40,646 bases of DNA from Clostridia bacterium. Its GTDB lineage: Bacteria > Bacillota > Clostridia > Christensenellales > Pumilibacteraceae. A program made the position numbers and the translations under genes. Location of the stretch: positions 1 through 40,646 of the forward strand of contig JAFQMX010000057.1 of NCBI GenBank assembly GCA_017396125.1, read 5' to 3'. The notes below the pieces were generated by a model, which had not been told where the DNA came from, did no database searches, and saw only the letters and a program-made list of their open reading frames with translations. Positions 1 through 40,646 of the stretch are shown here, piece by piece. Numbering within the stretch: position 1 is the stretch's first letter; every line of letters begins with the position of its first letter.

Positions 1-270
1 ATGCGCGCTTACGGCACGCTTACCAACTGCTACAAACTTTCCAACAACGAGTTTATGAAATTGATTGCACTCGTAAGACTGGGAAGTTACTACAAAATCA
101 CGGATATAAGCGGTGTAGACGTTCAAAAGCTTATCGAGGACGTTCAGCCTGCGGGAATTTGCAAGATGAAGGGGCGCTCGGTAGAAAGTGACGAGCGTGA
201 TATAATAAGAGCCGAGTACGTCGGCAGAGTGCTTTCAAATAGGAAAGCAAATATTAGTATGGGAGGATAA
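1..270 (+). CDS. mcsB: Protein arginine kinase McsB, C-terminal end (5' partial)
   Basis: The reading frame is open from the window edge and ends in TAA at 268-270, so this is the last ~89 residues of a gene that begins upstream. The sequence RAYGTLTNCYKLS followed by a VRLG stretch and a late DERDIIRAE segment resembles the C-terminus of McsB, the guanido-kinase-fold enzyme that phosphorylates arginines and marks proteins for ClpCP. The catalytic ATP-binding part lies outside the window. The neighbour supports the call: clpC starts 2 bases after the stop, as in the ctsR-mcsA-mcsB-clpC operon of Firmicutes, and the clpC ribosome binding site (GGGAGG, 261-266) lies inside the last codons of mcsB. 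The true start cannot be seen, and the ATG at position 1 is an internal methionine. Confidence 0.85.
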   Translation: MRAYGTLTNCYKLSNNEFMKLIALVRLGSYYKITDISGVDVQKLIEDVQPAGICKMKGRSVESDERDIIRAEYVGRVLSNRKANISMGG

Positions 271-272
271 AA

Positions 273-2666
273 ATGCATATACAAATTAGTCAGGATCTAA
301 AGAAATGTATGGAGCTGGCGCAGTTCGTTGCCGAAAAATACAACAACGCTTGCGTAGGCACCGAGCACGTTTTGTACGGATTGCTAAATAACGATACCAA
401 GGTGAGTAAGGTTTTGTTGGAAAACGGTTTGACTAACGCGCATATCGAGCAGTATTTGGCTGAAGAGCGCGAAAATGTCGTTATTATGGGCAAGCCCGAG
501 CTTACTCCAAGAGTAAAAAATACTTTGTTGGAGGCGTACAAGTCTGCGTTGGAAGAAGGTAGAACCATGGCGACCAGCGAGCACATGATATTTTGTATAG
601 TGATGGATTATTCGTCGGTTGCGTGCAATATTTTGCATGCCGTAATGGGCGATAATTTGCAGACTGTTATTCAAAAAATGCGTGGAGACACGGTTGCTAA
701 GAATGGAGAGTATGCTAAAGAAATTCCGGGTGACTTGAACGATCTCGGAATAGATTTGACCAAGCGTGCTCGTGAAAATAAAATAGATCCCGTTATCGGC
801 AGAAACGAAGAAATCGAGCGTATAATACAGATTCTTTGCCGTAAAACAAAAAATAATCCGGTGCTTATAGGCGAGCCGGGCGTAGGTAAAAGCGCGGTGG
901 TAGAAGGTCTTGCGAGAGCGATAGTACAGGGCAATGTGCCTGAAATTTTGCGCGACAAAATTTTGTTTTCGCTAGACATAAGCAGTATTATTGCGGGAAC
1001 TAAATATCGTGGTGCTATGGAAGAAAAGCTTAAAAATGCTATTTCGGCTGTCAAGGCTCAAGGCAATATAATTTTATTTATAGACGAATTGCACACCTTG
1101 GCGCAGGCAGGAAACAAGGAGGGCGAAGTTTCGCCGTCGGATATTTTAAAGCCTTACCTTGCGCGCGGTGAGTTGCAAACCATAGGCGCAACTACTACCG
1201 ACGAGTACCGCAAATATATTGAGGCGGACAAGGCTTTGGAACGAAGATTCCAGCCTGTAATAGTTGCTCCGCCATCCATTGCCGACACGATAGAAATAAT
1301 CAAGGGGCTAAGAGAAAATTACGAAGCCTTTCACAAGGTGATGCTGACCGACGAGGCGATCGAGGCGGCTGCAAAGCTTTCGGACAGATATATTATGGAC
1401 AGATTTTTGCCGGATAAGGCGATAGACCTTATTGACGAGGCGATGAGCAAAGCAAAGGTAAGCGGAAACACCGTTCCGGAAGAAATAAAGGGAATAAAAA
1501 ATAAGCTTGAAGAGATGCTTGAACTCAAACAGCAGGCAATCGACCACGAGGACTATTTAACTGCGGCAAAGTATCGCGACGAGTGTGCGAGATTGAGCAA
1601 GGAAATTGAAAACGCAAAGGTTGAGTGGAGTAAAAACAACGAAAGCAGCGGAAAAATCACCGCTGACGATATTGCCGCGGTGGTTGCCAAGTGGACCAAA
1701 ATTCCGGTTACCAAGCTCAACGAAACCGAAAAAGACAGGCTTATTCATCTCGAGGAGATTTTACACAAGCGCGTTATTGGTCAAAACGAGGCGATAACCA
1801 GTGTGTCCAAGGCTATAAGAAGAGCGCGCGCGGGACTTAAAGATCCGCAAAGACCGGTTGGAACGTTCTTGTTCCTGGGACCTACGGGTGTGGGCAAAAC
1901 CGAGCTTACCAAGGCGTTAGGCGAGGCAATGTTCGACGACGAGAACGCAGTTATTAGACTTGATATGTCCGAATATATGGAATCTCATTCCGTAAGCAAG
2001 CTTATTGGCTCGCCTCCGGGCTACGTTGGTTTTGACGACGGTGGTCAGCTAACCGAGCAGGTACGACGCAAGCCGTATTCGGTTGTACTGTTTGACGAGA
2101 TCGAAAAGGCGCATCCCGACGTGTACAATCTTTTGTTGCAGCTACTTGACGATGGCAGACTTACTGATTCGCAGGGTAGAACCGTTAGCTTCAAAAACAC
2201 CATAATTATCATGACCAGCAACGTGGGTGTTGCGGAACTGAAACACAATCGAAGCTTGGGATTTGGAGCAGAGGATGACGCAGTGGAAAAACAGCGTACC
2301 GAGGATATTTTGGGCGCAGCGTTGCGTCGCCAGTTCAAGCCGGAGTTTCTCAACCGCATTGACGTGATATGTACCTTTAGCCGTTTGACGAGAGACGAAA
2401 TCGCAAAGATAGCGTCCATTATGATTGCAAAGGTAAACAAGACTTTGGCAGAGAAAAATATGACGCTTACCGTGTCTGACGAGCTTATGGCGCATATAGC
2501 GGAAAAAGGTTACGATATAGAATTTGGCGCAAGACCGCTGCGTAGAATTATCGAAAGGGATATCGAAGACACTATAGCCGAGGATTATCTTTGCGGTAAA
2601 ATTTTTGATGGTGACAAATTGCTGGCGGATTACGACGGCGTAAGCATTACTATAAGAAAAATTTAG
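273..2666 (+). CDS. clpC: ATP-dependent Clp protease ATPase subunit ClpC
   Basis: A 797-residue Hsp100 unfoldase, close to the usual ~810. It has an N-terminal double Clp_N repeat (about 1-145) and a first AAA+ module with Walker A GEPGVGKS at 200-207 and Walker B FIDEL at 269-273. A UVR-type coiled middle segment (about 420-450, around [11 protein letters not shown]) separates it from a second AAA+ module with Walker A GPTGVGKT at 536-543. The C-terminus carries the ClpB-type D2-small domain and lacks a long extension. The UVR segment in the middle region distinguishes ClpC from ClpB and ClpA. It feeds unfolded or arginine-phosphorylated proteins to ClpP in the cytosol. The start ATG is set by GGGAGG seven bases upstream within mcsB. 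The two genes are 2 bases apart and must be co-transcribed; any CtsR operator lies upstream of the window. Confidence 0.97.
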
Positions 2667-2717
2667 AAAAAAATTAATAAAATCAAAAAAAAGCTTGATA
2701 AATTTTTCACAAGGCTA

Positions 2718-2746
2718 TTTACAAATTTAAATATATGAGTTATAAT
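2718..2746 (+). promoter_or_regulatory. Sigma-A type promoter for hpf
   Basis: TTTACA (2718-2723) and TATAAT (2741-2746) are separated by 17 bases, a near-consensus housekeeping promoter. It would give a leader of about 95 bases before hpf. The leader holds a short CCGA/TCGG inverted repeat near 2797-2808 and a second TCGG copy just before the ribosome binding site (AAGGAGG, 2834-2840). No terminator is evident between clpC and this promoter, so some read-through from clpC is possible. Confidence 0.72.
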
Positions 2747-2848
2747 ATATGTGTAGATTGTTATAGTAGTGTGTTGAACAAATAAATAATCAATAATCCG
2801 AGTTATCGGTTAATTAAATCAGCCTTAATCGGCAAGGAGGAAAACACT

Positions 2849-3382
2849 ATGAAAATAGAGTTTCTGAGTAAAAATTACAGCCCGAGCGACAAGCTTAAGA
2901 ACGTTATCGAACACAAGCTAGAAAAGCTTGACAAGTTCTTTGACGAGGATACCAAAATCAAGGTAATGCTTAAGCAGTCCAAAGAAATTTACACATTGGA
3001 GCTTACTATCGGAGTGGAGAAAGGAGTTCTCAGATCCGAGGTTAGTAGCGATAATATGTACAACAATATTGATATTGCGCTTCCTAAGCTGGAAAAGCAG
3101 ATTATCAAGCATCATAAAAAGGTAGAATCTAAGTTTAAGAATTTCAAAGCCAAAGATTTTGCTGCCGAAGTTGTTGCAAATGCGGAAGAAGCAGAGCATC
3201 AGAGCATCGTCGTAAAGAGCAAGACCTTCGAGCTTATCCCTATGACCGTAGAGGACGCTATTGAGGAGTTGGAGCTCGTTGGACACGACTTCTTCGTATT
3301 CCTAAATAAAACCTCTAATGCGGTTAACGTAGTATATCGCAGAATGGACGGCGACTACGGATTGATTGAAACTGTTGTATAA
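2849..3382 (+). CDS. hpf: Ribosome hibernation promoting factor, long form
   Basis: A 177-residue protein with the two-domain layout of long HPF: an N-terminal S30AE/YfiA domain (about 1-100, beginning MKIEFLSKNYSPSDKL) and a C-terminal dimerisation domain (about 120-177, with TFELIPMTVEDAIEELELVGHDFF in part and ending in a YRRxDGDYGLI element). Long HPF binds the 30S decoding region and dimerises 70S ribosomes into inactive 100S particles in stationary phase or stress. The length and the YRR/DGxYGLI tail separate it from short HPF and RaiA. An AAGGAGG site eight bases upstream fixes the start. It is a single-gene unit with its own promoter and a strong terminator, directly after the clpC stress locus. 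Confidence 0.95.
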   Translation: MKIEFLSKNYSPSDKLKNVIEHKLEKLDKFFDEDTKIKVMLKQSKEIYTLELTIGVEKGVLRSEVSSDNMYNNIDIALPKLEKQIIKHHKKVESKFKNFKAKDFAAEVVANAEEAEHQSIVVKSKTFELIPMTVEDAIEELELVGHDFFVFLNKTSNAVNVVYRRMDGDYGLIETVV

Positions 3383-3417
3383 TTGCACATCGTTGCATAA
3401 AAAAGTATAACTTTATG

Positions 3418-3455
3418 AAAAGGAGCGAGTTTTTGTTTGCTCCTTTTCTTTTTTT
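3418..3455 (+). terminator. Rho-independent terminator of hpf
   Basis: AAAAGGAGC (3418-3426) pairs perfectly with GCTCCTTTT (3439-3447) around a 12-base loop and is followed by C and a run of T to 3455. The 3' arm of the stem is reused as the -35 region of the pgi promoter. Confidence 0.88.
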
Positions 3456-3465
3456 GTATTATAAT
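3437..3465 (+). promoter_or_regulatory. Probable promoter for pgi-pgk, nested in the hpf terminator
   Basis: TTGCTC (3437-3442) and TATAAT (3460-3465) are 17 bases apart. The -35 box overlaps the 3' arm of the hpf terminator stem, and the T-run forms part of the spacer. No better promoter is visible before pgi. The leader would be about 60 bases. Confidence 0.52.
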
Positions 3466-3534
3466 TTAATTGTTATGGAATAATTTTCCTGCACTCACGC
3501 ATCATAAATTTATAAATAGATTTTGAGAGGAATT

Positions 3535-4926
3535 ATGAAACTCAGGTTGGATTATGAATTTATGACGGATGGAGCGGTGGCAGGCGGAGTTTCGCCCGTT
3601 GACTTTACTAAGGACGGAGAGTGGATTTCTACCGCTTACGACAAAGTGATGCAGGGACGAGGCAAGGGCATGCAGGCGTGGAGTAATCTCGCCTTGTCTA
3701 GAAAGGATTTGCCTGAGGAAACTTACGATTTTTGCGATACGATACGCCATAAAGCCGAGAATTTAATCGTGCTGGGCATAGGTGGCTCGGCGCTGGGTAC
3801 TTTGTCGGTAATTACCGCGCTCAAGCATTACCACTCGTTTGAGCGAAAAAAGCAGGGAAATCCCGCAGTTTACGTCGAGGATAATATCTGCCCCTTGCGC
3901 ATCAAGGAGTTGTTTGACATAATAGATCCGCAAACCAGTTATTTTGCGGTGATAACGAAAAGCGGAGAAACTCCCGAAACGCTCACTCAGTTTTTCGTAA
4001 TTTACGATTTGATGAAGCGTGAGCTGGGCAGAGACGCTAAGCAACATTTTTTCGTAATCACGTCTTTGTACAAGGGCGCGCTGTACGAAATTGCAATCAG
4101 AGAAGGATTCAGAATATTTGATATAACCGAGGGAGTGGGCGGACGTTTTTCCGTTTTTGACAACGCTGGTTTAATTCCGCTGAGCATAGCGGGCGTGGAC
4201 GTAAAGAACTTACTTTTGGGCGCGCGCACTATGTCGCAAAACGCGTTTTTGCCGTCCGTAAAGCAAAATATTCCACTCATGACGGCGTATCTAAAAATGC
4301 GAGAATACCGCCGTGGAAAAAATTTGAGCGTAATTATGCCGTACTGCTCACGCTTAAAGCTTATTACAGACTTTTATTGTCAGCTTTGGGCGGAGTCGCT
4401 GGGTAAAGCGGTGGATTTGTCGGGCAAGGAAGTTTTTGTCGGACAAACTCCTGTCAAGGCATTGGGCACAACCGACCAGCACTCACAGCTTCAGCTTTAT
4501 ACCCAAGGACCTTTCGACAAGGTAATAACTTTTTTGGCGGTGGACGATCTAGGCTCTGACGTTAGCATCAGAGCTAGTGACGAAGCCTCGTATCTCGACG
4601 GCTACACCGTGGGAAAGCTACTTGATACACAGCGAATCGCTACGGCTTTTTCACTAAAACAGGCAAACAGACCAAATTATACGGTATATATGCCGAGAGT
4701 GGACGAGGAGTGTGTGGGTGAACTTCTTACGCTGATGATGTACGAAACGGCGTTTTCCGCGGCCATGCTCAACGTTGATTGCTTCAACCAGCCCGGTGTT
4801 GAAGCGGGCAAAATCGCAACATACGCGCTACTGGGCAAAAGTGGGTACGAAAGCCAAAAAGACGAAATAAAAAGCTCGCATAGCGAGAAGTTTATTATAA
4901 ATAAAAAGACTACCAGAAGTAGTTAA
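3535..4926 (+). CDS. pgi: Glucose-6-phosphate isomerase
   Basis: A 463-residue enzyme converting glucose 6-phosphate to fructose 6-phosphate, in the ~450-residue range of Firmicutes enzymes rather than the ~550 of proteobacteria. Visible motifs are the sugar-phosphate-binding GIGGS (81-85), the KSGETPET phosphate-binding loop, the PGI signature GGRFSVF (202-208) and a late GKIATYALLGK segment. The ATG at 3535 is chosen because AGAGG lies four to five bases upstream; an in-frame TTG at 3523 has no ribosome binding site of its own. pgk follows 17 bases later, so the two glycolytic genes are probably co-transcribed. The usual gap, tpi, pgm and eno genes are not in the window. Confidence 0.96.
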   Translation: MKLRLDYEFMTDGAVAGGVSPVDFTKDGEWISTAYDKVMQGRGKGMQAWSNLALSRKDLPEETYDFCDTIRHKAENLIVLGIGGSALGTLSVITALKHYHSFERKKQGNPAVYVEDNICPLRIKELFDIIDPQTSYFAVITKSGETPETLTQFFVIYDLMKRELGRDAKQHFFVITSLYKGALYEIAIREGFRIFDITEGVGGRFSVFDNAGLIPLSIAGVDVKNLLLGARTMSQNAFLPSVKQNIPLMTAYLKMREYRRGKNLSVIMPYCSRLKLITDFYCQLWAESLGKAVDLSGKEVFVGQTPVKALGTTDQHSQLQLYTQGPFDKVITFLAVDDLGSDVSIRASDEASYLDGYTVGKLLDTQRIATAFSLKQANRPNYTVYMPRVDEECVGELLTLMMYETAFSAAMLNVDCFNQPGVEAGKIATYALLGKSGYESQKDEIKSSHSEKFIINKKTTRSS

Positions 4927-4943
4927 GATAAAAGGAGCATTTT

Positions 4944-6149
4944 ATGAACAAACTTACTGTAAAAGACGTGGAAGTAGCAGGCAAGAAAGTGCTTGTGCGC
5001 TGTGATTTCAACGTTCCTATGAAGGACGGAAAAATCACCGACGACAATCGTATAAGAGCAGCTTTGCCTACCGTTAGTTACCTTCTCGAAAAGGGCGCAA
5101 AAGTTGTTTTGTGCTCGCACCTCGGAAGACCAAAGGGCGAATTTAATATGAAATACACCCTTAGACCTGTTGCCGAGCGTCTTAATGAGTTGCTTGATGG
5201 CAAAGTAACTTTTGCAGAGGATATAATAGGTGACGACGCTCACGCTAAGGTTGCCGCTCTCAAAAACGGCGAGGCAGTTTTGCTCGAAAACCTTCGTTTC
5301 CACAAGGAAGAAGAGAAAAACGACGAAGGATTCTGCCGTCAGCTTGCTGAGTACTGTGAAGTTTATGTAAATGACGCGTTCGGTACTGCTCACCGCGCTC
5401 ACGCTTCTACCGCAGGCGTAGTTCAGTACGGATTCGTAAAGATCGCCGTTGCAGGTATGCTTATTGCAAAGGAACTTGAGATTATCGGTGGCGCGTTGGA
5501 AAGCGCTAACGCACCATTCGTAGCAGTTTTGGGTGGAGCAAAGGTTTCGGATAAAATTGGTGTTATCGGCAACCTTATCGGCAAGGTTAACACTCTTCTT
5601 ATCGGTGGCGGAATGGCTTATACCTTCCTCAAGGCTAGCGGATATAACGTTGGTAAGAGCCTTGTAGAAGAAGACAAGATTGAGCTTGCTAAAGAGCTTA
5701 TGCAAAAGGCTAAAGAAAATAACGTAAAACTTATGCTTCCTGTTGACGCAGTCGTTTCCAAGAAATTCCCTGATCCTATCGACGACGCTAACGTAGAAGT
5801 AAAAACAGTAGCGGTAAGCGAAATCGCTGAGGATGAAATGGGGTTGGATATCGGCGAAAAAACCGCTGCTATGTTTTTTGATGCAGTAGTAAATGCTAAT
5901 ACCGTTATTTGGAACGGACCTATGGGTGTGTTTGAAAACCCTATTCTTGCAAAAGGTACCGCAAGAGTTGCAGAGGCTATGAAGCAGTCGTCTGCAGTTA
6001 CTATCGTGGGTGGTGGAGACAGCGCTGCAGCAATCGAGCAGCTCGGCTACAAAGAGCACGTAACTCATATTTCTACCGGTGGTGGAGCAAGCCTTGAGTT
6101 TATGGAAGGAAAAATTCTTCCGGGTGTAGATTGCCTTAATGAAAGATAA
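4944..6149 (+). CDS. pgk: Phosphoglycerate kinase
   Basis: A 401-residue monomeric kinase of lower glycolysis (1,3-bisphosphoglycerate plus ADP to 3-phosphoglycerate plus ATP). The N-terminal domain shows the substrate-binding RCDFNVP signature near 20-26 and the SHLGRPKG loop. The C-terminal nucleotide domain has [16 protein letters not shown] and GGGDS at 356-360. The length is canonical. AAAGGAG lies eight to nine bases before the ATG. Codon choice is strongly biased: CTT/CTC, GTT/GTA and GCT dominate, and TTA, CTA and TCA are almost absent, as expected for a highly expressed gene. That bias also leaves a long open frame on the opposite strand (see rejected items). A terminator follows 20 bases after the stop. 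Confidence 0.98.
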
Positions 6150-6169
6150 AACCAAGTAATTTTACATAT

Positions 6170-6207
6170 ATACCTGTGTAAGTGATTTTACGCGGGTATT
6201 TTTTTTT
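6170..6207 (+). terminator. Rho-independent terminator of pgi-pgk
   Basis: ATACC (6170-6174) pairs with GGTAT (6195-6199), and inside it GTGTAA pairs with TTACGC (one G-U pair). The stem runs directly into nine T residues ending at 6207. Confidence 0.82.
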
Positions 6208-6222
6208 GTCTGCCGAACGCGT

Positions 6223-6287
6223 ATCGAAAAATTTTATCGATAAAAGCAATCGATAAAACAAATCGATAAAAATAATCGATTGACAAA
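6223..6287 (+). repeat. Five-unit 13-bp tandem array (ATCGAT iterons) upstream of rex
   Basis: ATCGAT begins at 6236, 6249, 6262 and 6275, with a diverged first unit ATCGAA at 6223, so the spacing is exactly 13 bases throughout. Units 2-4 share ATCGATAAAA followed by three variable bases. Unit 2 lies in a perfect 14-bp palindrome, TTTTATCGATAAAA (6232-6245). The last unit abuts the -35 box of the rex promoter and shares one base with it. The array therefore covers roughly -35 to -90 relative to the start of transcription. The position and internal symmetry suggest binding sites for a regulatory protein, but the protein is unknown, and the motif does not match the Rex operator consensus (TTGTTAA-type arms) that I know. 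Confidence 0.8.
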
Positions 6288-6309
6288 CAGAAGAATTTGG
6301 ATATATAAT
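6280..6309 (+). promoter_or_regulatory. Strong sigma-A type promoter for rex
   Basis: A perfect TTGACA (6280-6285) and a perfect TATAAT (6304-6309) are separated by 18 bases. Transcription should start near 6316, leaving a very short leader before the ATG at 6329, with GAGGGGAGA (6316-6324) as ribosome binding site at or just after the transcript start. The iteron array lies immediately upstream. Confidence 0.8.
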
Positions 6310-6328
6310 AAGCGTGAGGGGAGATTTT

Positions 6329-6979
6329 ATGAACAACGATGACAAAAAGAAGTATATGCCCAAGGCAACTATCTCTAGATTGCCCGTATACAGAATGTAT
6401 CTAAAGAACAAGCGTAGCGAAGGTGCAACGTATGTTTCGTCAGCAACTATTGCCAGCGATTTGGATTTGACTTCGGTGCAGGTGCGCAAGGATTTAGCGT
6501 GGGTAAGCAGTGCGCCTGGCAAACCTAAAATCGGTTTTGTGGTGGATAATCTTATCGCCGATATCGAAGAATATTTTGGATATTCGTACCAAAAAAATGC
6601 GGTGTTGATAGGCGTGGGACATTTGGGTAAGGCTCTTTTGTCGTACAACCGTTTTGAAAAATACGGTCTAAATATCATGGCAGCTTTTGAGCATAACGAG
6701 AGCAAAATTAACACGGTGTTTGCCGAAAAAAACATTTATTCGCTTGCGGATATTTCTGATTTTATCGAAAAAAACGATGTAAGTATCGGAATTATTACCG
6801 TGCCAAAAGCTTCCGCGCAGGAAGTCTGCGACATTTTGGTAAAGTCCGGCATAAAGGCTATTTGGAATTTTGCGCCCGTAATGCTGGAAGTTCCAAAGCA
6901 CGTTGCGGTGCGTAACGAGGATATGGCAGCTTCTCTTGCCAAGCTTTCGATACAAATGCTGTCCATGAACGATAGATAA
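6329..6979 (+). CDS. rex: Redox-sensing transcriptional repressor Rex
   Basis: A 216-residue protein with the Rex architecture. The N-terminal winged helix (about 10-75) includes the recognition segment SVQVRKDLAW. A Rossmann domain carries GVGHLG at 95-100, followed by a domain-swap C-terminal helix. Rex senses the NADH/NAD+ ratio and represses fermentation and respiration genes when NADH is low. The ATG at 6329 is chosen because the GGGGAG site lies four to six bases upstream; an in-frame GTG at 6314 would fall at the expected transcription start and lacks a site. The gene has its own strong promoter and a terminator at 7050, so it appears monocistronic. It follows the pgi-pgk glycolytic unit, which fits a redox role, although co-regulation is only inferred. 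Confidence 0.95.
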   Translation: MNNDDKKKYMPKATISRLPVYRMYLKNKRSEGATYVSSATIASDLDLTSVQVRKDLAWVSSAPGKPKIGFVVDNLIADIEEYFGYSYQKNAVLIGVGHLGKALLSYNRFEKYGLNIMAAFEHNESKINTVFAEKNIYSLADISDFIEKNDVSIGIITVPKASAQEVCDILVKSGIKAIWNFAPVMLEVPKHVAVRNEDMAASLAKLSIQMLSMNDR

Positions 6980-6996
6980 GCAAGCGTTTCATTGAT

Positions 6997-7020
6997 ACGG
7001 AAATTTACGCAAAATTCCGT
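6997..7020. repeat. Imperfect inverted repeat after rex
   Basis: ACGGAAATTT (6997-7006) and AAAATTCCGT (7011-7020) are complementary except for one A-A mismatch and flank ACGC. There is no T-run behind it, and the real terminator lies 30 bases further on. It could be an RNA hairpin protecting the rex 3' end or a protein-binding site; nothing in the sequence decides. Confidence 0.45.
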
Positions 7021-7049
7021 TGATATACGTTAGCAAGTTAATAGAATTA

Positions 7050-7077
7050 ACCGTCGGTAAAAATCCGGCGGTTTTTT
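7050..7077 (+). terminator. Rho-independent terminator of rex
   Basis: ACCGTCGG (7050-7057) pairs with CCGGCGGT (7065-7072), with one G-U pair and a seven-base A-rich loop. The stem is followed by a T-run to 7077. Confidence 0.85.
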
Positions 7078-7155
7078 GTTTTAGATACAAGCAGTTAATA
7101 CAAAAAATTCCATTGTTCTGCATATATTATACGACTACGTTTTTTGGAGGATAAA

Positions 7156-7845
7156 ATGATAGTCGAAAGCTTTTTGCAGTTTCTCGGAAAAATTTTTTGT
7201 TTTGCTTCTTTCGTCAACAACAAAGGCTCTTTTCCTGACCCATTACCCAGCGAGCAGGAGCGCGAATATATCGAAAGGGTAAAGCAGGGCGACAGAAATG
7301 CAAGAGAAATTCTCATAAAGCACAATTTGCGACTGGTGGCTCACATAGTAAAAAAATATTCAAATGCAGGCGAGGCGGATGATTTGATATCGGTGGGCAG
7401 TATAGGGCTTATTAAGGGAATAGAAAGCTTTGAGTACGGAAAGGGCAGTCAACTTGCTACCTACTGTGCCAAATGTATAGACAATGAAATTTTGATGTAC
7501 ATACGCTCCAACCGTAAGCACAAAAATACGCGTAGCTTGTCCGAGTCGGTGGGCGTGGACAAGGAAGGCAACGAGATTACTCTTATGGATATAATTCCCA
7601 TAAAGGATGATAACCTGGTAATCAAGGTAGAAAATGACGTTTTGTATAACAGGGTGCTGGAGATTATTGAAAAGGTGCTGACGAAACGAGAAAAATTTAT
7701 AATTTGCTATCGTTACGGTATCGGTGTGGAAAAAGCGTACACTCAGTTGGAAATAGCAAAAAAGTTAAAAATTTCCCGTTCTTACGTATCGCGCATTGAA
7801 AAAAAGGCAATATCAAAAATTGCCAAGGAAATAGGCGCAAATTAG
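7156..7845 (+). CDS. sigK: Sporulation sigma factor SigK
   Basis: A 229-residue sigma-70 family protein that closely follows SigK. The hydrophobic N-terminal ~20 residues precede VNNKGSFPDPL and resemble the SigK pro-sequence removed by the SpoIVFB membrane protease. Region 2 contains HNLRLVAHIVKKY and DDLISVGSIGLIKGIESF. The C-terminal helix-turn-helix region contains EIAKKLKISRSYVSRIEKKA. SigK directs late transcription in the mother cell, for coat and cortex genes. The gene is uninterrupted, with no skin-like element. The ATG at 7156 is chosen because GGAGG (7146-7150) lies five bases upstream; the in-frame TTG at 7144 overlaps that site. Upstream, CATATATT (7121-7128) resembles a sigma-E -10 element, but no matching -35 is clear. 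Its presence implies, but does not prove, an endospore-forming organism. Confidence 0.92.
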   Translation: MIVESFLQFLGKIFCFASFVNNKGSFPDPLPSEQEREYIERVKQGDRNAREILIKHNLRLVAHIVKKYSNAGEADDLISVGSIGLIKGIESFEYGKGSQLATYCAKCIDNEILMYIRSNRKHKNTRSLSESVGVDKEGNEITLMDIIPIKDDNLVIKVENDVLYNRVLEIIEKVLTKREKFIICYRYGIGVEKAYTQLEIAKKLKISRSYVSRIEKKAISKIAKEIGAN

Positions 7846-7917
7846 CATGGAAATATTAATACAAAATGCAAAGAAATGTATTTTTCAATATTTCTAAGAG
7901 AAAAATCATTCGTACAC

Positions 7918-7946
7918 TTGCTTTTTTGCATAATCAATGATATAAT
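7918..7946 (+). promoter_or_regulatory. Promoter for RNase P RNA
   Basis: TTGCTT (7918-7923) and TATAAT (7941-7946) are separated by 17 bases. The expected start, about 7953, coincides with the first helix of the RNA. Confidence 0.75.
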
Positions 7947-7952
7947 GTGCCC

Positions 7953-8280
7953 CGAGATGACCAGACGGTTGCGTCGATTTCGACGAGGAAAGTCCGAGTA
8001 CCACAGAACAGGATGCCGGCTAATTACCGGTGAAGGCGACTTTAAGGAAAGTGCAACAGAAATAAACCGCCGTTGCTTGCAACGGTAAGGGTGGAAAGGT
8101 GGAGTAAGAGCCCACCGACTTAGCGGCAACGCTTCGTGCCATGTAAACCCCATCCGGTACAAAATTGGAGAGGTAAAGGTTGTTCGCCGTCTCTCCTTGC
8201 ATTGCTTGAGCGATATGGTAACATACCGCCTAGACAGATAACCGTCAAATACAGAACTCGGCTTATAGATCATACTCACC
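7953..8280 (+). ncRNA. rnpB: RNase P RNA (bacterial class A)
   Basis: This is the catalytic RNA of ribonuclease P, which removes 5' leaders from pre-tRNA. Conserved elements appear in order. The 5' segment GATGACCAGACGG is followed by CR-I GAGGAAAGTCC (7985-7995), the central AGGGTGGAAAGGTGG / GTAAGAGCCCACCG region, and GTAAACCCCATCCGG near 8146-8158. The 3' segment CAGATAACCGTC follows, and then CR-V ACAGAACTCGGCTTA (8251-8265). The ends can form helix P1 (GAG with UGA against UCA and CUC). The A-like arrangement of the 3' half favours class A over the Bacillus B type. Ends are estimated from the promoter, the P1 pairing and the terminator at 8284, and may be off by several bases. Confidence 0.95.
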
Positions 8281-8283
8281 ACT

Positions 8284-8313
8284 AAACCCAAAGCCTAATA
8301 GCTTTGGGTTTTT
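8284..8313 (+). terminator. Rho-independent terminator of rnpB
   Basis: AAACCCAAAGC (8284-8294) and GCTTTGGGTTT (8301-8311) form a perfect 11-bp stem with the loop CTAATA, leading into a T-run. Confidence 0.93.
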
Positions 8314-8495
8314 GTCTTTTTGCGTCCTTTAGAAAAAACGCCGATAAAGCGGTGAAATAAAAAATTCGGATAAAAGAAATTATCAAATTATTTAAGTAAG
8401 CGCAGTTTGTTATGAAACGATTTTTTAGACAAAAAATAAGTTTAAAAACTCTGCGATGAGTCGATAATACCCTAAAATTGTATAGTGGGGCATTT

Positions 8496-11400
8496 ATGAA
8501 TTACTTATTGATGATTATCGGAATAACAGCGTTTTTTTTGCTTGCCTTTCGTGTAGCAAGATCGGAGAACGGACCTGATTTTAGACTAAAACCGTTGTTA
8601 TCAGGGAATGCGCTTAAATTGGAAATAAACCGAATTGCAAGTGAGTGCGTGGTTTACGATGTGAGAGGTGCATCACTTAATATTTCGCTCATAAAACGAT
8701 ATTTAACTCGCGCCTATCGAATTATAGGCGCTAAAATTCGCGCAGGCGAGGAAGCCTTTGATTTCGAAAACAGAATTTTTGACGCTTATTACAACTTATG
8801 CACGGCGCTGGCAAGAGTAAAGGAAGCGTCGATTTTTCAGCGTTTACCACACGTGGGCGGAGTGCCACGGGTGTATTTGCTGTGCGAAGCGCTGGTAAAA
8901 GGGCTGGAGAGTAGCGTAGACGAGAGCTCTTTTGCCTCTGCGATAAAACAGTTTAACGATATCGCTCCTCTTTGCTACGAGGAAATTTGCGCCCTTCCTT
9001 TGGCGTTGGACTTTTGTATTTTAGAATATGTAGCGATTTTTGCCTCAAAGTCTGTCAAAATCAATAAGAATATCGATCGTGCGTACCGCGACGTAAAAAA
9101 GAACAAGCTCGATTTGTCTTTGATAAATTACGGTAGCTACGTTTATGGATACTGGCAACACGCAAAGGATGCGCAAAAGAGTGAATTAAAGACATTTTGC
9201 GCCGATAACGGGTTGGATTTGGATGACAGGATCGACAATTTTTTGCTTTTACAGGCGAGATACAGTGGAGCAATGCAGTCTGCAATTAATTTTTTGCTGG
9301 TAAAAGACAGCAAAATCACGGATAAGTTGCTGATAAATCTTGTTCCGTCGTGTCAAATTCTATCCCAAAACACTTCGTTTTATCAAAGTAAGCTGGCTAG
9401 TAAATACGTTATGGCGTATTATTTGGCTAAACGCGCAAAAAAAGAAAAAATTAGCGAGTCTGCGCTTGCGCAAAGAATCAAGGAACGCGCCGAACGAGAA
9501 CAACGCGATATTGCGGAAGAAATTTTACCGCGTCCAAAGGGCAAGGTTTTTATGCGCGTGTATATAGCGTATTTCGTTGTGCTGTCGCTGATATTGAGCG
9601 CTGCAGTGGCGGCTGTTGTGGGTAAACTTTATATTTTGACGGCAGTTATTTTTTTTCCTATATCGCTGGGATTGCTTTTGCGCTTAAACGATACTATAAA
9701 CGGCAAATACAACGATAGACGATATCTTCCAAGAAGAGATTTTCGTTATATTAACAAAGAGCAAAGCCGAACAATGCTAGTTTATACTGCTTTGGTTGGG
9801 GATGAAAAGGAGGTTGAGGGGCTTTTTGAGTCGCTAAAAACTTTGCGCGTTGCCAACCCCGACAAAATTTTCACGTATTCTTTACTTTTGGATTTACCTA
9901 CGGCAAAACGGCTTAATGATAACCGTGACGGAGCAATTTTTACGCGAATAAACGAGGAGTTTAATAAGTTAAAGGAAAACAGATTTAGCGTTTTTGTGCG
10001 AAAGCGAATCAGGACGGGCGAAAACGAGTATAGAGGCTGGGAAAAGAAACGAGGCGCTTTGATAGAGCTAAATAAATTTCTGCTTAGCGGTGATCAAAGT
10101 CCGTTTTTGCTTCGTCTTGGCAAAGTTCCCAGCCTCAAGTACGTGGTGACGCTGGACAGCGATACTGTGATAAATTGCGCAACTGAGCTGGTTGAGATTA
10201 TGGAGCATCCCTACAACGCCGATAAAAATGTAGTTGCGCTTAATATGAAAACTAATCCCAGTACAATTATGACTCCGTTTGCTAGCTTGCTTTGCGGTAG
10301 CGTGGGGCTAAACAATTATTCATCGGCAATGACCAACCCGAATTTTGATATATTCGGCAGTGGAAATTATACGGGTAAGGGAATCTATCGTCTTGCGGAA
10401 TTTGACGGGGCTGTGGCGGGCGCGTTTATGGATAATCGCTTGCTCAGTCACGATTTTATTGAAGGAGCAGTGGCGGGCTGTGCCAACTCGGACGTAAGCG
10501 CTATCGACAACTTTCCGTGTGATTATTCCTCGTTTCTAAAAAGAAAAATTCGCTGGCTTAGGGGAGATTGGCAGCTTATTCCTTATCTATTTTTTAGGAC
10601 CAGAAACCGTAGCGGAGCAAGGGTAAAAAATCCGCTTTCGCCCATCGCTAAATGGCATATTTTGTGCAATATAATTTGTAGCTTGATACCCATATCGACT
10701 ATTGGGCTGGTGCTGATTGCAGTGATTGCGGGCCAGATGAGCTATCTTTTGCCTGCGTTTGCACTCAAAATTTTTGGGCTTTTGAATGCTGTTAGAACTT
10801 CGGTTTTGAGGCGAGGCAGTCTTGCGAAAAGCTTGCTTAGTGAAGCAGTGGAGATAATCACTTTGCCTGTGGATGCGTACAACTCGCTGTGCGCAATCGT
10901 GGTTACTTTGGTAAGACTAGCGAGAAGAAAAAACTTGCTTGCATGGAACGTTTTTGCTCATTCCAGGGGCAAAATCAGCTTTTTGCCTACCTATGCTGTC
11001 GTAGCTTTTATCGTACTCATAAACGTAGTTTTTTGGCAAAATCTGTATTTTTATCTTGTTGCAACACTATTTATGTCAGGCATAGTCTTTGATTTGTGTA
11101 CTTGTCGCTGCTTCAAAATGCAAGAATTTAGCGTGTCTGAGCGAAATGAACTGCAAAATATCGCAAAATGCACTTATGACTACTTTTTGGCTATGAAAGA
11201 GCCTTGTGATAACTTTCAGGTCGGTTTGGGATTTGCAAAACGCACCTCTCCTACCAATCTTGGATTTACGCTCACTTCGCATCTTTGTGCAAAAAAGCTT
11301 GGATTTATTGATGAGAAAACTATGACGGAAAAACTGCGCGAGGAAATTGATTTTATCACAGGGCTCGTCAAGTGGAACGGGTGCTTGTACAACTGGTATT

Positions 11401-14400
11401 CGTCTACGGGAGAAGTGCTTGAACCCAAATATGTTTCGACTGTGGATAACGGAAATCTTGCGGTTTGTTTAATGATGGTAGGAGAAGAAGTCGAGGCGCT
11501 AAAGAGTGAATGCATGGAAATTTTGCGTGGCATGAAACTGGAAAAGCTGTTTGACGGCGAGCGCGGTTTGTTTTTTGTTGGCTACAACGATAGTGCCAAG
11601 CATATGGACTTTGCGCACTACGATTTGCTTGCCAGCGAAAGTCAACTTACCTACCAAGCGGCAATATCGCTCGGTAAGGTTGACAAAGGCTCGTTTGACA
11701 ATCTTTCCAGAAAAAAAGTTCGCTACGTAGGCGATATGCTTTATTCGTGGAACGGCGGTCTATTCGAATACCTGATGGCAAATTTGCTCGTTCCGTATCC
11801 AAAATACACATTACTGTATAGTAGCGCAAAAAATGCGGTTTTTTCTCAAATTAGATACGCAAAGCGGAATCATACTTTTGCTTGGGGTTGGAGTGAGAGT
11901 TTGTATAATTCTACGGACGACGGCGGATGGTATCAGTACAAGCCCTTTGGCTTGGAGCGAATCGCAATAAATTCGCAGGTTTCGACGGGTTCGGTGTCAG
12001 CGTACTCGTCCATTATGGCGCTGGATTTTTCACCAAAAATGGTGTTAAAGAATCTTGAAGTGCTAAAATCCAGGAATATGCTTGGAGAGCTTGGCTTTTT
12101 TGAGTGCTACGACGGCGCACCGCTAAAGAGCAATATGACACATCATCAAGGTATGATTTTGCTAGCGCTTACGAGAGCGCTTGACCGCAAAGCTTTCTCG
12201 TTATTTGACGGCAGTGCTTTTTGTAATGCGTCCAGAATATTGCTTGCGGTGGAGGATGATGGCAAAATTGCTCCGAAAAAAGCAAAAATTCCTTTGGCTA
12301 GAAAATTCGCGGCCGAAAAGAAGGTTTTTTGTTCGCATGTCTATCCGCCACAGTATAATTTTTTGACCAACGGAAAATTTTGTGTAGTCGACGACGCGTG
12401 CGGCAGGGGCTATACCTATTTTAATGGCAAGTATTTAACTCGCCATACCAAAGCAGAGGACGGCGTAAAAATTTATTTGACGGCAGACGGGCAGGATTTG
12501 GGTGAAATTTTTGCCAGCGCAAATTCTGTGTTTTATTCGCACAAAAGTGAATTTGCGTTTGAAAATGCTGATATTAGCGTGCGTTGTGACCATGTGGTTT
12601 TGCCATTTTTCAATGGTGACCTGAGGAGCTTTGTAATAAAAAATAAAAGCAAAAAAAGGCAAAATATTGCCTTAAAGGTCGAAATTGAGCTAAGTATGAC
12701 AGACATAAATAAAGATATTGCGCACAAAACCTTTAGTCAAATGTTTATAAAATCGGAATTTGACACACTAGTTGACGCGCCTATATATTTCCGTACCGAC
12801 GAAAATCCCAAGCTGTATTATTCAGTATTTTTTGATAAATCCGCGTCGTATAGCGGTAATTTTGAGGATGGAGAAAAATTTGGTCAATTGCCTATTCCTA
12901 TGTCAAAATCTGTTTTCTCCATCCAACTCGGCGCGTTTGAAAGCACCGAGTGTAGGTTTTGTACGATTGCTTCGTACGACCTGGATTACCTCAAAAGCAG
13001 CGTTGCTCTAATAAAGTCGCCTGGGTTTGAAAAGCGAATAGAGGGAGCGGTGTACTCTCTCAAAAGACTCAATCCTTCTGTCGCCACCGCCCAAAAAGCG
13101 TCACTAATAATTCACGAGCGGGCTTTTTTGCCAAGCGAGCTTGAGGATTTGTTTAATTTAAATTATCCATTGCTAAGTTTTGTCGTGACGGGTCAAAAGA
13201 GCTTTTCCAGGCTATATTATCAACTGAGCGAACTAAAAAAACTTTTTGCGTTCGGACTAAAATTCAACATCTCTGTAGTGTGCAAAGAGGTGGACGGCTA
13301 TTACAAGTCGGTATCCGAGGGAGTGCGTAACATTTTCGACGCGCTGGGAATTTGTACTCACCAAAACGGCTTGTGTGCGCAAATAATAGACTTTGCGCAT
13401 CCTCTTGCAAAAACTGTAATAAATTTGTCGCTTAATGCCGATTTCGTTTTGCAAAGGCAGGTTAACAATGAATTATGTCACAGCAAGCAAATTTTAGCGT
13501 CTGCAAAAATGCCGGATTTTTTGGTGGATCACAAGACTTTTTGCGGTGGATTTTTGGCTGATGGCGGATTTTTGATAGAAAAAAAGCCACCTCGCCCTTG
13601 GAGCAACGTTTTGTCTAACGGAAAATTTGGGTGCATTATAACCGACAGTGGTGGCGGATACACGTTTATGGAAAATTCGAGAGAGGAAAAAATTACCGTG
13701 TGGAGCAACGATCTTGTCAGCGATGCGCCCTCCGAATCGGTGTTTTTTGAGGACGAGCGAGATTTTTGGGGTGCAACCGCCAATCCTATATCCAAAAACT
13801 GTGACTACAAGACGATTCACTATACGCACAAAACCGATTTTTTGTGTAACTACAACGGGCTTTTGAGCAAGGTAACGGTTTTTATAGACGGAAAAACAAA
13901 GTTTTACAAAATTACGTTGCGCTCGGACGTGGATAGAAGGATTAGGGCGATGCTGACCGCTAATTTCGTAGTGGGCGACAGTTTGCTAAATACCAGAAAC
14001 AGTCTGGAGTTTTCTTACGACGACGGCATAAAGGTTGTAAATCAAAAAAGCGGACTTAGCGCGTATATGCAATCGTCCGAGCCATCAGATTACTCGTTTT
14101 TCCGAGAGGGATACAGTGATATATCGGGCACGCCTGTTACCGCAAGTTTGAAAAAAGAGGGAATTATTCCGTATCCTGCTTTATCAGTGGCGGTAGAGCT
14201 AAAGGCTGGACAAGAAAAGGTTATCTACTTTTCCATAGGACATAAGACGAATTTTGAAGTGGATGAGCCAATGGTAAATTATATCTCTAACGTTAGTATC
14301 GAAACGGGAATAAAGTCTTTGGACTATTTGTGCAAATGGCTTCCGCATCAAATTCTTAGCAGTAGGTTTTACGCTAGGGCAGGATATTATCAAGCGGGTG

Positions 14401-15752
14401 GAGCAATAGGTTTTCGCGATCAGCTCCAGGACGCGCTTGCATTGTTGTATGTGGACCCAAAGCTGGTCCGAAAGCATATTTTGACCTGTGCGGCACATCA
14501 GTTCGAAAAAGGGGACGTTCAGCATTGGTGGCATTACGATTGCACGGGAGTACGCACGACGATAATGGACGATAGACTGTATCTTCCGCTCGCCGTTGCT
14601 GAGTATATAAGTTTTACGCAGGACAAGGATATTTTGCTAGAGTCAACTCCGTATCTCAATGACGTAGTGATACCACGAAATTGCTCTGACGTATATGCAA
14701 CACCGGGGTTCAGTACCAAGCGTGCGACGGTGTACGAGCACTGTATAAAAGCAATAATTTCGGTGTTGGTGTTTGGTGAAAACGGCTTGCTTCTTAGGCG
14801 CGGTGGAGATTGGAACGACGGTATGAACAGGGTAGGGCAAAACGGAGTGGGAACTACCGTGTGGGGAAGTATGTTTGCCTTTTGGGTAATAGATAAATTT
14901 TTGCCGTACTGTACCGAGGAGGACAAAAGGATTCTTATGCACGCCAAGTCGGATTTGCGTGAAAGCGTAAACTCGGCGTTTAATGGAAGTTGGTTTTTGC
15001 GCGCATATACGGATGACGGAACAAAGCTTGGAGATATGGACAGCAAGGAGTGCAAAATCGATTTGATTACGCAGGCATTTTCCGCCATTTCAGCCATAAC
15101 TTCCACGCAAAATTCCAAGGTCGCTCTCGAAAATGCGTATAAACTTTTGGTGGATAAAGAGGGTGGAATTATAAAGCTTCTCGACCCGCCGTTCCAAGAA
15201 ATTGACGCAGGATACATCAGCTTGTACCCTAAGGGCGTAAGAGAAAACGGTGGACAATATACTCACGGTGCAGTTTGGTATATATGGTCGCTTTTTGAGC
15301 GGGAAATGTATGATGCTGCATTTGAACTTTTACAGATGATTAACCCAGCCGAAAAATGCAAAGACGGCGGAGACGGAGAGCGGTACAAAGGCGAGCCGTA
15401 CGTTATTGCGGCGGACGTATATGCCGGTAGCAATATCGGACAAGCAGGATGGACATGGTACACGGGCTCGGCATCGTGGTATTATCGCTGTATAATCGAG
15501 CAGCTTCTCGGTATCAAAATCAGGGGTGAAACGTTGAGCATATCTCCACATCTTCCAAGCGCGTTTGTGTCAAAAATCAAAGTAAATTATCGCACTAAAT
15601 ACGGAGTTCAACGCATAGAAATCGACAACAGCGGAAGCGGTGAATTTGAGCTGTGGGTGGGAAGAATACGTTATTCCACCCCGTCGGTTAAACTCTCCGC
15701 AGAGTCGGTAAAAAGTGTAGTGAGCGTCAAACGAAAATCACGCGCGACATAA
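8496..15752 (+). CDS. Very large cyclic beta-1,2-glucan synthase-like protein (GT84 plus GH94 modules)
   Basis: A 2418-residue membrane protein with the module order of NdvB/ChvB/Cgs, which are usually ~2800 residues. It has an N-terminal membrane segment (about 3-20), a soluble region, and a paired membrane hairpin near 355-395. A GT-A type glycosyltransferase follows with DSD at 554-556, SHDFIEG around 651-657 and RWLRGDWQ at 686-693. More membrane segments lie at about 725-770 and 830-870. Next is a glycoamylase-like domain beginning near TSPTN (917-921). Two beta-sandwich repeats each contain an LTNGKF/LSNGKF element, and a GH94 phosphorylase-like catalytic domain contains GGDWNDGMN at 2103-2111. 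In characterised members the transferase polymerises UDP-glucose and the GH94 part sets chain length. The ATG at 8496 is chosen over TTG 8478, though the upstream site (AGTGGGG) is poor. The interval 8314-8495 holds only a weak possible promoter (TTTAAA 8441-8446, GATAAT 8463-8468). The actual product is not known. Confidence 0.85.
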   Translation: MNYLLMIIGITAFFLLAFRVARSENGPDFRLKPLLSGNALKLEINRIASECVVYDVRGASLNISLIKRYLTRAYRIIGAKIRAGEEAFDFENRIFDAYYNLCTALARVKEASIFQRLPHVGGVPRVYLLCEALVKGLESSVDESSFASAIKQFNDIAPLCYEEICALPLALDFCILEYVAIFASKSVKINKNIDRAYRDVKKNKLDLSLINYGSYVYGYWQHAKDAQKSELKTFCADNGLDLDDRIDNFLLLQARYSGAMQSAINFLLVKDSKITDKLLINLVPSCQILSQNTSFYQSKLASKYVMAYYLAKRAKKEKISESALAQRIKERAEREQRDIAEEILPRPKGKVFMRVYIAYFVVLSLILSAAVAAVVGKLYILTAVIFFPISLGLLLRLNDTINGKYNDRRYLPRRDFRYINKEQSRTMLVYTALVGDEKEVEGLFESLKTLRVANPDKIFTYSLLLDLPTAKRLNDNRDGAIFTRINEEFNKLKENRFSVFVRKRIRTGENEYRGWEKKRGALIELNKFLLSGDQSPFLLRLGKVPSLKYVVTLDSDTVINCATELVEIMEHPYNADKNVVALNMKTNPSTIMTPFASLLCGSVGLNNYSSAMTNPNFDIFGSGNYTGKGIYRLAEFDGAVAGAFMDNRLLSHDFIEGAVAGCANSDVSAIDNFPCDYSSFLKRKIRWLRGDWQLIPYLFFRTRNRSGARVKNPLSPIAKWHILCNIICSLIPISTIGLVLIAVIAGQMSYLLPAFALKIFGLLNAVRTSVLRRGSLAKSLLSEAVEIITLPVDAYNSLCAIVVTLVRLARRKNLLAWNVFAHSRGKISFLPTYAVVAFIVLINVVFWQNLYFYLVATLFMSGIVFDLCTCRCFKMQEFSVSERNELQNIAKCTYDYFLAMKEPCDNFQVGLGFAKRTSPTNLGFTLTSHLCAKKLGFIDEKTMTEKLREEIDFITGLVKWNGCLYNWYSSTGEVLEPKYVSTVDNGNLAVCLMMVGEEVEALKSECMEILRGMKLEKLFDGERGLFFVGYNDSAKHMDFAHYDLLASESQLTYQAAISLGKVDKGSFDNLSRKKVRYVGDMLYSWNGGLFEYLMANLLVPYPKYTLLYSSAKNAVFSQIRYAKRNHTFAWGWSESLYNSTDDGGWYQYKPFGLERIAINSQVSTGSVSAYSSIMALDFSPKMVLKNLEVLKSRNMLGELGFFECYDGAPLKSNMTHHQGMILLALTRALDRKAFSLFDGSAFCNASRILLAVEDDGKIAPKKAKIPLARKFAAEKKVFCSHVYPPQYNFLTNGKFCVVDDACGRGYTYFNGKYLTRHTKAEDGVKIYLTADGQDLGEIFASANSVFYSHKSEFAFENADISVRCDHVVLPFFNGDLRSFVIKNKSKKRQNIALKVEIELSMTDINKDIAHKTFSQMFIKSEFDTLVDAPIYFRTDENPKLYYSVFFDKSASYSGNFEDGEKFGQLPIPMSKSVFSIQLGAFESTECRFCTIASYDLDYLKSSVALIKSPGFEKRIEGAVYSLKRLNPSVATAQKASLIIHERAFLPSELEDLFNLNYPLLSFVVTGQKSFSRLYYQLSELKKLFAFGLKFNISVVCKEVDGYYKSVSEGVRNIFDALGICTHQNGLCAQIIDFAHPLAKTVINLSLNADFVLQRQVNNELCHSKQILASAKMPDFLVDHKTFCGGFLADGGFLIEKKPPRPWSNVLSNGKFGCIITDSGGGYTFMENSREEKITVWSNDLVSDAPSESVFFEDERDFWGATANPISKNCDYKTIHYTHKTDFLCNYNGLLSKVTVFIDGKTKFYKITLRSDVDRRIRAMLTANFVVGDSLLNTRNSLEFSYDDGIKVVNQKSGLSAYMQSSEPSDYSFFREGYSDISGTPVTASLKKEGIIPYPALSVAVELKAGQEKVIYFSIGHKTNFEVDEPMVNYISNVSIETGIKSLDYLCKWLPHQILSSRFYARAGYYQAGGAIGFRDQLQDALALLYVDPKLVRKHILTCAAHQFEKGDVQHWWHYDCTGVRTTIMDDRLYLPLAVAEYISFTQDKDILLESTPYLNDVVIPRNCSDVYATPGFSTKRATVYEHCIKAIISVLVFGENGLLLRRGGDWNDGMNRVGQNGVGTTVWGSMFAFWVIDKFLPYCTEEDKRILMHAKSDLRESVNSAFNGSWFLRAYTDDGTKLGDMDSKECKIDLITQAFSAISAITSTQNSKVALENAYKLLVDKEGGIIKLLDPPFQEIDAGYISLYPKGVRENGGQYTHGAVWYIWSLFEREMYDAAFELLQMINPAEKCKDGGDGERYKGEPYVIAADVYAGSNIGQAGWTWYTGSASWYYRCIIEQLLGIKIRGETLSISPHLPSAFVSKIKVNYRTKYGVQRIEIDNSGSGEFELWVGRIRYSTPSVKLSAESVKSVVSVKRKSRAT

Positions 15753-15777
15753 ATTTGCGTTAAACCCATAAAAAGAA

Positions 15778-15806
15778 TTTTCATTATGGAAATTTTGTGC
15801 TATAAT
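15778..15806 (+). promoter_or_regulatory. Probable promoter for rarA
   Basis: TTTTCA (15778-15783) and TATAAT (15801-15806) are separated by 17 bases. The leader contains an inverted repeat, GCAGTC (15829-15834) with GACTGC (15847-15852), immediately before the ribosome binding region AAAGGTAGGG. Confidence 0.55.
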
Positions 15807-15864
15807 ACCCGTAGAAATGCTTTTTGTGGCAGTCATTGCCGAGAGGGACTGCAAAAGGTAGGGT

Positions 15865-17169
15865 ATGGATTTTTTTGATTTGATGGACAACAAAAGCAAG
15901 GCGTCGCCGTTGCCTGACAGAATGCGCCCCACAAGCTTGGACGAATTTATCGGGCAGAAGCATATTTTGTCGCAGAATTCGTTGCTAAGAAGAGCAATCG
16001 TTGCTGACAAACTGGGCAGTTGCATATTTTTCGGTCCACCGGGTGTGGGCAAAACAACGCTTGCATCTATAATTGCTGCCGAAACCAAGGGTGCGTTTGT
16101 AAAAATGAACGCTGTTTTGAGTGGTGTTTCGGACGCAAAAAAGGTTATCGACGAGGCTCGCGATAGGCTCAAAATGTACGGCAAGCGCACTTATCTTCTT
16201 CTTGACGAGTGTCACCGTTGGAATAAGGCTCAGTCTGACTGCGTGCTCAGCGCAATCGAGGACGGGAGCATAATTTTTATAGGATCTACCACCGAAAATC
16301 CAAATATTTCTATGACTCGCGCAATCGTTTCGCGCTGTAGAATTTTTGAGCTAAAACCGCTTACCGACGAAGATATTGCAGAGGGGCTTAAAAGAGCGGC
16401 TACGGATAAAAAGAGGGGCTTGGGTAATTTAAGCGTTGAGTTGACCGAGGAAGGAATCAAAAAAATCGTTTGGGCTTGTTCGGGAGATTTGCGCAACGCC
16501 CTCAACGCTTTGGAGCTTGCCGCGCTTACTACACCGCCAAACAAAGAGGGCAAAATCGTGATTGACGGCGAGGTAGCGTCGCAATCCGTCCAAAAGAAAG
16601 GAATTTCGATGGATGAAAGCTCGTACTACGATATGCTAAGCGCATTTTGCAAGTCCTTGCGCGGTTCTGATGCGGATGCGGCGCTTTATTGGGCGTTCAG
16701 AATGATTGAATCTGGGATTGATCCCAAGATAATTTTGCGTCGAATGTTTGCGCATGCCAGCGAGGACGTGGGACTTGCCGACAGCAACGCCTTGCTTATG
16801 GTAAACGCTGCTTATACCGCGTACGACAGCATGGGGTTTCCGGAAGGAAAATTGCCTATGACTCACGCGATAATTTATATTTGCACAGCGCCAAAGTCCA
16901 ACAGTGTAGTCGTTGCTATGAACAGGGCGGAGGAGGCAGTTGCAAATATTGCCGACAGTTTTGTTCCGCTGCATTTGCGCAACAACAATAATTCTTCGTT
17001 GGACAATTCTGACGTGCCTTACAAATATCCTCACGACTACGGTGGATACGTCGAGCAGCAGTATCTTCCGGCTCAGGTAAAAGGTGGATTTTACGTTCCG
17101 TCCTCAAACGGCAAGGAGGCAGAAATTGCAAAAAACTTGCAGGAAATGAAGCAAAAATCCCGCAATTAA
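15865..17169 (+). CDS. rarA: Replication-associated recombination protein A (RarA/MgsA family AAA+ ATPase)
   Basis: A 434-residue AAA+ ATPase with the family opening PLPDRMRPTSLDEFIGQKH, Walker A GPPGVGKTT at 57-65 and Walker B LDE at 113-115 followed by CHRWNKAQ. Sensor-type residues and a C-terminal tetramerisation region (with RMFAHASEDVGLADSNAL) follow, ending in the YKYPHDYGGYVEQQYLP element typical of the family. RarA acts at stalled or collapsed replication forks. Residues C116 and W119 replace the I and F of the usual DEIHRFNK, a mild divergence. The length is normal. It is monocistronic, with its own probable promoter and a terminator shared with the convergent GtrA-type gene. Confidence 0.95.
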   Translation: MDFFDLMDNKSKASPLPDRMRPTSLDEFIGQKHILSQNSLLRRAIVADKLGSCIFFGPPGVGKTTLASIIAAETKGAFVKMNAVLSGVSDAKKVIDEARDRLKMYGKRTYLLLDECHRWNKAQSDCVLSAIEDGSIIFIGSTTENPNISMTRAIVSRCRIFELKPLTDEDIAEGLKRAATDKKRGLGNLSVELTEEGIKKIVWACSGDLRNALNALELAALTTPPNKEGKIVIDGEVASQSVQKKGISMDESSYYDMLSAFCKSLRGSDADAALYWAFRMIESGIDPKIILRRMFAHASEDVGLADSNALLMVNAAYTAYDSMGFPEGKLPMTHAIIYICTAPKSNSVVVAMNRAEEAVANIADSFVPLHLRNNNNSSLDNSDVPYKYPHDYGGYVEQQYLPAQVKGGFYVPSSNGKEAEIAKNLQEMKQKSRN

Positions 17170-17185
17170 CAATTAGTTCAAATAA

Positions 17186-17218
17186 AAAAAGAGACAGTCT
17201 GTGAGATTGTCTCTTTTT
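17186..17218. terminator. Bidirectional terminator between rarA and the GtrA-type gene
   Basis: AAAAAGAGACAGTC (17186-17199) pairs with GATTGTCTCTTTTT (17205-17218), 14 pairs with one G-U wobble and a five-base loop. The A-run and T-run on either side allow termination in both directions between the convergent genes. Confidence 0.88.
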
Positions 17219-17240
17219 GCTATTTATAATTTTTTTTGTT

Positions 17241-17744
17241 TTATAGTCTTATAGTGTTTTCATCGTCCATAATTAGCTTTATATTAAAGATAAAATATTT
17301 TCTCGTCAGGAAATTGTAGACGAAAACGATTTCTGTCACGATAAACTTGACTAACCATACATTCCAAACGAGCAGGGCATAGCCGATATAGTTTAGCCCC
17401 GTGCTAATCAAAGTACCGATAATGGACAAAACGCAAAATTTTGCGAATCCCGTCTTTGTTTTGCCCAAATGGCCGTACTGATAGGTAAAGAACACGCTGA
17501 GCAAATAATTGATTATTATACCGGTGATTGTTCCTAGAAAGTTTGCGGTAAGAAATATAGAGATAGGGGACTGGTGCATTCCGCTGTTGATTATTACGTT
17601 GGAAAACTTGCCGTAAACGTACGCACCCTCGGCGTACAAAATAAGAGCAGTAACGAAAAAATCCGCCAGCATGGAAAAAGCCCCTACTAGCGTAGCTTTC
17701 AAATATTCTATCAGCTTGATATTTTTCGTTGCGGAAGATTTCAT
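17241..17744 (-). CDS. GtrA-family membrane protein
   Basis: A 167-residue protein with four predicted membrane helices. The first begins at YLKATLVGAFSMLADFFV, the second at FLTANFLGTITGIIINYLLS, the third at KFCVLSIIGTLISTGLNYIG and the fourth at KFIVTEIVFVYNFLTRKYF. The GxxxNYLLSxFFTY and NFLxRKYFIF elements are typical of the GtrA family. Members are thought to help move polyprenyl-linked sugars across the membrane during cell-surface glycan modification, but the individual role here is unknown. The ATG at 17744 is preferred; an in-frame GTG at 17810 would overlap the upstream gene by 41 bases, and neither start has a clear ribosome binding site. It lies 25 bases after the GDPD gene and is probably co-transcribed with it. 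Confidence 0.85.
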   Translation of the reverse strand: MKSSATKNIKLIEYLKATLVGAFSMLADFFVTALILYAEGAYVYGKFSNVIINSGMHQSPISIFLTANFLGTITGIIINYLLSVFFTYQYGHLGKTKTGFAKFCVLSIIGTLISTGLNYIGYALLVWNVWLVKFIVTEIVFVYNFLTRKYFIFNIKLIMDDENTIRL

Positions 17745-17769
17745 TTTAAGATTTCGCCCAAAAAAAACG

Positions 17770-18510
17770 TTACTTTTGCGGAACGAATTTTTCGAAAATA
17801 ATATTATCACAATGCGGTTTTACGCTTTCGTAATCGGCATTGGATTTTACTACCCACGCAAGCACAGGCAAATTGCATTTGGTAACGAACTTGTTTGGAA
17901 GGTCGCTGAATCTGTATGCAACAAAGTCAGGCTTGGAAACCTTATTGAGCTTGAGTTTTTTTAGCAAGTTTCTTCTGAAAAATCCCGAAAGCTCACTTTT
18001 GCAGAAAAAACAGGAAAGCTGACTGCGTAGAATTTCCTCGGCATTTTCCTTGAAATATTCCAAAGAGTATGGGTTGAACGACTGAACGGCGTATTCACCG
18101 TTGTAGGCGTGAAGCATATTTATAATTTTGCTTTCAAACGCACCTGCCTTGGAAGAATTTTTGACTTCAATAAGCAAAGGAACTTGTCCGTTTACGGTAG
18201 TAAGAACTTCCTCAAAAGTAGGAATAGTGTAATCACTGCGCTTTCCGTCGGATTTGAGCAGGTGAGTACCCTTAAGAGTAGCGGCATCGTAATTGCAAAC
18301 GTAGCCGTCCTGGTTGGTCATTCTAGTAAGTTTATCATCATGGAAGACAACGATTTCACCGTCGTCCGTAACTCTCAAATCTATTTCTATAGGGTATCCT
18401 TCCTTGATAGCGTGCTCAAATGCACCCAAGGAATTTTCAGGCAGTTCCGAATTGTGCAGGCCTCTGTGCGCAACTGGCCTAGTGCATAACCAACTGTTTT
18501 TTATATCCAT
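17770..18510 (-). CDS. Glycerophosphodiester phosphodiesterase family protein
   Basis: A 246-residue TIM-barrel GDPD protein. The catalytic pattern HR...ExD...H is complete: H15-R16, E42, D44 and H57, with PENSLGAFEHAI between them and VFHDDKLTRMT after. Later segments IEVKN and VQSFNP also match the family. Such enzymes hydrolyse glycerophosphodiesters to glycerol 3-phosphate and an alcohol, or act on related lipid or teichoic-acid-derived substrates. There is no signal peptide or membrane helix, so a cytosolic enzyme is likely. The ATG at 18510 has GAGGG seven to eight bases upstream; an in-frame TTG at 18522 lies ahead of that site. It is divergent from lepA and followed by the GtrA-type gene. 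Confidence 0.92.
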   Translation of the reverse strand: MDIKNSWLCTRPVAHRGLHNSELPENSLGAFEHAIKEGYPIEIDLRVTDDGEIVVFHDDKLTRMTNQDGYVCNYDAATLKGTHLLKSDGKRSDYTIPTFEEVLTTVNGQVPLLIEVKNSSKAGAFESKIINMLHAYNGEYAVQSFNPYSLEYFKENAEEILRSQLSCFFCKSELSGFFRRNLLKKLKLNKVSKPDFVAYRFSDLPNKFVTKCNLPVLAWVVKSNADYESVKPHCDNIIFEKFVPQK

Positions 18511-18538
18511 ATCATCCCTCAAAAAAATAATTCATCAT

Positions 18539-18568
18539 ATTATACCATAATTTATTGCGCTAACGCAA
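18539..18568 (-). promoter_or_regulatory. Promoter for the GDPD-GtrA pair
   Basis: Read on the minus strand, TTGCGT (18563-18568) and TATAAT (18539-18544) are 18 bases apart. The -35 box is one arm of an inverted repeat, TTGCG (18555-18559) with CGCAA (18564-18568). The divergent lepA promoter has the same TTGCGT -35 hexamer. Confidence 0.7.
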
Positions 18569-18669
18569 CGATTTTTTGATGATTTTTGTCATTTGCGCAT
18601 TAAAATCTAATATTTTTAGTAAGTAGCACCTTTTTTTGCCATGGAAGCTCGCTTATTTGCAAAAAAAGG

Positions 18670-18698
18670 TTGCGTTTTTTGTTCTGTTATATTATAAT
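18670..18698 (+). promoter_or_regulatory. Promoter for lepA, predicted to give a leaderless transcript
   Basis: TTGCGT (18670-18675) and TATAAT (18693-18698) are 17 bases apart. The lepA ATG (18708) begins ten bases after the end of the -10 box, so transcription should start about 2-4 bases before the start codon. No ribosome binding site is visible before the ATG, which agrees with leaderless initiation. Confidence 0.7.
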
Positions 18699-18707
18699 TT
18701 ACCAGAT

Positions 18708-20516
18708 ATGGATAGACAAAAACACATTCGAAATTTTTGTATAATAGCGCATATTGACCACGGAAAATCCACTTTGGCGGACAGACTTATTGAATTTACG
18801 GAGACTGTTTCAAAGCGTGAACTGCAGGACCAGCTTCTCGATAGCATGGACATTGAGAGAGAAAGAGGAATTACGATAAAGCTCACTCCGGTAAAGATGA
18901 CTTATAAGCATGAGGGTGAGGAGTATATTCTCAACCTTATCGATACCCCGGGCCACGTTGACTTTACTTATGAAGTCAGCAGATCCTTGGCTGCGTGCGA
19001 AGGTGCGGTTTTGATAGTGGATGCGACGCAGGGAGTAGAGGCTCAGACGCTCGCCAACGTTTACCTTGCGATAGATAATAATCTCGAGATTATTCCAGTA
19101 ATAAACAAAATAGATTTGCCCTCGGCACGACCTGACGAAGTTAAAAAAGAGGTGGAGGATGTTATTGGACTTGACGCTTCGGACGCACCGCTGGTCAGTG
19201 CAAGAGATGGCATAAATATTGAAGAAGTTCTCAAGAAAATCGTTACGGTTGTTCCTGCTCCTAATGGAGATGAAGATGCTCCGCTAAAGGCGCTTATTTT
19301 TGACTCCTACTACGATAATTACAAGGGTGCGGTGTGCTTGGTGCGAATTATCGACGGCAAGGTGAGTGTCGGCACTAAAATCAGAATGATGGCAACGGGC
19401 GGAGAATTTGATGTTACCGAGGTTGGAGTGTTTACGCCAAAGGCTACGGCTTGCGATTACTTGCGTGCGGGGGACGTTGGATATATTGCAGCGAGCATCA
19501 AGAACGTCTCTGAAACTGCACCTGGTGATACTGTTACTGACGCCAATAATCCTACTGCAATTGCTTGCCCGGGCTACAAAAGGGTTCAGCCTGTGGTATA
19601 CTGCGGAATATTCCCTACCGACGGCTCTAGATACAACGATCTAAAGGAAGCGCTGGAAAAGCTTAAGCTCAATGACGCTGCCTTGTTTTACGAGCAAGAA
19701 AATTCTGCTGCGCTTGGTTTTGGATTCCGTTGTGGATTTTTGGGCTTGCTCCATATGGAAATAATAGAGGAGAGATTGGAGAGAGAATTTAATCTCGATC
19801 TCATAACTACCGCGCCGGGCGTAAATTATAACGTTTATAAAACCAACGGAGAATTAATTACCGTAACAAATCCAGCGGACCTTCCGCCTGTTACCGAAAT
19901 CGATAGAATTGAAGAGCCTATAGTGCGCGCGGACATTTATACACCGCCGGAGTATATAGGTGCGATTATGGAGCTTTGTCAGGACAAGCGCGGAGAATAT
20001 ATGGATATGATTTATCTCGATAAAACGAGAGTAAAGATTGTGTATGAAATTCCGCTCAACGAAATCGTTTACGACTTCTTTGACAGCCTCAAATCACGTA
20101 CCCGTGGTTACGCTAGCCTGGACTACGAAATCAAGGGCTACAAAAAGGGCGATCTTGTCAAGCTTGACATTTTGCTCAACAACGAAATTTGTGACGCACT
20201 TAGCATTATTGTAAATAGAGAAAAGGCGTATTCTAGAGGTAGAAGCCTTGCTGAAAAGCTCAAAGAAGTTATTCCTCGTCATATGTTCGAGATACCTATT
20301 CAGGCTTGCATTGGTGGCAAGGTTATCGCGAGAGAAACTATCAAAGCGCTCCGAAAGGACGTTTTGGCAAAGTGCTACGGTGGTGACGTTACCCGTAAAA
20401 AGAAGCTTTTGGAGAAGCAGAAAGAGGGTAAAAAGCGTATGCGCCAGGTGGGTAGCGTAGAAGTTCCGAGCGAGGCGTTTATGTCTGTGCTCAAGCTGGA
20501 CGGCGACAAAAAGTAA
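18708..20516 (+). CDS. lepA: Elongation factor 4 (LepA)
   Basis: A 602-residue translational GTPase, the standard length. G1 AHIDHGKST lies at about 14-22, the switch I region ERERGITIK and the DTPGHVDF G3 motif follow, and NKIDLP is the G4 motif. The LepA-specific C-terminal domain ([24 protein letters not shown], then [28 protein letters not shown] in part) confirms LepA rather than EF-G or BipA. It acts on stalled or incorrectly translocated ribosomes and in 30S biogenesis. The [10 protein letters not shown] start matches the family; a TTG at 18636 in the same frame lies upstream of the promoter and would add a non-family extension. The stop overlaps the hemW start (TAATG), so the two are translationally coupled. 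Confidence 0.97.
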
Positions 20517-21583
20517 TGGCTGCAGGATTGTATTTGCATATTCCGTTTTGCCGTTCGCGCTGTGATTATTGCTCCTTCGTGTCTTGCTGCGATACTAAGC
20601 TTGCGGAGGAGTATTATCAAAAAGTCAAAGAGCAGGCGGAAAAAATATCGTACGGAGGAGAGTTCGACACCGTGTATTTTGGTGGTGGAACGCCGTCTGC
20701 CGTGCCAAAGCTATTAGAAAAATTGTACGGACTTTGTTGCCGTACTTTTTCTATACGCAAAAACAGCGAAATTACGGTTGAGTGCAATCCGGATTCGGTG
20801 GATGACGAACTTATTTCGGTTTTGAAAAAAATTAACTGCAATCGCGTCAGTTTGGGGTTGCAGTCTACCGACGATGCGATTTTGGCTTCGGTGGGACGTA
20901 GGCATAACTTTGAGCAGTTTGCCGTTGCTGTGCAAAAAATAAGAGAAGTTACCACAAATATCAGCGCGGATATTATGCTGGGATTGCCTATGCAAACGGT
21001 GGAAAGTGCGGTGGAATCGGTTAATCTCGCCTTGGATTTTGGTATCAAGCATATCTCGGTTTACGCGCTAAAAGTCGAGGACGGAACACCGCTCAAAAGT
21101 CGTGGTTACACCGTGGACGAAGATATGCAAGCGGATATGTACGACGCGGTTTACGAGGCTGTGCAAAAGCGTGGCTTCGAGCGTTATGAAGTGAGCAACT
21201 TTAGTTTGCCGGGGTACGAAAGTAAACATAATCTCAAGTATTGGAATCTCGAGGACTATGTCGGATTGGGTGCAGCGGCGCACTCGTATTACGGCAGTAA
21301 ACGCTACGAAGGCGTTGGACTAAAGGAATTTTTAGCAGGGCAAGAGACGATTGCCGAGGATGTGAGCGAGGAGTTTGACGAGGAATTAATTATGCTTTCG
21401 CTCCGCTGCAGTCGTGGTTTAGAGCTGGATAGGCTAAAGAATAAAAATAAATTTTTGATGGAGAAAAAATCTAAAATCGACGAGCTGAAAAGTAAGGGAC
21501 TGATAGAAGTGAAAGACGGATTTTTGAGGCTTACGAAAGATGCATTTTATCTTATGAACTCCGTCATTGTCGAGTTGATATAA
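20516..21583 (+). CDS. hemW: Radical SAM protein HemW (heme chaperone / HemN-like)
   Basis: A 355-residue radical SAM protein whose CxxxCxYC cluster motif is at C12, C16 and C19, followed by the SAM-binding GGGTPS segment. The GLGLQS-type and HISVYAL elements and the GLGAAAHSY element match HemW. The length and the absence of the N-terminal HemN extension favour HemW, which binds heme and passes it to target proteins, over true oxygen-independent coproporphyrinogen oxidase. The start codon overlaps the lepA stop by one base. The order lepA-hemW-hrcA is common in Firmicutes. A terminator follows at 21644. Confidence 0.92.
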   Translation: MAAGLYLHIPFCRSRCDYCSFVSCCDTKLAEEYYQKVKEQAEKISYGGEFDTVYFGGGTPSAVPKLLEKLYGLCCRTFSIRKNSEITVECNPDSVDDELISVLKKINCNRVSLGLQSTDDAILASVGRRHNFEQFAVAVQKIREVTTNISADIMLGLPMQTVESAVESVNLALDFGIKHISVYALKVEDGTPLKSRGYTVDEDMQADMYDAVYEAVQKRGFERYEVSNFSLPGYESKHNLKYWNLEDYVGLGAAAHSYYGSKRYEGVGLKEFLAGQETIAEDVSEEFDEELIMLSLRCSRGLELDRLKNKNKFLMEKKSKIDELKSKGLIEVKDGFLRLTKDAFYLMNSVIVELI

Positions 21584-21643
21584 TTTGTATATAGCATAGG
21601 ATTATTTGCTGTTTTTGGTTACAAAATTTTATAATAAATATCA

Positions 21644-21671
21644 GGGACGAAGAGAGACTCGTCCCTTTTTT
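21644..21671 (+). terminator. Rho-independent terminator of lepA-hemW
   Basis: GGGACGA (21644-21650) and TCGTCCC (21659-21665) form a perfect 7-bp stem with an eight-base loop and a six-T tail. The AT-rich stretch 21672-21753 between it and the hrcA promoter shows nothing else I can support. Confidence 0.88.
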
Positions 21672-21753
21672 GTTGTAAAATTATATGTGAAATATATTTA
21701 AAAAAAGAGCCCCAAAAAAATTTTATCTTTTAGTAAATATTGGAATAAAATGC

Positions 21754-21782
21754 TTGACAAGTTAGCAAACTAGTGTTACACT
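21754..21782 (+). promoter_or_regulatory. Promoter of the hrcA heat-shock operon
   Basis: TTGACA (21754-21759) and TACACT (21777-21782) are 17 bases apart. The -10 region is inside a perfect 13-bp palindrome, TAGTGTTACACTA (21771-21783), and the spacer contains an extra GTTAGCA copy (21761-21767), a CIRCE-like half-site. Confidence 0.82.
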
Positions 21783-21785
21783 ATG

Positions 21786-21812
21786 TTAGCAGTCAAACAA
21801 TGTGAGTGCTAA
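21786..21812 (+). promoter_or_regulatory. CIRCE operator (HrcA binding site)
   Basis: The left arm TTAGCAGTC (21786-21794) and the right arm GAGTGCTAA (21804-21812) are separated by nine bases. The CIRCE consensus is TTAGCACTC-N9-GAGTGCTAA, so the right arm is perfect and the left arm has one change (G for C at its seventh base). It covers the expected transcription start and lies 43 bases before hrcA, so HrcA should repress its own operon. Confidence 0.93.
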
Positions 21813-21855
21813 TAGTTGGCGAGCAGGATTGCTAATCACAGCGGAGGAGATAAGG

Positions 21856-22884
21856 ATGGCGTTATCAGAAAGAAAAGCAATGATAATAAAAGCCGTGGTA
21901 GACAGTTATATCGACAGCTGTCAACCGATTTCCAGCTCGGAAATACGAGAAAAATATCTTCCGTCGCTTTCGTCAGCAACAATCCGCAACGAGCTTTCTG
22001 CGCTTGAAGAAATGGGGTATTTGACTCAACCGCACATTTCCGCAGGACGAATTCCTACTGCCGAAGCATATAAAATGTACGTTGACAAGCTCATGCCCAA
22101 GCACAAACTTACCAAGAGTGAGCTTGCAATAATCAGACACTACTTTGGACAAAAGCTTACCGATATGGATTCGCTGGTGCGCAAAACCGCAAAGGTTATT
22201 TCCGAGATTACGAATCTTACTTCGGTGGCCTGCGTAAGACCGCTTAGCAACGACGTGATCCAAAGTGTAAAAATCGTAAAGGTTACCGATACGGTTGCGC
22301 TGTTTATTATAGTTACCGACCGCACGATAATAAAAGACACTTTTGCCGAAGTACCGTTTGACGTTTCGGAGCAGTACTTTGAGGATGCCAGCAAGTTTAT
22401 CAGCGAGATGTTTGGTGGACACAAAATTTCCGAAGTGGAAAATCCGGAAAAACTCGCAAAAGATGTTCGTCAAGAATACGAAAGGGTTTTTGAGGCGGTA
22501 ATAAAAATTCTCAAAGATTATTCGCAAGATAGCTCGGGTGAAATCGTGCTGGAGGGCAGTTCAAAAATTCTCGATCAGCCCGAGTACACGTCGCTGGGCA
22601 AGGCAAAGGCTATGCTTCAGTTGTTGGACGCAAAAGAGCGACTTTATCCGGTTTTGTCGGAGTCGGGTGGAATGAATCTCAGTATCAAAATTGCAGGTGA
22701 CAACGAAATGGCAGAGGGCGCGCCAGAATGCGCAATCGTTACTGCCAATTACGAAATGGAAGGCGTAATCGGAAGCGCCGGAGTAATCGGTCCTATGCGA
22801 ATGGATTACTCAAAGGTGGTTTCCGTACTCGAATATATAGGAAAGACTTTAAATTCCTTGGATAACTTGGAGGAAGAACAATAA
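21856..22884 (+). CDS. hrcA: Heat-inducible transcription repressor HrcA
   Basis: A 342-residue repressor. The N-terminal winged helix (about 1-75) includes the family stretch LPSLSSATIRNELSALEEMGYL followed by QPHISAGRIPT. A GAF-like domain follows, and the family C-terminus has a GVIGPMRMDYSKVV element. HrcA binds CIRCE and is kept active by chaperonin GroEL in other species. The ATG at 21856 is preferred, with GGAGGAG (21843-21849) seven bases upstream; an in-frame GTG at 21802 lies inside the CIRCE element. It is first in the hrcA-grpE-dnaK-dnaJ operon, one base from grpE. Confidence 0.97.
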   Translation: MALSERKAMIIKAVVDSYIDSCQPISSSEIREKYLPSLSSATIRNELSALEEMGYLTQPHISAGRIPTAEAYKMYVDKLMPKHKLTKSELAIIRHYFGQKLTDMDSLVRKTAKVISEITNLTSVACVRPLSNDVIQSVKIVKVTDTVALFIIVTDRTIIKDTFAEVPFDVSEQYFEDASKFISEMFGGHKISEVENPEKLAKDVRQEYERVFEAVIKILKDYSQDSSGEIVLEGSSKILDQPEYTSLGKAKAMLQLLDAKERLYPVLSESGGMNLSIKIAGDNEMAEGAPECAIVTANYEMEGVIGSAGVIGPMRMDYSKVVSVLEYIGKTLNSLDNLEEEQ

Positions 22885-22885
22885 T

Positions 22886-25250
<2,365 letters not shown>

Positions 25251-25270
25251 TTCCACAAGGAAGAGAACTA

Positions 25271-26338
25271 ATGGCAAAAAATTTTTATGACGTTCTCGGA
25301 GTAAAAAAGGACGCATCTCAGGAAGAAATTAAGGCTGCTTATCGCAAGCTTGCCAGACAGTATCATCCTGATTTGCATCCTAACGATCCGCAGGCCGCCG
25401 AAAAATTCAAGGAAATCAACGAGGCGTACGAAACGCTGGGCGACGCGCAAAAGCGTGCGGCGTATGACAATCCTGCACCTAATTTCGGTGGATTTGACTT
25501 CGGTGGTGGGTTTGGCGGAGGCTTTAGCGGTTCGGATATATTCGGAGATATATTCAATTTCTTTGGTGGTGGTAGCCGTAACGCCGAGGTTAGCCGAGAT
25601 AGAGAGGTTAGACTCAATTTTACCTTCGAAGAAGCGGCGTTTGGCGTTGCAAAGGAAATTTCTTTTTCGCGTATCGAGGCATGCCCTCATTGTAACGGAA
25701 CGGGTGCTAAAAACGGAACGGAATATACCACTTGCAGTAACTGCGGTGGCGCCCAGCGTGTAAAGGTGATAAAAGATACGCCTTTTGGCAGAGTGGCAAC
25801 CGAGCAACCGTGTCCAAAATGCGGCGGCAAAGGAAGAATTATAAAGGAAACCTGTCTGGAGTGTAACGGCAAAGCGTTTGTCAAGGTTCAGGCAAAGTTA
25901 AAGGTAACTTTTCCGTCGGGCTTGGAAAACGGTCAGGTAGTTACTGTAAGGGGCGAGGGCGATCGCAGTCGCTCGGGTAAAAGCGGAGACCTTTATATAA
26001 ACGTTATCGTAGCGCCACACAAGTATTTCCAAAAGCACGGGCTTGACCTTGTTATGAATTATTCCATAACTCCGTTTCAGGCGATGCTAGGAGATAAGGT
26101 GACTATTCAAAATCTCAAGGGAGCTAATCAAACTTTGGTTATACCCGAGGGCACGCAAAACGGCGCAGTACTTAAAATCAAAGGGCAGGGTATAGAAAAA
26201 CGCCTTATGAAAGGCGACATACTCGTGAACGTGACGGTCGAGGTTCCAAAGGCCCTGACGAGAGACCAAAAGCAAAAGATAAAAGAGCTTGAGGCAACAT
26301 TCAAGCAAAGTCAGTACGACAAAACAAAGATTAAATAA
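25271..26338 (+). CDS. dnaJ: Chaperone DnaJ (Hsp40)
   Basis: A 355-residue type I Hsp40. The J domain has HPD at 32-34, then a G/F-rich linker (around [14 protein letters not shown]). Four CxxCxGx zinc repeats follow ([32 protein letters not shown]), then two beta-barrel substrate domains. Repeats 2 and 4 end in AQ and KA rather than the usual G-x-G. The protein is at the short end of the family range (~375). AAGGAAGAG precedes the ATG. It is the last gene of the heat-shock operon, closed by a strong terminator. Confidence 0.97.
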
Positions 26339-26344
26339 AAAATA

Positions 26345-26380
26345 CGGCTACTATAACTTTTTATAGTGGCCGATTTTTTT
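26345..26380 (+). terminator. Rho-independent terminator of hrcA-grpE-dnaK-dnaJ
   Basis: CGGCTACTATAA (26345-26356) pairs with TTATAGTGGCCG (26361-26372) through 12 positions (one T-G), with a four-base loop, then A and seven T. Confidence 0.92.
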
Positions 26381-26391
26381 GCACAATCGTT

Positions 26392-26419
26392 TTGATATTT
26401 TTGAATTTCGTGGTATAAT
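26392..26419 (+). promoter_or_regulatory. Promoter for prmA-rsmE-mtaB-HIT
   Basis: TTGATA (26392-26397) and TATAAT (26414-26419) are 16 bases apart, just after the dnaJ terminator. The leader to the prmA ATG is about 62 bases. This separates the methyltransferase operon from the heat-shock operon. Confidence 0.65.
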
Positions 26420-26487
26420 CAAAGTATAAGGTAAAAGTGCGTTTGCGCGCCGTCGGTTTTGGCTGGTGCAAAACGCGGGGAGAAAAA

Positions 26488-27399
26488 ATGGATTACAAAG
26501 AGATTACCGTCACAACTACTCACGATTGCGCCGATTTGGTTTCGCTCATACTTATAGAAGAGGGAAGCGAGGGCGTTTCGGTAAAGGACATAAATGACGT
26601 AGCAGAGCTTTATTCAAGCGATATTATTTGGGACTATATCGATAAGGCTTTGGTTACCGACAATGACAAGAACGTTTACGTAAAGGGATTTTTTGCCGAA
26701 GACAAAGATTTGTCCGAGGTTTTGGCGCGAATTGACGAGCTTAAATCTACTTGTCCTTTTGATACGGGAACGCTCGAAGCCGTGATAAAAACCGTGGGCG
26801 ACGAGGACTGGAAAAACGAGTGGCGCAAGTATTATCAGCCGATTTTTATAGGCGGTGTAACGATTGTACCAAAGTGGCTGGACGGAGATTATCCGGGAGC
26901 AAAGGTTCTTATCGAGCCGGGTAACGCTTTTGGAACGGGCAATCACGAAACGACCTGCCTTTGTATAGAGCTTATGCAGGAGGTTGATCCGCAGGGCAAA
27001 CTTGTTTTTGACGTGGGATGCGGAAGCGGAATACTTGGTATTGCGGCGGCGAAGCTGGGCGCAAGAGCGTGCGAGCTTAGCGATATAGACGAGGACGCGG
27101 TCAAGTCCGCAAGCGACAATGCCGAACTTAACGGCGTGCAGGATATATGCAAGGTTATTTGCGCGGATTTAAAGGCTGACACCGTCGAAAAATGCGATTT
27201 GCTTATTGCTAATATTACGGCGGATATTTTGATCAGATTAGAAAAACAAATTTATTCCAACGTGCGCAGTGGCGGTAACGTAATTATTAGTGGAATCATA
27301 AACGAGCGCGCCGAGGACGTGCTCAAGGCTTACAACAATTACAAGCTTATAAAGAGAGTAAAAAAAGGAGAGTGGCAGGCTTTTCTGTTTGAAGTATGA
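26488..27399 (+). CDS. prmA: Ribosomal protein L11 methyltransferase PrmA
   Basis: A 303-residue SAM-dependent methyltransferase. The N-terminal substrate-recognition domain (about 1-120) is followed by a Rossmann methyltransferase core with motif I DVGCGSG at 175-181 and the IEPGNAFGTGNHETT element just before it, which is diagnostic for PrmA. NITADILIRL is the catalytic-motif region. It trimethylates L11. The ATG at 26488 has GGGGAG six to eight bases upstream; in-frame starts further up, near 26437, have none. The stop overlaps the rsmE start (ATGA). Its place after dnaJ is conserved in many Firmicutes. Confidence 0.96.
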   Translation: MDYKEITVTTTHDCADLVSLILIEEGSEGVSVKDINDVAELYSSDIIWDYIDKALVTDNDKNVYVKGFFAEDKDLSEVLARIDELKSTCPFDTGTLEAVIKTVGDEDWKNEWRKYYQPIFIGGVTIVPKWLDGDYPGAKVLIEPGNAFGTGNHETTCLCIELMQEVDPQGKLVFDVGCGSGILGIAAAKLGARACELSDIDEDAVKSASDNAELNGVQDICKVICADLKADTVEKCDLLIANITADILIRLEKQIYSNVRSGGNVIISGIINERAEDVLKAYNNYKLIKRVKKGEWQAFLFEV

Positions 27400-28106
27400 G
27401 AAGAATCCTAGTAGACAGTTGTCAAGAAATTATCAAGCTTATTGGTGATGATCACAAGCATTTTTCCACCGTAAAGAGAGCGACGGTGGGCGACGTTGCG
27501 CAGGCCACTTGCGGAGATGGATTCGTTTACACCTACGAGGTAACAGCAATTTCCAAAACCGAAACTACACTCAAAATGCTTGATAGGACCAAGGACGAAA
27601 GCGAGGCGAAAATAGACGTAACGCTTTTTATGCCTGTGCTTAAAGGGGATAAAAACGACCTTATCGTGCAAAAGGTTACTGAGTTGGGAGTCAAAAAAAT
27701 CGTGCCTTTCGTTTCTACTTTTAGCCAAGCGAAAAACGTTCGAAAGGAACGACTCGATAAGATAGCGAGAGAAGCGGTGATGCAATGTGGCAGAAGCGCC
27801 GTACCGGAGATTACCGAGCTTTACGAGCTTAAAAATTTGAGTCAGCAGCTCAAATCGCAAGACTGCCTAATTTTTCCGTACGAAAAGGCTAAAGACAACG
27901 AGCTAAAAACTTTTTTGACAAAAAACAGGCCGTCGGCTTGTGGAATAATAATCGGCTCGGAGGGCGGATTCTCGGATGAAGAAGCCAAAATTTTGAGCGA
28001 GATTACTCAGCCAGTTAGTTTGGGCAAGCGCATTTTGAGAGCCGAAACCGCGTGTATAGCGGTGGTATCTGCCGTAATGTACGAGCTTGGTGGGTGGAGC
28101 GTATGA
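27396..28106 (+). CDS. rsmE: 16S rRNA m3U1498 methyltransferase RsmE
   Basis: A 236-residue SPOUT-class methyltransferase with an N-terminal PUA-like domain (about 1-70) and the trefoil-knot core. Family motifs visible are GDKNDLIVQKVTELGV, REAVMQCGRS, IIGSEGGFSDEEA near the SAM-binding knot, and LGKRILRAETA. It methylates U1498 in the decoding region of 16S rRNA. Start and stop overlap the neighbours by the ATGA pattern on both sides, so translation is coupled to prmA and mtaB. The ribosome binding site AAAAGGAGAG lies in the end of prmA. Confidence 0.95.
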   Translation: MRRILVDSCQEIIKLIGDDHKHFSTVKRATVGDVAQATCGDGFVYTYEVTAISKTETTLKMLDRTKDESEAKIDVTLFMPVLKGDKNDLIVQKVTELGVKKIVPFVSTFSQAKNVRKERLDKIAREAVMQCGRSAVPEITELYELKNLSQQLKSQDCLIFPYEKAKDNELKTFLTKNRPSACGIIIGSEGGFSDEEAKILSEITQPVSLGKRILRAETACIAVVSAVMYELGGWSV

Positions 28107-29359
28107 AAATAAGCGTTTTTTCTTTGGGGTGCAAGGTCAATCAGTACGAAAGCGAGGGTATCGTAACCGAGCTTAATAACCATGGCCACGAGGCTTTTTG
28201 CGGACTTTTTCCTGCTGACCTTTTTGTAATCAACACTTGTTCGGTTACTTCCGAGGCTGACCGAAAATCCCGCCAAACAATTTCACGAGTACAAAAGCTT
28301 AATAAAAATGCGAAAATTATAGTGCTGGGTTGTTCGTCCCAAAACGACGCCAACGCTTACTCGGGCAAGGAAGGGGTAATAAAAATTTCGGGAAACGCCC
28401 AAAAGATGCAAACCGTTTTGCAAGCTATTTCGGATCTAGCAAAAAATAGCGGTGGCAGTGACCTGATTGCAAAAGCCGAATTACCACTAATTTACGAGGA
28501 CGTATATTTTCCAAAACCGGGCAAAACTCGTGGTTTTGTAAAAATTCAGGACGGTTGCAATAATTTTTGCACCTACTGTATAGTTCCGTATTTAAGGGGA
28601 AGAAGCCGTTCGAGAAGTGCGCAATCGGTGATTAGTGAAGTTAACGAAGTAGCAAAAACGTGTAAGGAAATTGTGCTGACCGGAGTGGACATTTCGGCGT
28701 ATGGCAAGGACCTGGGCAGTAGCCTTAAGGATTTGCTTTTTGCGCTAAAAGACACGCCGTCGCGAATAAGACTCGGTTCGCTTGAGTGCGGAGTTATCGA
28801 CGACGAACTGCTGAAAATTATGAAAGACGGCAACTATTGTCCGCACTTTCATTTGTCGTTTCAGTCAGGTAGCGACAACGTTTTGAAGAATATGAACAGG
28901 CATTATACTGTGGATGAATTCCGCAAAAAAACCGACCTTATACGCAAGTATTTTCCGCTTGCGGGAATTACCACTGATATCATTTGTGGTTTTCCGGAAG
29001 AAAGCGATGTCGATCATCAGCAATCACTAAAGAATATCGAAAAAATAGCCTTTTCGCAAATTCACGTTTTTCCGTACAGCGAGCGTAGCGGAACGGTTGC
29101 GGCGCGTAGAGTGCAGATTCCAAAGCAGGTGCGAAAAAGTAGGGCGCAGGAGACTGTAATTCTTGGCGAAAGGTTGCGTCTTGAGTTTTTAAACAAAAAT
29201 CTCGCGCTATCAAAAGACGTGCTTTGTGAGGACAAAGAGGACGAGTATACCGTGGGTTATACCGACAATTACATCAAAGTTTACAGCGATACCCAAGAGG
29301 GTGAAATAAAGTCGCTGATGCTTAAAAAAATTTATAAGGAAGGAGTATTAGGAATATGA
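28103..29359 (+). CDS. mtaB: tRNA t6A37 methylthiotransferase MtaB
   Basis: A 418-residue radical SAM methylthiotransferase. The N-terminal UPF0004 domain carries cysteines C10, C46 and C77 for the auxiliary cluster. The radical SAM domain has CxxxCxxC at C152, C156 and C159 (CNNFCTYC), followed by VPYLRGRSRS. It ends with a TRAM-like domain. The GCKVNQYES opening separates MtaB (ms2t6A at tRNA A37) from MiaB and RimO. The ATG at 28103 overlaps the rsmE stop; an in-frame start at 28052 would lie inside rsmE. Confidence 0.94.
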   Translation: MKISVFSLGCKVNQYESEGIVTELNNHGHEAFCGLFPADLFVINTCSVTSEADRKSRQTISRVQKLNKNAKIIVLGCSSQNDANAYSGKEGVIKISGNAQKMQTVLQAISDLAKNSGGSDLIAKAELPLIYEDVYFPKPGKTRGFVKIQDGCNNFCTYCIVPYLRGRSRSRSAQSVISEVNEVAKTCKEIVLTGVDISAYGKDLGSSLKDLLFALKDTPSRIRLGSLECGVIDDELLKIMKDGNYCPHFHLSFQSGSDNVLKNMNRHYTVDEFRKKTDLIRKYFPLAGITTDIICGFPEESDVDHQQSLKNIEKIAFSQIHVFPYSERSGTVAARRVQIPKQVRKSRAQETVILGERLRLEFLNKNLALSKDVLCEDKEDEYTVGYTDNYIKVYSDTQEGEIKSLMLKKIYKEGVLGI

Positions 29360-29688
29360 ACGACTGCATTTTTTGTAAAATCAACCAGGGAATAATCCCA
29401 TCCGAAAAGCTTTACGAGGACGATATGTTTTTCGTTATTCGCGACATCAACCCAAAGGCTAAATTGCATTATTTGGCTATACCTAAAAATCACTACAAGT
29501 TATTTTCGCAAATGACCGAAAATGACCAAGCTAATCTAGGCAAAATTATAAAAAAGATTTCGGAAATCGCACCGTCATTGGGACTTTCCAACGGTTATAG
29601 ACTTATCGTAAATCAGGGCGAGGACGCTGTTCAAACCGTATTCCATTTGCATATTCACATTTTGGGCGGAGAGAGATTGCCTGTATAA
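29356..29688 (+). CDS. HIT family nucleotide-binding protein (HINT-like)
   Basis: A 110-residue histidine-triad protein: H97-L-H99-I-H101 followed by LGG near the C-terminus, and the N-terminal CIFCKI zinc-type pair (C4, C7) of the HINT branch. These enzymes hydrolyse nucleoside phosphoramidates and AMP-lysine-type adducts; the substrate here is unknown. The start overlaps the mtaB stop (ATGA), with GGAGTATTAGGA upstream. A location next to rpsU is common in Firmicutes. Confidence 0.93.
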   Translation: MNDCIFCKINQGIIPSEKLYEDDMFFVIRDINPKAKLHYLAIPKNHYKLFSQMTENDQANLGKIIKKISEIAPSLGLSNGYRLIVNQGEDAVQTVFHLHIHILGGERLPV

Positions 29689-29692
29689 ACGG

Positions 29693-29750
29693 AAATTGCC
29701 TGCTATATCGCACGCAGTTTTATAAAAACAGGGGTTGTATGGCAATTTTT
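29693..29750 (+). terminator. Possible terminator after the HIT gene
   Basis: AAATTGCC (29693-29700) can pair with GGCAATTT (29741-29748) and is followed by T residues, but the enclosed segment is 40 bases. It contains an internal CTGC/GCAG hairpin. The large loop makes the call uncertain. Confidence 0.4.
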
Positions 29751-29793
29751 GCAAATTTACCTTGCTAGTTGCGCTAAATTACCGAAAAAACAG

Positions 29794-29822
29794 TTGACAA
29801 AAGATTTTGATTTTCTTATAAT
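29794..29822 (+). promoter_or_regulatory. Consensus promoter for rpsU
   Basis: A perfect TTGACA (29794-29799) and a perfect TATAAT (29817-29822) with a 17-base spacer, the strongest promoter in the window together with that of rex. Confidence 0.88.
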
Positions 29823-29865
29823 ATTTAGGCAAGTTTGTGCTACAGAGCAAAGGTGGTGTAATTGA

Positions 29866-30045
29866 ATGTCAGTAATCCGTGTTGGTGAAAACGAATCTTT
29901 GGACAACGCTCTCAAGCGTTTTAAGCGTAAGTGCCAAAAGGACAATATCATGGGAGATTTGCGCCGTAAGGAATTTTACGAGAAGCCTTCCGTTCAGAGA
30001 AAGAAAAAGTCCGAGGCAGCGCGTAAGCGTGGAATTAAGGGTTAA
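29866..30045 (+). CDS. rpsU: 30S ribosomal protein S21
   Basis: A 59-residue basic protein reading [19 protein letters not shown] at the start, then a [22 protein letters not shown] stretch in part, and a basic tail ending ARKRGIKG. This is the complete bacterial S21, which sits near the anti-Shine-Dalgarno region of the 30S subunit. AAAGGTGGTG lies about eight bases before the ATG. It has its own consensus promoter and terminator and is monocistronic. Confidence 0.97.
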
Positions 30046-30054
30046 TTAAAACGG

Positions 30055-30082
30055 CCGTTCGAGTTTTTCGAGCGGTTTTTTT
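30055..30082 (+). terminator. Rho-independent terminator of rpsU
   Basis: CCGTTCGA (30055-30062) pairs with TCGAGCGG (30068-30075), one T-G pair, with a five-base loop and a seven-T tail. Confidence 0.88.
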
Positions 30083-30166
30083 ATTGCCATTTGTCAAAAG
30101 AACTTGTGCCGAAACAAATGCGGTACAATTTTTTTATTTGTCGAAAATAGGGTTATTTTGACTTGA

Positions 30167-30192
30167 TTTGCCGTAAGGGAGTTTTTTGCCGT
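30167..30192 (+). repeat. Pair of TTTGCCGT direct repeats upstream of the 139-residue ORF
   Basis: TTTGCCGT occurs at 30167-30174 and 30185-30192, exactly 18 bases apart, ending ten bases before the -10 box. Two copies on the same face about 1.7 helical turns apart could be operator sites; no regulator can be named. Confidence 0.45.
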
Positions 30193-30198
30193 GGGGTG

Positions 30199-30207
30199 TG
30201 CTAAAAT
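30199..30207 (+). promoter_or_regulatory. Possible extended -10 promoter for the 139-residue ORF
   Basis: TGCTAAAAT (30199-30207) fits an extended -10 element (TGN plus TAAAAT). No good -35 box lies 16-18 bases upstream; the second TTTGCCGT repeat occupies part of that space. Confidence 0.42.
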
Positions 30208-30235
30208 TTAGCCATCAACTAATGGAGGAAATATT

Positions 30236-30655
30236 ATGGCTAAACAAAAAGATTATGGCGAACTAAAAAAACGCGCGTTGCTAGCCAAACAGCGCATGAA
30301 AATGGGGTATTGGCAACAGCTTTTGACTGAAAAAGAAAATATGCTTATTAGTGCAGGCGACTCACAGCAGGCTCAATATCTAGTTAGTGAGGTGCAGCGG
30401 GAGAGAGTTAAGCGTGATAACAATATTATCGTCAACAAAGAAAGTGCAGGCAAGGACGAGGAATTGTATCTCAAAGTGTGCAGAATTTTGGATTCAGAAG
30501 TAGTCACCACCAATCCCATTGGTCAGTTAATAGACGAAAGCGAATATGAGAGTTTGGACGAAGGCGGAAAACAGCGGTATATTTTGCGTTTATCCGAAAA
30601 ATTCCGCGAGCTAAAGGATAGATATTACAAAGAGCGAATAGGCAAAACTTCTTGA
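30236..30655 (+). CDS. Hypothetical protein, 139 residues, small helical
   Basis: I do not recognise the family. The protein is soluble, highly charged and probably mostly helical, with no membrane segment, signal peptide or cysteine pair (one cysteine only). It opens with a basic KQKDYGELKKRALLAKQRMK stretch and a WQQLL segment, and ends with a charged helix (RLSEKFRELKDRYYKERIGK). The start is firm: TGGAGGAAATATT gives a strong ribosome binding site eight bases before ATG. Its codon use resembles that of its neighbours, and the pcrA -35 box overlaps its stop codon, so it looks resident rather than recently acquired. A role connected to pcrA-ligA DNA repair is possible only from position. 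Confidence 0.8.
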   Translation: MAKQKDYGELKKRALLAKQRMKMGYWQQLLTEKENMLISAGDSQQAQYLVSEVQRERVKRDNNIIVNKESAGKDEELYLKVCRILDSEVVTTNPIGQLIDESEYESLDEGGKQRYILRLSEKFRELKDRYYKERIGKTS

Positions 30656-30680
30656 CTAAAAACACCGTGTTTGGTAAAAT
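30652..30680 (+). promoter_or_regulatory. Promoter for pcrA-ligA
   Basis: TTGACT (30652-30657) and TAAAAT (30675-30680) are 17 bases apart. The -35 box contains the TGA stop of the preceding ORF. The spacer contains a 13-bp palindrome, AAACACCGTGTTT (30660-30672), which could be an operator, though it does not fit the GAAC-N4-GTTC LexA box. Confidence 0.68.
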
Positions 30681-30711
30681 TTATTAAACGGTTTTATTTA
30701 CAAGAGGTAGT

Positions 30712-32955
30712 ATGGAATTCGGCTTGGAAGAACTTAATAGCGAACAGTTGAAACCCGTTCTCGATACAGAGGGCGCAATTTTGGTTACTGCAGGAGCGGG
30801 AAGTGGAAAAACCCGACTTCTTACGCATAGAATAGCGCATTTGGTAATCAACAACGGAGTAAAGCCATATAATATCCTTGCGATAACTTTTACCAACAAA
30901 GCGGCAAGAGAGATGAAGGAAAGACTGATTGATATGATTCCCGACGCCGATAAGGTGTGGGTGTCCACCTTTCACTCTATGTGCGTAACTATCTTGCGAA
31001 AATTTATCGATAGGCTGGGTTATGATTCTAACTTTTCCATATACGGCGAGCAGGAAAAAGAACGCATAATTAAGGAAATCGTTTCGCAAAGCCAAGATGA
31101 CGATGACCTTGCAAAAAAGGTAATCAAGGTTGTTTCAGATTGCAAAAACGCGGCTTTGGACGAGGAAGACTACCTTGCTCGCAACAAGCACGATGCTGAG
31201 GCTGAGGCAATTTGCGAGTGCTTTAAACAGTACAACGCAAGACTAAAGAGCAGCAACGCTTTAGACTTTGACGATCTGCTCGTAAAGACTTTGCTTTTGC
31301 TTAAAAGCGTGCCGGAGTGCAGAGAGTATTATTCAGAAAAATTCCGTTATATACATATAGATGAGTTTCAGGATACCAACACAGTGCAGTATGAGTTGGT
31401 TAAACTTTTGAGTTGCAAATACCGCAACGTAATGGCGGTGGGCGACGAGGATCAGTCTATATACGGCTGGCGTGGAGCGGATATTACCAACATAAAAAAT
31501 TTCATCAAAGATTTCAACAGCAAGGTGTACAAGCTGGAACAAAACTATCGTTCAACAAAAAATATTATAAACGCAGCTAACGTCCTAATAAAAAACAATA
31601 CTTCACGTATAGATAAGAATTTATGGACGGAAAAGGGTAATGGAGTCAAGATAGAATATTATGGAGCGCCTACCGAATCAGCCGAGGCGGATTTTGTCGT
31701 TCGCAGTATTTCCGGGCTTATGGACGTGGGATATTCGCTGTCCGATATGGCGATACTTATGCGAGTAAACGCGCTCAGCCGTCCGTTCGAGCAAAGGTTT
31801 TTGCAGTACAATATTCCGTGCGTTATCTACGGTGGCTTCAAATTCTTTGACCGAAAAGAAATCAAGGATGTTTTGGCGTATCTCAAGATTATTGCCAACC
31901 ATCGCGACGACGAAGCAATAACGAGAGTGATAAATTTCCCGAAAAGGGGAATCGGCGACGGTACGGTTGCGCAACTAAAAAATTATGCTTCGCTTACGGG
32001 CATCTCGTTGTACGACGCGATTATAGACGTGGAACATAATCAAGATTTGCCGCTCAGCGTTATCAAAAAGGTAGTTCCGTTTGCGGCGGTTCTAAAGGCT
32101 ACTGAGGAGTTTTCAAAGACAAACGACGTTTATGCTACGGCGAGATTTATCGTCAAGGTGTTGGACCTTAAAACTCTTTATTCCGAGCCAACCGAGGAAA
32201 ACGAAAATCGCAAAATGAATATTCGTGAACTTCTTAATTCAATCAAGGAGTTTACTGTATCGAATCAGGGCGCATCAGTTGCGGAGTATTTGCAAACGGT
32301 TTCGCTTTATTCTGATACGGACAAAGAGGAAGAAAACTCCAAAATTACTATCGCTACTGTTCACAGTGCAAAGGGGTTAGAATTCAAGGTAGTTTTTGTA
32401 GTGGGACTGGAAGAAGGGGGATTTCCAATTTCTCGTGCGCTGGGTGACGACGACGAAATCGAAGAAGAGCGCAGGCTTATGTACGTTGCGATAACACGCG
32501 CGAAAGAAAGACTTTATCTTACTAGGGCGCGTTCGAGATTTACCTACGGCGCGCGCAAGGAGTCGCCAATAAGTCGATTCATAGCCGAGGCAGGTATCCA
32601 AGTGCCGCAAGAGACCTCGTTCCGTGCAGGATTTTCTGAGCGTAGCGATTACGGTTACGGCAAAGGTAATTATTCCAGATATTCGAGCGACTACGACGAG
32701 GAAAAGGATTACTCTTTTTATGATGCGGGAAAGACTACAGTGCCAGTCTATCAAAAGACTGCCGCTCCAAAAAAGCAGAGTGTGGACTTGTCCAAATTCA
32801 AAGTGGGCACGATTGTGATTCACAAAAAATTCGGCAAAGGCGTTATACTTTCGCTGTCGCCGAATGCGGGAAACAGCTACGCGGAAATAAAGTTCGAGCG
32901 CGTGGGGAATATGACCTTGGCGCTGGAATATGCAGGGCTAAAGACGGAGGATTAA
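30712..32955 (+). CDS. pcrA: ATP-dependent DNA helicase PcrA (UvrD/Rep family)
   Basis: A 747-residue superfamily 1A helicase. Walker A GAGSGKT lies at 28-34, ITFTNKAAREMKER is motif Ia, DEFQD at 217-221 is motif II, GDEDQSIYGWRGAD is motif III, and VTIATVHSAKGLEFK-type and YVAITRAKERLYL elements mark motifs V and VI. The C-terminal ~50 residues (from FKVGTIVIHKKFGKG) form the Tudor-like module that binds RNA polymerase in PcrA/UvrD. It removes recombinases and assists excision repair. AGAGG precedes the ATG. ligA begins two bases after the stop, the pcrA-ligA order common in Firmicutes. Confidence 0.97.
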   Translation: MEFGLEELNSEQLKPVLDTEGAILVTAGAGSGKTRLLTHRIAHLVINNGVKPYNILAITFTNKAAREMKERLIDMIPDADKVWVSTFHSMCVTILRKFIDRLGYDSNFSIYGEQEKERIIKEIVSQSQDDDDLAKKVIKVVSDCKNAALDEEDYLARNKHDAEAEAICECFKQYNARLKSSNALDFDDLLVKTLLLLKSVPECREYYSEKFRYIHIDEFQDTNTVQYELVKLLSCKYRNVMAVGDEDQSIYGWRGADITNIKNFIKDFNSKVYKLEQNYRSTKNIINAANVLIKNNTSRIDKNLWTEKGNGVKIEYYGAPTESAEADFVVRSISGLMDVGYSLSDMAILMRVNALSRPFEQRFLQYNIPCVIYGGFKFFDRKEIKDVLAYLKIIANHRDDEAITRVINFPKRGIGDGTVAQLKNYASLTGISLYDAIIDVEHNQDLPLSVIKKVVPFAAVLKATEEFSKTNDVYATARFIVKVLDLKTLYSEPTEENENRKMNIRELLNSIKEFTVSNQGASVAEYLQTVSLYSDTDKEEENSKITIATVHSAKGLEFKVVFVVGLEEGGFPISRALGDDDEIEEERRLMYVAITRAKERLYLTRARSRFTYGARKESPISRFIAEAGIQVPQETSFRAGFSERSDYGYGKGNYSRYSSDYDEEKDYSFYDAGKTTVPVYQKTAAPKKQSVDLSKFKVGTIVIHKKFGKGVILSLSPNAGNSYAEIKFERVGNMTLALEYAGLKTED

Positions 32956-32957
32956 AG

Positions 32958-34898
32958 ATGAAAAATGCAAGAATGCACGAACTCGTAAAGACGCTTAATC
33001 GTTATGCTTACGAGTACTATACTTTGGACAATCCTACGGTTTCGGACGCGCAGTACGACAAGCTTTACGACGAGCTCGTTGCGTTGGAAAAAGAGCTCGG
33101 AACTGTTTTGCATGATTCGCCTTCTAGACGAGTGGGCGGAGAAATTATCAAAGAATTTAAGCAACATAAGCATGCTAGCAGACTTTACAGCTTGGATAAA
33201 TGCAACAGCTTTGACGAGCTCAGAGAGTGGGATGCCAAGATTAAGAAGGCTGTGGGAGAAGTGTGCTATACGCTGGAATATAAACTGGATGGACTTACGC
33301 TTTGTTTGACTTACGACGACGGAAAGCTCGTTACCGCGGCAACTCGTGGTGATGGAAGCGTAGGAGAAGACGTAACTGAGCAGGTTAAGACGATTAAGTC
33401 GGTTCCGCTGTCTATTCCTTACAGTGAGTTTTTGGAAGTTCAGGGTGAGGGAATAATGACTGTTTCCGCGCTAAACGCATACAACGAAAAGGCAAAAAAC
33501 AACGGCACGGAATTGCTCAAAAACGCCCGCAACGGAGTGGCGGGAGCAATACGAAATCTCAATCCAAAGGTTACAGCTTCGCGCAATCTCGACGTTATTT
33601 TTTACAACGTAAACACTGTGTCAGACGAAGAGAAATTGACTTCGCAGCAGCAGTACGTGGAGTTTTTGACAAAGAATTTATTCAAGACTATTCCGCCTTT
33701 TGTATCAAGTGATATCGAGCAAATAATTGAGAAAATTTCCAAGGTTGACCGTCAGAGTCTAGACTTTGTTATCGACGGAATGGTTATCAAGGTAAACGAC
33801 CAAAATGCTCGAAAAAAGCTGGGTTATACGGAAAAATTTCCAAAATGGGCAATTGCTTACAAATTCGAGGCGGAAGAAACTTCAACTTTGCTCAAAGACG
33901 TCCTTTGGCAAGTGGGCAGGACGGGAAAGGTTACTCCTATTGCGGTGCTGGAGGCGGTAGAACTTTGTGGCGCTACGGTTAGGCGTGCTACGCTTAATAA
34001 CTACTCGGACGTTTTGAGAAAGAAACTCAAAAAAGGCAGTACGGTTTTTGTAAGACGAAGCAACGACGTGATTCCGGAGGTGCTGGGAATTGCTCAGGAG
34101 GGCGACGGTGTGGAAATCGAAAAGCCGGTCGTTTGTCCATCTTGCGGACAGCCCTTGCACGAGGAGGGACCGCTTTTGTTTTGCTCAAACGAGTACGGTT
34201 GTAAACCTCAGATTTGTGGAAGGATAGAGCACTTCGTTTCCAAAGATTGCATGGATATAGAGGGCTTGAGTGAAAAGACGATAGAGCAGGCTTACGAGAT
34301 TTTGGGTGTACGGACTTGCGCGGATTTGTATTCGCTTACCCAGGATGATTTGCTCAAATTGCCTGGTTTTAAGGACAAGAAGCCAAAGAAGATAATCGAT
34401 GCTATCGAAAAGAGTAAGACCGTGGATTTACCGCACTTTATCAACGCGCTTGGAATAAGAAACGTGGGCAAAAAAACTGCTCAGGATCTTGCTGCTGAAT
34501 TCGGCTCGCTGGAGAAGCTGTCGCACGCTGACAAAGAGCAGCTTCTTAAAATCGACGAGGTTGGCGAAATCGTTGCGCAGGATATAATCGAATTTTTCGC
34601 TAAACACGCTGATGTCGTTGAAAAATTCCGTTCTATCGGAATCGATCCTCAAATAAAGGAATCGGGCGATAAGTTCAAGGGGCTTAAATTCGTTTTGACA
34701 GGCTCGCTCCAAAATTTCACCCGCTCACAAGCAAGCGCTATTATCGAAAGTGAGGGCGGTTCGGTTCAAAGCTCAGTGACCAAAGAGACTGACTTTGTTG
34801 TAGCGGGAGAGGAAGCAGGCTCTAAACTGGAAAAAGCAAAGAAATTAGGCAAAAAAATATTGGATGAGAAAGCTTTTCTCGATATGATAAACAGTTGA
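32958..34898 (+). CDS. ligA: NAD-dependent DNA ligase LigA
   Basis: A 646-residue ligase, slightly shorter than the usual ~670. It has an Ia domain (YYTLDNPTVSDAQYD), an adenylation domain with the nucleophile lysine in KLDG (K109-G112), an OB fold, a four-cysteine zinc finger beginning CPSCGQP, and HhH repeats (RNVGKKTAQDLA). A C-terminal BRCT domain spans about 573-646, opening FKGLKFVLTG. It seals nicks in replication and repair using NAD+. GGAGGATTAAAG at the end of pcrA serves as the ribosome binding site. The TGA stop lies inside the -35 box of the following promoter. Confidence 0.97.
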   Translation: MKNARMHELVKTLNRYAYEYYTLDNPTVSDAQYDKLYDELVALEKELGTVLHDSPSRRVGGEIIKEFKQHKHASRLYSLDKCNSFDELREWDAKIKKAVGEVCYTLEYKLDGLTLCLTYDDGKLVTAATRGDGSVGEDVTEQVKTIKSVPLSIPYSEFLEVQGEGIMTVSALNAYNEKAKNNGTELLKNARNGVAGAIRNLNPKVTASRNLDVIFYNVNTVSDEEKLTSQQQYVEFLTKNLFKTIPPFVSSDIEQIIEKISKVDRQSLDFVIDGMVIKVNDQNARKKLGYTEKFPKWAIAYKFEAEETSTLLKDVLWQVGRTGKVTPIAVLEAVELCGATVRRATLNNYSDVLRKKLKKGSTVFVRRSNDVIPEVLGIAQEGDGVEIEKPVVCPSCGQPLHEEGPLLFCSNEYGCKPQICGRIEHFVSKDCMDIEGLSEKTIEQAYEILGVRTCADLYSLTQDDLLKLPGFKDKKPKKIIDAIEKSKTVDLPHFINALGIRNVGKKTAQDLAAEFGSLEKLSHADKEQLLKIDEVGEIVAQDIIEFFAKHADVVEKFRSIGIDPQIKESGDKFKGLKFVLTGSLQNFTRSQASAIIESEGGSVQSSVTKETDFVVAGEEAGSKLEKAKKLGKKILDEKAFLDMINS

Positions 34899-34923
34899 AA
34901 TTTCGCCGTGTATATGATATAAT
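34895..34923 (+). promoter_or_regulatory. Promoter for the yicC-gmk-rpoZ-coaBC-priA-def-fmt operon
   Basis: TTGAAA (34895-34900) and TATAAT (34918-34923) are 17 bases apart. The -35 box overlaps the last codons of ligA including its stop. No terminator separates ligA from this operon. Confidence 0.75.
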
Positions 34924-34954
34924 ATATTCCTAAAATGGGTTCGAAGGGGATTTT

Positions 34955-35830
34955 ATGAAAAGTATGACCGGCTACGGCAAGGGCTTTGCGAGCGCAAGCG
35001 GCAGAGAGGTTACCGTAGAATTAAAATCAGTAAATAACCGTTATCTCGAAGTGAATTCGCGCTTGCCAAAGGCTTTGTCAATGTTCGAGGAGTCACTTCG
35101 TAAGGCAATAGGTCAGTATATTAAGCGTGGTGCAGTTGATGTTTACTTTACCTACGAAAACAAGAACGAGGATGAAAAGGTCGTTACGGCAGATTTTGGT
35201 TTGATTTCAGAATACGTCAGTGTTGCCAAACAAATCGAACAGCGCTTCGGTATTAAAAACGATATTACCGCAGGTAGCGCAATGAAGTTCCCCGAGGCCA
35301 TCAAGGTTGAGGTGAATAAAGACAAGCCGGAGATTATTGCTGAGATTATTTACGAGGCGACGCTCGAGGCTGCCAAAGCTCTTGACGATATGCGTGCGGT
35401 GGAAGGAAAAACCATTTTTGCAGACCTTAGCGATATCGTTAAAAAAATTAAATCACATTTGGCCGCAGTCGTACAACGAGTTCCCGTAATGATGGATGAA
35501 TACAGAGAAAAACTTAAGGCGAGAATCAGCGAGTATCTTAAGGAAGTTGAACTTGACGAAGCGAGACTTGTCAATGAAGTCGCTTTCTTTGCCGACAAGG
35601 CAGATATTAACGAGGAGATTCAGCGACTTAACTCGCATATAACTCAGTTTGAGGCGTGCTGTGAGTCCGGCGAGCCTGTGGGCAGAAAGCTAGATTTTAT
35701 TTCACAGGAAATGAACCGTGAAATGAATACCATGGGAAGTAAGTCCAATGACGTTACAATTACCAACGCAGTCGTTGCTATGAAAAACGAATTGGAAAAA
35801 ATCAAGGAGCAAATCCGCAATGTCGAATAA
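34955..35830 (+). CDS. yicC: YicC/YloC family endoribonuclease
   Basis: A 291-residue protein with the family opening MKSMTGYGKG, VELKSVNNRYLEVNSRLP, and the C-terminal DUF1732 segment GRKLDFISQEMNREMNT followed by GSKSND. YicC proteins have been described as RNA endonucleases; the targets in this organism are unknown. A GAAGGGGATT ribosome binding site precedes the ATG. The end overlaps gmk by 11 bases, a conserved gene pair. Confidence 0.94.
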   Translation: MKSMTGYGKGFASASGREVTVELKSVNNRYLEVNSRLPKALSMFEESLRKAIGQYIKRGAVDVYFTYENKNEDEKVVTADFGLISEYVSVAKQIEQRFGIKNDITAGSAMKFPEAIKVEVNKDKPEIIAEIIYEATLEAAKALDDMRAVEGKTIFADLSDIVKKIKSHLAAVVQRVPVMMDEYREKLKARISEYLKEVELDEARLVNEVAFFADKADINEEIQRLNSHITQFEACCESGEPVGRKLDFISQEMNREMNTMGSKSNDVTITNAVVAMKNELEKIKEQIRNVE

Positions 35831-36434
35831 TCAAAAAAAAGGCTTGCTTGTAGTTATATCAGGACCTAGCGGTGCGGGAAAAGGCACTATCCACGCAGGA
35901 GTTTTGCAAAAGCTTCCTTCGCTTAAAAAATCTATTTCGGTTACGACGCGTCAGCCGAGAAAGGGCGAGGAGGAAGGCGTACATTATTACTTCCGTACCG
36001 TTGAGCAGTATATGCAGATGAAGCAAAACGGCGAATTTTTGGAAACTGCCGAAGTGTACAAAAATTATTACGGTACGCCAAAAGCCCCGGTTATGAAGAT
36101 TTTGGAAAAGGGAGAAGACGTAATTTTTGAGATAGACATTTGCGGAGCAAGACAAATCAAGCAAATTTATCCCGAAAGCGTGCTTATATTCATTATGCCA
36201 CCGTCTTTTGAGGTTTTGGAAAAAAGACTCAGGGGCAGGGCGACCGACGCCGAGGACGTAATTCTTCGCCGTCTTGCCGAAAGTAAAAAAGAACTTGCGA
36301 CTTACAAAGAGTTTGACTATTTCGTTGTCAATGACGAAATAAATACTTCTGTCGAAAACGTCGTGTCCATAATCAAATCGGAAAAATGCCGAGTTGAACG
36401 AAACGACGCGTTTATAAATGAATTACTGAAATAA
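35820..36434 (+). CDS. gmk: Guanylate kinase
   Basis: A 204-residue kinase converting GMP and ATP to GDP and ADP. The P-loop GPSGAGKGT is at 15-23, the GMP-binding segment SVTTRQPRKGEEEGVHYYF follows, and the lid contains RGRATDAEDVILRRL. The start is set by AAGGAG (35804-35809) inside yicC, ten bases upstream. It overlaps yicC and is followed after 16 bases by rpoZ, the usual gmk-rpoZ-coaBC order. Confidence 0.97.
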   Translation: MSNNQKKGLLVVISGPSGAGKGTIHAGVLQKLPSLKKSISVTTRQPRKGEEEGVHYYFRTVEQYMQMKQNGEFLETAEVYKNYYGTPKAPVMKILEKGEDVIFEIDICGARQIKQIYPESVLIFIMPPSFEVLEKRLRGRATDAEDVILRRLAESKKELATYKEFDYFVVNDEINTSVENVVSIIKSEKCRVERNDAFINELLK

Positions 36435-36450
36435 GGAGGTAAATTTTACT

Positions 36451-36648
36451 ATGATGATAGATCCACCTATTGACAAGCTCGTAGACAATATCGGATGCAA
36501 GTACGCGCTTGTATGCTTAGTTTCCAGACGCACTAGATTTTTGTTGGACAAAAAGCCTGATATGCTCAATTCTTCGGGCGATACCGCGGTATCCTACGCA
36601 GCAAAGGAAATTTATACCAACAAGGTTAGACTCGCTTACGAGGATTAA
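36451..36648 (+). CDS. rpoZ: RNA polymerase omega subunit
   Basis: A 65-residue protein matching the short Firmicutes omega: PPIDKLVDNIGCKYALVCLVSRRTR in part, then SSGDTAVSYAAKEIYTNKV and a short tail. It helps assemble and stabilise RNA polymerase through the beta-prime subunit. It starts with two consecutive methionines; AAGGAGG lies about ten bases upstream. The stop overlaps the ribosome binding site of coaBC. Confidence 0.93.
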   Translation: MMIDPPIDKLVDNIGCKYALVCLVSRRTRFLLDKKPDMLNSSGDTAVSYAAKEIYTNKVRLAYED

Positions 36649-36659
36649 GGAGTAGCTGA

Positions 36660-37844
36660 TTGAATCTCAAGGGAAAATGCGTAGCCTTTGGGGTGACGGG
36701 AGGAATTGCCGTATACAAGGCTTGTGACGCGGTTAGTACGCTGGTAAAAGCGGGCGCTGACGTGCACGTTGTTATGACGGAAAATGCAAAAGAATTCGTT
36801 TCGCCACTCACTTTCGAAACGCTTACAAAAAACAAGGTTATATCCCTCACTTTTGACAAAGACAGGAAATGGGAAGTAGAGCACATAGCGTTGGCAAAAA
36901 AAGCCGACGTTTTTGTCGTTGCTCCGTGTACGGCTAACGTGGTGGGAAAACTTGCGTCGGGTATTGCAGACGATTTTCTTACGACCACGCTTATGGCGTT
37001 CGAAAAACCAAAGATTATTGCGCCTGCGATGAATACGGCAATGTACCATAACCCTGCGTTTATAGCCAATCGCAAAACTTTGTCCGAGCGCGGATATTCC
37101 TTTGTGGACGCGGTAAGTGGACGACTTGCTTGCGGTGACGTGGGCGACGGTAAGCTTGCGGAAACCTCGAAAATTATTAGCGCAATTGAGGACGCGCTTT
37201 TTCCAAAAAGAGATTTGATGGGCAAAAAGGTAGTAATTGCTGTGGGTTCTACGCGCACCTATCTTGATCCCGTGAGATTCGTTACTAATTCCTCCAGCGG
37301 AAAAATGGGCAAAGCGTTGGCGGAAGAGGCAATTTCACGCGGGGCGGAGGTTACGCTTGTCAAGGGCTTCGTTTCGGTAGAGATGCCAAAAGAAGCAAAT
37401 GTCGTTTCAGTCAAAACCACTATCGAGATGTGCCAAGCGGTTATGACCGAGGCAAAAGACGCAGATTATTTGATAATGGCCGCTGCGCCTTCGGATTACA
37501 CCGTGGAGGCGTTTGAGCAAAAAATTAAGAGCACCGAGTTCGAAATTAAATTTACGAAAACCGTGGATATAGCAGCGGAATTTGGCAAGGAAAAGGGCAA
37601 GACCAAGCTCGTGGTTTTTGCTGCCGAAACCGAGAATTTGATAGAAAACGCAAGGGCGAAAATGCTCAAGAAAAATGCTGACATGGTTGTTGCAAACGAC
37701 GTGACGAGAGAGGGCTCGGGATTTAACGTGGATACCAATATCGTTACGTTGATAACTGCCAGCGAGCTGAGTGAATATTCGCTAATGACAAAACGCAAGG
37801 TGGCGGAAGTTATTTTTGATACCGCCCAAAAAATAGATTTATGA
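36660..37844 (+). CDS. coaBC: Bifunctional phosphopantothenoylcysteine decarboxylase/phosphopantothenate-cysteine ligase
   Basis: A 394-residue coenzyme A enzyme. The N-terminal CoaC flavoprotein domain has GGIAVYKACD, the catalytic histidine in EHIALAKKAD, PAMNTAMYHN and GRLACGDVGDGKLAE. The C-terminal CoaB ligase has the DPVRF element, NSSSGKMG with the catalytic asparagine, and a QKIKS lysine segment. AAAPSDYT stands where AAVADYRP is usual, a mild divergence. The start is TTG at 36660: TAAGGAG lies about seven bases before it, and the family sequence (LKGKxVAxGVTGGIAVYK) begins immediately after. The end overlaps priA by ATGA. Confidence 0.95.
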   Translation: MNLKGKCVAFGVTGGIAVYKACDAVSTLVKAGADVHVVMTENAKEFVSPLTFETLTKNKVISLTFDKDRKWEVEHIALAKKADVFVVAPCTANVVGKLASGIADDFLTTTLMAFEKPKIIAPAMNTAMYHNPAFIANRKTLSERGYSFVDAVSGRLACGDVGDGKLAETSKIISAIEDALFPKRDLMGKKVVIAVGSTRTYLDPVRFVTNSSSGKMGKALAEEAISRGAEVTLVKGFVSVEMPKEANVVSVKTTIEMCQAVMTEAKDADYLIMAAAPSDYTVEAFEQKIKSTEFEIKFTKTVDIAAEFGKEKGKTKLVVFAAETENLIENARAKMLKKNADMVVANDVTREGSGFNVDTNIVTLITASELSEYSLMTKRKVAEVIFDTAQKIDL

Positions 37845-40045
37845 TAGCGGAAGTTATCGTTGATATCAGCAACAGCGAGGTTGATAAGATATTCGATTAT
37901 CAATGCGACGACTCGCTGAAAGAGGGCCATCGCGTGCTTGTGCCGTTTGGCAAGCGCGAGATAGAGGGGTACGTGGTTGCGATAAAGGACACCACCGATT
38001 GCCCCGTGGAAAAATTGAAATCGGTTATTCGTCCGTTGGACGCCGAGCCGGTTATAATTGAAGAAGCGCTAAACCTTATGCGCTTTATGAAGAAGCGCTA
38101 TCACTTGCGCACCGTGGATGCATTGAGGCTGTTTTTGCCTGCTGAACTTCGCGGTGGAAAAGTAAAAGAATTAATAAAAAAAATCGCATATATATCTCCC
38201 GAGTTTGTGGGTAGGGAGATATTTTCCTTTATAAAGCCGTCTGCACACGCGCAGGTGGATGCGTACAACTTCGTTGCCGAGTCGGGAGAAGTTTCGTTGA
38301 CTGAACTAAACAAAGTTTGTTCTGCTGCAGCGGTACGTAATCTTATTGCTCGAAACGTAATTTTGGTGCGTAGTCAAGAGAGCAAGCGCACCCCGTACAA
38401 GCAGCTTTTTGAGGAGCAAAAGACGGTTACGCTGACACCCGCGCAAAAAAATGCGGTTGACGCTGTACGTAAACAAAAGAACAAAACTTTTTTGTTGCAC
38501 GGGGTTACGGGCAGTGGCAAAACCGAAGTTTATTTGTCGGTAATTTCCGAGGTAATAAACAGCGGAAAAACTGCAATTATGCTCGTGCCCGAAATTTCTC
38601 TCACTCCGCAAGTGCTCAAAAATTTCAGGAGCAGGTTTGGCGAAAACGTGGCAATTTTGCACAGCGGACTTTCGGCAGGCGAGAGATTTGACGAGTGGCG
38701 TAGACTGCTTAACGGAGAAGCAACGGTGGCTGTGGGCGCGCGCTCGGCCGTGTTTGCTCCGCTGAAAAATTTGGGAGTAATCATAGTTGACGAGGAGCAC
38801 GATTCCAGCTATTCGTCCGAAAGCAACCCGAGATATTTTACGCACGAAGTTGCAGAGTTCAGAAAAAGATACAACACTGATTGTAGCGTTATTCTTGGAA
38901 GCGCAACGCCGTCGGTGGACAGCTTCCGTCGCGCGCTGCTTGGCGAGTATACTTTGCTTTCGCTTCCCGATAGAGTAAATAAGCGCGAGCTTCCGCAAAT
39001 CAAAGTGATCAATATGAGCGAGGAGCTTTATCGCGGTAATTCTGGTCTGCTTTCCGCCGAAATGGAGAGTGAACTTCATAGGTGTATGGAGGCGAACGAG
39101 CAGGCAATAATTTTTATTAACCGCCGTGGATATTCTTCGTTTTTGCGTTGTCAAAAGTGTGGATACGTTGCCAAATGTGAGCGCTGTGACGTTTCGCTAG
39201 TGTATCACAAAGAAGAAAGCGGCGACGTGCTCAAGTGCCATTATTGTGGCAATAGGTATTCTTTGCCGACGGTATGCCCCGAGTGCGGTGCGAGCAGTAT
39301 GCGTCGAGGTTACGTGGGAACTCAGCAAGTTGCGGAGCTTTTGCAAAACCTTTTTCCGGGCAAAAAGGTTTTGAGAATGGATAACGACACCACGCAAGGC
39401 AAGGACGCTCATCTCGATATAATTACAAAGTTTCAAAAAGGCGAAGCGTCAATACTTGTAGGAACCCAAATGATTGCAAAGGGACACGATTTTCCTAACG
39501 TGACTTTTGTGGGAATAGTGGATGCGGACATGAGTTTGCATTTTGCTGATTTTCGTAGCGCTGAGCGTACCTACCAGCTTATTACGCAGGTTTCGGGACG
39601 CGCGGGTAGAGACGTAAAACCGGGCAAAGTGGTTTTGCAAACTTACGCGCCTAATAATTACGTGTATAGATACGCAATAAAAGGCGATTATCGTGGGTTT
39701 TACGACAAGGAAATTAACCTTAGGGAAGTAACGAAGTTTCCACCGTTTTCCGTCATCGTCAGAGTGCTGGTTTCAGGCGAGGACGAAAACCTTGCGGCGA
39801 CCGCGCTGAAAAATATTTTTTCCGCGATCAAGGATTTGAGCGAAAAGCACCAAGACGATTTTTATTACTTGTCGTATATGTGGTCGCCGGTAAAAAAGAT
39901 AAAAAGTCACAAGCGTATGCAGGCGCTTATGCGCTTAAAGCCTAATTGCGACGGCTTGATAGAAAAAATTTACGCAATTGTGGACGAGCATCTGGACAGC
40001 AGACTCAACATTTTCGTCGAACTTAATCCAAATAATTTAGGCTAA
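37841..40045 (+). CDS. priA: Primosomal replication restart helicase PriA
   Basis: A 734-residue superfamily 2 helicase. The N-terminal DNA-binding domain (about 1-105) is followed by a winged helix and the helicase core with Walker A GVTGSGKT at 221-228 and the DEEH box (VDEEHDSSY). A zinc module of eight cysteines (CxxC four times, between CQKCG and CPECG) is inserted in the core, and a C-terminal domain completes it. It loads the replicative helicase at stalled forks. It overlaps coaBC by four bases, and def begins 13 bases after it, a conserved Firmicutes order. Confidence 0.97.
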   Translation: MIAEVIVDISNSEVDKIFDYQCDDSLKEGHRVLVPFGKREIEGYVVAIKDTTDCPVEKLKSVIRPLDAEPVIIEEALNLMRFMKKRYHLRTVDALRLFLPAELRGGKVKELIKKIAYISPEFVGREIFSFIKPSAHAQVDAYNFVAESGEVSLTELNKVCSAAAVRNLIARNVILVRSQESKRTPYKQLFEEQKTVTLTPAQKNAVDAVRKQKNKTFLLHGVTGSGKTEVYLSVISEVINSGKTAIMLVPEISLTPQVLKNFRSRFGENVAILHSGLSAGERFDEWRRLLNGEATVAVGARSAVFAPLKNLGVIIVDEEHDSSYSSESNPRYFTHEVAEFRKRYNTDCSVILGSATPSVDSFRRALLGEYTLLSLPDRVNKRELPQIKVINMSEELYRGNSGLLSAEMESELHRCMEANEQAIIFINRRGYSSFLRCQKCGYVAKCERCDVSLVYHKEESGDVLKCHYCGNRYSLPTVCPECGASSMRRGYVGTQQVAELLQNLFPGKKVLRMDNDTTQGKDAHLDIITKFQKGEASILVGTQMIAKGHDFPNVTFVGIVDADMSLHFADFRSAERTYQLITQVSGRAGRDVKPGKVVLQTYAPNNYVYRYAIKGDYRGFYDKEINLREVTKFPPFSVIVRVLVSGEDENLAATALKNIFSAIKDLSEKHQDDFYYLSYMWSPVKKIKSHKRMQALMRLKPNCDGLIEKIYAIVDEHLDSRLNIFVELNPNNLG

Positions 40046-40058
40046 AAGGAGTTTTTTT

Positions 40059-40505
40059 ATGGCACTCAGAAATATTATCGTAGAAGGTGATGACCTTTTG
40101 AGAGAGCGCTCGAGAGAGGTTACGGTTTTTGACGACAGACTGTCGCTACTAATTGACGATATGGTCGAAACTATGTTTGATGCTGACGGAGTAGGACTCG
40201 CTGCACCGCAAATCAGCATACTGAAAAGAGTTTGCGTAGTGTGTACCGACGGTCAAAAAATTTACGAGCTCATCAATCCCGAAGTGCTGGAAAGCTCGGG
40301 CGAGCAAGAGGGCTACGAGGGATGTCTTAGCGTTCCTGGAGCAAGAGGATTGGTAAAAAGACCTACCTACCTCAAAGTTAAGAGCAAAGATCGCAAGGGC
40401 AACGACGTTATATTTGAAGTTAGAGATTTTGAAGCGGTGGCATTTTGTCATGAAATGGATCACCTCGACGGAATTTTGTTTATAGACAAAATGGAGAGAC
40501 AATGA
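40059..40505 (+). CDS. def: Peptide deformylase
   Basis: A 148-residue metalloenzyme removing the N-formyl group from new proteins. All three motifs are present: [15 protein letters not shown] with metal ligand C89, and HEMDH (H131, E132, H135). The length is typical of short type 1 enzymes. AAAAGGAG lies about ten bases before ATG. The stop overlaps the fmt start by ATGA, pairing the deformylase with the formyltransferase. Confidence 0.97.
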
Positions 40506-40646
40506 GAGTAGTTTTTTTGGGAACTCCGGATTTTGCGGTGGGCGTATTAAGGGCTCTTTGTCAGTCCAAGCACACTGTGCTTGCCGTAGTTGCACAGCCG
40601 GATAGAGCCAAGGATCGCACGGGACATCCTTTGCCTGTTGCAACTA
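40502..40646 (+). CDS. fmt: Methionyl-tRNA formyltransferase, N-terminal end (3' partial)
   Basis: The first 48 residues read [19 protein letters not shown], then an [12 protein letters not shown] segment. This is the start of Fmt, whose formyl-THF-binding Rossmann domain begins with the same RxVFxGTPxFA motif. It formylates Met-tRNA for initiation. The ATG overlaps the def stop (ATGA). The catalytic SLLP and active-site region lie beyond the window edge. Confidence 0.93.

Follow-up and report, generated by a model that had tools for sequence, protein, structure and literature searches.

A 13-bp-spaced array of ATCGAT repeats upstream of rex is a probable multi-half-site operator of a Rex clade with an altered wing

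The stretch of DNA analysed here (40,646 nucleotides in all; hereafter the window) carries five ATCGAT-type repeats directly upstream of a rex gene, which raises the question of what such an array does and which protein would read it. A sequence-only reading had described the layout, and direct reading of the window agrees with it throughout: there are four copies of ATCGAT and one diverged ATCGAA, all steps between successive repeats are 13 bp, one repeat lies within a perfect 14-bp palindrome (TTTTATCGATAAAA, 6232-6245), and the last has one base in common with the consensus -35 box TTGACA. The most operator-like inverted pair of the array is formed by half-sites 1 and 2, TATCGAAAAATTTTATCGATA (6222-6242). 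A terminator-like hairpin closes the preceding pgk gene, and rex would therefore be a separate transcription unit; its start is more likely the ATG at 6329, with AGGGGAG at 6317-6323, than the GTG at 6314. A regulatory role for the array is supported by its position among the following features, the gene being assigned by PF06971, PF02629, NCBIfam, PDB and tree and the others by reading of the sequence.

6170..6208, + strand: terminator-like hairpin and T run at the end of pgk
6223..6228, + strand: half-site 1, ATCGAA (diverged)
6236..6241, + strand: half-site 2, ATCGAT, within the 14-bp palindrome
6249..6254, + strand: half-site 3, ATCGAT
6262..6267, + strand: half-site 4, ATCGAT
6275..6280, + strand: half-site 5, ATCGAT, overlapping the -35 box by one base
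6280..6285, + strand: -35 box of the rex promoter, TTGACA
6304..6309, + strand: -10 box, TATAAT, at 18-bp spacing from the -35 box
6317..6323, + strand: ribosome-binding site, AGGGGAG
6329..6979, + strand: rex, encoding an NAD(H)-responsive repressor of the Pro-Lys wing clade (VRKDLAWVSSAPGKPKIGF)

Chance had been judged a poor explanation for the array, and the counts bear this out: with up to one mismatch, ATCGAT-N7-ATCGAT has 4 matches in the window where 0.11 are expected, and none of 100 shuffles reaches 4. ATCGAT alone is not enriched (13 occurrences in the window, 11.0 expected), so the peculiarity of the array is its spacing. The suggested genome search for tandem ATCGAT at 13 bp found the triple only at the rex array in the whole 1.11-Mb assembly, with no match to a reversed control pattern. 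Across 831 upstream regions, moreover, this is the only intergenic region in which any hexamer occurs four times at one period, and a five-member ATCGAT chain of any period from 7 to 40 is found nowhere else in the genome. We rejected a genome-wide excess of 13-bp pairs (42 against 15 in the control) as a signal, since similar excesses occur at other spacings inside genes and the effect is thus largely one of coding sequence; among these pairs the rex array alone is both intergenic and exact. The genome contains four other TTATCGATAA sites, apparently inside genes.

Plasmid-replication iterons were likewise considered and rejected: the context is chromosome-like (pgk, rex, a sigma factor and RNase P RNA), and no rep gene was noticed. 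The bacterial RNase P RNA (class A) lies at 7953-8282, just 3' of the sigma-70 family gene at 7144-7845. Farther along, 8478-15752 is a single ORF of 2424 aa, which we take to resemble a giant cyclic beta-glucan synthase or glycosyl hydrolase.

The product of the downstream gene is a Rex by Pfam and NCBIfam, with a PF06971 winged-helix N-terminal domain and a PF02629 Rossmann NAD(H) domain; it scores 260 bits against the NCBIfam Rex model NF003994 (cut-off 130) and matches the PDB Rex 2vt2 with an E-value of 3e-36. It keeps Arg48, Lys49, Gly58 and Gly63, and Pro-Lys replaces Arg60-Gly61 of the wing. To place this change, we assembled 133 rex genes with their upstream DNA; most came from the family and from 396 order genomes, and four from named records. 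They split into 27 canonical genes, with the wing FGGFGQQGYGY, and 106 with the wing G-K/R-P-K/R-x-G-F/Y, among which the window gene falls. In the tree, a branch with 100/100 support has the Pro-Lys-wing class on one side and the canonical genes with all five PDB Rex proteins on the other. Pro occupies position 60 in 104 of the 106, and Lys or Arg position 61 in 102, while Gly61 is present in all 27 canonical rows and in the five PDB proteins, canonical Rex having Arg, Lys or Gln before this Gly; at position 48, 85 rows of the class have Arg and 21 have Lys, and position 49 is always Lys. Some genomes carry the Pro-Lys-wing Rex as a second copy beside a canonical Rex.

We then compared the window promoter with rex promoters of the family and subsequently of the order. 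Nearly all family rex promoters have ATCGATA-type inverted repeats (for example ATCGATAATAATTTATCGAT), often at or just after the -10 box or ending on the -35 box. Allowing up to two mismatches, TCGATA-N6-TATCGA is found in 77 of the 106 Pro-Lys-wing rex promoters (42 of them exact), in none of the 27 promoters of canonical rex genes, and in 34 of 1060 shuffled sequences (about 3%); when spacings of 8-20 were tried on the Pro-Lys-wing promoters, 14 alone stood out. Among the 29 clade promoters without the 14-bp site, some have 15-bp arrays, and for others the stretch taken as upstream DNA falls within a gene. Outside the order, the same 14-bp site recurs in 13 of the 27 class members examined. 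Within the family, the exact 20-bp palindrome ATCGATA-N6-TATCGAT was found in 11 of the 26 genomes where rex was detected and in none of the 48 where it was not (one-sided Fisher test, about 2e-6, calculated by hand with kinship ignored). Ten of its 12 occurrences are at rex promoters; of the remaining two, one precedes a pyrophosphatase gene and one a short-chain dehydrogenase gene. On these sequence comparisons, the motif is linked to the Rex clade whose wing is altered.

The canonical Rex operator is TTGTGAA-W4-TTCACAA in S. aureus and TTGTTAA-N4-TTAACAA in Clostridia. The latter consensus is quoted in PMC8457756, and TCGATAA-N4-TTATCGA has the same 18-bp layout (7-4-7), with two bases changed per half relative to TTGTTAA. 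Neither TTGTTAA-N4-TTAACAA nor TTGTGAA-N4-TTCACAA was seen on reading the window rex promoter, which upholds the view that the array differs from the known Rex operator; in the Pro-Lys-wing promoters as a group (class A), the canonical words are no commoner than in shuffled sequence. In the T. maritima Rex complex, the G of the half-site is read by Arg48, and in the minor groove the two outer thymines are touched by the wing residues Arg60 and Gly61 (PMC8836258). The changed half-site keeps this G, and its second T has become C (TT to TC) where Arg60 and Gly61 of the T. maritima protein make contact. That wing and half-site have changed in one clade provides the best molecular argument that Rex would read the motif.

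Tandem arrays, too, go with the Pro-Lys wing. Chains of 3-4 half-sites at 14 bp are found in 18 of the 106 Pro-Lys-wing rex promoters and chains of three at 15 bp in 7, compared with 0 of 27 canonical promoters; outside the order, eight promoters have 14-bp chains of 3-4 and one has a 15-bp chain of three. Of the 396 order genomes, 11 have an exact ATCGAT triple, in most cases at rex, and the reversed control pattern has no match. One such array, in a genome where no rex was found (G398), lies 35 bases from a contig end, and comparison with its genus leads us to expect rex beyond it. A 13-bp period is peculiar to the window among the 133 members of the class (the 106 and the 27 outside the order), and the best 14-bp TCGATA/TATCGA match in its promoter has 5 mismatches, so it does not count as a 14-bp site; what the window has in common with the others is a set of half-sites at one constant period upstream of a Pro-Lys-wing rex. 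Comparison of the upstream region among relatives, proposed in the earlier reading as a check and made here with genomes of other genera, thus has a divided outcome: the kind of array is conserved, and the period, 14 or 15 bp elsewhere, is not. The window Rex may be adapted to a 3-bp gap, or the array may be used differently.

A 15-bp period is used by a rex clade of one genus (L253, L256, L259, L260, L262, L263 and L270; for example ATCGACACGCGAAGTAACGATACAAAGCGTATCGAT), in which the array stands directly after the -10 box and recognition position 48 is Lys, not Arg. We considered and rejected the idea that the period is tied to Lys48 in the recognition helix: 15-bp arrays mostly go with Lys48, yet some Lys48 proteins use 14 bp.

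Array and gene are also missing together. In G026 and G027, two genomes of the sister genus g3 that are close to the window genome in gdhA and pgk identity, the sigma-factor gene comes straight after pgk and is followed by a region matching the RNase P position; both rex and the array are missing from this locus in an otherwise identical gene order.

Beyond rex itself, sites of this kind precede the gene of an iron-containing alcohol dehydrogenase, which is typical of Rex targets, in seven genomes from three families: single or tandem sites stand before the same gene in G031, G049, G050, G051 and G054, and G176 and G387 have exact triples there. In G176 (L273 1321-3290), a triple ATCGAT array at 14 bp is followed by adh and then directly by a Pro-Lys-wing rex, in an apparent operon. 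Control of an iron-containing alcohol dehydrogenase by Rex is known from T. saccharolyticum (PMC5886521). G176 has three rex genes in all. The adh site is kept in G051 (L110 2455-2474), where no rex was found; this assembly is 94% complete, and an assembly gap or a recent loss could be responsible. TCGATA palindromes also lie directly after the -10 box of an inorganic pyrophosphatase gene in G058 (L105 3917-3936) and G060 (L106 1982-2001), which would be an unexpected Rex-type target.

Within the window genome, a half-site matrix built from the relatives' rex promoters and applied with a 3-bp gap ranks half-sites 1 and 2 first in the genome by a wide margin, with a score of 22.8, whereas shuffled promoters reach 13.7 at most; no convincing 13-bp site was found at the other promoters of this genome. 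A regulon drawn from weak 14-bp Rex-like sites in the same genome was rejected, their scores being no higher than those of shuffled promoters. These weak candidates include the following, the one before gdhA being absent in relatives.

C49:15548: weak 14-bp candidate before glutamate dehydrogenase (gdhA)
C20:50279: weak 14-bp candidate before formate-tetrahydrofolate ligase (fhs)
C31:28400: weak 14-bp candidate before a DRTGG/iron-hydrogenase-type operon

Taken as a whole, the array is very probably a multi-half-site operator of the Rex encoded directly downstream, through which Rex would regulate its own gene. The sequence-only reading had offered two alternatives, autoregulation by Rex through a different site or control by another factor, and the former is the better supported, as the motif follows the Rex class. 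Its proposal of a small dimer on each ATCGAT separately fared less well, the unit in the relatives being an inward-facing pair of TCGATAA with a 4-bp gap; this paired layout is that of a Rex dimer site, making ATCGAT a half-site that can be shared. The half-site read by the Pro-Lys-wing Rex would then be TCGATAA, in place of TTGTTAA or TTGTGAA. Since ATCGAT, the core, is itself palindromic, a single copy can complete one operator on its right side and begin the next on its left, and an array of five would provide as many as four overlapping operators. NAD+-bound Rex dimers would occupy pairs of neighbouring half-sites, and Rex at 6275-6280, touching the -35 box, would block sigma and keep rex expression low; from established Rex biology, a rise in NADH would be expected to release Rex and raise rex expression. 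Half-site sharing and cooperative loading by Rex are possible. The fuller proposal, that Pro-Lys-wing Rex assembles cooperatively along shared half-sites and not as isolated dimers, with a period that co-evolves by lineage and an NADH response made graded or switch-like by the number of half-sites, strikes us as rather unlikely.

Other explanations of the array have to be set against autoregulation by Rex. The self-palindromic form of ATCGAT, together with a period of 13 bp where the relatives have a 14-bp Rex layout, would suit another dimeric regulator that binds each ATCGAT and has rex among its targets. We nevertheless consider such a regulator improbable: the exact palindrome is absent from the 48 family genomes without a detected rex and from canonical rex genes, array and rex are jointly missing in G026 and G027, the Rex residues facing the changed half-site positions are altered in the same clade, and the targets fit Rex. 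The array could alternatively be a young 13-bp tandem duplication, produced by slippage, seeded by one Rex half-site and of little or no added function. Three consecutive units do have ATCGATAAAA..A in common, Tandem Repeats Finder reports a single array of 3.5 copies with 87% match, and the period differs from that of every relative. Each of these units, however, has its own pair of variable bases (GC, CA, AT) while retaining ATCGATAAAA, a pattern more like selection than recent copying, and in other families rex and adh promoters have parallel arrays of 3-4 half-sites whose spacers differ in sequence. This makes a mere duplication very improbable as an account of the array, although an origin by duplication would not exclude use by Rex.

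Least probable of all is that the array activates rex from upstream of the -35 box by contact with RNA polymerase, through Rex or another protein. Rex is an established repressor, and a role for it as an activator has been proposed but not demonstrated (PMC8457756). Four of the five half-sites lie upstream of the -35 box, and the sites in genus g8 likewise end on it. On the other hand, both hexamers of the rex promoter, -35 and -10, match the consensus, so that an activator would hardly be needed, and many relatives have their sites at or just 3' of the -10 box, a position that suits repression; the earlier suggestion of activator binding is accordingly not borne out.

If the array is indeed an operator of its downstream Rex, a Pro-Lys-wing Rex clade present in many genomes of the class would be tied to an operator word of its own, and a search based on the textbook motif would overlook the regulons of the clade. 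The matched changes, from Arg/Gln-Gly to Pro-Lys in the wing and from TT to TC in the half-site, offer a clean test case for a change of repressor specificity, and tandem half-sites with a lineage-specific period provide a simple system for asking whether Rex binds cooperatively. Autoregulation by Rex is already known. In the open literature searched we found no description of TCGATAA as a Rex word, of its arrangement in tandem or of the Pro-Lys wing class, although an earlier description by Ravcheev et al. 2012, the main comparative study of Rex motifs, is possible.

The predicted system resembles canonical Rex autoregulation in having rex directly downstream of the sites, in the inverted 7-bp half-sites with a 4-bp gap found in the window's relatives, and in its targets, which include rex itself and alcohol dehydrogenase. 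It differs from the canonical operator in the half-site TCGATAA, with its internally palindromic core, in the repetition of half-sites at one period, and, in the window, in a 3-bp gap and five half-sites. The Rex-NAD+-DNA complex of T. maritima (PMC8836258) represents the same family by sequence, with the Arg48/Lys49 recognition helix in common, but its protein has the wing Arg60-Gly61 and the half-site TTGAGAA, whereas the wing of the window protein is Pro-Lys. C. thermocellum, for which a motif has been reported for Rex_2471, has a second paralogue, Rex_1799 (Cthe_0422), with 34-36% identity to canonical Rex (PMC8457756); like the window clade in its own order, this paralogue is a divergent clostridial Rex.
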